From Eremomyces bilateralis CBS 781.70 (lineage: Eukaryota > Ascomycota > Dothideomycetes > Eremomycetales > Eremomycetaceae), in assembly GCF_010015585.1 (NCBI RefSeq), contig NW_022985091.1, positions 76,138 through 140,137 on the forward strand: a stretch of DNA of 64,000 nucleotides, given 5' to 3'. Under the pieces are notes generated by a model that was given only the letters and a program-made list of their open reading frames with translations, made no database searches and was not told the DNA's origin. Shown piece by piece: positions 1 to 64,000 of the stretch. The number at the start of each line of letters is the position of its first letter. Position 1 is the first letter of the stretch. The position numbers were made by a program, and so were the translations under genes.

Positions 1-990
1 GGATTCGGCTCGGATAGGGAGAACTTCCCCAGGATTCCGGTTCGACCATATCGGCAGCTACCTCTTCTGGCGTGCGTAGTTCGAAGTCGATTGCCCCATC
101 TTCCGCTTCGTCTTCCGCAGGGATGGGTGAGATCCTTCTTTGCTTCTTTTCCTCCCGTTCACGACCATGCCCTGGCTCTCCGTTTATCTCATCCCCATGG
201 TCATGAAATCGGTTCCGCGAACTGCTTGCCGACCGGCTTCCAGAGCGGCTCGCCGGCAAGCGGAATCCCGCCTCCTCCAGCTCCCGGCTTTCAATCTGGG
301 CCAACTTATCCCGATGGATCCAGAAGTCGTGATCAAAGGCGGCTCCGAGCCCGCCAGGGATCGGGGCAGAGCTGGATTGCGATAAATTCGGCGACATGCC
401 TTTTGAGCTGCTCGATAGCTTTCGTTTCCCTCCATGATCGGCCGAGTGCGGAAGGTTTCGTGCCTCCGCCGAGGGAGCCTTATAAAGATCCCCAAAACCG
501 TCGGGGTCACTTCCCATGCTTGATTTGCTGTGTTTCTTGGAAACGGGGTTCGATCGAGGGGCGTGTTGAGCGAGGTGCTTTCCGTTTGTCGTACTTGTAG
601 AGAGATTTGATTCGAGGGTATCGGACCTGTTTGGCCTTTGTTCGTTGGTTCCGGTGTGTTGCATGAGAGGTTGACGCGGTGCACCATTCGCTATGGGTGT
701 TTCGGACGGGTTGGTATCACCCGAATCGATGTTCTACTTGTAGCGTTAGCAATGTCAAATGGGGCTGGCTATGTGACCTAGTGCGGCCCAAAATGCCAAA
801 TGTTTAGACGCGATGCAGTGCAGCAACAATTGCACCGTGACAGGATTGAGCGCTCTGGGTAGGAATTGCCCTGGTGAAGATAATATGTCCCACTGCTTAC
901 CTCACGTTCCACGGGAACAGCGTAATCCCAGGATGATTGACTCGAAATAGTAGTGTGAACAGGAATCGGTTGCGCAGAAACGGTCGTCAT
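1..990 (-). CDS. Serine-rich conserved fungal-type protein, 3' part cut by window edge
   Basis: I read two exons on the minus strand: 990-901 and 733 to beyond position 1, with a 167-bp intron (donor GTAAGC, branch TGCTAAC, acceptor TAG). Exon 1 is exactly 30 codons from an ATG, and the phase-0 join stays open to the window edge. The first 30 residues include WDYAVPVERE. A long Ser/Asn-rich, probably disordered stretch follows, then an ordered-looking motif DHDFWIHRDKLAQIESRELE near 340-270, then a charged region (ISPIPAEDEAEDGAIDFELR) near the edge. I cannot name a family. The W-x-x-RDK-x-A-x-IES motif has the look of a conserved fungal segment, but that is an impression. No function is proposed. 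The exon structure is well supported by splice signals and frame; the identity is not. Confidence 0.6.
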
Positions 991-2537
991 CGCGTGTTTC
1001 TCGCGAGCAAAAGACCCAGTACCGGAAGGTCTGATATGAATTAGAGAGGGAGCGCGTCCACTCTCATATTAATTCAGATCGGCGGCGCGGACGGGTCGAA
1101 AAGAAGGACCAGGACGGTTTGGTTCAGGGAATCTTCGCTCTTCAATGCCCTGATCCTGGAATAATTCTTATGACAACAGCATGGAGAGCGACTGGGTCCA
1201 GAAAGGGTAAAGTTGCTCGTGCTCAGGTCATAAGTGGTCGAAATGGATTGTGTAACGGCGAAGAAGGACAAAGGAAGTCAGGGACCAAAAAAGTGGTGGA
1301 GCGCGGTGTTTGGCGGTTGGAGGGTGAGACGACGAGGATGAAGAGGATTTTTGTGGTGGAAGACACGCTCACAATTGCATATGGTATAAACAGATGAAAG
1401 CCAGGAGGCAATGAGTGACAGTGGTCGGGGCAATGACAGCGATGTGAGGAGAAACGAACAATCACGGAGAGGAGACGATGAAGGAAGGATGAAGCACGAG
1501 GATGCTGAGACGGCTGTCAACTTGTCAAGTGAGGAGCAATGGTTGGGGCGAGTGATTGGCTAGATGGTCGGAGCCAGGGACACCCCCTTATTGCTTTTAG
1601 CTGCAATATTTGCTATCGCCAACCACGGCCAATGATCACCGTGCAGGAATCATCAGAAATGCATTGCTATGTACGTAGTACGACGGTATTGATTTAATGC
1701 TCGCGGGAACGGGTGGTTTGTTTGGATCCCACGCCTTACTTAATTACATTGGACGCGTCTGGCGTTTGTTGGAGAGCGGTTCTCTTACCATACCGGTCCC
1801 AAACAATTGCAACCCATCTAGAAACCAACCTGGAAATCGACTGCCCGACTGTCTAAATTGCAAAAGTCGACCAGCAGCCTCACGAGTCACGACTCTGGCA
1901 CACGCTCCCCACTCCCCAGGTGCTGAATTAAAGCTGAAATGAACCAGGAGGACAAGGATGGGCTAACGGTGGGCGATGGGGGCATCTGGCACGCACAAGC
2001 GTCTATTAGCCACATACCCTGACATCGCGCACCACCCACGCAAGGCACAACGGTCTGACAACAATCGGCTGGTGCGTCTTGTCACCCTTGTGCTGACGGC
2101 TGACGACGGTTGGGTTGGCTGTTTGTTGAGATGTTCGGAGGGACAAGAAATGGTATAAATTCAAATTGGAAAGATGAGCTGAACAAGTTGAATTTCTAGG
2201 AGACGCTCCCACGCTGTGGATGTAGACGTGAGACGCAGACGCAGACGCAGGTATCAAGGCACCAAGGCATCCTTCCAACCCCATGAGTGATCACGTGGAA
2301 AATGTCGCATTTCTGTTTCAGTTTTAAGGCCGTTAGGCTGTCAGGCATCACAACCCCATGGCCAAACCCTGTCGAAATTCTAGAACCCCACCATGGAAAT
2401 TCGCTGTGACATACGGAATATTCCTGTCTGATCCTGGCGATACGATTCCCTGATCAGAACAAGTGAACACTTCGACTGTATCCCACCTTCTGACGACCAG
2501 TTCCTCAATCGCCAGGGAGTCTTCCGTTCAAAGGAAA
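991..2537. other. Intergenic region between divergent genes
   Basis: This is the 5' flank of the serine-rich gene (leftward) and of rio1 (rightward), so it should carry both promoters. The open frames here are short, overlap in several frames and lack splice-compatible extensions or recognisable domains. The only structure I see is a 3x6 GACGCA microsatellite at 2232-2249. Confidence 0.5.
2232..2249 (+). repeat. GACGCA x3 microsatellite
   Basis: Three perfect tandem copies of GACGCA, about 290 bp upstream of the rio1 start codon. Probably neutral. Confidence 0.8.
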
Positions 2538-4145
2538 ATGGCCGACCCATCTCCCGCCGCGGCGCTCCAGCCCCCCCACCAGTATGCGCCGAACGAAGGC
2601 TATCAGGATCTGGACGCCCGCGCCGACACCATACAAGACCGTCTCCTAGATCCATCGGTGGACGAGGAAGAGGAAGATTACGACTACGACTCGGAGCCAG
2701 AAATCACCGCTGAAGACCTATCCTCCACCGACCCCGCCGACTTCACCAAGGCGTATAACCGCCCCTCCGCCAACCCCCAGCGACCCACCGCCAACCTCAA
2801 CGACCACATCTCCTCGCTCTCCCACCTCTCCCCGAAACTCAACGTCAACCACCTCTACAACAACCTCCGTGCTGCCCACACGGGCGCCGACCGCGCCGAC
2901 CGCGCCACCGTCGAACAGGCCCTGGACCCGCGCACCCGTATGATCCTGCTCCAGCTGATTAACCGCGGCATCGTCTCGGAGATCAATGGCTGCGTGAGCA
3001 CGGGGAAGGAAGCGAACGTCTACCATGCCGTGCTGTACCCCAGCGGGAGCGACGGCGCCTCCGAACCGCAGCCGATCCACCGCGCGATCAAGGTGTACAA
3101 GACAGCGATCCTCGTGTTCAAGGACCGGGAGCGGTACGTGACGGGGGATTTCCGGCTGCAGAAATCGCATCCGAAGAAAAACCACCGGGCTATGGTGCGC
3201 TTGTGGGCGGAGAAGGAGCTGCGGAATCTGAAGCGGTTGATTGCCGGGGGGGTGCCGGCGCCGGATCCGATCATGCTGAAGAGCCACGTGCTGGTGATGA
3301 GCTTCGTGGGGAACTCGCGAGGATGGCCGGCGCCGCGCTTAAAAGACGTCGATTGGGCGAGCGAGGGGATCGAGGACATCGGGACGACGTTGCGGCGGCT
3401 GTACATGGACCTGTTCAGCTACGTGCGCATCCTCTGGGGGTCGTGCAAGCTGGTGCACGCGGATCTCAGCGAGTACAATCTGCTGTACTTCGACGGGAAG
3501 CTGTGGGTCATCGACGTGAGTCAGAGCGTCGAGATGAACCACCCCAAGTCCCTGGAGTTCCTGCGCATGGATCTGAAGAACGTGACGAGCTACTTCCAGC
3601 GGAACGGCGTCGACACGCTCTCGGAAAAGCGGGTGTTCGAATGGGTGACGAAGCCGGGCGGCACCACGAAGATGGACGCGATGAAGGACGAGCTCGAAGC
3701 GCAGTTCGCCGTGCGGGATGCGCTGCGGGAAAAGGGCGAGGACGACGAAGACGACGAGGTGTGGCGGCAGCAGTTCATCCCGCAGAATTTGGAGCAGGTG
3801 TTCGATGTCGAGCGCGATGCCGAGAAGGTCGGACACGGGGAAGGAAGCGATCTGGTCTACCGGAATCTCCTGGCCGATGATGCGGAGGGGGGGGTGCCGT
3901 TGCCGCGAGGCAATGGCGAGAAAGGTCCCTCGGAGGGAGAGGAAGACAGTGACGAGGAAGGGAGCGAAAGGAGTTGGTTCGAAGACGAAGAGAAACAGCC
4001 ACGAGGCAAGCGGTTTGTCGATAAGGATGAGAAGCGCGCCCATAAACACCAGGTGAAGGAGGAAAAGCGGGAGAAGCGGAAGACCAAGATACCGAAGGAC
4101 GTTAAGAAACGCATTGTAAATCGGTCTTCGAAGGGAAAGAAATAG
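2538..4145 (+). CDS. rio1: RIO1 atypical serine/threonine kinase (40S ribosome maturation)
   Basis: Single exon, 535 aa. The frame is open from 2463, but the first ATG with a good context (AAAATGG) is at 2538 and begins MADPSP, so I place the start there. The RIO1 signature STGKEANVYHA is at about residues 154-164 (nucleotide loop), the catalytic loop VHADLSEYN at about 306-314 and the metal-binding IDVSQSVEMNHP shortly after. The N-terminus has an acidic DEEEEDYDYDSEPE block. The C-terminus is acidic, then strongly basic (KEEKREKRKTKIPKD..KKRIVNRSSKGKK), typical of Rio1. In yeast, Rio1 acts in the last cytoplasmic steps of 40S maturation. The coding region is noticeably GC-rich, which explains the long open frames on the opposite strand. 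Convergent with atg17, 163 bp apart. Confidence 0.95.
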   Translation: MADPSPAAALQPPHQYAPNEGYQDLDARADTIQDRLLDPSVDEEEEDYDYDSEPEITAEDLSSTDPADFTKAYNRPSANPQRPTANLNDHISSLSHLSPKLNVNHLYNNLRAAHTGADRADRATVEQALDPRTRMILLQLINRGIVSEINGCVSTGKEANVYHAVLYPSGSDGASEPQPIHRAIKVYKTAILVFKDRERYVTGDFRLQKSHPKKNHRAMVRLWAEKELRNLKRLIAGGVPAPDPIMLKSHVLVMSFVGNSRGWPAPRLKDVDWASEGIEDIGTTLRRLYMDLFSYVRILWGSCKLVHADLSEYNLLYFDGKLWVIDVSQSVEMNHPKSLEFLRMDLKNVTSYFQRNGVDTLSEKRVFEWVTKPGGTTKMDAMKDELEAQFAVRDALREKGEDDEDDEVWRQQFIPQNLEQVFDVERDAEKVGHGEGSDLVYRNLLADDAEGGVPLPRGNGEKGPSEGEEDSDEEGSERSWFEDEEKQPRGKRFVDKDEKRAHKHQVKEEKREKRKTKIPKDVKKRIVNRSSKGKK

Positions 4146-4308
4146 TACAAGTATACCCTCGACACTATACACATAGAACTAATGTCCATTTCCTGTGATG
4201 GTCCATTTGTCATGCGCCTCGTCCAAATAATCTATCTACCGAAGTAAAGTGATGTGAGATTCCACCAGCGCAAAGTCCAGCCATAGTTGGAAGTTCTGTC
4301 AATATGAT

Positions 4309-5931
4309 CTAGTCCGCCTGCTCCGCTCTTCTCCTAACTCTCCGATCCGCATCCTCCAACGTCCGCTCGCTGAGATTCGGCATGTCGGCCACCGAACCCT
4401 CAACCTGCCTGACCTCCCACCGGCTCGGCGGATCCATCAACCCCGCCCATATATCCCCCGGCAGGAACTCTCCCACTTCCGCCCGGAATTCCTCCCGCGC
4501 CTTCGCATCCTGACCGACGAGTTTCTCAACCTTCGACAGCGCAGACGACAGCACCTTGTCGATGTGCGCGCGCACGCGCTCCCGTCGCACCGTCTCCATG
4601 ATCATGTTGTCGTACGCCTCCTCGAACCCCTGGTAGATCTGCACCAGGCCGTCGAGCTCCTCGAGCTGCGTGGCGAGCGTCTCTTTCTCGGCGTCCCAGG
4701 CGGAGAGGAACACCGCAGTACCAGACACGTGGGTGTGGACGGAGTCGGAGAGCGTGCGGAGGCGGTCGAGCGCGCTGTGCAGCATCTCGGACGCGGTGCG
4801 CATGTCGGTGAGGTGCGAATCGACTTGGGTGGAGAGGTTCTGCATAGTGGCGACGCGTTCGCGCATCTCCGTGACCACGCCGTCCACCTCGTGCGAATCC
4901 TTCTCCACCAGCGATAGGATGTGGTTGCGTTCCGACTCCGAGAGGGACTGCTCCGCCTTGGTGGACTCTGGTGATCCTAGTTCCAACCCGAGACCGGCGG
5001 GAAGATCGGCGTGGGATTCGTCTTGAGACGATTGCACCATCCGTTCGACCGCTTCCGCACCGCCCGAGGTATGGCGAAGAGCACTCAAACACAGGTCGTA
5101 GTGGTTGACCAGGCTGGAGAGGCAGGTGGCCGTCTCGGTTGCGTGATGTTCTAGCTCCCGATAGATCCGGGGGACGGGAGAGGCCGCATGCGAGCTTCCT
5201 GATGAGCCCACATCGCCTTCGTTATGTCGAGAGGCATGCCTGCCCATCGTCTGCTCTGCACCATCTAGCGTTCGACGGACTTGGCTGAGGTCGGACTCGA
5301 AGTCTTCGAGGGTTGTCAGGAGCTTCTCATGAGCATCGTTGAACCGGTCGATGGACCGTCGGACATTTTCGTTCAGACCGTTTACTCCAGCCTCATCGAC
5401 AAAATCGAACAAGTATCTCGGCGGATCGTTTGCAGGTCGAAATGCCGGGTCAACGAGGATGTTGCGGAGATGGTCGAGGTTTAAGCGGAGCTGAGAAGAG
5501 GCATCGTCGAGGGCATGGACGCTGGACTATATAGGGTGTCAGCATTGATAGTCTAGAGGTCTTGGGTCGGCGAAAGTGAAGTCGCTTTAACATCCGACAA
5601 ATAACACCGATGATAGCCTTACATTGAACTCGTCCTGGACATCTCCGCGCACCTGCTCTATTCCCTGGTGAACCGCCTTTAAAGAGTTCAGATGGTCCTC
5701 AAGCGATCTCTTCACAAATGCACTTTTCGCACTCAAGACCGCATTTTCTTTCAAAGCTTCCCTTGCAGACCCCACCAGTTCGGTCGCCCGATAGACCAGG
5801 TTCGTCGAGGTCAGCGATCGTTTGGCGGCGACATAATGGGTGACGAGTCTCTCCAGACTCGGTTGCTGCTTGCCCCAAACACTCCCCGCTCCCGAGGACG
5901 CGGGGGATAGACCAGCAGCAGGAGAAACCAT
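4309..5931 (-). CDS. atg17: Autophagy scaffold protein Atg17
   Basis: Two exons, 5931-5623 and 5526-4309, with a 96-bp intron (donor GTAAGG after GACGAGTTCAAT, acceptor TATATAG), giving 508 aa. The splice joins QDEFN to SSVHALDDASSQLRL, reproducing the Atg17 block in which LDDA follows the QDEF motif. The N-terminal LERLVTHYVAAKRSL and the later FDFVDEAGVNGL are also characteristic of fungal Atg17. The protein is almost entirely helical and coiled-coil, as expected for the crescent-shaped scaffold of the Atg1 kinase complex that starts autophagosome formation at the vacuole. The frame continues 5' to 6012, but the ATG at 5931 (MVSPAAG) sits at the usual distance from the first conserved helix. 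Confidence 0.92.
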
Positions 5932-6805
5932 GATGAACGGGTGAAGATGCTCGTGGACGGTTACAGCCTTTCTCGGCGGCTGTCCAAGGTCTGAGAGAGG
6001 TCTCAAGGTCAAGGCAACCAGTTATCGATTAGAATCCAGATACCTGCAACATCCACAGTATAGAGACCGTGTCGCCTAAACGCCATAATGTGCCAAAAAT
6101 GATGATGGAATAGAACGGCCCTGTTTTCCAATCCAGGTTGGAAGGTTGGATGGTCAGTTCGTCACAACCATTCGCGGCAGCAGGTGAGGCGTGAGCAGGT
6201 CACAGGTGATGTCGAATCGGAGCTGGCGTCGGAGATAAGGTGGGTGGCTTGGCGTGCAGGGGTTGGATCGGATCATGTGACAGCGCTATTCGTTATCTCG
6301 GTGCCCTATTGCCATCGTCGCTCGGCGCTCAGCGCTCACATATCAACTTCAACGATACCACTGTATCGGTATGTCCAATCCATTGTCATCTTAAGTACAC
6401 ATTAAATCCCATTTTCCGCATCTCATCGCTTAGTCGTCGCGCGTATTATAGATATAAGGATATGTTTGAATGTATGATACGAACAGGCTTTTCATTATCG
6501 CGGTTTCCTCCATCTCGTCCGTTGACATGCCCTGTTAGATCACCTTTGCTTTGGATTACCCCTGCTATAGATCACCCTTTGTTAGGCTTTTATGCGTCAT
6601 CATTTATCTTCTGCTTGTATGCTTTCTGTCGAACATCATGCTATTTCCTTTCCCTCTTCCTCCGTCATCCAGTCCCTCCCTCTCAGCACCCTAGGAAGCA
6701 CAAATGACGAAACGTTGTCCATCATGGCCATGTAGGCTAACACTCTAGCATGCTTGATACTCGATAGGACTCAGATTACCAGGCTCTGGAACCGTTTAGT
6801 ATGAT
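5932..6805. other. Intergenic, atg17 promoter side
   Basis: Contains the 5' flank of atg17 and the 3' flank of the next minus-strand gene. T/C-rich around 6300-6700. Small plus-strand open frames here have no domain or splice support. Confidence 0.5.
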
Positions 6806-8011
6806 TTATAGCCCTGACAGTAGCTCGGAGTCGCTCTTCGGTTCGGGAATCTTTGCTCGATGCTGCTTGCTCTTCGAAATCCCGTTTGTTCGTGTCTTGC
6901 CTAGTGTTTTTGATTGCGATGTACTCCTTTCCTTCCTCCATCCAAGGCAGACGGATGTTTTGGATGCCTTCCCTTGCTTCGCAAGGTTTTGTTCGTTGCG
7001 TAGGTGCGCTTCCTCCACCAATCTCTGCAGCCTGGCCAGGTCCGGTGTCCCATCCTCCATGTTGATATCTTCATCTTCCGTAGCGAGGTTATTGCCATTC
7101 CGCAATACGGCCACCCTCTTCGAGGGCAACGAGGAGAATAGGTGATGAAATGATAGCAGCATCTTAGGACTCAAGGTGATCTTCCTCAATTCTCGAATGA
7201 GCTCGTCCCCGGCGTGCTTTATCATCACCTCACGAACCATAGTCGAACTGATCGTGCCGAGCTTATACGCGGGTCGCACGTAATATATGACACCCCGGCC
7301 TTGCTTGATCGGATGACACACCTTGACGGCCCTCCGCAGATGACTGATATCGCCGATACTGTCCTGGAGTTCGCGCACCATCCGAGGGAGATCCCCCAGA
7401 CTGGTGTCCTTCCAAGTTAACGCCTCCCACTCGCCATATCCTGCGATCTTTCGCAATCCAACTGGAAGAACAAAGTTCGACTCCCTCGCGACGTTGCTCA
7501 CCAGCGTGTCATGGTACAACTTCAAACCCCGCGCTTCTCCGTATTCCAAACAGTCCGGTCCTCGGATGCTCAGCCACCGGTACGCAAACCCATCAGCGGA
7601 CAGACCATTCGCGAGATCTCGATACCATACCGGGGACGAGTTCGAGCCGACCACGAAGGCCCACGGTGGGAATTCAGGGTGTGCGCGCCACAATAGTACC
7701 CGGTCCGCCTCTGCGATGACGCCCGTCTGGCGGTAATGCGCCAGCTTCCGAGCGACCTCATGATCCGGGCGCAGTTCGATGAATGCCCCGACGACGTTGA
7801 AGCAGGCTTTACCCACCTCGAAGCAGCGATTGAGTAGCTCGAGATGGCCGAGATGAGGGGGGTTGAACGAGCCGGGAAAACGCAGGATGCAATTGAAGCG
7901 ACCTCGTTCCAATGCGGGGATTGCATCATGCTGGAAGTCCATGAGGGTGCCATAACTTGCATTGTCGACGTAGTCTCGGAGAGTCCGTGGATTTTCATCT
8001 ATGATTGCCAT
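6806..8011 (-). CDS. HxGH nucleotidylyltransferase-like protein (NMN adenylyltransferase fold)
   Basis: Single exon, 401 aa from the ATG at 8011 (MAIIDENPRT). The frame is open upstream to 8269, but that stretch has no family features. The nucleotidylyltransferase T/HxGH motif is clear: GSFNPPHLGH at about residues 47-56. The second signature ISSTMVRE is at about 254-261. Both motifs bind the triphosphate of the nucleotide in the NMNAT/pantetheine-phosphate adenylyltransferase superfamily. Between them are GSNSSPVWYRDLA and a long fungal-type insertion. The C-terminus (after about 300) is low-complexity, basic and Ser-rich. It is too divergent for me to call it the housekeeping NMN adenylyltransferase. 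The fold is secure, the substrate is not. Confidence 0.8.
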   Translation of the reverse strand: MAIIDENPRTLRDYVDNASYGTLMDFQHDAIPALERGRFNCILRFPGSFNPPHLGHLELLNRCFEVGKACFNVVGAFIELRPDHEVARKLAHYRQTGVIAEADRVLLWRAHPEFPPWAFVVGSNSSPVWYRDLANGLSADGFAYRWLSIRGPDCLEYGEARGLKLYHDTLVSNVARESNFVLPVGLRKIAGYGEWEALTWKDTSLGDLPRMVRELQDSIGDISHLRRAVKVCHPIKQGRGVIYYVRPAYKLGTISSTMVREVMIKHAGDELIRELRKITLSPKMLLSFHHLFSSLPSKRVAVLRNGNNLATEDEDINMEDGTPDLARLQRLVEEAHLRNEQNLAKQGKASKTSVCLGWRKERSTSQSKTLGKTRTNGISKSKQHRAKIPEPKSDSELLSGL

Positions 8012-9670
8012 GGCTTGTGATGTAAGTAAGCGAGCTCCGAATTCTAGGATCATACTCACTGAGAATTGGGATTTAAAATAGGACCGCCATGCGCCGACCC
8101 CACAGCTCTGTGATCGTTGCGGTGATAGCTGGTGTAACACAACCGAAAAGTTGCAACGACTTAGCGAGCGAAGTGATGACAGCGCGGACTCGGTGAAACA
8201 TCGTCTCGGAGAAGATCCACTGACGTTGAGATATTCGAGTGAATTGCTGAAACTGCTTTCAGGCCACAATGGCCACGGTGTGTCGGCTCACCATGTCGAT
8301 ACCTATTACGTACCTCGACCAGGCAGAACACACAACTCGAGAGAATACAGCAGCGATGTGAATAGACAATAGGGAAACCATCCCTCAGGCATATCAAGCC
8401 GTGCCCAGCAGACCTGAACGATGTGGAGCTGGCGGATCATGCCGAAGCAACTGATGCTGAATTTGGGCAAGAATAGTCAGGATGCGCCGCGAATCTGACG
8501 GCCCACTAACTTCATCACGTTTTGATGAGTCCCCATTGCACGTGGACTCCTGTCACCGTTTGTCAAGTCTGGAAGTGACAAAGGATGCAAAGATGCAAAG
8601 GGATGCCTTACAAAAGAATAGTGTTTCACCATGTTCATTGAAGTCTGAAGGGGTTGGTTGGACTACCCGGTTTAGACGTCGTCGTCGCACTCGACTCGAC
8701 AGTCAGCTAGACATTACAAGTCGTTCACATCATCATGATAAGCTCGTAGGGAGAAGGTCTTGCCGCAGATGTTCAATTGTCACTATCTGATGTTACCGTC
8801 GAACCATGACACGAGAGCTATGAAAACCCAAGGGAGTCATTGTCGTTGTTCACTAGAAGGAGAAAGCCGTCGTCACCTGGACCAACATGCATCTGCCCCG
8901 AGAATGCCCACCGGCGTGTGGGCCACCCTCCATTCCTCGCACCATGTCCACGTTCACACTCGCAATTCGATTAAAGGGAAAAGTTGAGATTTCGAAGCTA
9001 AACAAATACATCTCCGCGTAGGAGGTATGGTGAGGGAACCCGGAGGCGGTGAGGCGGTGAGACCAGGAAGTCGCACTTAAGCGCTCCATACAGTCTCGTG
9101 CCTGGTGCCCAAGGTTCCCCGCGTATGATGGGATATAATCTCGACTTCGAATCGACCGAATCGATGGAAGTCGATGTTGTGTAACAAAGGGAAAGGGGTA
9201 AACCACGGAACCCCAGCAGTGAACACCAGATCTGCTCGTTCCTTGAGTGTCAGCACTTGACGTTCGGAAGCAGGAGTGACGAGTTTTCGTCTGATGTCGT
9301 GTCGTGAAAGGAGCGTGGTCCAAAGGAGGGTAAAAATTCCGTCAAGGAAGTAGGGGCCTAGAATAGGTCCGTAGAATAGGTCCGTGGAAAACGGATAGCG
9401 CGGGATAGAAGCCGCATGCAAAGGTATCCAGCACGTGGAAGTTTGCCTGGAATAGTGGCTATGGCTCGATACCAATAGGTAGGGATCGATATCGAGTAAA
9501 AGCTTCCGAGCATCCAGAACTCGTGCCGATCACGCTCGGCCCGTCGTGCTTGGCAAGCCCCAGTGCATCGGATTCCATTCCGTTAATCAAATAACGCCTT
9601 GCCTGGGGAAATCGCAATTCCGTCGAAAGAAAACTCCGTGCCAAATTGAGTGGTGGGGGATGAGGGTATA
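8012..9670. other. Intergenic region, 1.7 kb
   Basis: 5' flank of the HxGH gene and 3' flank of stb3. Two overlapping minus-strand open frames of 130-156 codons (8853-9475) show no motif, no sensible splice partner and random-looking composition. I see no RNA gene. Confidence 0.45.
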
Positions 9671-10969
9671 TTACATACTCCCAAGAGAGAGGAGCGCCTC
9701 AATTGCGGCGCGCTCTTGAGAGTTGGAGACCGTCGCATTCGTCGCCGGGGGAGGGTTCGGGCTCGCGCTGTGTGCGGCGGTGGCCTTATTTCCGGGATGG
9801 GAACCCGACGGTACACGAGATGCGTGACGAGAAGAATGAAAGAGGTGAACGCGGCCGGACGACGCCTTGGAGATGCAGGATGGGCGGCGAGTGCCAGGGT
9901 AGCCGACGCTTGGTTTGACACGGGCGGTGCAGGATCGCGAGAGCTGGTTGTAGTTGCGATAGCCACTCGTGCTCATGTTGGAGCGCTCATAGAGGGCTTC
10001 CGCTCCGATGCCGGCCCAGTCTTCCTCGTCCGTTTCTTCGCCCAGATCATCATCCATGATCGGCAGATCGTCGTCCGGCTCCACAGACGAACCATCATGA
10101 ACCGAGCCGTCCAGCGACATCTTATCGGCTTCGTGCTCGGCCATATGCATGTCCAACATTTCCTCCTCATGGTACGAAAGAACGCTGTCGTCCGCTCCCC
10201 AGCTGCCGACGCCTCGACCGTTGAATCCCCAACGCGCCTTTGGGATTTGCAATCCGCCAGCATTGGACATGGCATAGGACCCGGACGTACTCGCGGGAGG
10301 CGAAGCACCCAAGGCTCCATCGAAACCGCTCAAATGGTGTGAGCCGTGATGGTCGAGATCGCGACGCTCCTTCGGCGGTTGGTCACGGTAGCGCGCATCC
10401 CAACGACCCCACCCGACCTTCTCGAAGACGACTTCGCCATGATGTCCGCCACCGGCGCGACCTTCGAGTGCCGCGACGACGATGCGACGGGCTTTTGGAG
10501 GGGCGATGCGCGAAAAGCCGGGGACGGTCTGAGTCAGATGACTCAGCACATGTCGGATAGCGACCGGACCGTTGTTGAGAAGGATGTCCGGGAGATGATG
10601 GGTCGCCAGCATCGACGGAGAGATGGCTCCTGCGGCCTCGAGGCCGGACAGCGCGGCGCTCGACAGAGCCTGAGGGGGCTCGGCAGGAGTCTCGGAGGCG
10701 TTCCCGGAGTCCGAATCCAACCGGATCGCAGGAGGGTGGTCGGAGCCTGGGGGAGGGTTGGTACGACCTTTGTGAGGAGGGAGAGTAGGAGAAATGGAAT
10801 TGGGAGGAGTCGGGAGCATTCCGGTATGATACTTGACTCCCGCGGTCGGGTTGCCATCGGTCGCATCGAGCTTGCCGTAGTTGCGCATAGTGAGGTCACT
10901 AGCGGCGGCAGCTTTGGCAGCAAAGGCCATGGAAATGTTCGACATGGGTTTGACTGGAACACTGGCCAT
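9671..10969 (-). CDS. stb3: Sin3-binding protein Stb3 (ribosome-biogenesis promoter regulator)
   Basis: Single exon, 432 aa, ATG at 10969. The Stb3 domain spans about residues 125-192: LPDILLNNGPVAIRHVLSHL, then VPGFSRIAPPKARRIVVAALEG, and finally VFEKVGWGRWDAR. In yeast Stb3 binds the ribosomal RNA processing element (AAAAWTTTT core) and recruits the Sin3/Rpd3 deacetylase downstream of TOR. The rest is low complexity: a Pro/Ser-rich N-terminus, an acidic middle (DDDLPIMDDDLGEETDEEDW) and a basic/Ser-rich C-terminus ending in SQERAAIEALLSLGSM, a short helix that looks conserved. About 3 kb of gene-free DNA lies upstream. Confidence 0.9.
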   Translation of the reverse strand: MASVPVKPMSNISMAFAAKAAAASDLTMRNYGKLDATDGNPTAGVKYHTGMLPTPPNSISPTLPPHKGRTNPPPGSDHPPAIRLDSDSGNASETPAEPPQALSSAALSGLEAAGAISPSMLATHHLPDILLNNGPVAIRHVLSHLTQTVPGFSRIAPPKARRIVVAALEGRAGGGHHGEVVFEKVGWGRWDARYRDQPPKERRDLDHHGSHHLSGFDGALGASPPASTSGSYAMSNAGGLQIPKARWGFNGRGVGSWGADDSVLSYHEEEMLDMHMAEHEADKMSLDGSVHDGSSVEPDDDLPIMDDDLGEETDEEDWAGIGAEALYERSNMSTSGYRNYNQLSRSCTARVKPSVGYPGTRRPSCISKASSGRVHLFHSSRHASRVPSGSHPGNKATAAHSASPNPPPATNATVSNSQERAAIEALLSLGSM

Positions 10970-13969
10970 GATTGCGGTTTTCGAGAGGCGACCGAGTGAA
11001 TGTTTGATGCCGTCGTTGTCGTTGTCGTTCGTTTTGTCCAGAAGCGGATGCCAGGGCTAACGTGTTGAGAAACAACTCAAACCAGAACCAAACGACGGCT
11101 TGTGTAGACTCGTCACAGGAGGTTCCAAGGCGAAAGTTACGTCGCAAAAATTGTCAAGACAATATTGCAATGTTAAGCGATTCAAACCGTGGTGGTATAG
11201 AAGGAGTTGAAGTGAGGGTGAGGAGAAGGATGGAGATTGTGTAGGCAGGGTGGAAGTGAATGGGGAATGCGACGATGGGTGAGGAGGTACTGAAGTGCCA
11301 ACTGGATGAGAGCAGGACCGACAAGTGAACAAGACGAGCAAAAAGTCGTCTGAAGTGTTAGAACGTTAAGAAAAAGAAACCAATCCCTTTCAAAGTGAAA
11401 TTTGGTGAAGAGAGAATATCTCGGAGTTGTGCTTTGGTGTTTGTTGATGATCATAAAGGTGGATGATTTGCAAGATGGGAAGGGGCGAGGGAAGGGTTCA
11501 GGATATTTGGGGAGGGCAGGAGCGACAAGATGTACGATCGAAATAGCAGGTGCGATGTGATTGGCAGATTCAGGTGACACACACCCTCTTGTCTCTCTCT
11601 CTTTCACTCTTTCACCCCCAAATGACGACGCCTCCTATTCAAATCACCCTCCAATATCCGTATTATTCAGTTATTCCCTCATTGACGGTAATACTGTACA
11701 TCAATGTAATCACATCAATGTAATCGGTACTCCCGAATCCCGATTTCCGGCGCATAGAACAGAGCACACCACCTGCTGTCTGCTGTCATCTGTCCTGGCC
11801 CCCGGGTCATCTGGAGCTGGACACTGCCAAGTGGGCTGCCCGCCCACTTTCCAACTCGTCACCTCCACAGCTCCACCACCCACACCTTGACATGATGGTC
11901 GTTCATTCGTCCATCACCCCCATCACCTCAGCACCGAGCATCGAAGTCTCCAGAATTTCCGGTGGAATGTGGAGGGCTAAGTGCGGGTATCCCAATCTAT
12001 CCGATTGCCCGTCCTTTGCCTCTGATCTCTGGATTCTGGAAGAGTGGAAGTGCAGATTGGGCGCATCCTCCCACTTCCCCATCATTGTCTATTCCCTCGC
12101 AATTCGCATGCCGTTCGGCCACGTTGCCAGTCATTGGTCGTCGTTCCTCCCGATAGGCGATAAGCCTGAAGATGGGTTTAACCTTTTCTGGCTCGCGACC
12201 TTTTGGATACCCGGAAATCGATCCCCGCAGATGGGGTTGGCGCTGAAATCTGAATACTAATGCGTCGATCTCATGAGCCTATCACGACTTGACTCCTGCT
12301 CACCTTCACATTTCGCGGGCAGGAGCTGGACTTTCTATTGCGGAGTACGGTCGGAGTCTCTGACGTCTATCGGCGCCCATGACAAACAGGCTTTAGTGCC
12401 CCGTGTCGCTGACACATCAACTTGACCTGACCTCCCCTCGCTTACCGTCATAATTCCTATGTTAATTAGTGTGTATCGATTGAAGAGCACACACTAATTT
12501 CCCTTGCATTAAATTGCCTCATGTATCGTGGATTTGATATCTGATACCAGGCGCCTTTGGGCCGAATGTCGGCCGATATCTTTAGAACTATCATGAGATC
12601 CCCCATGCTGCCAGCCACTTGCAGTCGCCAGTCCGAGATCTTCCTCGTTATCCAGTATCAACCCACCCATGGCATCGGAGCAGCCGTGCCTGAACCGTGC
12701 CGGCGGAGAAACGTGCCACTTTTGCCCATTTTCAACGGCTGTTCCGCCCCTCGCCTTCTTCCCCCTCTTCCACATCATCTGGATCGTGTACCGTGGATGG
12801 TCCCCCCGATCGCGTCGCGTACGATCGTTCCCGAGATCGGAGTGCCTTGTAGCCAATCCATCCTCGCACTCATGTCGCTCTGAACGTCTCGTCTCTTCCA
12901 TCGGTTCCAATTCGACGATAGCGACCCCATTCTCCAATTCCCTTCCATCCATCAACTGAGCGGAAAATACCGAGTAGGAAGAAGCAGTCCACCTCAGGTG
13001 ATTAGGAAGCGTCGCCATCCTGCCATGCTCGGGTCCAACCAGGAATTGATGGTAAACCATCTCGCCACCTCGTCACCTCCAGTAACCACCCGTGCGGAAA
13101 CGCGCATAATACAATACAATTGGTACAAACCATCCCTCATCCTTCCCCGCTCTCCCATCGTGCAGCGTTCCGTGCGTGTGTCCGGATGACCTCGAACCCC
13201 GCCCACTCGGTTGCAAATGAGCCAGGCCAAGTTCACCTCCTCACTTGCATGCGGTCTGGGCCATCGCTTCACAATGGCATTATCACTTACCTCAGTGATG
13301 GAACCTGCGGATTCGAACGAAACGCCACGGAGCTTGGCGACGGGGGAATCGGGATTTCCCACATGGGCCATGCATACCGTACCTCCATAATCTTTGATAT
13401 GAACTCCACGCTCCAGACTTTTAGATATACGATTCCCTGACATGGAGTGCCGGAATTCTGATGAACGGTAGGTGGTCCACATGCGTCTACGGTTGAATGG
13501 ACTCCGAGTACCTGGCGTTAGTACCCATTTGCCTATGCTGATTCGAGGTACACGGTCTGGAAAAGGAACCCCCCCCCCCTTTCCACACTCGTAGAAATGG
13601 CTCATGTCACAGGTCAGATGGGTGAAACGTAAGGAATGGTTGATTGGATACGTTCCTAGGCCGCCGTTCGGTCAGGTTGTGAGAAAGCAATGATGTTGGC
13701 TCTGACAGAAAGGGCACGCCATCGATCATGAATTGTGAGACGAGCCCATCAACCGGGCTTGCGAGAGCTTGATAAAGTCCAAAAGGTATATTTTGCTTCG
13801 AGGATTCTACTGCTCCACCCCGTTAATCCATACGCGGCGCATGCCGACCAAAATAAAGCTTTTTGCGGTGTACCATGACCTGCTAAATCGCTAATGGATA
13901 ACCTATTTCCCGTCGTACATGCCATCGCATACTCGACCTCCCATCCTCGCGGGCGAGGAAACAAGCCCC
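10970..13969. other. 3-kb gene-poor region upstream of stb3
   Basis: No gene with recognisable domains. T/C-rich tracts near 11580-11640, a hairpin at 12464-12499, and a run of 11 C at about 13569-13579. Two minus-strand ATG-initiated frames (13605-12994, 203 codons; 13060-12509, 183 codons) overlap in different frames and match nothing I know. The region may hold a long 5' leader or remote promoter elements for stb3. Confidence 0.45.
12464..12499. repeat. Perfect 11-bp inverted repeat with 14-nt loop
   Basis: AATTAGTGTGT at 12464-12474 is matched by its reverse complement ACACACTAATT at 12489-12499. It could form a hairpin or be a dyad binding site. It lies about 1.5 kb from the nearest coding sequence. 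Confidence 0.7.
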
Positions 13970-16493
13970 CTAAAACAGCCCTAGGATATCTTCCGATGTC
14001 TTCTTCTGCGCCGACGATGATGCCGGAGGCGGCGACGTCGTCGGCTGCCCACCGCTCAGATCCAGCCCCCCGAACCCATTCATTAAATCACCCGTTCCCG
14101 CGGCCGGTGCCGACGTGGGTGCTGCCCCTCCCGTCCCGTTGCCGAACAACCCCATCAAGTCGTCCATCGCATTCTGCGGCGCCGTGGACGGTGCGCCGGA
14201 AGGTGACCCCACCCGCTGCGGCGTGCCGGCCAGGCCTTCCAGCCCAGAGGAGCCGGTGTGCGGTTCTTTCTGCAGCGAGGCCGGGGCGGCGCCGTCGAAG
14301 TCGATGTCAAGGAGGTTTTCGGCGTTGGTCTGGGGTAGTTGGCCGCCGGTGACGGAGGCGACCGCGGCTGCGGCGATGGGGTTTTCGCGTTCGAGTTGCT
14401 GTTGTTCCCTGTCGTCCTGTTAGCATTGCTTATGTTAAAATGGATGGACAAATCGTACTCGATAGCGGCCTTCTGCATGGCTTCGGCCCCGAAACGGCCT
14501 TGGCCAAGAAACGCGGATGGAGGCTTATGGTAGACGGATGCGAGGGTTGAGAGTTCGGTGAGAAGTTGCTCGAGTAACGGTTGTGGTAACGATTGGATGG
14601 TCGAAGGGATGGGTGGCCGTTCGGACAGGACGACGTTCTTTGCGATTTCCGGATCGCTCGATAGCAATCTCCAGTATACGTAAGCTCGATCGCGAATGTC
14701 AGGATTGTCGTTCTCGGCGGTTGCTCGCTGGAGAACTTTCTGGACCAGTCCTTGGCTTTGGTCCGGCTTCTTCAAAAACAGTTTGACAACCGCCGTTAAT
14801 ATTTGAAGTTGTGTCTGGCAATGTTAGGAAAATCGTTCCGAGGATATGGAAGAGCGTTACCTGAGGAAACTCCTCGCCGAAACCGTCCACGAAGTTGGAC
14901 AATATGTCGCCTGCATTATTGATTTTCTCAGCATACTCTCCGATGATCCAGATCAATGAGCTCCTCGCGTTCGGTTCGTCCAAGTCATCGATGTGCTGAC
15001 ACAGCGTTGGGATGATGCCTTCGTATCCAGGATACTTTCTGAATATATCCTTGATGACCACGATGGCTTCTTGAACCACATAGCCGACTTTCATAGCGAT
15101 CAGGTCCAGTAGTACGTTCACGCACTTTTCTGTCGCGCTGGCGATCTTGATGGCAACCTGACCGATGGCCTTGACGGCCCTTCGACAGAAATCCATGTCG
15201 ACTTCCATGGCATATTCCTTCAATTCGGCAAGCAGCTGCTCCACGTTTTTGTCGTTCGCGATTCGAACCATGATCTCGAGCTTCTCCAACTTGAGGTATG
15301 GCGGGTCATTGTATTTGCAGAAAAAGACACGCATCTCTTTGCTGAGGATGCCAGGTTGGCTTTGGAGGAGGAGATCGATGTTGCGTAGAGCAACATATTG
15401 AACCTCGGGTTCCGACGATACCAGGGTAACTGCGATTCGTTAGACCGTGGGGGGAAGAAACGCATATTCTCGCTCACCTAATGGCGGGGCCATCTTCTTC
15501 AAGTACGACCGTGCAGCCTCTTGACCGATGTATCGCATGTGCAGGAAGACCACCTTCACGGCCGAGAGCACCACGCTCGGATTCGCATGCTGGAACTGCG
15601 GGACCACCCGTTCGCAGATGTGCTCCGCCTCCTTGACGTCCGCGGCTCGATACTCCGCCAGGCTCGACAAGATCGATATGCGGCCCCACTCGGTACACTC
15701 GTTGAGGGCCATCAGCATTTTCTTCAACGTGGCAGGCGTGATGATCAACGCTTTGGTTTCCGGCGATTGCTCGTGGATCTCGGCGAGCGCGGTGACCGAA
15801 TTGGCCACGACCATGGGGTTCGGATCGCCCACCAGATCCTGCACGGTTTCGATGAATCCGTTTTCGATGCACATGGGAGGGTTGAGGTCGAACAGTTTCG
15901 CGACACAGATCACCGCCGTCTTCCGAACGTATGGGGACTCGTCCCGTAGGGTTTTTCGGAGGGGTTCTTCCATGTAATCCACCATTTTGTCCACACGGAT
16001 GCATCCCATTGTCCGGACGGCGAGCGCTCTGACCAATGGGTTCGGATCTTCGGAGTCTTGGACGAACGTATTGACGGCGAGAATGCAGAGGTCGGGGTGA
16101 GATTTGGCGTAGTTCCTATAACGTGTCAGCCTTGACGATGGCATTTGATGTTCAACCTTACATGAGATATAGGTACACCAGCTTCTTCTGATCGAGGTCG
16201 CCGGTAGCAATGTTCTTTAGCACATCAGGAAACAGAGCAGATACGTCCTTCCCCAACGTCATTGCCATGATAGTTTTCTGAATAGCTTCCTTTCTATCTG
16301 GGATTAGACTGCCGCATGCCTCATTCTAGGAAGAAATCACAAACCTCTCGTGGGCATACTGAGATCTGCAACTCCATCAGCATGCGTCCATCCACACCGA
16401 TACTCGGCTTGCTTACACTAGGCCCGCCCTTAGTTCGAACGTTTCGCCCTTTTTGGGGACTTGAAACGCCCCTCGTATGCGATTTACAGCCAT
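13970..16493 (-). CDS. apl2: AP-1 clathrin adaptor complex beta subunit (beta-adaptin)
   Basis: Seven exons, each join checked for phase: 16493-16417, 16365-16345, 16293-16162, 16115-15478, 15429-14861, 14814-14459 and 14408-13970 (743 aa; introns 46-51 bp). The N-terminus reads [20 protein letters not shown], then [20 protein letters not shown], the canonical start of the beta-adaptin trunk. HEAT-like trunk blocks follow, including [39 protein letters not shown] and [20 protein letters not shown]. The C-terminal third is a flexible hinge with LLDIDFDG and a final EDILGLF. It has no long ear domain, as in fungal AP-1 beta. It acts with gamma, mu and sigma subunits at the trans-Golgi and endosomes. 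Exon 2 is only 21 nt. Confidence 0.95.
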
Positions 16494-17528
16494 GATGCTA
16501 ATGTTGCCCGAAGCTCACAGTACCCAACGATCGATTTCGGGAGAATAGCTTCTGTCGGTTGAACCATGCGCCGCAAAGCGGCTGGACTGTAGGGTAGATT
16601 CAGTGCGGCAAAACGTCGACAGGCGTCCAGGCGGAGGGATGGATGTCACGGGCACGTTAGCCAAGCGGATAGAGGCATATGCTAAAGTATGGACGATAGA
16701 GGAGGAGGGAAATGGATTGGAACAGGAATTCCTTCGCGGTCCAGGCTTCAAACTGGTGGAGTATCAAAGTGGATGGTGTCAACTGTCCCACTGTGTCCTG
16801 TCAAGTGTCAAGTGTTGCGAACAACGATAATGCTTGGCATAGGACAGGGATTGAGGGGAATCCTTGTATTGACTGGACGTCAACCACATCCCTAATCTCA
16901 GATCACATCCTCAGTATTTCTCAATAAATAAAGGAATCTTGCGCTGAATATCGTACATGTTTGGTACGTCGCGTACATCTTCTACAGTCTACAGCCTTGG
17001 TCCTCTTTCCCCCTCCCTGAAAACCGAAAAGCATCTCCTCATTGTCCATAATATTCCCATTCATCCCCAAGCCATCGGTTTGACCTCCTATTTTCGGATT
17101 CCCGTCTACTCATTGTTTGCTGCACTCTCCCGCCCAGCCCATCCCACAATCCTTTGATCTAAATCATCCGTCAATACTAGCCCAATGGTATGAGCCGCAA
17201 TGTCCGTCGTCTGAATGCCCTCATAACCGTGTACAGGCTCTCAATCTCCCCAATCTACGCCGATTGTTTGTGGATGCGCGGAGCGATGCGGAGGAGAGCG
17301 AATATTCGAGAAACGCTGTACGCTGACCCCACCCACCGAACATCGTCATGCTAGAAATTGCTGAATGTTGTGGAAATAGTTCTACAATCTTGTTCTCTTC
17401 ATGTCGTCCGTGGCGGTCGTCAGCATCGTCGCTCAAAGGATGACCCCGACGCGGGGGCTAGGCCGCCTGACGTGACGGGGTCGGTGGCGGGGTAAAAGAA
17501 TTAAAGAAGCCGTGCATGTCGGTCGATG
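16494..17528. other. Intergenic region, about 1 kb
   Basis: 5' flank of the AP-1 beta gene and 3' flank of the small cysteine-rich gene. A TAGCCAAGCGGATAGAGGC segment at 16658-16676 resembles a tRNA A box, but no T arm or matching acceptor stem follows. No gene found. Confidence 0.45.
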
Positions 17529-17774
17529 CTATCGTAAGTTGGACCACCTGACGGGTCGAATTGGGAATGGTCGACGGGTTCCAGACCGGCGTCTCGGCGC
17601 GTCGGGGCAGCCCGAGCAAACCCAACATTGCGACGGCCAGACCGGCATCAGGATGTCTCGGCTGAGTTCCCGAGGGCACGCCCGGCGAGTTTGATAAGCG
17701 CGTTGGCAGTATCGCACGCCTTGAGGGATGGGCGTGCAGCCACACTGGTAGCCACGGAAGATGATGTAACACAT
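17529..17774 (-). CDS. Small cysteine-rich protein of fungal MC..YxCGC type
   Basis: Single exon, 81 aa, ATG at 17774. The start MCYIIFRGYQCGCTPIP and the spaced cysteines (C2, C11, C13, C22, C33, then the cluster CWVCSGC at 50-56) give a CxC..C..C..CxxCxxC pattern. I know this layout from small ascomycete proteins of unknown function that begin with MC and an aromatic-x-CGC motif. No signal peptide is present, so it is probably intracellular, possibly metal-binding. A TATATA box lies about 90 bp upstream. An alternative frame covers 17772-17458 but lacks this cysteine pattern. Family membership is from memory of the pattern, not from a search. Confidence 0.55.
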   Translation of the reverse strand: MCYIIFRGYQCGCTPIPQGVRYCQRAYQTRRACPRELSRDILMPVWPSQCWVCSGCPDAPRRRSGTRRPFPIRPVRWSNLR

Positions 17775-18196
17775 GATGGCGCGACGAAGGGAGGGAACGG
17801 GCTTCGTGGAGGGCGGGGTTGGGAATATCGTTCTACCTTATACACCGAAGTCCGCCTGCCAGAGTATATATGCTGCACAAAGGCATCCATCGCGGCCTTT
17901 GACTCTGCGAAAGGACCGAGCAAACGATGTCTACGAACCTTCCCTCGCAACGATTGACGTCCTATCTTTATACACCGAACTGATTTCCGCATGTGGAACG
18001 TCGTTGACCAACAAGCGACGCCTATATTCACCGTGCCTAATCGGGCTTGATGCTCGGGCACAAACGACGTCCGTCGCAAACTTTCCTTCAGCCTTGAAAT
18101 ACCCCCCATGCAACTGCGCCTCTTGTGGTCGAATGGTTCCCTTCCGATTGCAGGCCGTCCAACAATCCACGGCACGCAACTTTCATGACACGCCGC
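17775..18196. other. Promoter region of the small cysteine-rich gene
   Basis: It holds a TATATA box at 17865-17870 and two copies of TTATACACCGAA about 128 bp apart (17839-17850 and 17967-17978). The repeated word could be a factor site; I do not recognise it. Confidence 0.4.
17865..17870 (-). promoter_or_regulatory. TATA box of the small cysteine-rich gene
   Basis: TATATA on the minus strand about 90 bp upstream of the ATG at 17774, a usual distance for an ascomycete TATA element with a short leader. Confidence 0.4.
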
Positions 18197-19312
18197 TCAA
18201 TCGGACTCTTCATCGTCGTCTTCCAGGAACGCCAAGTCTTTGAACCCTTTCGCCAACGTCCTCCCGCGCTTCTCTTTGGTCTCTTTGGTCTCGTCTTGTT
18301 CAGCCTCTTTCTTCTTGCCCCACACCTTGTTCCCCTCCGTCACCGCCTCCAGGTCGGCGGCCAACTCTCGCTGCTCCTTGATTTGCCTAGCCTTCTCAGC
18401 GGAGTACCGGCCCTCCATCCCCGCATCGCGAAGCATCTCTTTCAAATGCCCGATCTTCTCCCCTGGCGTGGCGTACGGCGCCAGCTCCCTGTGCCACAGC
18501 TTGCGGATGCCGCACTTGATGAGCCAGCCCTGCAGCCGTTTGATCTCTGACTCCTGCGACGTGGAGCCGTCGGATTTCGATTGGGCTGCTTTGGGCGCTT
18601 TGGGTTTCGTCGCTTTTGCTTTGGCCTTCGCGCCGGACTTTGCGGCCTTAGTCTTCTTCCGGGGCGGCCCATCATCGATGAGGACGGACATGTCGCTGTC
18701 GGATTCCAGGGCCGGGGCGGGCTCCGGTGAGGAATGCGAGGTGGACGCTAGCTCTTTTGGTGGGGATTCTTTCGTCTCTTCCTCATCCTTCCCTGTGTCG
18801 TCACTCTCAACATCGGAGGAGATGACGGTAGGACGACGTCTGACTTTGGACGTCACCTCACTCTTGGTCTTGGTCGACGAAGCGCCTTCATCGTCAAGCT
18901 GAACGACGAAATCAAACTCACCCACTGGCTCTTTCCGCTTCTTCCTGGGATGGTCATCGTGTTCCGATGACTTCCTTTTCTTTTTTGATGATTTTGGATC
19001 TGGCTCAACTTGATCTGGATCGGGGTTGTTCCGTTCCTGTTAGATGGTCGGCGTGAATGAGTGGCGCCTTAGTCCCGTGTCCCATGAACTTACCCATGCA
19101 GCCGTGATGACCTCTTTGCTCCGAGAATTCCAATACCGATTGCCCCTCAGAAATCCTGTGATGAGGCCTCTCTCCTTCTCGGCGGCGGTACGAATGCCAT
19201 TGACCGACACGGTGTTATCGGTGCCCTGTTCGCGGCATTGTTCGTCCACCAGTCTGATGAGCAGGTCGTCGATTTCCTTTTTCCCCTCCTCTGTTCCCGA
19301 CGGAGAACTCAT
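18197..19312 (-). CDS. Conserved lysine/acid-rich nuclear-type protein
   Basis: Two exons, 19312-19094 and 19036-18197 (57-bp intron, GTAAGT..AACAG), 352 aa. The N-terminal 70 residues form an ordered, charged domain (EIDDLLIRLVDEQ..GIRTAAEKERGLITGFL). Next come basic nuclear-localisation stretches (SSKKKRKSS, HPRKKRKEP), an acidic/Ser-rich linker and an Ala/Lys-rich tract (KSGAKAKAKATKPKAPKAA). A second ordered block, ESEIKRLQGWLIKCGIRKLW followed by GEKIGHLKEMLRDAG, precedes a coiled, charged tail. The architecture suggests a chromatin or transcription-associated protein. Related fungal proteins are often labelled transcriptional regulator, but I know of no experimental role. The structure is secure, the function unknown. 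Confidence 0.75.
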
Positions 19313-19766
19313 GCTGTCGAATTGAGAGATGTCTCTCGCGACCAGCTGGACCGGTGGTCCTGGAGGGCCAGTACAGTCGCGGGCGACGCGACGCGTGATT
19401 CCTGACCCTGAAGTTTGGTTGCAGGGATGGAATTGATGGCAAGGTTGATTGGTCAGCGACGACTAATCGTGGTTTGGAAATAATTGAAATGAGTAAGCGG
19501 ATAGCTTAATAGTTTATCAGTGACTCTGAATTTTCATTTTTTCCTAGAACCGCAGAGAGTGAATGATGGTGTGGTGAATTGACTACAACACTTGCAGGCA
19601 GGTAGCCATGGGGTTAAGAGTTAAGACAGCGTGGACAGTCAAGTGTTGCTAGTGAGTCCAGTCAATCAAATCTGGTCGTGAGTGGCGATTGATGCCTCGC
19701 TCTCGCCTTGATGCCTTACAATCTCGAGTCCCAGCCCGTGCCCACGTGCATCCAGATCCCAGATCC

Positions 19767-20011
19767 CTCCGGTGGGGACGAAATTGAGTTACGTTTCTTG
19801 GCATTCCCCCAACCACAACTCCCACGACCTTAACTAGAACACGGCGGAGAATTCACCAAAACAGACTTCTAGTAGTCACCTAGTTAGGAAAAGAGTATAC
19901 TTTTGATATTACGCTATTTTTGAGCGAATCGGGCCTCCCTATGACGGTGGTGATGGTGGTGATGGTTGGGGGAATGCCAAGAAACGTAACTCAATTTCGT
20001 CCCCCCCGGAG
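19767..20011. mobile_element. MITE-like non-autonomous DNA element with 49-bp terminal inverted repeats
   Basis: The 49-bp end 19767-19815 (starting CTCCGGTGGGGACG) is the reverse complement of 19963-20011 with a single mismatch at the seventh base. The element is flanked by GATCC on both sides (19762-19766 and 20012-20016), which fits a 5-bp target-site duplication. The 147-bp core has no open frame of note and a GGTGATGGTGGTGATGG tract near its right end. Nearly identical ends argue for recent insertion or gene conversion. The transposase family is not identifiable from these ends. A very stable hairpin of other origin is the main alternative. Confidence 0.7.
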
Positions 20012-20127
20012 GATCCTCTCATTCAGGCCACCAGGCGCCCATTCACGTTGCTCCGATGTCATCATACCTCTGCAATCACATCCCCAACTGTGATCTCAAA
20101 GCAAGAATTCGGTGCCAACAGAATCAA

Positions 20128-20162
20128 CATCGTGATCGATCATCGTGATTGAGCATCGTGAT
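20128..20162 (+). repeat. CATCGTGAT x3 with exact 13-bp period
   Basis: Copies at 20128-20136, 20141-20149 and 20154-20162, each start 13 bp from the last, about 260-290 bp upstream of the tps1 ATG. It may be a clustered factor site. Confidence 0.6.
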
Positions 20163-20419
20163 CCCTATTCCCCTATGCCCTACCCTACCGCAATGTGCAC
20201 CTTTATTTCACGTGCAGATTTCCGCCAATTATCCTAAACATTCTCATTTTTCTTCTGTCCACTGGTCATGTTCCTTCGCTTGCTACATTCCCCCACATCG
20301 CCGCATCAAGATCCATTGATCCACTTCTGCCTTCCCTCTCCCTGGTACCACCGTTTTCCTTCGAGCTTTTCCTTCCATCGAGACCACACGATCTAGCAGA
20401 CATCCTCCATTGATCAAAC

Positions 20420-22154
20420 ATGTCTTCCCCTCCCGAAGCAGACAAAAGCAAAGAGGGCCGGCTCCTTCTCGTCTCCAATCGCCTCCCCGTCACCATTAAG
20501 CGTTCGGAGGACGGGAAATATGACACCTCCATGTCAAGCGGAGGCCTAGTCAGCGGTCTGAGCGGACTATCCAAGACGACCACCTTCCAATGGTATGGAT
20601 GGCCGGGATTGGAAGTGCCGGAGAATGAAATCGGGGCCCTCTCGCAGCGGTTGAAGGAGGAGTACGGCGCCATCCCGATCATGCTCGAAGATGAACTGGC
20701 CGACCGACACTATAATGGCTTTTCAAGTGCGTAACCCCCTCTAACCCCTACATGGATGCTAATTCCACTCCAGATTCGATCCTATGGCCCCTCTTCCACT
20801 ATCATCCCGGAGAAATGACCTTCGACGAGGATGCTTGGAATGCCTATAGCGAAGCCAACCGCCTCTTCGCGAAAGCCATTGCAAAGGACGTCAATGATAA
20901 CGACCTGGTCTGGGTGCATGACTACCACCTAATGCTCTTACCAGCAATGCTGCGCGAGGAGATCGGCGACACCAAGAAGAACGTGAAAATCGGCTTCTTC
21001 TTGCATACGCCATTCCCCAGTAGCGAAATCTACCGCATCCTGCCCGTTCGAAACGAAATCCTCCTAGGCGTTCTCCATTGCGACCTGATCGGCTTTCATA
21101 CCTACGAATACGCTCGCCATTTCCTTAGCAGCTGCTCGAGAATCCTGTAAGTCGTGTCGGCGTGTCGCCCTTTGGTGAGATGGTCTAACCTAGTTGGCAG
21201 TGGGCTACCGACCACTCCAAATGGGGTGGAATTCGATGGGCGAGTGGTCACCATCGGCGCATTCCCCATCGGCATCGATCCGGAGAAGTTTGAGGAAGGC
21301 CTCAAGAAGCCCAAAGTACAAGAGCGAATCGCAACGCTGGAACGCAAATTCCAAGGCGTCAAACTCATCGTCGGCGTCGATCGCTTGGATTATATCAAAG
21401 GCGTACCACAAAAGCTCCATGCTCTCGAGGTGTTCCTGACCGAGCATCCGGAATGGATCGGCAAAGTCGTCCTTGTCCAGGTAGCGGTTCCGAGTCGGCA
21501 AGATGTCGAAGAATATCAGAACCTACGAGCCGTGGTGAACGAACTGGTTGGAAGAATCAACGGCAAATTCGGTTCGACTCCTCATAGCTTGCGTGCTACC
21601 AACACGGCTAATACGACGACAGGCACGATCGAATTCATGCCCATACATTTCATGCATAAATCCGTTTCGTTCGATGAACTCATCGCCCTGTACGCCGTTT
21701 CCGATGTCTGCCTTGTCTCTTCCACCCGCGACGGCATGAACTTGGTCTCCTACGAATACATTGCCGCCCAGCAAAATCGACATGGTGTCATGATCCTCTC
21801 GGAGTTCACCGGTGCGGCCCAGAGCCTGAATGGAAGCATCGTCGTTAACCCCTGGAACACCGAGGAGCTAGCCGATGCCATTCACGATGCTGTCACGATG
21901 AGTGACGAGCATCGGGCGGCCAATTACGAGAAGCTCGCCCGGTATATCAACAAATATACAAGGTACGAACTCCTGGCCGGTACCGCGAAGGGCGACTCAC
22001 TGACCATTGCAGCGCTTGGTGGGGCAAGCAGTTCGTATCGGAGCTCAACCGGGTTTCGACGCAAGCAGAGCAGAGGCTCAACATTCGGAAACGATCGGAG
22101 AACGCCGATTCCGATGCCAACGCCAACGAGTCCGAACATACGGCGAGTGCATGA
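20420..22154 (+). CDS. tps1: Alpha,alpha-trehalose-phosphate synthase (UDP-forming), Tps1
   Basis: Four exons: 20420-20726, 20774-21146, 21201-21962 and 22013-22154, 527 aa. It makes trehalose-6-phosphate from UDP-glucose and glucose-6-phosphate (glycosyltransferase family 20), supporting stress tolerance, spore survival and control of glycolysis. Characteristic blocks are LLLVSNRLPVTIKR, GLVSGLSGLSKTT, WPLFHYHPGEM, VWVHDYHLMLLPAMLR, IGFFLHTPFPSSEIYRILP, GLPTTPNGVEF, IVGVDRLDYIKGVPQKL, TRDGMNLVSYEYIAAQQ and SLNGSIVVNPWNTEELA. The last exon restores the expected end KYTSAWWGKQFVSELNRVST and a charged Ser/Asp tail. It has no phosphatase domain, so it is the synthase rather than Tps2. Reading through the last intron would instead give a 72-residue Arg/Ser-rich tail, which I reject. 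Confidence 0.96.
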
Positions 22155-22641
22155 AGACATGCCGTTTCAATCCCACGAGGCGCAAGGAGTAAGCATGGGA
22201 TCCGGCGTTGGAGGCAATGCGTAATGAATCAGCATGCCAACTGTCTTATCGGCAACGAAAATAGACCACTGGCGATTTTTATTTATACTTTGTAAAGGAA
22301 AAGAGTATGATGGACTAAATTCGCCTTGGAAAGGCCTTACATAGAATAGTTCTTAGAACATAACCTTTAACTTGTACCACGCAGCATATGATATATATGA
22401 GTGATGAGTAATATTCCGTTTAGATGTTGTCAAACGTCGAAACGTGAATCAACGATGGTAGATAGATGGTGATGTTTGGACCACGTGATCCGCGCGTCTC
22501 CAGCGCGTCGGTTGATAACAAACGAAACTGTAAACTTTCGATTTGCATTGCCCGCATTTCCTACGGGTCATTCCGACTCCTTCGTTAAACGCGATCTACG
22601 TACAAGACCGGGCATGCGATGAACGCGCATCTTGCTCTGCA
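22155..22641. other. Short intergenic region between tps1 and mad1
   Basis: Tandem genes, so this holds the tps1 3' end and the mad1 promoter. A/T-rich at 22260-22420. Nothing else seen. Confidence 0.5.
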
Positions 22642-24869
22642 ATGGCGGCTGCTCGAAACCAACCGACGTACGACCTGCTGACAGGTGCGCCCGTCGAACA
22701 CCCCCCACAACAATTGCGCCAAACTTTGCGACAATCGCAGATACGAGCAGGTGAGGCGGCTAGGACGTGATGACCTTAGGATTGCGCTCACCGTTCCTAG
22801 ATTCCGGCAACGAGGATTTGCGGGCGCAAATCAACACGCTCCATTATGAGCTCGAGTCCATCAAGCAGGAGCGCGAACTCGCGGCGTTGGAGCATCAGAA
22901 GGAGCTGCGGGAGTTGGAGAATAGAGCAGAGGCAGACTTCAAGCGGGCTCAAGTATGTTCGCAATACGAATGAGTGATTGGGAGGTTGCTAAGGCTCGAA
23001 CAGATCGCCGAGTCCAAATGTAACACGGCCACGAGCAAGTACGATTCGTTATCGAGGGAGCTACAAGAAGTGCAAGAGAACAGCGTTAATGAGAAACGGG
23101 ATCTGGAGCGGAAGATCAGGGATCTCTCGGAGCAAAATCGCGAGCTTCAGGAAGAAGTCGAAGACTCTCGTGACCAGGTCGCGACGCAAGACAGGGATTG
23201 CCAACATCGAGTCGAGGAAATTGAGTCCAAGTACGGGTCCTTACAACAATCCTTCGATCAATTGCGCGATGACCTCGAGTCGAGGGCGTCATTACTACAA
23301 TCTACCCAACAGAAATTGGCCAAGCAAGAGGCCGATGCCAGCGAGCTGCAGAATGAAGTGTTTCAACTTCGATCGCAGTCGGGCGATTCGAACGAAGTGG
23401 CGGTGATGAAGCGGGAGTTTTCCGAGCAAGTGGCGAACATGAAGAAGCTGGAGGTATCCAACCGAGAGCAACTCGCGGAGCTCAAGCGATTCCGAGAACG
23501 CCAGAAAGCGATCCAAGTGGTCGAGGAGGAGAAGCGCGTATTGGAGGGCCGGGTGCGGATGATGGATGATTTGCGGCGGCAGCTGAGCGAAGCGCAACTG
23601 CGTCGACAAATCCTGGAGGACGAGCGGACCTCATGGGCGTCGTACCTCGAGAGCCAGGACGAATCACAAGGCGAACTTCAATTCGATAGTCCCGAAGAAA
23701 TGGCCCGCGTATTCATGCGCGCAAGACTCGAAAACGCGTCCTTAACGGAACGGCTAGGCGCGATACAACCGGAACTGAGGACGAAGGATGACGCCATCGG
23801 ATCGCTCGAGGAATCCAAAGCGAAGTTGGTCGCGGAAATCGAAACGTTGAAGAAATCGGGGGGTCCCGTGGCCCCCGGAGGCGATAGCAAGGCCCGGGCA
23901 CGATTGGAGAGGCAAAAGAACCTGGCCGTGAAAGAGGTAGAGTATCTCCGCGCGCAGTTAAAAGCGCTGGATGCCGAACAAGCGGAGAACGAGCCGGACA
24001 AATACGATGGAGAAAAAACAGCCCAAATCCAGACGCTGGAAGGTCTGGTTGACGAATACCGTGCAGAGGTCGACAATATCCGCAAAGAGCTCGCCAGCCT
24101 TGAGGACCGCGCCGTCCCCCAATCCCCTTCCACCGGATCGAAAAGACATCGCGAACCCGAGGATGACGAGCGATTAGGCGAGCTCTACCGCAAGAACCAC
24201 AACCTCCAAGACGAGATCTCTAAACTGCACTCTCGCAACGCCGTTCTCGAATCCGAAATGAAGGCACAGAACAAACAGCTCTCGGGGCTCCGACAGTCTT
24301 CTCGCACCCGGGTTCTCGAACTCTGCGACAACCCCACAGCCCAAGCCGAGGCCGTAAAAATGAGTACCCTCCGAACCCTCCGAGTCGAGAACAAGGCGCT
24401 GCTCTCCGCATTGGAAGCGCGATTCGATGCCAACGCTGCGGACGCGCCAAAACTGGTCCCCCAAGCGAGCGTCGACTCGATCCGCGACGAGCTCTCCGCC
24501 GTCACCGCCGAAGTCGCGCAAAAGGAGAAGCGCAACCTCCGCCGCATGCAGATCTACACGGCAAAAGCGGGGGAGTTCCGCGAAGCGGTCGCGTCGCTGC
24601 TTGGATGGAAGCTAGACTTCATGCCGAACGGGCGGGTCAAGGCGACGAGCATGTTCTATCCGGGGGACGAGGAGCAGGGGCAGGAGAATAGCATCGTGTT
24701 CGATGGGGAGAATGGGACGATGAAAGTGAGTGGCGGGCCGAGGAGTGAGTTTGCTCGCGAAATTCGGCCGCTGGTGGAGTTCTGGGTGGAGGAACGGAAG
24801 GAGATTCCGTGTTTTCTCGCCGCGATGACGTTGGAGTTTCACGACAAGACTACCGCCGCGGCAGCGTAA
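22642..24869 (+). CDS. mad1: Spindle assembly checkpoint protein Mad1
   Basis: Three exons, 22642-22750, 22801-22952 and 23004-24869, 708 aa. Most of the protein is long coiled coil rich in E, Q, R and L. The C-terminal 100 residues match the Mad1 head: LLGWKLDFMPNGRVKATSMF, NSIVFDGENGTMKVSGG, and FWVEERKEIPCFLAAMTLEF. Mad1 anchors Mad2 at unattached kinetochores and nuclear pores. The Mad2-interaction and RLK-type regions lie in the last third. TYDLLTG and HPPQQLRQTLRQSQIR in exon 1 precede the coil. The second intron joins RAQ to IAESK, keeping the heptads running. Confidence 0.92.
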
Positions 24870-25027
24870 TAATCGTTCTCATGATTGGGAGGCGTATCCA
24901 GTATCCGCAATCTCATTGTTTACTGATACGTTGCCTAGCGTCATGATTCATATGCAGGCACATTTAATGTACGATTTTGCTCCGGATGCGACATTTATTC
25001 ATTCTCGTCTTCGTGAGTTGTCGTGCC

Positions 25028-25754
25028 CTACTCCCGATACTTCGACCTCCACTGGTTCGCTTCCTCCTCACTGATATGTCGGATCTTGTTGATATTCGGC
25101 ACGGACCCTTGGGCCACGGACTTGGCAATCTCAATGGCACTGGCGATAATCCCCTTCTTGGTGACGCAGTATTGAGCTGTCACAGTCTTGACCCGAATCA
25201 AGCAGATGCGCGGGTCATCGGGTCCGCCGTCGCGAACGCCCTGTATCGATCAGTGTCACGCGAACCACGGCGACGGCACCGGGCACTTACGTCTCCCAAG
25301 TCCCCCAGCCACGCACGTAGACCCTCGGAGTAGTATCTTTTGATCTCTTCGCGGTCGGTCTCAATGGTCGCCTTGCCCGCAATCGAGGCCCATTCGCCAA
25401 TCGGGGTGACGAACCCGAGATTCACGTCGCAGTCGGAGTGGAGGTCATCGGTCTTCCCCGATTCCGAATTGGCGTGGAAGATAAGGTCGAGACCGTTGGA
25501 TTCCTGCGGATCTGGTCAGACGACGGCCATGAGACGGTCGAGATGCTCCGGAAACTGACCTTCCCGGCCACAGCCATGCATCGAGACGCCAGGAGCGGGG
25601 AATTCGGGACATGTGTGGTCATCATACAGAACATATGGCTCTCGACAAATGCAGCAAGGTCCTCCACCTTGGTCTTGAGATCGGGTTCATCGACGTTTTT
25701 GGCAGTATAGGGATCTGACAGCTTGTTGCCGGTGGTGGTGTTGCTGGAAGCCAT
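25028..25754 (-). CDS. Bli-3-like pyridoxamine-phosphate-oxidase-fold protein
   Basis: Three exons, 25754-25560, 25503-25291 and 25240-25028 (introns 56 and 50 bp, all phase 0), 206 aa. It has the FMN-binding split-barrel pattern of the general-stress/Bli-3 family: KVEDLAAFV, FCMMTTH, SRCMAVAGKESNGLDLIFHA, SESGKTDDLHSD, EWASIAGKATIETDREEIKR and LRAWLGDLGDGVRDGGPDDP, then ICLIRVKTVTAQYCVTKKG. Neurospora bli-3 is a blue-light-induced member, and family members may bind flavin, with no established reaction. The first splice uses the less common donor GTCAGT. I chose it because it joins AGK to ESNGLDL, restoring the family block. No light-response element was identified. Confidence 0.85.
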
Positions 25755-28700
25755 GATGAGGTTTGAAAGTCTTTGACTGATCAGAACGGCTCGACTCGAA
25801 GTTTGGAATGTACTGGTATGTTTGAGTTTCGAAATCTAGCATCATGAAGCGGCTGGTGATGTTTTGTCGGATCAATATATATGGAGGCCCTGTATAGTGT
25901 GACTACTGGTATGATACGGTGGTGATGTCATTGAACGAGCTCTCCCCAGACTCTCATCGACCACACGGTATCCAATTTTGCTCTAGAATGCGCTGTCAAA
26001 GTGTCCGAAATGGTATATTCCATTGTAATATACAACCTATGTACATACATTATATCTGGTTACTGTTCTTATATTTTATGCGTTCGGAATAGCTTCACTA
26101 TCCTTCAAGAAGAGCTATCCTCAGTTGGTGTGCTAGGGTTACGCGCTAGACCTAGAGTCTGACTCCCAAGGTGACGACAGACAAGACAGGCATTGATGAC
26201 GAGAGAGATCGAGATGCTCCTCCAGGATATTCTGGTAACCCCGACTAGACTCTTGATTGCGGCGTCAACTTGCCCTGTCGTGGCTTTGTGTCCGAGGAAA
26301 ACGTCTGGTTTCCTACTGTTAGTCTACTGATTCAACTGTCCAACCTTCCTCCTGCACCGCTACGGGCTAAGCATTTGGCTCCATCCTCCTATGCCCTGCT
26401 CATTGGGCGAATTGAAAGCACAAAGAAGCCTTTCTGAATGCCATGTTCTCCAATATCGGCATCGGAGAATTATCGTGCTCATATCGGCTCGCAATGCTGT
26501 CGTAAAAGCCACTGTATGCCCTTGTGCGCGTAACACTGCCCACTGGATTCGTCCAACAGGCAGTGAGCGCAAAATGAGGGCACGAGGTTTGGATCAAGCG
26601 GCGAATCTTGAATGGACCCGGTGTGTTCTCAGCGGAAATCGGTTGCTCGCTGACAGCTTGCTTAGGTTGCTTGATGCATCATCCCACGTTCCTAGGGATA
26701 GATAGCACTATCGATGTCAGTCAAAAGAAATGCAAGCACGCAATGAGCCAAGTCACTGAGAGCAAAATAGGACACTAGGCATACAAAAGAATTGAGTGTC
26801 AAACTCACACTGGGCGAATGAGGAATCCGACAACCATCCTTCGTAATTTCGTTTCCTTTTTTCTGCCAAACCCAGCCTTAAACCGCAGAACGACACAACC
26901 CAACTCTCCGAGCGAAACGGATTGCTGCTGAGCGCTGGCAGTGGATCTGTCACATAACACGCTCCCTAGATTCGTGCAGCGGGCATCAAAGGGCTGCATC
27001 ATGCATATTGCATGCGACATGCCAGGCTAGGCGCTAGCTTGCGAGCATCATTAAATGCAGCAGCCAAGTGTGGGATTGTCTCAATCTCAATGCGCGAATC
27101 AGAATCCGACGAGTTCCCTCCTTTCACCCTTGGCTCCCGAAAGCCTTCCCATAATCCAGGCTTGCTTTTGAGCGGTTTCTCCACCCCGTGTCTCCGCCGA
27201 AACGGGGCAGTCGGGGAAGTGGAGAACAGGGAACGGGGAAGACTGGAGCGATGGAAGCATGCTTAGCATGGAAGAATGGAATTTTAGAATGGGGAAAGCT
27301 GCCGAAAGCATCCCTAAATCTCCAGAGTCCAATAATACGACAGTCGACATCCCTTCATTCCCTTGCCTCATGCCTGCCTTCAGCCTTCCGCCCGCTGTCT
27401 GACATCTAGCAAGTAGCAAGCTAAAACCAGTGTGGGGGTAATATGGTAGTTGCAGCCATGCAGTGCTGCACTGGGCACATCAAACCAGAGATCCTGAATC
27501 CAGCGCAAATGATACGCAGGGAGAAAGATGGAAGAATCATTCAGATTGAATGGCCGGAAGTGTCGGTGAGGACTGAAGGGGTTCAAAAAGCCTCCGAAGC
27601 CCTTCGTTTTTCCACGATGGAAAGAATCCGAATCCAAATTCCTGCATTCAATCCTTCTTCACCAGCCTGAGTCGTCGTCGTCCTACCGTCCCCTTCAGTG
27701 TACTACTCAATATCAACTTATTAAGTCAACGTTGCGTAGCAGAGTTGGCCGCCTCCTCTCCAATCCATTTCAAAGGATTTATATCACGTTTGGGCCAAGC
27801 ACTCGCTGCTCTAGAATTCGACCGACGTGTCTTGGATTTATTTTCTACAATCTGGCATATGCAAGAATTGGTCGCACGGCAACCCAGGTAACCCTCCTAT
27901 TTCATTCCTTGGCCAGTCAAGCGTTTCGGGACTCCGTGTCCGTCTTACTTCCAACATTCCACGTCACTCCATCAGACACAGACCATATTTCAGCCCGCAC
28001 CATTCGCCCGACCACCTTGGTCTTTGCACACTTGTCGGACACTTGTCATACAACATACTTTTCAATTTTTTTTCTCGGTGGTTGATCGGACCTCCTGCGC
28101 TGAAAAGCCATGGTGATCCGTGCCGAGGTCAGAAATGATTCTTAATGGTTGATATCCGAGAAATGAGAGGAGGGCCAATTGGCCATTTCACAGCATCATT
28201 ATGCAACCCTGGTGCATATTGGGCTTCTGTTCGCACACGACTTACCAGAGATGTATTGATTCTGACTCAGACAAATAGGATTTCTTTGTTGACCAGTGGA
28301 CGCTCCGTGCCGTGACTCAGGAGCACTCAAAATCTCAAGCCAGTCTGGCCTTGACAACACAGAGTTTTCCCGCTCGAATCGTTCTCCTTCCGCCGAGGTC
28401 CGCTTGTCGTCATTTTGGTCGACGTCTTAAGAAGTCTCCGTAACCGACCTTTATATAATTCCCGAACAACCCATTCCATCATCGACCAGTGACTTGCTCG
28501 CACCTCTCCCTTACAGAATCCAGCCGCCCTTAACGTTCGACGACTATCGGCCACGAATACATTATCCACAGTGTCGGAATCCTGAGATATCAAACCTCAT
28601 TACACTCGTTCGCAGTCCTCAAAATGCCTGCCGCTCAAAGCTCCCACCCGCGCGTCCGCCTCTCCATCTCAACACATCCGACTCTCTCTCATGACATCGC

Positions 28701-29197
28701 GGCCGCATTCAAAGCAAGCCAACCGATATCCATTCGGACGATCGGCGTCAGCGTAGCCGAAACACCGGCTCCTCCACCGTCGCCAGTGGACTTTGGATTC
28801 ACGGACACCAACAAATCGCGAAACTCGTGACATACGACGCGGAGATTGTCTGCTATTTCTTTTCTCGGGCCCGGCGTCGCTGGATAGGGGTTTCTTTCGG
28901 TCTGGTTCACGGTCGTTTTAGCGACCTGGATGAACATCTGAGATATTGGGGCGTTCTTATGAGATCAAGGCACATACCCACCAGGCGCTGACATATTCAG
29001 AGCTGGGTTTCTCGGGTGTCTTAAAAGTGAGGGAATCCTCGGGGAGGCACAGCCGGTCTGACTGTGTGAATATTCAATGTCGTTGGCACGAGACGATGTG
29101 TCGCGTGCGTGACATGCGCGAATTTAGTTCGATATTTATTGTAAGAAGAGCAGATGCGATATACCGCTATTTTATTCCAGACAATATGTTTTAATCA
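25755..29197. other. 3.4-kb gene-poor region
   Basis: 5' flank of the Bli-3-like gene and 3' flank of the next minus-strand gene. The only protein-like sequence is near 28624-28991, where an ATG-initiated 68-codon plus-strand frame (28624-28830) overlaps a second frame without an early ATG (28695-28991). A TATATAA lies at 28452-28458. I cannot build a single gene from these. Elsewhere I see only short random frames. Confidence 0.45.
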
Positions 29198-31459
29198 TTA
29201 GTCCTCCAGCTCTTCTTGTGAGATGTCTCTCCATTGCTCGATTCTCGCCTGCAAGCCGTCCAATCGGCTGGCTGGTTTCTGGATTTCTTGATCTGTGGGC
29301 AGAGAGCTCTCGAGTTGGCGCAGAGTTTCGGTGATTGCTCTGAGTGAGCCATCAGGGGTGTCTTCCGGGCCGCTTTGCTTTGGGAAGATGCTTGAGAACC
29401 GTAGTAGCTCCGTTAGTGTTTTCCAATTCTGGAAACGAAGATTCTCGATGGTGTAACCGTTCCTATGAAGCGACGGTTCCTTGTTCTCCGCTACCCAACT
29501 CCCTGCCGTCTTTGGTACGGACGTAAGTCGGTCATAGATGATCCTTAGATCGTCATCGGAGCATATGGGTGGCTCCAGGCGCGGAGAAATCGACATTGGG
29601 AAGCTGTGATCCGCAAAATTGCCGCGGACGGGATTGACCATCTCCGTGAGAAGTTGGTCGGCGTGTCCGTTCAACCGGACCAGAACCTCGGCCGTCGAAG
29701 TCTGTCCTTGGCTTTCCTGCACAGACGTTAAAGGGGAACCATCTCCGGGAGCACCGATATCCGAGTCTATTGTCGAGTGATCTTCTGTTGAATTCAAGAT
29801 ACGTTGTATTTGTCCCTGGTCTGGGATAGTGGATCTGTTTTCCTGGAATTGCGATGCCACGAATTCGCGCCCCTCGCTCCCGAACGAAGAACGCTTGGAC
29901 ACAAACCAAACCCAGTGACGTTGCAACAGCGGCTTACCAGATCGCTCACTGATATCGCGTAATCCTTCCCAGGCAAGCTGGAAAGCATTCAGATTCTGTT
30001 GCCCCACTGCATGACTCATCATGATCATATACGTAGAACTATCGGCGTCCACTCCGGAATCCTGGAGCCAGTTGCAAAGCTGGGCGAAGGGGTTCTTGTT
30101 TTCCATCCTTGCAGCCATAGTCAGTAAGGCATTGATCGGAGTCACCGACCGCTTGGATGGGAGTTCATGTTCCAGGTAATGAAACACCATCCTCTGTGCT
30201 AGAGGGAAGATGCTGTTCTCAAGAGCGTCATCCGCGCCCTCAAACCCGACTATGTAGGATAATGACTTGATCACGGAGCTGCACATTTGCGCATTGAACG
30301 AGCCCCCTGAGGCAAGGCAAGCACGAGCCAACGACACGCATGCGATGATGAGATCCACTCGTAGTTCCGCCGGGAGTTCTCGCAAACGGTCATCCGTGCG
30401 GAGGATGCCATTGATTTTCGAGATGAGGGGAGTGGGAGAAGTGTGCCGCAATCCCGTGCCGTTGCGATATCTCAGCATCAGGACCTTATATGCCTCGACC
30501 ACGTTCCTTCGGTTGATGATTTCACTGACGACGATCAATGGGGTCGACGTGGGGCATAGCCGAAGCGACGTATCAAGGCCTAGATAACCGTCTTGAATGA
30601 GTCCATGGTGAAGAAGGCATCGTGTCGCGCGTGCGAGGAGAAGAAGGGACTCTTGGTCCTGCTTCGCGATAGCCGATCGATCCGTTAAGAGGGCGTTGGG
30701 CTGAAAATGATATTTCACGAAACCGTCGGGGAATCGTTCAATGGCGGAGTCCAGCAGTTCGGCAATTGTCGTCCGAATTGCATCGTTCTCGGTGCCGCTC
30801 AGAGCAGACACCAGCTCGATGCCAGCACCGTACACTTCGGGAGAGGTGTATTCCACACCCTGTCGCGTTAGCCAGCGGAAGAAGTCCCATCCTTCCTGCG
30901 GTGCATTCAATTCCTTGAATGTCATCAGTAGATGATGGTATGACTGGGGCCAGGGAGGCGTCTTGGTTTGCTTGATGTGCGAAACCATGGTTTTCGCCAG
31001 CAGAAGTTTCGGACTGCCGCTAGCATCCTGTCGGGCGGTATCATCAGAGCCCTTTCTATATCGAAGCGATTTCGAAATAGCAAACAGGAGAGTCTCATCC
31101 AGAGTTTTCGCCTTAATCGACTCGAGGAAGTACTTCTGAAGGACTGCGATTGGGATCGAATCGAACGAACTGATGTCGGCATCAAGTTCCTGTGAAACAA
31201 TGTGAGCACGACGATTCGATCGGTAGGTAATATACTATACCTCGCTTTCACGATTCAGCCGGGGCGGATTCTCAACGTTCGGTTTCCGGCCGCGAGGGAC
31301 GTGAGATCGATTGTCTTTTTGAGGTCTTGCATGCTGTCGGGCGCGCGTTGAAGCCGCACGTGTGAATTTCGGCAACGACGTGGTACAGAGTGGGATTTCT
31401 GAGTATGATATTGCCCGAGAAGCAATTCTAGCGAGTATTGCAGAGTGCCTTAATTGCAT
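29198..31459 (-). CDS. Mitochondria-targeted helical-repeat (PPR-like) protein
   Basis: Two exons, 31459-31241 and 31189-29198 (51-bp intron), 736 aa. The first 70 residues are rich in Arg, Ser and Ala with almost no acids (MQLRHSAILARIASRAISYS), a good mitochondrial targeting sequence. The body is made of amphipathic helices with spacing reminiscent of PPR-like repeats, e.g. LCNWLQDSGVDADSSTYMIM, then a paired helix NLNAFQLAWEGLRDI, and SYHHLLMTFKELNAPQEGWD. The C-terminus ends in a coiled, acidic helix (ARIEQWRDISQEELED). By analogy it may act in mitochondrial RNA handling or translation; that is inference. It shares a 198-bp divergent promoter with zeta-COP. I do not recognise a named orthologue. 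Confidence 0.7.
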
Positions 31460-31657
31460 TGCTTGATCTGTAGATGCCGTCGCGTTGAACGAGATAGTTC
31501 ACTCTGGGATGTTGTCGTCGGAAGGAAGATTTACCGACGTCTGAACTTCATCCTTGGACATTAACATTGCTAAACATCCAAGCTGCGAATAATACATTCT
31601 GACCTTCGAATAATCCCCCACACGCATCTTCGATTCGTCTCCCACCCGATTGACAAG

Positions 31658-32327
31658 ATGGCTCCAAACATGACCCTCTTCTCCGTCAATGCCATCTTGG
31701 TCATGTCGGCAGACGACAAAGACTCCGGCAGACTGCTTGCGAAGTACTACTCCGCTCCCCACCCGCCAGCTGGCCTTTCGTCCAACTCGACCGATTTTCC
31801 CGGGGCAAACCCGTATCCCAACACGAAGGATCAAAAGGCGTTCGAGAAGGGTCTCCTGGAGAAGACCGCGAAACAGACCAGCGATGTGATTCTATACGAT
31901 AATCGAGTGGTGGTGTTCAAGATGGAAAATGATGTGATGCTCTACGTGGTCGGTCCCGCCGAGGAGAACGAGATCCTCCTTTACCACGTCATCGCGTGCT
32001 TAAGAGAGGCACTGTATACCCTTCTCAAGTTAGTCTTTCCGGTTCTGCTTCGCATCGGAACTTGCGCTGATCATGGTCAACAGGGGGTCGGTGGACAAGC
32101 GGTCGATAGTCGAGAATTATGATTTGGTGTCGTTAGCCATCGACGAGATTGTGGACGACGGAATTGTTCTGGAGACGGATGCTACGGTGGTGGCCTCAAG
32201 AGTGAGCCGACCGCCTGTGCACGACGCCGCTGCTGCGAGCAATATCGATCTATCGGAACAAGGACTACTCAACGCATGGGATTTCCTCAAGATGAAGGGA
32301 CAAGAACGGCTACGACAAGGATTTTGA
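31658..32327 (+). CDS. ret3: Coatomer (COPI) zeta subunit
   Basis: Two exons, 31658-32028 and 32084-32327, 204 aa, the usual size. It has the longin-type adaptin-small-chain core: TLFSVNAILVMSADDKDSGR, LLAKYY, then DVILYDNRVVVFK, VMLYVVGPAEENEILLYHVI, and after the splice SVDKRSIVENYDLVSLAIDE followed by IVDDGIVLETDA. Zeta-COP is part of the F-subcomplex of the COPI coat for Golgi-to-ER transport. The C-terminal tail (LLNAWDFLKMKGQERLRQGF) is typical of fungal members. Confidence 0.95.
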
Positions 32328-32638
32328 GTGATTTTCGGTGGGCGTACGGTTCACTGGCGTATGTGGGGTTATGGGTGGGATATTGGTTGCAAAGTCAACA
32401 TGCAGGCGATGCAATGTACCATCTCAGGAGCAGTTGACTATAGATGGGAAAGGCCATAGGCTGCGGCACTCCAACTTGAAACGAAGGTCATTCAATGTGT
32501 CAGAAGGTACATCAGTGCTAATCCATTAGCAAGTGCTTCACTGAATTCCCGAATGGTCAGACTGCCATTGCAGGATCATGCGTCAGGTTTTCCTATCCCT
32601 CCCATCCCATGCGTCCAACGGATGGCTGGCCACCACCA
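32328..32638. other. Convergent 3' intergenic region
   Basis: Shared 3' flanks of the zeta-COP gene and the UIM-protein gene. No gene or repeat seen. Confidence 0.5.
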
Positions 32639-34057
32639 TCAGTAGTATTTCTCCTCGCCATCTTCCTCAATAATACCTAGCTCATTCTTTGCCTGCTCCA
32701 AACACTGGTTGAGGTCGATATATGTCGCATAGCCGGGAGGAGGAAGGTCATTCTCATCTTCATCCGGTTGGTCGGGATGCTTTCCATACACTTCGTGCAC
32801 TTTCATTTGTAACTTCCGAAGCCTAGACTCACGGTCAGCAATTTCACCTCGTTTTGCGCCGCTATTGTCAACTAGCATTTGTTCTTTGCGATACTCTTCT
32901 TTGTTACCTCCTTCCATGTAACCTTCTTCATCGTCCTCATCGGGGATGATCACCAACGGACGGTCAACCAGCTCCTCCGGGTGGTCGGGGTGCCATATTG
33001 TAGGGTCTTGGAGATTTTTACGGTTTTGCTGCAGGTCGCCTCCTGGATCATCATGAACGGTCCGTGCCGACGGCTCGGTCGAAATCGGCACGGGCGGCTG
33101 GCTACGAATCATACTGTCAAAAACATCCTCAATTCCGTGATCGCTGCCATAGGACGTCTCCTGATCCCTCGCCGGACCATTGCCAAACCGCCAGTCATCG
33201 TCTCTGACATCACTCAGCAGGCCATCACACCTCGGTTCGGCAGTAGAATATGCAGGAACGTCGGGTTCTGAGTATCCAGGGAGCCTGCCCTCGGCGGGCA
33301 ATTGAACCGCAGTGCTCGACTCGCCGCCGCAGTTGGGACACTGTCCATCGATATCCTCGACAAGATATGGCAATCCCTCTGCTTCGCGGTCGTGCTCGAT
33401 GTCCGTCTCTCCCACGTCGGCCTCACACCCACAGCCGTGGTATTTCATATGGAGTCGGTATTTTCCGACACTTGCCTGAGCCTGTTTCCGTCTTTCTTCG
33501 TCCTCGGCAGTCGATTCCATACTCAGCTTGATAATCTGGGCGAGATCCTCGCCGTCCGAGTCATTATGAGGCTTTTGGGTCTCTTCCATACTCAACTTCA
33601 TAATCTGGGCTAGTTCCTCGTCGTCCGAGTCAGTGAGAGCTTTTTGAGTCTCTTCCATTGACGCCTGAATGGCGGCATGGAGTTCATCATCATCAAATTC
33701 ATCGCGAGGTTCTCCAGGATTCCGGGACTCTTCTTCCGATGCCTTGAGGACCACTTGCAGCTCGTCGTCGTCGTCTGAGAGCTGACCAGTATTGCGAGCA
33801 GCACGACGCTTGTTATCCTCCTCCAATTGTAGTCGTGATAGCTCGAGGACCCGCTCCCCCTCTTCCTGTTCCGCGTTGAGGGCATTCTGCCTGTCCATCT
33901 CTTGACAATCGAAGCATTTTCCGTCATCTTCAATCACAATAGGATCATCCAACAGTTCGCATTCGGCTCCTGACCATTCTACACGTCCGCATTGTTCCAC
34001 TTCTGAGGCCGGTTTGCAATCGCAGCCGGTAAACTTTGACTTGAGTTCTTTGCACAT
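32639..34057 (-). CDS. Multi-UIM (ubiquitin-interacting motif) protein with paired GCxC..CxxC modules
   Basis: The frame 34120-32639 is open, but it has no ATG before Met at 34057 (472 aa from there). Four UIM-like repeats with acidic residues, a hydrophobic core and a conserved Ser follow each other: DDDELQVVLKASEEES, DDDELHAAIQASMEET, DDEELAQIMKLSMEET and DGEDLAQIIKLSMEST. They are flanked by two similar cysteine modules, FTGCDC..GKCFDC near the N-terminus and YHGCGCEAD..GQCPNC after the UIMs, which look like duplicated zinc-binding units. The C-terminal half is acidic and disordered. It probably binds polyubiquitinated partners; the pathway is unknown. An upstream ATG at 34158 opens a different frame (MSRLLQALVDLRAWMTEEPA) that ends at TAG just before GTAAGT, so a spliced or disrupted 5' end is likely. 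The true start is uncertain. Confidence 0.7.
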   Translation of the reverse strand: MCKELKSKFTGCDCKPASEVEQCGRVEWSGAECELLDDPIVIEDDGKCFDCQEMDRQNALNAEQEEGERVLELSRLQLEEDNKRRAARNTGQLSDDDDELQVVLKASEEESRNPGEPRDEFDDDELHAAIQASMEETQKALTDSDDEELAQIMKLSMEETQKPHNDSDGEDLAQIIKLSMESTAEDEERRKQAQASVGKYRLHMKYHGCGCEADVGETDIEHDREAEGLPYLVEDIDGQCPNCGGESSTAVQLPAEGRLPGYSEPDVPAYSTAEPRCDGLLSDVRDDDWRFGNGPARDQETSYGSDHGIEDVFDSMIRSQPPVPISTEPSARTVHDDPGGDLQQNRKNLQDPTIWHPDHPEELVDRPLVIIPDEDDEEGYMEGGNKEEYRKEQMLVDNSGAKRGEIADRESRLRKLQMKVHEVYGKHPDQPDEDENDLPPPGYATYIDLNQCLEQAKNELGIIEEDGEEKYY

Positions 34058-34158
34058 CGCTACATTGGCCCGATGGAGAGCGTACTGTTGACTTACTAGG
34101 CTGGTTCTTCTGTCATCCAAGCTCGTAAGTCGACAAGAGCTTGCAACAATCTACTCAT

Positions 34159-35183
34159 GGCCCCCCATGGGATTTATAACGTTGTCTGCAACATACAGTC
34201 ACGTCTTAACCGAGCACTTCCCGTAACCACATCATTTATGTGATGGGAAGGGTAGTATACTGTCGTTGAAACCGGAGATTTGCAGTCATAGGGGTTAACT
34301 GGCTGTTGTTTTGAACAGGATCAAGGTGATTCGATGTAAACATATTGCGGTACGAAGTATAAGGGGGTGGACAGACGAACTACTGTGTTCATTTTTGGGA
34401 CATCGCACCCCGAAGGGGAGAGCAATGCATTCCAAGCCGTCGGTGGTAGGTAAGGCTACAAGCAAACCATTCCACAGTCTCGTGACGATCTGCCTGAGCG
34501 TTCGGCGTGAACCAAAAGATTCTAGGCCACAATTACCATAATTCAGTGGATGTAGTTGACTCTCCTTTCACTGGCTAGGACCTGTGCGGATGTGTCTTCG
34601 TGTTATGGAACAACTAGATTGGCGTTTCAATATCGAGAGCTCATATTACCATACCTAGGTGATTAAGGGACTCTAGGCCGAGGAAAAATGATTTTCTGGA
34701 TGGTGATATGTCCCAGTTAACAACTTCAGTTGTCTTGCCTCGTAAGGACTGGAGTGGAGCGGACGTCGGGCCGGACTTGGTGGTACGCTATATACTTGGC
34801 ATTCCGCCCCACCCCGCCCCCCCCCCGACCAACATCGGCAAGTACAAGCCCCAGCTCCATAGCTCTGACGCCGCGGTCAACATCCTCCGCCTGCAACCTG
34901 GCATCAAAATATCCATATCCGCCGCACCTTGAATTCGTGGCCAGAGGCCATCTCTTATCTCGACCATTGCCCTGTTGGAGCCTGTGTAACTCACATCCCA
35001 CCTACTGTAAGAGTTTACAGCCCTACGAATTTTCCGCAATCGCATCTCCGTCATAACAACGCACCCGGTCAAAGCCACCAAACCACCCCCCAATTCCACC
35101 GTCGTTCCTACGGCCCTCAATTCGCTTTTGACCACTTCTTCTCCGATAACCACGCCATAAACCGCTCATACCGTACGTTCAGT
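34159..35183. other. Divergent promoter region of the UIM-protein gene and sec24
   Basis: About 1 kb, including a C-rich tract at 34803-34820. In-frame codons precede the sec24 ATG back to 34929 but carry no Sec24 features, so I treat them as leader. No other gene seen. Confidence 0.5.
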
Positions 35184-37980
35184 ATGGAATATGATCCTCA
35201 GGCGGCGTCGGCCGCCGGCCACAAGAAGAAGAGGGCATATGCTCAGCAGGCCTACGAGTTTGGAGCCAACGCCGCTGGGCAACAACCCCCTCTGGCGCAA
35301 GCACCGCTCGCTCCTCAAGCGGGTGTAGGACAAGCGGGTGTAGGATATCCTGCGCCGCAAGAGCCTCTATCGGCCCAAATGTCTCAAATGAACCTGGGTC
35401 CACAACCTGTTCCTCCACCTCAAATGGCTCCTCAGATGCAAGCTCCCCAGCCTCAAGGGTTGATGAATCAACTATACCCGTCCGACCTACTCCAGACTCC
35501 ATTTAGCGTTCATGAGCTGGACCTTCCTCCACCCCCGATCAATCTTCCTCCCAATGTGAGTCTTCCTCAGGCTTGATGCGTGGTTCGGATCCTAATATAT
35601 CCATAGACAAGTGTCACTCCGTCACTTTTTGCCAACTGCCCGCCCAAGTATGTTCGCTCGACGCTCAACACAGTACCCACGAATAGCTCGCTGCTCAAGA
35701 AATCGAAGTTGCCATTTGCGTTGGTGATACAGCCTTATACCTCTCTTCATGACGCCGAGGATCCGGTCCCGATTGTGCCAGATCAGGTCATCTCCCGCTG
35801 CCGTCGGTGCCGTACATACATCAACTCTTTCGTCACTTTCTTGGACCAAGGCCATCGGTGGAGGTGTAACATGTGCAACCTTACAAATGACGTCCCTCAA
35901 GCATTCGATTGGGATGCAACGCAACAGAAAGCCGTGGATCGTTGGCAGCGTCCGGAACTCAACTACTCCGTGGTCGAGTTTGTTGCGCCTCAGGAATATA
36001 TGGTTCGAGCTCCTCAGCCGTTGGTGTACCTGTTCTTGTTCGACGTGAGTTATGCGGCGGTTACGAACGGACTGCTGGCAACCAGCGCTCGGTGTATCTT
36101 GGAGAGCTTGGATCGGATACCGAATGCCGACCGTCGAACGAAAGTTGGGTTCATCGCCGTTGACTCCAGTCTTCATTACTTCTCGATCCCTCGCGATGAT
36201 GCCGAGAACGGGGAGCCTCGGATGCTTGTGGTCAGTGATCTGGACGAGCCTTTCCTCCCCACCCCTGAAGATCTCGTCACCAACCTTTCCGAATGTCGGG
36301 GCAATATCGAGAAATTCCTCGAGAAACTTCAGTCCATGTTCCAGGAAACGCAGAATGGCTATAGTGCGATGGGCTCTGCATTGCGAGCAGGCCACAGGCT
36401 GATCTCCAACACGGGAGGCAAGATCGTGGTCTTGACCTCGAGTCTACCGAACATTGGCTACGGCAAATTAGAGATGCGTGAGGACAAGAAGCTTCTCGGG
36501 ACCTCCAAAGAAGGTTCGTTGCTTCAGACGGCAAACAGCTTCTACAAGAGTTTTGCGGTCGAATGCTCCAAGGTTCAGGTGTCCATTGACATGTTCCTCT
36601 TCTCTGCGCAATACCAGGATGTCGCAACGTTGTCGAATCTCCCTCGATATACCGGTGGCCAAACGTACTTCTACCCTGGGTGGAATGCAGCTCGACCGGA
36701 AGATGCGATCAAGTTTGCACGGGAGTTTTCCGATTACCTATCGTCAGAAATCGGGCTAGAAGCCGTTCTTCGCGTCCGTGCCACCACCGGCCTGCGGATG
36801 AGCTACTTCTACGGCAACTTCTTCAATCGCTCCTCCGATCTGTGCGCGTTCCCTGCGTTCCCACGCGACCAAGCATACGTTGTAGAAGTCGCTATTGACG
36901 AGACCATAAATAAGCCATACGTCTGCTTGCAGGCAGCAGTGCTCCATACTACATGCAACGGAGAGCGCCGCATCCGCGTCTTGACGCTCGCTCTGCCTAC
37001 TACAGAGAATCTGTCGGCAGTTTACGCGAGCGCAGATCAATCCGCCATCACCGCGTATTTCAGCCACAAAGCAGTGGAGAGAGCGCTCAGCAGTGGCACT
37101 GAGAACGCCCGAGACGCTCTTCAAGCAAAGGTTGTGGAAATCCTCCAGACGTACCGGAAAGAGTTGGCAGGAGGGAACATGGGTGGAGGCGGACTCCAGT
37201 TGCCAGCCAATTTACGAGCCCTGCCGGTCCTCTTTTTGGGACTGATGAAGAATGTGAGTCTGTCCTGCTTTCCGAGCGCTCGACCGTCATACTTACAGCA
37301 GTCGAATAGGTTGGTCTTCGAAAATCCGCACAGATCCCCTCCGATTTGCGGTCTGCTGCTCTCTGTCTACTCTCGACCCTCCCAATTCCTCTCATGTTGC
37401 AGCACATCTATCCCCGAATGTACTCACTGCATGATATGCCGGATAATGCCGGCACTCCCGATCCTGACTCCGGGGAGATGGTGCTACCTCCGCCGGTCAA
37501 TCTCTCGTCTGAGCGGTTGGCTAATTATGGACTCTATTTGATCGACGATGGGCAAACTCAATTCCTCTGGGTGGGGTCGCAAGCGGTCCCTGCGCTCATT
37601 GACGATGTTTTCGGACTGGAAGACAAGACCCAGTTGAAGCAAGGCAAGACTCAACTGCCGGTGCTCGAGAACGAATTCAATGAACGAGTACGAGCGGTCG
37701 TCGAGAAGAGCGCTGATGCCCGCTCAAAAGGAGTTGGGAGCATTGTGGTCCCTCCACTGTATGTGGTTCGCGAAGATGGGGAGCCGAGCCTCAAGCTGTG
37801 GGCTCAGACTCTCCTAGTGGAAGATCGTGCAGATCAGGGTGTCAGCTTGATGCAATGGATGGGGCTGTTGAGGGAGAAAGTAAGCGATCCCCCGGCGAAA
37901 GCCTTTGAATCGTCTCTTTGGCGAGACTGGTGATGCCCATTGAATTCCCTGAGACTAACATTGTCTAGGTTGTCCAATGA
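35184..37980 (+). CDS. sec24: COPII coat cargo adaptor Sec24
   Basis: Four exons, 35184-35555, 35607-37253, 37310-37879 and 37969-37980, 866 aa. After a Gln/Pro-rich N-terminus, the Sec24 zinc finger is seen as CRRC..WRCNMC, followed by the trunk ([40 protein letters not shown]), the beta-sandwich ([20 protein letters not shown]), the helical domain and the gelsolin-like end ([18 protein letters not shown]). With Sec23 it forms the inner COPII coat and selects cargo at ER exit sites. The last exon is only 12 nt (Val-Val-Gln-stop), preceded by a CTAAC branch point. It restores the usual LLREKVVQ ending that read-through would lose. Confidence 0.95.
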
Positions 37981-38896
37981 TGCGTTTGATTGTATCGTAG
38001 CGTTTTCAAGTGAATCTCGATGAGTATTATGGTTCATAAACCGACGGTATACTATGGACATGAATAGTGAAATGCCATACTCCTCGTTGGTCTTTCATTG
38101 ACTGCTCCCACCTTCAACCGTGATATCGACCACTTGCAATCTCAGTGCGTGATCACAACTACTTTCGCTTCCCCTTTGATATGAACGAGTCGGCACTCAC
38201 ACATCAAACTTTCGCGCATCTCGAGCCCTTGAACCACGACGTTCATGATGGATAGCACAGGAAACATCGCTGTAACGAAGTCGTCATTAACTCTCCGCGT
38301 GCACATATGGCACTCTCTCCTCGGCTGATACTCTCACGAGGTCACTCCTGCTGTGGTTTCTACCGACGAATAGGACGAAGTCGGCGAAGATGAGTAGATG
38401 CGGTTGTAGAGGACGAGATAGCGACAAGGGGAACGGTACAAGAGGTAATAGGGAATGGGCAAACGCTCGCCATCGTACAACTTTCGCAGTCATGTAGAAG
38501 GCATAGCTTCAATAACAGCCCCTCTATTTTATTCTAAACCTTTTAGAACAGCTTATTTTCTTTCAAACGTTGAATCTTCGTTCAGTCTAGTCGGTTCAAT
38601 ATTAGAGGAATATTGGTGCCTTGACGCCTTATCGCGGAATTCAGTTCCCGCGACAAACTCAACATGAACTGTCCATACTAAATTATATTTGAATTTTACA
38701 GCATACAGTGTTGACCATTCCACATCCTGGTCATTCAAAAGTCTCATAATTGATCGATTCGACGATTCGACCAATTCTCACTTGGTTGCTCCATTCATGC
38801 AACTTGGTGATCCGATTTGACGAAACGCGAATTTTCTGCCAAAGTCGTCGCCACGCAATCTCACAAGAACATTAAACTTTGACAGATCAGCCAAAG
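37981..38896. other. Intergenic region between sec24 and sgd1
   Basis: Holds the sec24 3' flank and the sgd1 promoter. It is A/T-rich at 38500-38780 compared with the surroundings. No gene seen. Confidence 0.5.
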
Positions 38897-41423
38897 ATGC
38901 GAGGGTCAAATTTTCAGGGCCCGAAATTGCCTCAAGTGCTCCTCGATCGAATAGATGGTACGTATGTTCCATTTCTAGGCACTCTCGCCATGTCTAATGG
39001 AACCAGATGCACCGCAAAACGGGTCAGGCAAACGTTATGCTGTACAAGATCGAAAGAGACGGCGTAAAGAGGAGCGCAGAAGCAAAGGGTCACGCAATGT
39101 CCGAGTAGCGAAAAAACAGAGCTTTCCTCAAAGAAAGAGGGTAGATGAGGACGAAGATGCCTTTGACGAAGATGAAATCTCGGCCGATCAACCGTCTGAG
39201 ATCCAGCGGTCAGTCCCAGATCAAAAACACGAACTGAAAGGTCTCCAACAAAAAGTTACCGCAGAGATTAAAAAGGATGAGACCACCGAGAAACCCAATA
39301 GAGTCCATGTCCCAAAAGCAGTTCGTGTTCAACTTGAGGACGACGATGCTAAAATTGCGGCGCTTGAAAAGAAGCTTGGGCTTCGACGGAAAAAGAATCT
39401 TCCCAAGGACGACGGTCTTGGTGATCTACTGGGAGACTTTTCAGATTCCGACATAGATTCGCAACCTACGAGGAAACGGAAAGCAGAGTACGGCGACTAC
39501 CTCAAGAGCAAGAGAGTGCGACAAGACTCTGAGCAGGATGATTCTTCTGGAATCGAAGACACGAGCGATACCAATTCTGATTCTCCCGGTCCCATAGATG
39601 AAGATGCGATGCCACCTGGAAAATTTTCATCAGCGGATAGCACGATGTGGGACGATTCAGCAGAAGAATTCGGCGGTTTCAGCGGGTCTAGTAATGAATT
39701 TGATGAGGACTCTATGGCTATCGACAATCCTCCAAAACGAGTCAAGGAGAATCCATACAAACCTCCGGTTCAACCAGAATCTGCCAACGGAAAATATATT
39801 CCACCCTCAATGCGCATGGGAGCCTCGGACAATGAGGTCTCCGGAAAGCTCACAAGGCAATTGAAAGGGCTCTTGAACAGGCTTTCCGAGTCAAATATCC
39901 TACCCATTGTTCGGGACGTTCAGGAGATCTATTCCTCAAATCCAAGGCAGGTCGTGACGACGACGTTAATTGACTTAATCCTCTCTACGATTCAAGATCG
40001 GACTGCCCTCAACGAGACATACCTAATCCTATATGCGGGTTTCGTGGCTGCGATCTACCGTTTAGTGGGTGTGGAATTCGGCGCCACACTTGTGGAGCGG
40101 ATTGTTGTAGCCTTCGACTCCTGCTACGATAAGGGTAACGCCTCAGACAAACAAACCCTAAATTTGATGTCGTTCCTTTCTCACCTGTACTCGGTTCAAG
40201 TTGTGGGATCGATCGTCGTTTACGATTTTGTTCGCATCTTCTTGAAAGACTTGTCAGAACTCAATACCGAACTTCTCCTAAGGGTAATCAAGAGTTGTGG
40301 GCCACAACTTCGTCATGAGGACCCATCATCCTTGAAAGAAATTGTTCTGGAGCTGCATAGACAAATCGCGCGTGTTGGAGAATCCAATATGTCGGTCCGG
40401 ACGAAGTTTATGGTCGAAACCATAGGTGATCTGAAAAACAATCGCATGAAGACCGGGTTGGGGAGCGCCTCAATTGCAGCAGAGCATCTAACGAAAATAA
40501 AGAGATCGCTTGCGGAGCTCAAATCACAAAATATTAGGGCCAGCGAACCGCTACGGATTGGACTGAACGACATTCGGAATGCAGACAAGAAGGGAAAATG
40601 GTGGCTTGTTGGAGCAAGCTGGAAAGGGATGGGACCTTCAGATGGCGAGGGCGTGCAAGATATCGAACCAATGGCCACAGAGTTGGACGTTACGGAATTG
40701 TCCTTCGATCTCCGAGAGTTGGCAAAACAAATGAGAATGAATACCGATGTTCGACGAGCGATCTTCCAATCCATCATGTCAGCGACCGACTATCAGGATG
40801 CCCACTTCCGACTCCTGAAGCTACGGCTCAAAAAGTCCCAGGAACTGGAAATCCCTCGGATTGTGGTACAATGTGCTGTCTCTGAACAGTCATACAACCA
40901 GTATTATACGTTGATCGCTCGGAAACTATGCGGTGAACACCGGTTCCGCAAAGCTTTCCAGTTCATTTGTTGGGACTACTTGAAGCGTATGGGATCGGAT
41001 GATGAAGAGGACAAGCTCAACGAAGACGGGACTGGAACACTCTCGCTGCGGGAACTCGTAAACCTCGGCAAGATGTATGGGTCTTTGATCGGCCGAGGAG
41101 ACGAGCCCATCACCACGCTCAAGAACGTAGACTTTGCGATGCTTTCCCCAAAAGCAAAGACCTTTGTCGAAATCACGGTCGTCACAGCCCTGTTGGAAAT
41201 TTGCAAAGCACACTCGGAGTCGAAGCAACCGGCCGCTGTTCGGAATCTATTCTCCAAGGCCCTCGAGGTGCCGGATATGGTGACAGGACTGCAACACTTC
41301 ATTCGGACCAGTGTCATCAAAAGCGACATTATCCAGTCTGATCCAGACTCGAAAGCCGTTCGAAAGTTGGCCCAGGTGGGAATTCGGGTTCTGACAGAGA
41401 CCTCCAGTCATGGGGGCCTGTAA
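38897..41423 (+). CDS. sgd1: Nucleolar MIF4G/MA3-domain protein Sgd1 (NOM1 family)
   Basis: Two exons, 38897-38957 and 39007-41423 (49-bp intron), 825 aa. The short first exon gives MRGSNFQGPKLPQVLLDRID, matching the GPKLP..LL start of this family. A later in-frame ATG at 38997 would lose it. A basic tract (RKRRRKEERRSKGSRN) follows, then a long acidic region, the MIF4G domain (LTRQLKGLLNRLSESNILPI; ETYLILYAGFVAAIYRLVGV; LNLMSFLSHLYSVQVVGS) and the MA3 domain (MNTDVRRAIFQSIMSATDYQ; YYTLIARKLCGEHRFRKAFQ). In yeast, Sgd1 works in 18S rRNA processing and was found as a suppressor of glycerol defects. Only 30 bp separate it from the convergent synthetase gene. Confidence 0.92.
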
Positions 41424-41453
41424 ATTGGTTGGTGTATTGTCTATCCATCACGT

Positions 41454-43360
41454 CTATAACTTGGCAAGGTTATCTGGAGGTTTCGATGATTTCCACACTT
41501 GCACCTCAGGAGTCTCGAGGTAGTTTGGAGGGAAGAAGCGTGGTCCGAGCAGCTTCTTCAAGACCTTTCCTGATGCGGTCTTTGGAAAATCGCCCTTAAC
41601 AATTCGAAGTAATGTCGGCATCTTATATCCTGCCAGCCGATCCCTTAAATCTCGTCTCAAATTGTCAATCGTCAATTCCACCTTCTTGCCGTCACCATGC
41701 GTTTTCAAAAATTCTTCCGAAATTTCCTCCTCTTGTAGCGCGATCAGGGCCGCAACGCGTTGTCCGAACTCTATATCTTCGACTCCAACAACCATGATTT
41801 CGGATACGTAAGGTAGGGCCAGGATTTCCCGCTCAATATCAAGAGCGGAGATTTTATAGCCGCCAGATTTTATAATATCCATTGATGCTCGGCCGATGAT
41901 GAAATAATGTTTCCCTTGGCGTCTCGCAACTAAACAGATTAGCAAATTTCTTCGATTTTGGTGCACAAACTCACGGTCTCCTGTCCGAAAGTAGCCTTCC
42001 TTGTCATGCGCTTTCGCGGTCGCTTCCGGATCACCCAGGTATTTGGAAAACATGTGCTAGGATATCGCATTAATGTCTCTGCCAACAATGCACAATCATC
42101 GACACTCACAGGACTTTTAACGAGAACTTCACCTTCATCTCCATCGGAGAGTTTAATATCGATCCCAGGAACCCTCTCGCCAACAGAGCCTTCCGGTACT
42201 TCGTCGGCGGACCCTAATCGGACCTTGAAGATAGCGCCGAATTCCGTGGCCCCATATCGTTGGACAATTTTCTTCTGCATGAGTTCCATCCAAAACTGAT
42301 TGATCGGATACGGCAGTGCAGAGGTGCCGCAGAGACAAGCACGAAACTGTCTAGCCCCAGCAACATACTCGGCAAGATGTGCAGGAGCCAGTTTGCTGAG
42401 CACTCGCTGATAGTATCGTCTCATCCTCATGTATATCGTTGGGACGCCGGAGAAGAAGGTGAGCCGTCGTTGGGGGTCCCGAGCCCCTTCTCTCCATCGA
42501 TCCCACAACCATTTTTCGTCAAAACTTCCGCTGCGGAACTCAATGGTGCAGCCGGAAACGAGGAAGGGAAAGAAGGTAATACCCACCCCCGTGGCGTGGT
42601 GTACGGGTAGAACGTGGAGCATGACATCTGCCTCCGTCAACGCATAGTGTTCGGCGACCGCGATCGCCCCGTCAAACACATATGACCTCCGCATGACGGC
42701 GCCCTTGGGAGGTCCGGTCGTACCAGATGTGAAAATCACAATCCCGGGCCCATTTTCATCGAGATACAGATCGGACGAAACGAGGATGTCAAAGGGATCG
42801 ATGGTGGTCGAGAACAGTGCCGGTTGAATCGGTATGCATTGGAATTTCGGGTCGCCCTCTTGCACGATCTTTGCTTCCAGTCGTTGTCCAAGCTCCATGG
42901 CATTCGAATGTGCTAAGATCGCGACGGAGCCCGATTTCTTGACAAAGTATACCGCCTCGTCGACTGGGAGCGCCGTCGTGAGGGGAACCGCAGCTGCGCC
43001 TGCGGCCAGCACCGCCAGTACCGCGACGGCATATTCATAGCTTCCAAGTGCCAGGACCGCAATATAGACATCTTCGCCATTGTCGAGGGCCTCACGAGTT
43101 CGATGGTCTAGTGAATTGATCAAGGTTTCGCGAAGGGCGAGGACATCCGAGAGCAATTGAACATGTGTCCGTGTAACATTTGCTCGACAATCTCTTATCG
43201 CGACTTTCGAGGATCGATGAGCAAGCCGAAGAAGGCGACTGAACAAAGGCTGTCATCCGTCAGGAGTTGCAACCAACATGGAGCGGGACTTTGGACTCAC
43301 TGTGCAAGGGAGGACATTCCGTCCGGAATGGCGGGGGACGAATTGCGTGCGATCGTCCAT
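41454..43360 (-). CDS. Acyl-CoA synthetase, ACSF3/malonyl-CoA synthetase-like
   Basis: Four exons, 43360-43301, 43249-42110, 42056-41975 and 41929-41454, 585 aa. The first exon supplies the ATG (MDDRTQFVP..NVLPCT), spliced phase 0 to PLFSRLLRLAHRSSKVAI. ANL adenylation-enzyme motifs are complete: A3 IVIFTSGTTGPPKGAV, A5 QRYGATEFGA, A7 GYFRTGD, A8 GRASMDIIKSGGYKISALDI and A10 FPKTASGKVLKKLL with the catalytic Lys. It activates a carboxylic acid to acyl-AMP, then acyl-CoA. The closest family is ACSF3 (malonate/methylmalonate and medium acids), but substrate cannot be read from sequence. The C-terminus (DNLAKL) ends in Ala-Lys-Leu, a possible PTS1, which would place it in peroxisomes with its neighbours. 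It is divergently arranged with the acyl-CoA oxidase. Confidence 0.9.
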
Positions 43361-44069
43361 ACTATCATGGATAATTCTCCATATCATACAAGTGCAAGGC
43401 GAAAGGGCACGGCGACCTGAAGCCTTTTCTATCCATTGCCCTTATCACGCTTACCCACTCGGCTATTGTTTTCTCTGGATTGCCCTCTATCCATGTCCTG
43501 CTAAGTACTACCGCCACATGTTCGTCGGAACGGACACAAGTTGGAGATCGGGCTTGGGTGAGTCGCTTCCGAGCTTGAGGTTCAAGTGGGGTTGGTTGTG
43601 GCCACTACATGAGGCGCCGGATATGTTCGGTATCCCCCGGCATGGATATTGGGTTTGTTTACTAAATTTCTCTCCAGAATCGTCCAGATATTCACGGATG
43701 AGAGTTTCGGGCTTCGGCACACCAGGCGAGTCAGGAATTGCCGGAGAATGGCGAACGACGATCTATCAACCAAGTCATGATCTCTCCACCGTATCCAGTT
43801 TCCAGGAAATTGCCTTGTATGCGCCATACGGTAGCTGAAATGGCCGTCAGAGGAACCACGGTACCAGTCGTTTGGGGATAGGGAATAATAATAATAAATC
43901 ACATCTGCTCACTCATGTCCTGCTCGGCAATCGGCCTGCGTCCAGAGTCATATTTGAAAGAAGTGCCACTTGTGGCACAGTTGCTCGGTCCCTGGCGTGG
44001 TTGCGCAGTCCAGACTCAATATCCATATATCGGAACGCCACGAGAACATCTAGACCTCGACTTCTGGCT

Positions 44070-44090
44070 CCCGATTCCCGATTCCCGATT
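44070..44090 (+). repeat. CCCGATT x3 microsatellite
   Basis: Three perfect tandem copies of a 7-mer in the synthetase/oxidase promoter interval. Role unknown. Confidence 0.75.
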
Positions 44091-44289
44091 CCTGATGAAG
44101 ATTCCTTGACGAAACCCTTGACGTCTGGATTGCGGCCCCTCGCGCTGGCCAAGTCGCATCGTGAAGTTTAAGCATGTAGAATCCACTATTTTGCCTTATA
44201 TTTTCCTGGACTCCAACTTTAGGCTCTTTCTTCTCCCGAGAATCGCCGGTACAGCTGTGCAGTTGTAGCCGGGCTCCCCAAATCTTAGA

Positions 44290-44295
44290 CCTCGG
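44290..44295 (+). promoter_or_regulatory. CCTCGG motif (FarA/FarB-type fatty-acid response core)
   Basis: Exact CCTCGG 152 bp upstream of the acyl-CoA oxidase ATG. In Aspergillus nidulans, FarA and FarB bind this six-base core upstream of genes for fatty-acid breakdown. A six-base match alone can occur by chance, but the gene context fits. Confidence 0.5.
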
Positions 44296-44410
44296 GGCTC
44301 ATTTTGCAAGCCATGATCGCATCTGGAATTCGACAGATAAATTGGATGGTGGTCTTTATATTCTGGACTGATACCGATTAATCAAAGCTTTGCTTGATCA
44401 TCTTTTTGGG

Positions 44411-44424
44411 ATATATATAATATT
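44411..44424 (+). promoter_or_regulatory. TATA-like element of the acyl-CoA oxidase gene
   Basis: ATATATATAATATT run ending 22 bp before the ATG. It is close to the start codon, implying a very short leader if it is the working TATA box. Confidence 0.35.
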
Positions 44425-44446
44425 AATCGCTGAGATATCAGTCACG

Positions 44447-46715
44447 ATGCCAGACTTTACGGACAACCTAAAGCCGGCACACGATGGAACCCAGATTCTG
44501 GAGGCGGAAAGGAATGGCAGTCCCTTGTCTGTTCAGGAGTTATCGAAACACTTGCTTTCCAGAAATGACTTCCTCAATCGACAGGCAAGGATCCTTGAGA
44601 TTGTCGAAAAGGAACCGTTGATGTCAAAGAAGAACCTCCTAAACTTGGCCCGTCCGGTTAGTTCGGTAGACCGTAGAACATGAATATAAACTGACAAGTG
44701 CAGGATCGATATCACCTTGGCTTGGCAAGAGCGAAACTGATTCGAAGATTGGCTCTCAAGCATGACTGGAATAAGGAGGACGCAGACATGGCTGAATACC
44801 TGGTGGACGAGATGTCACCGTATCACCTCCACCTTTCCATGTTTGGTACGTTGCCGTTGATCCCCTTTATTCCGGAGCGAATGCTCACGGCTCCTTAGTT
44901 ACCACGGTTCGAGAGCAAGGGTCGGAGGAACAGAAGGCTCATTGGATGCCCCAGATCCTCAATTACGATATCATCGGTTGCTACGCTCAGACTGAACTAG
45001 GACATGGAAGCAACGTACGAGGTCTGGAATGTCAGGCCAAGTACGATCCAACGACGAAGGAATTCATTATTCACTCGCCGACTTTGACCGCTTCCAAATG
45101 GTGGAATGGGACCATGGGCCGAACGGCAACGCATGCCATCATCGTTGCCCAGCTCATGCTGCCCGATTCGACCGGGAATTATGTGTCCCATGGGCCGCAT
45201 CCGTTCGTCGTCCAGATTCGCAACAAGGAAACTCATCTGCCTCTCGACGGCATCGTGGTTGGCGACATTGGTCCCAAATATGGTTACACGTCCATGGATA
45301 ATGGATATATGCTCCTAGATAACCACCGGGTCCCTCATTCAGCCATGTTGGCTCGATACTCCCATGTCGATCCAAACACGGGCGCGTTCTCTCGTACCGG
45401 ACACCAAGCCGTGGTATATGGCTCGCTAACTAATGTCCGCGCCACGATCATCATGCACGCAAGGCTCATCTTGGCTCGAGCAGTGACGATCGCGGTGCGA
45501 TACTCTACGATCCGGCGACAATTCCATGATAGGGATGATTCCAAGCAAGCCGGACCGGAGATGACCGTGCTAGACTACCCCACGGTGCAAATCCGGATCC
45601 TTCCTCTGGTCGCGACCACTTTTGCGCTTCATTACACCGGGGAAGCCATGTTCAACATGTATACCAGTACGCGTTCAAACATTGAAAAGGGAGATTTCTC
45701 AGGATTGGCCGAATTACATGGGGTCAGTAGTGGACTTAAGAGTTTGTGCACCACCATTGCAGCCAACGGCATTGAAACATGTCGAAGAGCGTTGGGAGGG
45801 CACGGATTTGGTGGCGGCAGCGGTCTCATCAACATCAATAACGACTACCTTTCCAAACCGACGGTTGAAGGTGACAACTGGATGATCACTCAGCAAACTG
45901 CTCGATATCTGATCAAAAAGATGGAGAGCGTCGTGGCAAAGCCCGATGCACCGGCCAAGGATGGCACCGATGCACTTTTCAAACAATATTTGAAAACGAG
46001 GAATACATACAAACCCAAGGAGCTGGTCATCAATGGACAGTACATCGACAAGGCCATGATGGAAGCGTTCGAGTGGCGTGCAGCAGATTTGGTCAGCAAC
46101 TCACTTCCTTAACGGTATCCATGTATTAAATACTAATATGCTGCAGACATATCGCGCTTATGAAGCAAGGGTTGTCCAAAAGAAGGGCTGGACGAGTCTT
46201 CTCGTGCAATTACACCGACTCAGCAACGGTAAGCCAGATGATAGATTGATGTGGAAGAGAGACCATACTGACCACATCAAGCGTATTCCGAATCCTTCCT
46301 GGTCTCAAACTTTCATCGTGCGCTCGTCCACTCGTCCCTTTCCCAAGCCGCTCAAAGGGTCATGCGAGACATGTATCGACTTTTCGCCCTCTCCACGATG
46401 GACGCCGATGCCAGGACCTTCCAGTCCTGCAACGCGGCGTCTTCTGGATCGCTGGACCAGCTTCCTGACACCATTCAACAACTCATGTTGCAGATCCGAC
46501 CCCATGCTGTGAAGGTTGTCGACGCTTGGAGCATTCCGGATTACGTCCTCGACAGTGCACTGGGGAGGTACGATGGAAAGGTATACGAGGACCTCTATGA
46601 CCGCGCACACCGACAGAACCCATTGAACAGGGTGACGTTCAATGTTGATTGGAGAAGCGATGAGATTGTCAAAGGCAGCAATGATGGGGGAAAGGATATT
46701 TTGGCGAAGTTGTAA
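44447..46715 (+). CDS. Peroxisomal acyl-CoA oxidase
   Basis: Five exons, 44447-44656, 44704-44845, 44899-46091, 46147-46228 and 46282-46715, 686 aa, a normal length. It catalyses the first step of peroxisomal beta-oxidation, making trans-2-enoyl-CoA and H2O2 with FAD. Blocks seen are GCYAQTELGHGSNVRGLEC (FAD-binding signature), TASKWWNGTMGRTATHAII, FSRTGHQAVVYGSLTNVRAT, SSGLKSLCTTIAANGIETCR, RALGGHGFGGGSGLININND and VEGDNWMITQQTARYL (catalytic Glu region). The C-terminus is AKL, a class 1 peroxisomal targeting signal. The last intron uses an AAG acceptor, giving LSNAYSESFLVSNFHRAL, which matches the family. A CCTCGG site and TATA run lie upstream. Confidence 0.95.
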
Positions 46716-47352
46716 ACTTCGAAGTATGCGATCTAGCCAACCAGAGTATTTTCGTGTAAGGGTAGCGTGTTTAAAAGATGTTCCAAAGAGGTTTTCCAGC
46801 TCTTCTCTGTACGAATCAATATGGCGGTATGACGGACTTCTGTACTGGAGCCTGAAATCCTGTCTCGGGTGAGCATGAGAATGTGAAAACACGCTGCATC
46901 GCGACGGTCCAACTGATTACTGAAGTTCTCTAAGCCTCTATACTCCGTATTATTGCTGTCAGATGTCCTTTGTCACAACAATCTACAGGGATACGAAGCG
47001 AAAACGCGGGGGAATTCGCCATTGGAACGGAGCCTGCGAAGTGTGGAGCTTAATGCTAATTAGGCCTTGGCTGACCATTGACCATGTACCAACCAACCAC
47101 TCCGGGCTGACTTAGTCCCTTTCCTACCCGCCCGAGAATCTCCCGCCTCGTCTTGGATCTCGGGACCTTGACCTTGAGGCCTCATTTTGATTCCTGTTCG
47201 CCCGATATCAGCCGTGCTGTGGATCGTCTTTGGTTGACCTGAAGTCTACAAGTGTTGTGTTTGAAAATTCTCACGTGGATTCGCGCTGAGGTTCGTCCCG
47301 AATCCTCATTCATGCGCCGCACGGTGACGGGGAAAGAGGAGGTCCAGGCATC
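46716..47352. other. Intergenic region upstream of the Zn2Cys6 regulator
   Basis: 637 bp between tandem genes. It contains TGACCATTGACCATG at 47071-47085 and several CTCGG words (e.g. 47158-47162), but no exact CCTCGG. No gene seen. Confidence 0.5.
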
Positions 47353-49682
47353 ATGGCAGACCCAAAATCAGCTCAACCGCGCACGCGAGCGCAGAGGGCT
47401 TGCATTGTCTGTCATAAGAGGAAGATCAAGTGCGATCTCGAGACATGTGCAGGTCCGCGCTGCACCAATTGCCTACGCGACGAATATGAATGCATACCGC
47501 GAGAGCGGAAGCGGAAGCGGTTTACTATGTCGCCTTCACCTTCGGGAGGCAGACCTGCTGGACGATTAAAAAGGGAGCCACCAAATCCTCGTGCTTCACT
47601 TTCGAATCCTTCCATGATGGATCCAGTATACCAACCACAGAGATCGATCAGCGATGTTGATGGAACGAACCTCACCGAGGTCTCCCCAAAGTCGATGGCA
47701 GGAGCTGCAAACCACTCCAATTCAACCCCCCCAGGAGCGGTAACAGGGCAACCGCACTACCCGCACGGTGGACCAAATACGTCGTATCTTGGCCGGAGTT
47801 CTTACATTGCGGTGGACGTTCCACTCGACGATGAGGAAGCGCCGGAGATCCCCCAGAATTTCCAAACCCTCAACGATCGAGATGTCGAGGTTTTGGGGAT
47901 CCAAAGGGTATTCGAGCTCCCGCCTCGCGCGATCAGGGAAAGTTTGATCGACCATTTCTGGGAGCGATGCTGGCCTTGGACGCCGATTGTCGACCGCAGT
48001 TGGCTGAAGGGTAGGAACGCCGGCATGACCAACACCATGTTCGACCCCGAAGGCGAATCTGGGACGCCTAGTATTCTGTTGCTCCAGGCTATGTTACTGG
48101 CCGGCTCACGAGTGAGCACGGCCATATTTCCAAGCCCAACTTCGGGGACTAGTGCCAACAAAGACATTACCCCAGGTTTCGGCCCCGAAGACTTCTACCG
48201 GAGAGCCAAAACGTTGTTCTGGACAGGATCCGAACGAGACCCTCTTCTCATCACGGTTGCAGCTTGTTTGCTCAACTGGTGGAATCCAGAGGGGCCAGAG
48301 CATTTCTCGACCGATACCAGTGGGTTTTGGCTGAGAATCAGTGTTGGACTGGCGTATCAGATTGGCCTCCACAAAGATCCAGGGGATTCATCGGAAGACT
48401 CTGGTATCAGGAGAAGGATATTTTGGTCCCTTGTTGTATGAAAGCCTGGTTCGGAATCATCTGGGGTATTTCTAACTGTCTGCTTCAGGTTCGAGACTGC
48501 CTGATCAATGCAGGCCATGGCAGACCTAGAGCAATAAACCTACAGCTAGCCGATGTGCTACCCCCCACAGCAAAGGACTTCGATGGAGACGAGAGAGCAG
48601 CAGAGCTATTCCGGCATTACATAGGTATCTCTTTGGTCCTGGGTAAGTTTGATACCGGTCTAAACGACTAAAATTTGATTTAAAGACATTCATTGATGTC
48701 TCTAGGGGACTTAACCCAGGTCTTCTTATCAAGAGCCAAATTCCAACCCGAACAGAAACTTTGCATGGACAATGCGGTATTTCGATGGCTCAAGACCCTT
48801 CCTGAGCATCTGCAACTGTGCCACCATACTTCAGCACGACCTCTTCGATCATACCATTTTGAAGCAAGACAACTTCATGTCCAGGTCCGATCTCTACAAC
48901 TCACTGATGGATTATAAACTAACTCTAAGTTACAGTATTTTACCGTGTTGACAATTCTGAACCGGGCCCAAAATACCAGTGGACCTCCCTCGACAGCATC
49001 CGTGCTCGCCTCATCCTTCGTCGTCGGAATATTCGAAGATTTTCTAGCCCGGGACGAGGTCCGATTCTTGGGTCCAATCTTCACCTTCTATCTCCTCTCA
49101 GCGGGCATTGCCCAACTCTCGTGTTACCGTTATCCAGGGTTATGGCATCTTGCGCAGCAGGATCTGGAAGTCATCTTTCGAAGTCAGAACGAGCTTGCCA
49201 AACGCTGGCCGTCAGCGATCGGAGCTCTCAAAACGCTGGCTGATGTACGGAGCAAAATATCCGGGCGTCAAAAAAGCACATATTTCCCCGACAACAATCT
49301 GACCGAGGACCAAGCTCAGTTTTTTGTAGACTTTGGGCCGGATCTGGCAAGGGAGTGGAATGTGCTCTATGGCAGCCAGTCGCACCGATGCGGGAACGGA
49401 AACATGCCGGACGAAAGCAATCGACAAGTCGCCACCCGGGACCTGATGACCGCTGGAATCCTGTCTGACCTGCAAACGCAAGCCCAAGGAGCGGCTCCAG
49501 CCGATGATGTCTCTGCTGGCCGTGGGTTACTCCCAACCGGCATGGCGCCGGACGAAGCCGCAAATGGGGCGTCTGGCATGTACCACCAGGAACCACTGCT
49601 TGACTCCGTTCCTACGACATTCGATTACGACGGCATTGGCAACTGGTTGTTCAATGATTGGGATGCGACGGCGATGTGGTGA
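47353..49682 (+). CDS. Zn2Cys6 transcription factor with fungal-specific regulatory domain
   Basis: Four exons, 47353-48435, 48489-48642, 48706-48884 and 48936-49682, 720 aa. The binuclear cluster near residues 17-44 reads C-x2-C-x6-C-x9-C-x2-C-x6-C (ACIVCHKRKIKC..CTNCLRDEYEC), followed by the basic PRERKRKR. The middle homology region has FWERCWPWTPIVDRSWL, LLLQAMLLAGSRVSTAIF, DFYRRAKTLFWTGSERDPLL, WLRISVGLAYQIGLHKD and, across intron 1, a join to VRDCLINAGHGRPRAI. The CH(K/Q)RK(I/V)(K/R)CD cluster resembles cutinase-factor/FarB-type regulators more than GAL4-type ones, by eye. Given its place between beta-oxidation genes, local control of that cluster is likely but inferred. The donors GTATGA and GTCCGA are unusual, so these two exon ends are less certain. 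Confidence 0.87.
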
Positions 49683-50118
49683 AATCAGGGGGTCGGTTCA
49701 CTATTGTCAGACTCAAATACAAATGGGCTCCCAGGGCATGGCTGCATCACAATAGAGAACACATGCCAATTGTCATTCCCGGCTCGTTCCTTCACGTAAC
49801 TTGCAGACCCACAGAACCATTCCAGTTTTGCGGGGAACCGAAATCTCCCGAGAACAACCGGACCCACTTGAACAAAAGCTTCCTGGAGCCAGAAATCCAC
49901 AACGCGCGGGGCTGGTCCAGGGTTCACGGGAACTCGGCCTCGGGCAAAGCTTCACCACAACAACTACCCCGGCCGTTGTGGTCATACCGGTAGTCAATTG
50001 TCGCGGTTACATACAGTTGGTGTACCGCTGCACGATAATTTTGATCATTGCAGATTTATCACTCACGAAGGCCAATATCATCCAGAAATTTGAGAATCGT
50101 TCATCGACACCTTTCACG
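49683..50118. promoter_or_regulatory. Promoter region of the enoyl-CoA hydratase/isomerase gene
   Basis: 436 bp between the regulator gene and the hydratase gene, with an exact CCTCGG at 49938-49943. Codons in frame with the hydratase run back to 49801 but lack family features, so I treat them as leader. Confidence 0.45.
49938..49943 (+). promoter_or_regulatory. CCTCGG motif (FarA/FarB-type core)
   Basis: Exact CCTCGG 176 bp upstream of the hydratase ATG, at nearly the same distance as the copy upstream of the acyl-CoA oxidase. Confidence 0.5.
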
Positions 50119-50908
50119 ATGGCGCTCGGAACCTACAAGGACCTCAGCGTGGAGCGACGCGGGCAGGTCTTCATCGTCACCATGCAGAAGAAGCCAGAAA
50201 ACCGAATCAACGTGGAATTCGCCCAAGAGATTATTCGTGCATTCCGTGATATCGAAAAAGAACTGGGACCCGACAGCGAAGGCGCCGTGATCACGCGAGG
50301 AAGCGATGCCAAATTCTGGTGCACGGGGCTCGACTTGGACGAAGCCGAAACCAACCCGTTCGCAAACAGCGATGGGTTCTTCCCGGTATGTATATTCCCA
50401 GATGAAACAGAATGATATTTTGGCTCATCCAAATCCGCCGCAGCTTCTCGCCACGATCCTCGACTTTCCATTTCCCACCATCGCCCTCATCACCGGCCAC
50501 ACGTTCGGCGGCGCCGTCCCCTTCTCCCTGTCCCACGACTACCGCATCATGAACTCCAAGCGCGGCTTCATCTCGATGCCCCCGGTCAACCTCGGGCTTC
50601 ACTTCCCGGGCATCGGGGCGCTTCCCCGCCTGAAGCTGCGACCGCAGATCGCCCGACAGATGCTCCTGGAAGCGCACAAGTGGACCGGAAAGGAGGCATA
50701 CGCCGACGGGATCGTCGACGCGGTGGCGGAGCCGGAGGAGATGCTGGAGGCGGCGGTGAAGCTTGCGGAGAAATGGCAGAGTAAGTCGAAGATGGGGGTC
50801 TATAGTGTGTTGCGAAGCGAGCTCTATGGCGAGGCGCTGGACAAGCTCCGGTCCATTAGCTATGTGCACGGGAAGAGGGTGACAGCTCCGGCCAAAGCGA
50901 AGATCTAA
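50119..50908 (+). CDS. Enoyl-CoA hydratase/isomerase (crotonase) family protein
   Basis: Two exons, 50119-50385 and 50444-50908, 243 aa. Crotonase-fold features are the N-terminal strand VERRGQVFIVTMQKKPENRI, the first oxyanion-hole segment GSDAKFWCTGLDLDEAE and the second FGGAVPFSLSHDYRIM, followed by GFISMPPVNLGLHFPGIGA and ALPRLKLRPQIARQMLLEAH. An acidic residue in the MPPVNLG loop, expected at the hydratase Glu position, is missing, which favours delta3,delta2-enoyl-CoA isomerase (Eci-like) over hydratase. The C-terminus is AKI, a weak PTS1-like tripeptide, so it is probably peroxisomal. That would let it handle unsaturated fatty acids in the same pathway as the oxidase upstream. Convergent with the Ser/Thr-rich gene. 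Confidence 0.88.
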
Positions 50909-51432
50909 TTACTATCAATCGAAGTCTGTTCACTGCGTGCAGAAGCAATATGTACCGATCTATCTCGTTTCATTAATAAGTGAAAAAAAGTATGGTCGAA
51001 TATTCTCGCACTTGGAAGTCTTAGTCACGCGATTTATGACTTCTCACTAATTCCTATCCACGCTGTTACAATCCCCATCTTTTCCACTACCATTTCTGTC
51101 CTGATAATGGTCTGCACGGCCATGGTCTTTGTAACTTAGTCGTGTCGATCTTATTGGGATCCATCCGCGCGACCGTCATCCGGTCCTAGGTAGCTAGACA
51201 TCGCATACCAGCACTGAAATCCCAGTAGACTCGGGAGGTTCGGCTCCCTTGTCTTCATCGTGGTAGACTGTTTTCAATCTCGCCATTTCTTAGGGGAGGT
51301 TGACGAAAGGGTATTTCGCCCGTGTGTACGACTTTAAGGCACTGTGTGAAGTTGTCATTCCGTCCTTTCCTGTGCCTGGGATGCAGGGTATCCAAGTCCG
51401 TCCGGCATTGTGATGCCCGGCCAACCTAGTGT
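50909..51432. other. Convergent 3' intergenic region
   Basis: 3' flanks of the crotonase gene and of the Ser/Thr-rich gene. No gene or repeat seen. Confidence 0.5.
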
Positions 51433-53006
51433 CTATGAGCACGTGGAAACTTGACCCCAAGGCGCCTCATCCACGCACACGACTTCGTGCACCGCCTGCG
51501 ACGGGAACTTCGCGAGTTCTGTGAGATTCTCCCACCTGACCTCTGAGGTGAGTCCACAGACATGACGCGACCGCTGGTCTCCGAAACTTCTCCAGTATGG
51601 CTCCTAGGGGACACCTCACACGCTCGACGCCACTGGTGGTCTCTGAAGCTCCTCGGAAGGTATGGGCCTGATGACGAGCGCTGGTGGTACGATATCCACT
51701 GTCGGCTGCGGGAGCGTGAAGGTACGGAAGCCGGTCGGGATTTCCGTAAGTTGAGGTTGGCTGGAAATCGACGTTGACGCGAGTGGGACGCGTTGATGCG
51801 GAGTTGACTTAGCGTCTGGTTGGATAACCGTGGAATTTGAGCTAGGCTGGGACGGTGAGGGACGGGGCGTGCGAATAGTTGTATATAACGTCGTCGTTTC
51901 ATACACAACATCGAGCAATGAAAAGGACGGTGTCAGGGCGGATGTGGAGTTAGGCGCCAAGGCCGAAACCGTTGTATACAAAGTGGTGGTCTCATAGACA
52001 ACATCAGGCAGTGAGAATAATGGCAATGATGAAACAGCGGAGGATGACACAGCAAGCGGTGCGGATGGTTCGGAGGTCGAGTTAGGCGCCAGGGCCGAAA
52101 CCGTTGTAAACATGGTGGTCGTCACATACTCGACACCGGGAAGTGAGGTGAAAGGAGCTGGTTTGGCCAGAGATAGTTGTGATGACCTTGAGGGAGACTG
52201 AGTTGGTCTTGCATTCGCGCTGGACGAGAGCAACGGCTGTCCGACTTGTGAAGGACTTAGGATTTGTGGAGCTTGTGGCGAGGACTTGGGAATTGGCGAA
52301 GTAGGAGCTGAACTCGCGGCACTTCCAGTTGGTGACCTTCCGGAAGGCGAAGAAGCGGCACTTTTATCTGAGCTACCAGTGCTATCCCTGACAGGAGGCT
52401 GATGAAATGCGCTCTGGGACCTCGACGGTGGAGATGACGCCGAAGGAACAGTCGCGGAAACACTCGTTCGCAGCTGAGTCGGCGTAGTTGAAATACCGGA
52501 CGATTCTCGCGCTGCAAACGAAGAGGAAAATGACGAGGACGAGGACGAGGAGCGGCTGCTATCCACCACCGGTGTGCGCGACTCCGGCTCGGTGGAAGAG
52601 GTTGTAGATGCGCTCGGTTGGCTTGAGATTATGCTCGATGTGGTTCTCAAATCGTCAACGAGTGTAGTGACGAAAATTACGGACGGAGGCACCGTAAGTT
52701 TCGGGTTCCCGCTCGGATCGACGAAAGTGAACCCTGGAGCCGTGGAGAAGATCGATACGGGCTGCAAGGGCACGATCTCCATATCTCCGTTGACAGCAAC
52801 GACCGAGGGTGGCGAAGAGAATTCTACACTCGTCTGTGTCGTGGACGACATCTTTGTCGTGTTCACTGATGAAGTGGGAATTGACGTGGTGTTTGCAGAT
52901 CTAGGGAGTCTGGATATCCAATGTCAGTCGCGGATTGCATGCCAGGAATGGAGACGGACTCACAACCGACCAGCGGCTCGACCGTGCAATGGACTTGAAT
53001 AAACAT
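51433..53006 (-). CDS. Ser/Thr/Pro-rich protein with tandem ETTTLYTTVSALAPNSTS repeats
   Basis: I assemble three exons, 53006-52964, 52865-51620 and 51535-51433 (463 aa). The central exon is firm. The first (MFIQVHCTVEPLVG) rests on a GTGAGT donor, a CTGAC branch and a CAG acceptor. The last (WENLTELAKF..VDEAPWGQVSTCS) rests on a GTGAGG donor and a CAG acceptor with correct phase. The body is about 40% Ser/Thr/Pro. Three related units (DVVYETTTLYTTVSALAPNS type) lie in the second half, with NST glycosylation sequons. Composition suggests a mucin-like cell-surface or secreted protein, yet I see no clear signal peptide or GPI signal with this start. Either the start is wrong or the protein is intracellular. 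Nearby minus-strand frames (53270-53034) are hydrophobic but lack an ATG. Confidence 0.5.
51868..52143 (-). repeat. Three degenerate tandem coding repeats in the Ser/Thr-rich gene
   Basis: Units around 52143-52075, 52012-51945 and 51925-51868 encode LPGVEYVTTTMFTTVSALAP, LPDVVYETTTLYTTVSALAP and LLDVVYETTTLYTTIRTPRP. The DNA is also similar (TTAGGCGCCAAGGCCGAAAC against TTAGGCGCCAGGGCCGAAAC on the plus strand), so these are true internal duplications. Confidence 0.7.
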
Positions 53007-53934
53007 GATGGATTAAGGCTGCCAGCAGAAGTATTATACAAGTTCGAGCCATTTCTCGTAAATAGCTTTCGATATCTCACACGAATAACAATCGGTTTGA
53101 CAAGCGGTTGCAGAAAAGCGGGCAAGGCACGACTTGCGCGTATCGCAAAACGATGAAGCAACAGAAATAGAAGAGAGGGACAAAGTTGCGAAGACGGAAG
53201 AGATCGACTTGAAAGAAAAGAGGCACCACAACAACAGGAACAGAGACAGAAGTGCGAGGAATCGCACCACTTTGAGATATGCGTGGAGTCATTATTCGTA
53301 GTGTTGACTGCCCGACGAGACGCGTCGTCGGATCCATCTTGTACAACGGGAAAGAATTGGACCAGGCGGCTCTGCTTGTCATAGAGACAATGTTTCATAT
53401 CCGACGAAAGACTTACTGAAACTCCATGAGACAGGCTACGAATTGGAACGCACTGAACAAAGTCATAATGAAAGGAGGATGTTGATGTGTTACTGGCGAC
53501 TCGCCCTTCAGATTCGTGGTGGAGAGAGGATGTTCGGGGCTCTGATTGGACGGTCATTGTTCTCCGCTGAAACGTCCACGTCCACGCCCGAACCCCAACC
53601 ACCAACAGTCGACCCATCTCATCTCCCGTTCAAACAACCACTGGAAGTCTGGAACCTCTTCTGCTCAGGTCCGGTGAAGCGTGGGCCGACATCGATTGAG
53701 CTGGAAGCGGCGGTTGCCGAATGAGGATTCACTCAGACAGACTGGAAGAATATACAACTCGATTCTGACTCGGATGCACAATGCTACCATCCCATGGTCT
53801 AACGCACTCTCCCATTGTCCCACGTACGCTCCCACGAACCCAATATCCAAAACGCCTTGCTATGCAAAAGTCATCCACCATGTGACAGGTCTATGCACCA
53901 AGTCCTCAACGGACACCACCCGCATAAAATGCAT
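53007..53934. other. Intergenic region upstream of the Ser/Thr-rich gene
   Basis: Promoter side of the Ser/Thr-rich gene and 3' flank of the kinesin gene. Several minus-strand frames are Leu/Phe/Ser-rich (53270-53034) but begin with GTG or lack splice support. No confident gene. Confidence 0.4.
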
Positions 53935-56216
53935 TCAGAAACCTTCCAATTCCATCCCCACCCTCATTTTCTCGACCATCTTCCCGCCCACTCCCTTCAA
54001 CGCTCCCAGTTCACCCAGGTCATGAATTGAACCGAGCCGATCTTCGTCATCCATCTCACAGAGCGCATTGACGATGGATTCGGCCCGCTTCGCGCCCACT
54101 CCTTTCAGCGCTCGGATTTGGCCGACGTCGCGGGAGTTGATGACGTCCAGCAAACGCGCTGTTCGAGGCGTGGGGGGCTGTGTCGAGTCCGCATCGTTGA
54201 ATACCGATAGTTTTAATTTGGTGTTTGCCGTGACGGGCTTACGTCGCGGCTTCTTCAACGGTAGTTCGTCCGCTAGATCGTACGAATCGTCATTTCCGCC
54301 TTCGGCATCAGGGTAGAAATCGTCGTCTTGATCATGAGACGCCTCGTGCGGCTTGGAGGACTGGTTCTGACCCGGCATATGGTATGAGCCTTTGGATGGT
54401 GAAGGAGCGCTGACAACCCTCGCCCCAGGAAGTCTCCCAACCTCATTTTTTGCCCGCAGCCGTCCCTTCACGCCTTCTATCTTCCGCAGCAGTTTGTGGT
54501 TCCCGGGGAAGAACGGCAACGCCAACTGGTACATGCGCAGGGCGCTTGGATCCTCGCCGCGGGCCGCATGTTGACGTGCCATCAAGAGGTACTGCAATCC
54601 TTCGGAATCTTCACGCTCCGTCACGCGGGCCTCCAAGACGTCCAGTCGACGTTGAATTTCGTCCGGGAGTGGAACCGCAGCCGCCGTCATGTTGTTCTCT
54701 GCTAGCGTTCGTTCTGCGAGCTTCTCCTCGACCAGGCGACCGACCATCTGCTCGATGGAAGCTTTGGAGAGCTGCATCTCGGAGGGTTTCGACGATCGCG
54801 GGAGGTTGGAGCGAATGGACTTAATCGGTCTTGTGGATAGGTTACTTGAGCTGTCATTGAGAGGGCGCTTGTAAGGAGAGTTCTTGCGCTGCGAAGATGC
54901 TGCAAGGGGCCGGGCCGACGGCTTATTTTTGTCGGTGTAGACGGAGAATGTTCGAGGGGGTTTGTCGGGTTTGGGCTCCGGTTGAGCATGGTGAGATGGG
55001 ATCTGAGCGTTGAAATCCCGGGTGACGGCAAGCGGGCGCAATGGTTGGCGATTGATCGAGGGCCCAGGCAGTGAATGGGTGGCTTTTGTGTTCGTGGTAC
55101 GGAACATCGGTTCGTTCTCGATCTCGTTCACCTCGATTTTCTTCGTTCGATTTGCAAAGTTGAGCGAGCTCAGCGTGTCAAGATGATAGCTTCGGACTGG
55201 AGCGAGATTCAGGAACATGACCGTCAGCCCGTCGTTCTGCCCCAGGGAGAGGATCCTCGTCATCTTCGATTCCCGGTAGGGGATACGAGATTGCTTTTTG
55301 CTGATGGCTTCCACACATTGTGCCAGCACGAAGAGAGACTTGTTGATGCTTCCAGATTCCACCATGCGCTCCTTGTTGTTGTCGGTCCGGCGATTGTCTT
55401 CCGACCCGGCAAGATCGATCGCGGACGCTGTGCTGACCAGTGTACGATCCCCCGTCGTTTGCGTCAGCTTCACGCAAAGAATGGCGTGAGATCGGGACGA
55501 GTGGGCATTCAATTTCGTCGCGGACGTGCTTCGATTGATGTTAGCTTCATCGTAGAGCTTTTCAAACTCCTTCAGCGTCGTGCAGGGCCGCTCGGTCAAT
55601 CCGCAGACGATCGTCTTCCCGCCGTTGTCACGGATGGGTAAACCAGCAGCGGTCCGTTTGTCAGGGGACTGAAACAAATCGTAAACCCGATCATTGTAGA
55701 TTTCGTAGTAGCTCATGGCCACGTGGAGTTCGGTAGCCCCTTCGCTATCCTTTTCGATCTTTCTACAACGCCGATATATCGAGCTGAGAAGACGCGGGAT
55801 GACTCCACGTTCCGCGAGCGATTTCCCTCCTCGCATCGTGTGGGTTTTGCCGGTTCCAGTGACCCCATATGCAAATAGCGTAACATCGTACCCGGAGAAC
55901 AGGTGTTTCACCGTAGGGGCAACTAAAGCATGCGGTGAGTGGTTCGTTTCCAATGGAGGCTCCCCGATTATGATGGTCCACTCGCACCTTCGCTGTCAAA
56001 TATATCCTGCTGCGTGCAGCTTTGGTCATAGACGGAATTGAATTGAAAGGCAAATGATTCGGCGCCATTCCTCGGATTTGGTATCCGCACAACATTGGGC
56101 CTAGGCACGGATTTCCCGGACGATTCGCCTGAGGTCGAATCCGTATGTACGATCGTGTCGGAGCTAATTTCATGTTTCAAAAGTGGCCGTATTCTCGCGA
56201 CCACGCGCACACTCAT
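53935..56216 (-). CDS. Kinesin-10-type (KIF22/Kid-like) motor with C-terminal helix-hairpin-helix motifs
   Basis: Two exons, 56216-55988 and 55922-53935 (65-bp intron), 738 aa. The motor head is N-terminal: SVRVVARIRPLL, the P-loop AYGVTGTGKTHTM, switch I NAHSSRSHAIL, switch II AIDLAGSEDNRRTDNNKERM and SGSINKSLFVLAQCVEAISK, then IPYRESKMTRILSLGQNDGL and the neck-side TLSSLNFANRTKKIEV. A Ser/Pro-rich linker and a short coil follow. The last 70 residues hold two HhH-like motifs (LKGVGAKRAESIVNAL and LKGVGGKMVEKMRVGM), as in the DNA-binding tail of Kid/KIF22. This pairing of motor and HhH tail implies a chromosome-binding, polar-ejection-type motor. It may be missing from yeasts; that comparison is from general knowledge. 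Confidence 0.88.
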
Positions 56217-56937
56217 GTCGTCCGAGTTCTAGAGATGTCTGATCGCGTCGTTCAGAGGAGTCGAAGGAGATGGCGGATGGACGGAACGGAAGGGGAATCA
56301 ATTCTTTCAATTGAGGAATAATAAGTCAATGCTTTTCGTATGAACCGTCCGCGGAAAAGAAAAAGGGAAAATCGAGGCAAGACGAGTCGAGATGATGCAC
56401 GCAAGACGCATCCGAATGATCTGATCTATGCAGAGGTGAACGATTGAGTGGATGTTTACGTTTGTACAGCACCCTAGCAACCGAACGTCGTATTGGTCGC
56501 TGAAGTCCGCCGGGCACAACAACGTCTCGTCTCCACACTCCTTAACTCCTGGCTTGATAAATGTTCGAATTGATCGGAGATAGTACCCATTTCATATGCT
56601 AACCATCAGTGAACATGATAAATCCCCATGAATGGGCAACGCAGAGGTATTGTCCAAAAGAGAACGTAAAGGAAGACATCACCAAAACTAAGTGCAACTC
56701 CTCGCATTCCTCATCAATCCTCCCTGTAAAATTCCATCCGTCGCGTTTCCACCAAAAACTCGGGGGGTATCATCTCGAATAAAAGAACCCGTTCGGGATC
56801 ATGTCATCAGTCATCAATCAGTAAAAGGGGTATAACTGCGTGCCTCGTTCCCTCCAAAACGCGATAATCATAACAATTCAAAGCAAGCTCTCCTCTCTCC
56901 ACCCAACATAAATGCCCTCACCGACGCGTAAATCCCA
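56217..56937. other. Intergenic region between the kinesin and C2H2 genes
   Basis: Kinesin 5' flank and C2H2 gene 3' flank. No gene seen. Confidence 0.5.
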
Positions 56938-59625
56938 CTATCCTCGTATCTTACTCCCTTCTCCGGTAGCCACCGCGACCAGAGCCTGCAATCCACGAAG
57001 GTCCGGTCGAGGCGGGCTACTGGACATCTCGGGTTTAATCCCAAGTCCCTGAGGCCCCGTTTCAAGCAAGCCGTTCGAATGCGCCGGGTTCCAATCGCCC
57101 ATCCCGGTAGACGGGGTTGGAATCGACCCATTGTCAGAGGATGACGACTCCGTTCCGGGAGACGTGCGATAATGTTGCTGAGCGGTTAAATGCTGCTGGT
57201 TGCTGAATGGAAGACTCCGCGGCAGTGTCAGCGGCGCTGCCTGACCTGAGTCAGGCAGGGGATTCGATTGCGGCGGCGGCTGATGTGGCAGCTGCTGCTG
57301 ATGTGGCGGCTGCCGAGGTGGTGGAGGGGGAGGAGGTGGTGGTTCTCGGCCATAAGGGTTTGGTCCATGGGGTTGAGTATCAGCTGGAAATGGTGTTGGA
57401 CCCGGTGCGATTGATATATTTCTCTGTTCAGGTCCTTGGGATGGGGATGGATATGATGGATTCTGATGCATTTCCACCGGGCCTTGGTACCACCCCATCC
57501 TTTTGTTACGTTTACTGGTTGGAGTCGTGGGGCTCCCGGGTTGGTCATGACGTGGAGTCACTGGCGCCGGTGCCGGATAGGCCGGTCGTGGGTTCGGAGC
57601 AAAGCTAACCCTCGGCTGCCCTTCCGACCGTGTTCGATGATGTTCCACCGCCGATGTGAAGGAGAACCGTTTGGGCTCCATGGGAGGCGTGGCGCTGGTG
57701 AGGTCGAGCCGCCCGATGCCTTTCTGTAGCTGGTTGGACAAGTCCCAGCTGATTCGATGATTCTTATATTCCTCCGCTCGTTCCTGCGGCGTCGGGGACG
57801 CATTCTGACGGATTGGTCGTGGCGGTGGACTATCGATCTGCATGGGGCTGGGCTGTCGATAGGGCAACTGCTGAGACGATGTCGTGGGGGAACTTGCCTG
57901 GCGTCGTGGAGGAAAGGTGAAGTTTGGTTGTGGTGGCGCTTTGTCGAAGCTTTCAATCCCCGGGAGGCGAGTGATTTGCCGAGCTCCTTGCGGAAGCTGC
58001 ACGGCAGGCTGAAGAGGTGGAGGCGGTCCTCGTTGAAGCGGTTGCAATGGCTGGGGTTGGGGGAGAGGTGCTTGCTGCGCAGCGATAGTCTGTGTGGCGA
58101 ATAAGGGCCTCGGCTCATGGGGTGCTCCTGGATACATTTGCACGCCACTTGTTGCCGGCCTTGGGCCCAGACCAGTGTATGAGTTGGGATGCCACGTTCG
58201 TCTTCGGAGATCCGCCTCGACGTCCGACTCCTTTCTTCCGGGGCTAGAGAAAACCGAAGTGGTCGGACTGGCAAAGATCGAACCCTGTCCCGATGCACCC
58301 GACGAAGGAACGGGACTGATGAATGCGGGAGGATACGTCGAACTTCCTTGGAAAGGGTTCCCGGCAGAAGGCACGGACAATCGTCGACCGGGTGTCCTGG
58401 CTCCGTACGCACCGACTGATCTCGGAATCTGGGAACCAGGGGAATGTAAGCCGGAAGAGAAACGGGGCGAGTTGGCGCCAGTAGAAAACGTAGCAGACGT
58501 CGGCGTGCTGTAATCATTGGGGCTATGTCCCCCATAACCCGGGACATAGTTGGGTTTGGCGTTTGGCGGATAGTGTGGCATATTCTGCGGATTAAAGGTA
58601 TCAAGTGATAGACGGGCGCGACGTATTCCATGATTCGCCATCGCAAGAGGGGCCGGTCGTAATCTTGAGTCGTCTCTCCCACTAATGTTGATGCTCATGC
58701 TCGACGCAGTGGAGGCGATGCTCGACGTCGACAGGTTTCGGGAGTGGCCACGTGAATGCGTCCCTGAACCCATCGTGCTCGCTCTGCTTCTCCCCGCCGG
58801 GCCAGGACGGACACGGTCGGTGCGGATTTGACGCTGGAATCGAGTACCGGTCGCTGCTAATGAATCATCAGGGATAGCTTCATTTACATGAACTGTTTGT
58901 GCATGTTGACGTAGATTGTCGAGGCGCGAGAATCGGCGACTGCAGTGGCATTGGAAAGGTCGTTCGCCTGTATGCTTTCTGTCGAAAATCGTCAGCGTCT
59001 TGAATTGGACCACGGAACACATAAGACGAAGTGACTGGGCCGTGCTTAATCAACATCAAGAAACGTACCGGATATGTCTAGCGAGATGTTCGCTTCTGGT
59101 GAAGCTCAGTTGACACGGAGGGTATTCGGTGCAGAAAAAACGCTGTCCTTTCTTCTTCTTGTTCGGTCGGGCCGTATCACTGGTGACGCTTTTGTCGTCG
59201 TCGTCGTCCGAGAGTTCTTTCAAGTCCGGATCATCCCCGGTTTGCCCTTCCATATCGACATCTTGACTGCCACTGCGCGCTGTAACGGAAGTCCCTTCGG
59301 AATGATGAGACCGGTGAGAAGTAAGGGAGTTGCCCCGTGAAATAAGGGCAGGCTCTGGTCCGACGTAATCATATACGTTCCGTTTCAACTTCGAGGCTGG
59401 TGCTTCGCCGTATGGAGCTGCATCGGCGGTCAAGGGTCGTTGTGCGGCGTTGTTGTTGAACGTGTCTCTGGTCGGTGTTTTCGCGGTGTCGTCAGTTCGG
59501 GTCTCCGTGGTCGGTCCCTCTGACGAGGATTTCGGCGGTCGAGGAGTCGTGGGAGTATTCTCATCCTTCCTAGACAGCGAATCCGGAACCGTGAGGATGG
59601 TATTGACGGCTTGAAAGGAAGACAT
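56938..59625 (-). CDS. C2H2 zinc-finger transcription factor, Rgm1/Usv1-like
   Basis: Two exons, 59625-59069 and 58978-56938 (90-bp intron), 865 aa. The intron falls between the two fingers and is placed exactly: HLARHIR is restored to [15 protein letters not shown]. Finger 1 is [26 protein letters not shown] in two parts, C-x6-C spacing with H-x3-H. Finger 2, [21 protein letters not shown], has the tight C-x-C spacing typical of yeast Rgm1 and Usv1/Nsf1, regulators of carbon source and stress response. The first 180 residues are acidic/Ser-rich with a KKKKGQ basic step before the fingers. The long tail is Pro/Gln/Ser-rich, including a run of eight to ten prolines, as in activation domains. 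The frame extends 5' to 59700 without an ATG, so I start at 59625 ([12 protein letters not shown]). DNA targets are unknown. Confidence 0.87.
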
Positions 59626-62600
59626 GATGAATTCGGGAGAAGGCTGTGCCTTCCACGAAGGCGCGACAATAGGCTTTCCAACTCCTGTCGCTTTTCCCAA
59701 TCGTTATTGTTCTTTTGCGCAGGTCGAGGTATTGATCGCAAGGTTTGCGCCCGGTGGCAAGGTGGTGATGCTGTGGTTTCTAGTGCAGGTCTGTCTCAGC
59801 CCCACCGAGTCGGGATTCGAACGGCTTTGCGCAGGTGGCAAGGCGGGATCACAGCGGACGGCTGGGAGCACCGCACCAGAGAGAAAATGGGATCAACCTA
59901 AAACAAATCGGTGGAGCTATCGGCATGCGACCGAATATTGAGCAGAGAGCAGGTCAAGTGGTCCTGTCGTGGAGGTGAAACAGGGTCGAAGAGGGGAGAG
60001 AAGGCGGAGGGGAAGTCGGATGCGGGACAGTCCGCGCCAGGGCAGATCAGACGGGCTAAACTCTGAAGTGAGTCCAGGAGAACTGGGGTGATGTCGTGAC
60101 TTTGAGAAACTCTTCCGGCAAGTCGATGAGGCTCTGCAGAGCGAGTAGGAATGATGGTGAAGGGAAGGTCCAAGCACGGATGTCAATATTGAAAGGAAGC
60201 GATGAGGAATGAACAGACCCAAAGAGGAGGCGATTCAGCCAACCCGACGGAAAGTCTGAGCCTCTAGATCGTTTTCTTGTTGGAGAGTTGGTGTGGATGA
60301 CCTGGAGCCGATGAGGATGACAGATGCACGACTGGAAGCAAAGTCAGTCCTAAGTTACAGGGTCTTGGTGCAGGCGATAAGAGTCGATCCCCCGCCACTC
60401 TCGATCTCGCTCACTTTTCTCCCGCTGTGTTACTAGCGCGGCGACTCGGAAGGTACAAATTCGGATGGTTGGGAGACTGTATATCGCTGTAGGGTCAACC
60501 ACTTCGATGCGCGGAGCACCGTGTCGAGGGATCTGGGATGTGGATGATGCGATGCGACTGACAGAACTGCACAGGTGAAGCGGGACGCTGGGAGGGATGA
60601 CGGTGATGAAAGACCCTCCAAGCCCCCCAAAGGCACAACTATCGTATTGCGCGTCACCACAATGGCGCCAGAGGTGCTCCCATAGGCTGGTTTCGAAGGG
60701 CTGGTAGGACCGAAGGAGGGAATGGGGCGGCAACGATGCGAGGGGCAGCCCGGGTGCAGCGGTTTAGCGCAGTCAGAACGGCCCAGGATGTGGAGGATGT
60801 GCGCCTAAATTGAACTTAAAGTCCATGCCCCTCCACGAGCCGGCGGGGTGTTCGGAGTTAGGGTCGTCAATTCCGCCCTGGGTAGTATCGAGGATTTGTG
60901 ATATACCCAGGATATAGTATACGTGAGGCGGTTGTTCCGCACTACGACTCGGAGGTCGCGGTTTTGATGAATAGAGTGGTCAAGGGAAAGGTCAGAACTT
61001 TGACAGTCACGGTCCTGACTCTAGAGACCTATCGGGATTAACCGCCACCAGAGTCAAGGCGAGTCGAACCGGCAGCACTTGGGGCGTTGCTTTTTTGTAG
61101 CTACGGAGCGATGCAACAGAAGCGGGGTGTGGAGGAGAGAACAATACGAATAAGGGACGAAAACAAGCAAGGAAAAAGACACATAACAGAATATACGGAT
61201 AACTACCTTAAATACAAGGACTAAGAAAGTAAGTACCTTTCTACGGATACCAGCATTGATATTATTGTACAGTGGTTCTTGAACTTCGCGAACCATACCG
61301 CTACCCTGCTTCTCCCTGACAGGAAGCCGTCTCGTCTACTGTAGCAGAGTCTGGTACGGTATGCAATATATTGCGATCCTAGGATTGATACCTAGGTACC
61401 GTTCTGTACCGTATGTTTGACCTTGAAGGAGACATGCAAGGGAACCTTGAGCAATCCCGTTCCAGAGGATAGAGTCCGACTCTGAGACCATTCAAATCCT
61501 TGGGTCTGGCGCCGGTGTTGAGGTCAGTGAGGATGAATCTTCTCGGGTGGCTAGTCGAACTAATATCGGAGGATTTTTCGTCATGATTCCATGAAACATT
61601 TGCGCAGCATACGTCGCATAAGACGCAGGTACATACTAGGGTACAAAGATAGTACCTTGGGGACCGTACCGTACGGACGTGGACGAGTTGGAGAAGCCCG
61701 GAATGCCATGATCACCACGCCAAAGAACATCCATTGTCTCGTGCTAAGCCGCTGGATGCCGAAAACAGCTCAAGCATCTCGAAATGGTGCTATCGATGTT
61801 GGCCTACGGACAGAGCCAATAATCAAGGTGAGGGCACATCGCGACACAGCGTCGCACGCATATTGATGCGCTCCTGGTAGTCAATCATCGTCAATCGCCG
61901 ACCGGCATCCCGGCCAGACGGAGAAAGAGGGGCAGGACAGTTTCCGCAAGCCTGCAGTCGGCCAGCTGCTCTGCAAGGGCCAACCCCGCCCTTCACGAAC
62001 AAAGTGCACGACACACAGGGAGCGACTGACAGTCGCTAGAGTGGCATCCGCAGAGGATCCTGCAACCTGCACATCTTTGTCCAATGCCAATGGACCCTAG
62101 TTGCAGGTTGACGCATCTCTCCGCGTTGCTCCAATCCCCCAGCCACCGCTTAATTGGCTCCAACTCACGAGCATGCGGATTGGGGCCGGAGGGTGGAAGG
62201 GGCCCTGGAATCCTGGAGCGAAACAGGTACCAGGTACAGAGTACAACTGGTGGGAAATGCATGCATGAATCATCGCATGAATCATCAATCTGCTGTTGAA
62301 GCTGATGCGGCGACATCCGGTTTTCCAAGCCTCCTGACCATCTCGAGCTCTCGACCGTTCCGGTAAAAGGACATCTCCCAAGTTCGTGCATTGGTCGAAC
62401 AGCATCAGAGCAAAATGGGTTCCATGGATAAGATCCCGATTCCGAACCGTGGATATAAGATCAGGTGCGGAGTAACCGACTGCTTTGGTAGGAAGAATGA
62501 GCGCCCAGTATGGTTCGCGGTCCCTAGGACGCCCATGCTATCGCAAGGATTAAATTGTATACCGGTAGCGATATTCCTCAGATTCGAGGTGTGTTTTTAA

Positions 62601-63340
62601 GCCAAACCGCCAAATAAGATATCATGATACTTAACCCGAGCGGATAAGGTACGGTACGGCACCGAGCGGACTTTAGTTTAGTAGTCTTCATTCGCAGAAG
62701 TCAGTGCCACCCGTACTCGAAGCGGGAAACCAGGGCAGAGTCTCGGAAATGGCTGCAAGCCTCATATCAAACTTCAGGGCAGCTCGAGATTCGTCTGGCG
62801 GAAACCGGTCGGACAATATTGCAGTGCACCGGTTTAGGACATGGCTTCAAACAATGCAGCATGCGTAGTCGTACCACGTTAGTGAAACGTTTCTGCTCGG
62901 TTTCTCGAGGGTCAAGCGCTCGACGGATGGTGATTCGCGCTGAAATTGCACCAGAGGACGACATGAATGAATCTGCGACATGGCACGGAGAATGGCGCAT
63001 ACAATAACCAGCTGATACCTCTCATGGATTGAGTACTGCAGTAGTCATGTGCAACGAGACTGCAGTATATGCACGAGTAGCGAGTAGCGAGTAGCGCGTG
63101 CATGTGAAGATGATCGGCTACGACATCGGTGGGCCATTGCGAAGTTGTATTGAAGAATAGATATTGTTCATCCTGTTCAGGTTCAAGATAAGAATGACCC
63201 CATTCTAATACTCGTAACAGCCTTGATTCTGGAATGCGAAACCTCCACACATCAGACTACATAAATTCATACCAAAATGGAGTGCGAGATGACTCAACGA
63301 CCAACACTTTGTTAACGTAGGAGAGGCGTCATCAGATTCC
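59626..63340. other. 3.7-kb gene-free region upstream of the C2H2 gene
   Basis: No gene, tRNA or strong ORF recognised. Pyrimidine-rich on the minus strand near 59900-60300, consistent with a long leader or promoter of the C2H2 gene. From about 61230 to 62720 GTAC-containing words (GGTACGGTAC, CCGTACCGTACGG, AGGTACCAGGTAC) recur well above chance. A GAGTAGC x3 microsatellite is at 63075-63095. The last part is the 3' flank of the P450 gene. Confidence 0.45.
63075..63095 (+). repeat. GAGTAGC x3 microsatellite
   Basis: Three perfect tandem 7-mers downstream of the P450 gene. Probably neutral. Confidence 0.75.
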
Positions 63341-64000
63341 CTATTCCTTGTCCTGGAAGAACTCAACCATAACATCTTCTGCAGGCTGCAGCACAATATC
63401 CGCTCTCATCCTTGGCATAACCCCTCCCATACGGTCCTCAACTCGGGTATACGTCTGGAACACTCTCGTGAGGGTATAGCCCATCTCCGTCAAGGCGAAC
63501 TGCTGGCCGATACAGATTCTTGGCCCTCCGTTGAAGGGGATGTACGTCCAACTCTTGGGCGTCCAACCATCCCATCGCTCGGGGACGAACGAATTGACGG
63601 GAGGGAAGCCGGAAGATTCCGAAGGGTAGAGGTCAGGTCGTCGCTGCATCAAAAGGGTTGAGTAGCCGATCGGCGTATCTTTCAATATCCCAATCGGCTC
63701 ATTGCCGTCCGGTCCACCGCCTCGAGGAAGAGTCGTATCCTTCAGCGCCAATCGAACGTTGAAGGGAACCACCGGATACAAACGGAGGATCTCATTGATG
63801 ACATGCTATGATCCGGATTAGCTCCTCCAAACCCCAAGCCATCGAAATCCAAGGGCCAACTTACTTGCAGATAACGCATGCTTTTCAAATCCTCGTACGA
63901 AGGTTGACGAGTTGGTCCGACGACGGCCAAGATCTCTTCTCTCAGCTTCTTCACAACATTCGGTGCGTGGCTGAGTTCGTGGATGGTCCACATCAGAGTA
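63341..64000 (-). CDS. Cytochrome P450, CYP52-like, 5' part cut by window edge
   Basis: The last two exons are seen, >64000-63865 and 63805-63341, with a 59-bp intron (GTAAGT..CATAG). The reading frame enters from the edge as TLMWTIHELSHAPNVVKKLR, the end of helix I and helix J. The K-helix ExxR is in INEILRLYPVVPFNVR (phase 0 across the intron). TLPRGGGPDGNEPIG is a hallmark of fungal alkane/fatty-acid P450s of the CYP52 clan. The PERW motif follows, and the haem-binding loop is FNGGPRICIGQQFALTE with the axial Cys. CYP52 enzymes sit on the ER and hydroxylate alkanes and fatty acids at the terminal carbon, feeding products to peroxisomal beta-oxidation. Subfamily and substrate cannot be fixed from the C-terminal part alone. 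Confidence 0.9.

What the first reader, a model, noticed from the sequence alone, without database searches (positions are those of the whole stretch)
41454..50908. Compact fatty-acid activation and peroxisomal beta-oxidation cluster with its own Zn2Cys6 regulator
Four adjacent genes encode an ACSF3-type acyl-CoA synthetase, an acyl-CoA oxidase, a Zn2Cys6 factor and a crotonase-family enzyme. Three of the four proteins end in AKL, AKL and AKI, i.e. PTS1-like tails. Core beta-oxidation genes are usually scattered in ascomycetes, so a cluster with an embedded regulator suggests a dedicated catabolic (or side-chain-shortening) pathway for a particular acid. Missing from the set are the multifunctional Fox2 and thiolase steps, which general enzymes could supply.
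Basis: partly seen in the sequence, partly recalled or inferred. Interest (0 to 1): 0.72.

Follow-up and report, generated by a model that had tools for sequence, protein, structure and literature searches.

The report
Fungal peroxisomal acid-breakdown gene cluster
Four neighbouring fungal genes encode three enzymes that appear to work in the peroxisome on one particular acid plus a likely switch protein, and broken relatives of the three enzymes sit together elsewhere in the same genome; it looks real and coherent but is a variation on a known kind of cluster, and its acid is unknown.

Summary
The four genes exist at 41454-50908 as complete spliced models: acyl-CoA synthetase (585 aa, -AKL), acyl-CoA oxidase (686 aa, -AKL), Zn2Cys6 factor (720 aa), crotonase (243 aa, -AKI). 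Of 544 stop-to-stop ORFs of 60 aa or more in the window, only these three enzymes end in [SAC][KRH][LMI]. Elsewhere in the genome, decayed relatives of synthetase, crotonase and oxidase lie within 4.3 kb: gene content, not order, recurs. This supports one pathway. 'Core beta-oxidation cluster' needs correction: the synthetase is a divergent ACSF3/MatB relative with both arginines of that family, beside a separate likely mitochondrial ACSF3; the oxidase is 56% identical to a second one; the crotonase lacks the glutamates of hydratases and Eci1-type isomerases. A shared motif, CCCGAGAA-N3/4-CCG, lies 212-272 nt before three of four start codons, but was found post hoc (comparable motifs in 2.3-9.7% of random trios). 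No fungal relatives were searchable, so cross-species synteny and co-regulation are untested. Verdict: real, probably a dedicated peroxisomal acyl-CoA module; new variant of a known kind; substrate unknown, possibly a dicarboxylate-like acid.

The parts
41454..43360 (-). ACSF3/MatB-family acyl-CoA synthetase, 585 aa, ends NLAKL; exons 43301-43360, 42110-43249, 41975-42056, 41454-41929
   Evidence: model; Pfam AMP-binding 155.2 bits, AMP-binding_C 42.5 bits; best solved relatives are malonyl-CoA ligases; R295, R351
43361..44446 (.). 1,086 bp divergent intergenic region between synthetase and oxidase
44235..44248 (+). candidate regulator site CCCGAGAATCGCCG, starting 212 nt before the oxidase ATG
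   Evidence: post hoc, suggestive
44447..46715 (+). ACOX1-type acyl-CoA oxidase, 686 aa, ends ILAKL; exons 44447-44656, 44704-44845, 44899-46091, 46147-46228, 46282-46715; E441 in TVEGDN
47131..47145 (+). candidate regulator site CCCGAGAATCTCCCG, starting 222 nt before the Zn2Cys6 ATG
   Evidence: post hoc, suggestive
47353..49682 (+). Zn2Cys6 transcription factor, 720 aa; exons 47353-48435, 48489-48642, 48706-48884, 48936-49682; cysteines 17, 20, 27, 37, 40, 47 (extra Cys32)
49847..49860 (+). candidate regulator site CCCGAGAACAACCG, starting 272 nt before the crotonase ATG
   Evidence: post hoc, suggestive
50119..50908 (+). crotonase-family protein, 243 aa, ends KAKI; exons 50119-50385, 50444-50908; P136, G145 and Q161 at the three known Glu positions

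Best explanation
A small peroxisomal acyl-CoA module dedicated to one class of acid. Inferred steps: (1) the synthetase, imported by its AKL tail, turns the acid into a CoA thioester; its two ACSF3/MatB-type arginines suggest an acid with a second carboxylate or similar polar end; (2) the ACOX1-type oxidase makes the 2,3-enoyl-CoA and H2O2; (3) the crotonase does an accessory step other than ordinary hydration, such as moving a double bond or removing a group, because the hydratase glutamates are gone; (4) hydration, dehydrogenation and thiolysis come from general peroxisomal enzymes encoded elsewhere; (5) the Zn2Cys6 factor switches the set on, perhaps through CCCGAGAA-N3/4-CCG. Shown: gene models, domains, tails, residue states, a second decayed set. 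Inferred: localisation, all activities, order of steps, regulation, substrate class.
For: Complete models and domains. Three PTS1-like tails among 544 ORFs, all in this set. Synthetase: best solved relatives are malonyl-CoA ligases (3nyq, 1.4e-43). VPTIYxR and RYGxTE were found in this synthetase and in the likely canonical ACSF3 on C1, and in no other of the 14 AMP-binding loci looked at by pattern (some loci are one gene; L003 and L005 gave no match to the second pattern; AMP-binding places without a locus were not looked at). Human ACSF3 Arg354 of ERYGMTE is reported as involved in substrate binding (PMC12476969, passages). Oxidase: domains and Glu kept. Crotonase: P, G and Q at the three Glu sites, whereas 12 of 13 paralogue loci aligned have Glu at the first hydratase site (8) or the Eci1 site (4 more). 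C4: synthetase fragment (36% over 69-70 aa, 39.7 bits; best of 200 shuffles 23.5), crotonase fragment (55% over 74 aa) 47 nt away, oxidase fragments about 3 kb on. CCGAGAA-N3/4-CCG once in each of three intergenic regions and nowhere else in the window.
Against: No activity, localisation, expression or cross-species data. The C4 oxidase remnant is no closer to this oxidase (106 bits) than to the second genomic oxidase (110 bits), and gene order and strands differ on C4, so it may be a separately assembled set. The Zn2Cys6 factor has no match there above noise, and CCGAGAA is absent from that 16.5 kb. Motif: 36 genome hits against 24 for the reversed control; comparable shared motifs arise in 2.3-2.5% of Markov trios and 9.7% of real-sequence trios. 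The synthetase is far below NCBIfam's malonyl-CoA synthase cut-off (180.9 against 558), and two broader acyl-CoA synthetase models score higher, so substrate transfer is weak. One other crotonase locus (L048) also lacks Glu at the first two sites.
Confidence: 0.5

Rival explanations
1. Side-chain-shortening or acyl-supply module of a specialised-metabolite pathway whose scaffold genes lie elsewhere, as in mycophenolic acid (shortening by peroxisomal enzymes) or the AK-toxin and fusarinine-type siderophore sets (peroxisomal CoA ligase + crotonase).
For: Peroxisomal ligase + crotonase sets are known in biosynthesis (PMC9134587, passages) and peroxisomal chain shortening in PMC12591190 (passages). 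The C4 remnant has an alpha/beta-hydrolase frame between the fragments, as AKT2 accompanies AKT1 and AKT3.
Against: No synthase domain in the eight window ORFs scanned around the cluster (the rest of the window was not scanned with Pfam); neighbours are MIF4G/MA3, Sec23/24 and kinesin genes. A P450 fragment lies about 12 kb away.
Confidence: 0.22
2. Ordinary fatty-acid catabolism: a spare oxidase and synthetase for general beta-oxidation that happen to be neighbours, regulated by FarA/FarB-type factors.
For: 56% identity between the two oxidases. The later steps are encoded elsewhere.
Against: The synthetase is ACSF3/MatB-like; the crotonase is unusual; the FarA/CTF1-type core CCTCGG (PMC4117967, passages) is not enriched: 2 of 42 window sites in 2.16 kb of cluster intergenic DNA, about 1.4 expected by my arithmetic; gene content recurs on C4.
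Confidence: 0.2
3. Chance neighbours without a shared pathway.
For: No cross-species synteny or expression test was possible.
Against: Oxidase-type and crotonase loci lie within 15 kb at 3 of 4 oxidase-type loci, about 0.07 pairs expected; one of the three is this cluster itself, and the C7 pair is 8.7 kb apart with another gene between. Tails; C4 set.
Confidence: 0.08

Closest known systems
ACSF3 / MatB (malonyl- and methylmalonyl-CoA synthetases)
   Same: Best solved relatives; both arginine motifs VPTxYxR and RYGxTE
   Different: Ends in AKL, whereas ACSF3 is mitochondrial; 30-43% identical in pieces to the genome's own likely canonical ACSF3; YGATEFG instead of YGMTEIG; below NCBIfam's malonyl-CoA synthase cut-off
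Peroxisomal acyl-CoA oxidase ACOX1/ACX1
   Same: ACOX domains, Glu in TVEGDN, best solved matches are peroxisomal acyl-CoA oxidases 1
   Different: Stands beside a paralogue on C1 (700 aa open frame ending SKL, 56% identical) with similar matches
Crotonase superfamily (enoyl-CoA hydratase, Eci1-type isomerase, methylmalonyl-CoA decarboxylase)
   Same: Crotonase domain; top NCBIfam model is methylmalonyl-CoA decarboxylase, with a similar SM-P-VNLG stretch
   Different: Glu sites are P136, G145, Q161; 72.1 bits against that model's cut-off of 257
Fungal peroxisomal biosynthetic sets (AK-toxin AKT1-3 with AKTR; SidI/SidH/SidF) and mycophenolic acid chain shortening
   Same: CoA ligase, crotonase and regulator in one cluster with peroxisomal enzymes (AK-toxin); ACOX + ligase chain shortening in peroxisomes (mycophenolic acid) (passages)
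   Different: Here an acyl-CoA oxidase is inside the cluster, and no scaffold synthase was seen in the eight nearby ORFs scanned. Sequence similarity to these proteins was not tested.

Membership tests
ACSF3/MatB acyl-CoA synthetase | Arg of the VPTxYxR motif (recalled as the malonate-binding Arg of MatB; its role comes from no call) | tested here: met
   R295 aligned to the Arg of VPTMYHR in 3nyq
ACSF3/MatB acyl-CoA synthetase | Arg of ERYGMTE (human Arg354, reported as involved in substrate binding) | tested here: met
   R351 in QRYGATE
ACSF3/MatB acyl-CoA synthetase | NCBIfam malonyl-CoA synthase (NF005702) cut-off | tested here: not met
   180.9 bits against 558; the library is for bacterial and archaeal proteins
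ACSF3/MatB acyl-CoA synthetase | Activates malonate or methylmalonate | not testable with these tools
   needs an enzyme assay
ACOX1-type acyl-CoA oxidase | ACOX N-terminal, C-alpha1 and C-terminal domains, catalytic Glu | tested here: met
   that this Glu is the catalytic one is recalled
Enoyl-CoA hydratase (crotonase) | Two catalytic glutamates (rat Glu144, Glu164; PMC3660561, passages) | tested here: not met
   P136 and Q161
Eci1-type enoyl-CoA isomerase | Glu after the NLGL stretch (position recalled; seen here in L050, L052, L058) | tested here: not met
   G145 in the cluster protein
Methylmalonyl-CoA decarboxylase | His66 and Tyr140 (recalled) | tested here: not met
   Leu and Phe in the alignment to 1ef8; 72.1 bits against a cut-off of 257
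Zn2Cys6 transcription factor | CX2CX6C...CX2CX6C and Fungal_trans domain | tested here: met
Peroxisomal matrix enzyme set (PTS1) | C-terminal PTS1 tripeptide | tested here: met
   AKL, AKL, AKI; import itself not tested
Co-regulated gene cluster | Conserved synteny and co-expression in relatives | not testable with these tools
   no fungal relatives held; viral scans with synthetase and oxidase and a prokaryote scan with the crotonase found no relatives

The most novel reading that the evidence does not exclude
A peroxisomal pathway for a malonate-like or branched dicarboxylic acid: a peroxisomal ACSF3-type synthetase loads the diacid, a glutamate-less crotonase removes or moves a group (for example as a decarboxylase), and a private ACOX1-type oxidase continues the breakdown, all under a private regulator.
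Probability: 0.13. Interest if true: 0.6.

Novelty: new variant of a known kind. Interest (0 to 1): 0.36.

Why it matters
If confirmed it would place an ACSF3-type synthetase, a family known for malonate activation in mitochondria, inside a peroxisomal pathway with its own oxidase and regulator, and would give a small, testable unit for asking how fungi dedicate parts of beta-oxidation to single acids. A second, decayed set in the same genome suggests such units are gained and lost.

Tried and rejected
Tried without result: scans of viral contigs with the synthetase and the oxidase and of prokaryote genomes with the crotonase matched patterns but found no relatives, so no cross-species synteny. 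An AlphaFold model of the crotonase from its single sequence was unusable (mean pLDDT 38) and was not searched further.

Considered and rejected: the FarA-type core CCTCGG as the common site (no enrichment). CCG-N7-CCG as the common site (45 places in the window). The motif as a genome-wide beta-oxidation signal: of the 33 hits outside this cluster, none lies within 20 kb of a listed oxidase-type, crotonase, thiolase or MaoC match; one (C4:194271) lies 1.6 kb from an AMP-binding match at C4:195834, which I did not follow further. The C4 set as a recent copy: the oxidase remnant is about equally far from both oxidases. The oxidase as unusually animal/plant-like: the second oxidase scores the same way. 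Literature: five of ten searches aimed at such clusters or at diacid use, five at single enzymes or toxins. One search found no paper; none of the listings shows a fungal cluster with this gene set. I read listings and passages only, so this is no proof of absence. Passages in PMC6122825, PMC13168922, PMC3098103 and PMC12316961 gave nothing that I use.
Full report
What is there. The four genes give complete models: synthetase 41454-43360 (-), oxidase 44447-46715 (+), Zn2Cys6 factor 47353-49682 (+), crotonase 50119-50908 (+). All 11 introns are GT..AG, 45-63 nt. Synthetase and oxidase are divergent over 1,086 bp. Pfam confirms the domains above cut-off; one more match in the oxidase, Acyl-CoA_dh_M, is below its cut-off. 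The tails are AKL, AKL and AKI. Of 544 stop-to-stop ORFs of 60 aa or more in the window, 3 end in [SAC][KRH][LMI], and they are these three. AKI fused to a fluorescent protein is reported to direct it to Histoplasma peroxisomes (PMC13343957, passages).

Setting. The window is part of contig C25 of a 26.6 Mb genome in 62 contigs; I did not establish the species. Eight window ORFs were scanned with Pfam: the left neighbour (MIF4G/MA3), a Sec23/24-domain gene and a Mad-type checkpoint gene further left, a kinesin on the right, a P450 fragment about 12 kb to the right, and three without a family, among them the serine-rich right neighbour. No synthase of a specialised metabolite was among these eight; the rest of the window was not scanned.

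Synthetase. Its best solved relatives are malonyl-CoA ligases (3nyq E=1.4e-43, then malonyl-CoA synthetase entries). R295 (VPTIYMR) and R351 (QRYGATE) match the arginines of MatB. The role of the first is recalled; the second corresponds to human Arg354, reported as involved in substrate binding (PMC12476969, passages). I looked by pattern at 14 AMP-binding loci of this genome, some covering one gene: only the cluster gene and the gene at C1:1598 kb show both motifs. Two of the 14 (L003, L005) gave no match to the YGxTE pattern, and AMP-binding places without a locus were not looked at. The C1 gene has an N-terminus that, by eye, looks like a mitochondrial presequence and reads LERYGMTE, so it is the likely canonical ACSF3; the cluster protein is 30-43% identical to it in pieces. 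Against a simple transfer of function: 180.9 bits against NCBIfam's malonyl-CoA synthase cut-off of 558, with two broader acyl-CoA synthetase models scoring higher (224.6 and 213.2 bits, also below their cut-offs).

Oxidase. Its best matches are solved peroxisomal acyl-CoA oxidases of the ACOX1 type (387-395 bits; the organisms, plants, rat and human, are recalled from the entry codes) before 5ys9 and 5y9d (about 253 bits; Yarrowia, recalled). The second oxidase of this genome (C1:1395 kb, 56% identical, open frame ending SKL) behaves alike, so this is not special. The ACOX C-alpha1 search gave four loci: two strong (190-204 bits) and two weak (about 31 bits), namely the C4 remnant and a frame on C7 that by eye is acyl-CoA-dehydrogenase-like.

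Crotonase. The two catalytic glutamates of enoyl-CoA hydratase (PMC3660561, passages) are replaced by P136 and Q161, and the Glu of Eci1-like paralogues by G145. The family search gave 20 matches: the cluster gene, the C4 remnant, 13 loci that I aligned, and 5 that by position are further exons of those genes. Of the 13, 8 have Glu at the first site and 4 more have it at the Eci1 site; one (L048) has neither and has Asp at the third site, so loss is rare but not unique. The C4 remnant has G and K at the second and third sites. The top NCBIfam model is methylmalonyl-CoA decarboxylase, at 72.1 bits against a cut-off of 257, and that enzyme's catalytic His and Tyr (recalled) are not kept. It is therefore unlikely to be an ordinary hydratase; its reaction is unknown.

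A second, decayed set. On contig C4 a fragment of this synthetase type (36% over 69-70 aa; 39.7 bits against 21.2 for the N-terminal exon of the likely canonical ACSF3 and a best of 23.5 in 200 shuffles) lies 47 nt from a fragment of this crotonase type (55% over 74 aa). Oxidase fragments broken by a stop and a frame change lie about 3 kb away, with an alpha/beta-hydrolase frame between. Order and strands differ from the window, and the Zn2Cys6 factor has no match there above noise; a frame that looks like another fungal factor gave no Pfam match. The oxidase remnant is about equally distant from both intact oxidases (106 and 110 bits), so I read it as an old or separately assembled set, not a recent copy. 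Co-occurrence of the same unusual synthetase and crotonase types is the strongest evidence that the genes belong together.

Clustering in general. Using positions from the family searches, oxidase-type and crotonase loci are within 15 kb at 3 of 4 oxidase-type loci, 0.07 pairs expected by uniform placement. One of the three is this cluster itself, and one is weak: C7, 8.7 kb apart with an enolase-superfamily-like gene (by eye) between. AMP-binding and crotonase loci are within 15 kb at three places (C25, C3, C4:1525-1535 kb) against 0.4 expected. The C3 pair is a 4CL-like frame (by eye) ending AKL and a crotonase ending SKL, 3.6 kb apart. So accessory genes are paired more than once here, while the thiolase and MaoC matches are on other contigs than the cluster. 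The left neighbours of the second oxidase that I could read are an aldo-keto-reductase-like and a kinase-like frame, by eye.

Regulation. CCCGAGAA-N3/4-CCG occurs once in each of three intergenic regions, on the + strand, starting 212, 222 and 272 nt before the oxidase, factor and crotonase start codons; CCGAGAA-N3/4-CCG occurs nowhere else in the window. The first copy starts 875 nt from the synthetase start. Genome-wide there are 36 hits against 24 for the reversed pattern. None of the 33 hits outside the cluster lies within 20 kb of a listed oxidase-type, crotonase, thiolase or MaoC match; one lies 1.6 kb from an AMP-binding match on C4. Because the motif was found after looking, I tested how often any 8-mer + gap + 3-mer is shared by three such sequences: 2.5% and 2.3% of Markov trios, 9.7% of trios of real window sequence. 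It is a lead, not proof. CCGAGAA is absent from the C4 stretch.

Conclusion. The most likely reading is a dedicated peroxisomal acyl-CoA module with its own regulator, using general enzymes for the remaining steps. The ACSF3/MatB arginines point to a diacid-like substrate, at moderate to low confidence. It is a variant of known fungal peroxisomal clusters (PMC9134587, PMC12591190, passages), the unusual points being the private oxidase, the ACSF3-type synthetase with a peroxisomal tail, and the glutamate-less crotonase.

Noticed in passing
G000:C4:154896-159134 (L061, L041): Decayed relatives of the synthetase, crotonase and oxidase lie together, with an open alpha/beta-hydrolase frame at 155898-156704 between them.
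   Followed up: yes
G000:C1:1598413-1599958 (L075): Likely canonical mitochondrial ACSF3 of this fungus (VPTIYTR, LERYGMTE, presequence-like N-terminus by eye).
   Followed up: partly
G000:C3:1112934-1118835 (L076, L049, L056): 4CL-like synthetase frame ending AKL and a crotonase ending SKL 3.6 kb apart: another possible peroxisomal pair.
   Followed up: partly
G000:C7:777861-787610 (L042, L085, L047): Acyl-CoA-dehydrogenase-like frame ending SKL and a crotonase ending AKL, with an enolase-superfamily-like gene between (labels by eye).
   Followed up: partly
G000:C4:194271-196667: A genome copy of the candidate motif lies 1.6 kb from an AMP-binding match (L017, L077).
   Followed up: no
window 63341-63805: Cytochrome P450 C-terminal part at the right end of the window, minus strand.
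   Followed up: no
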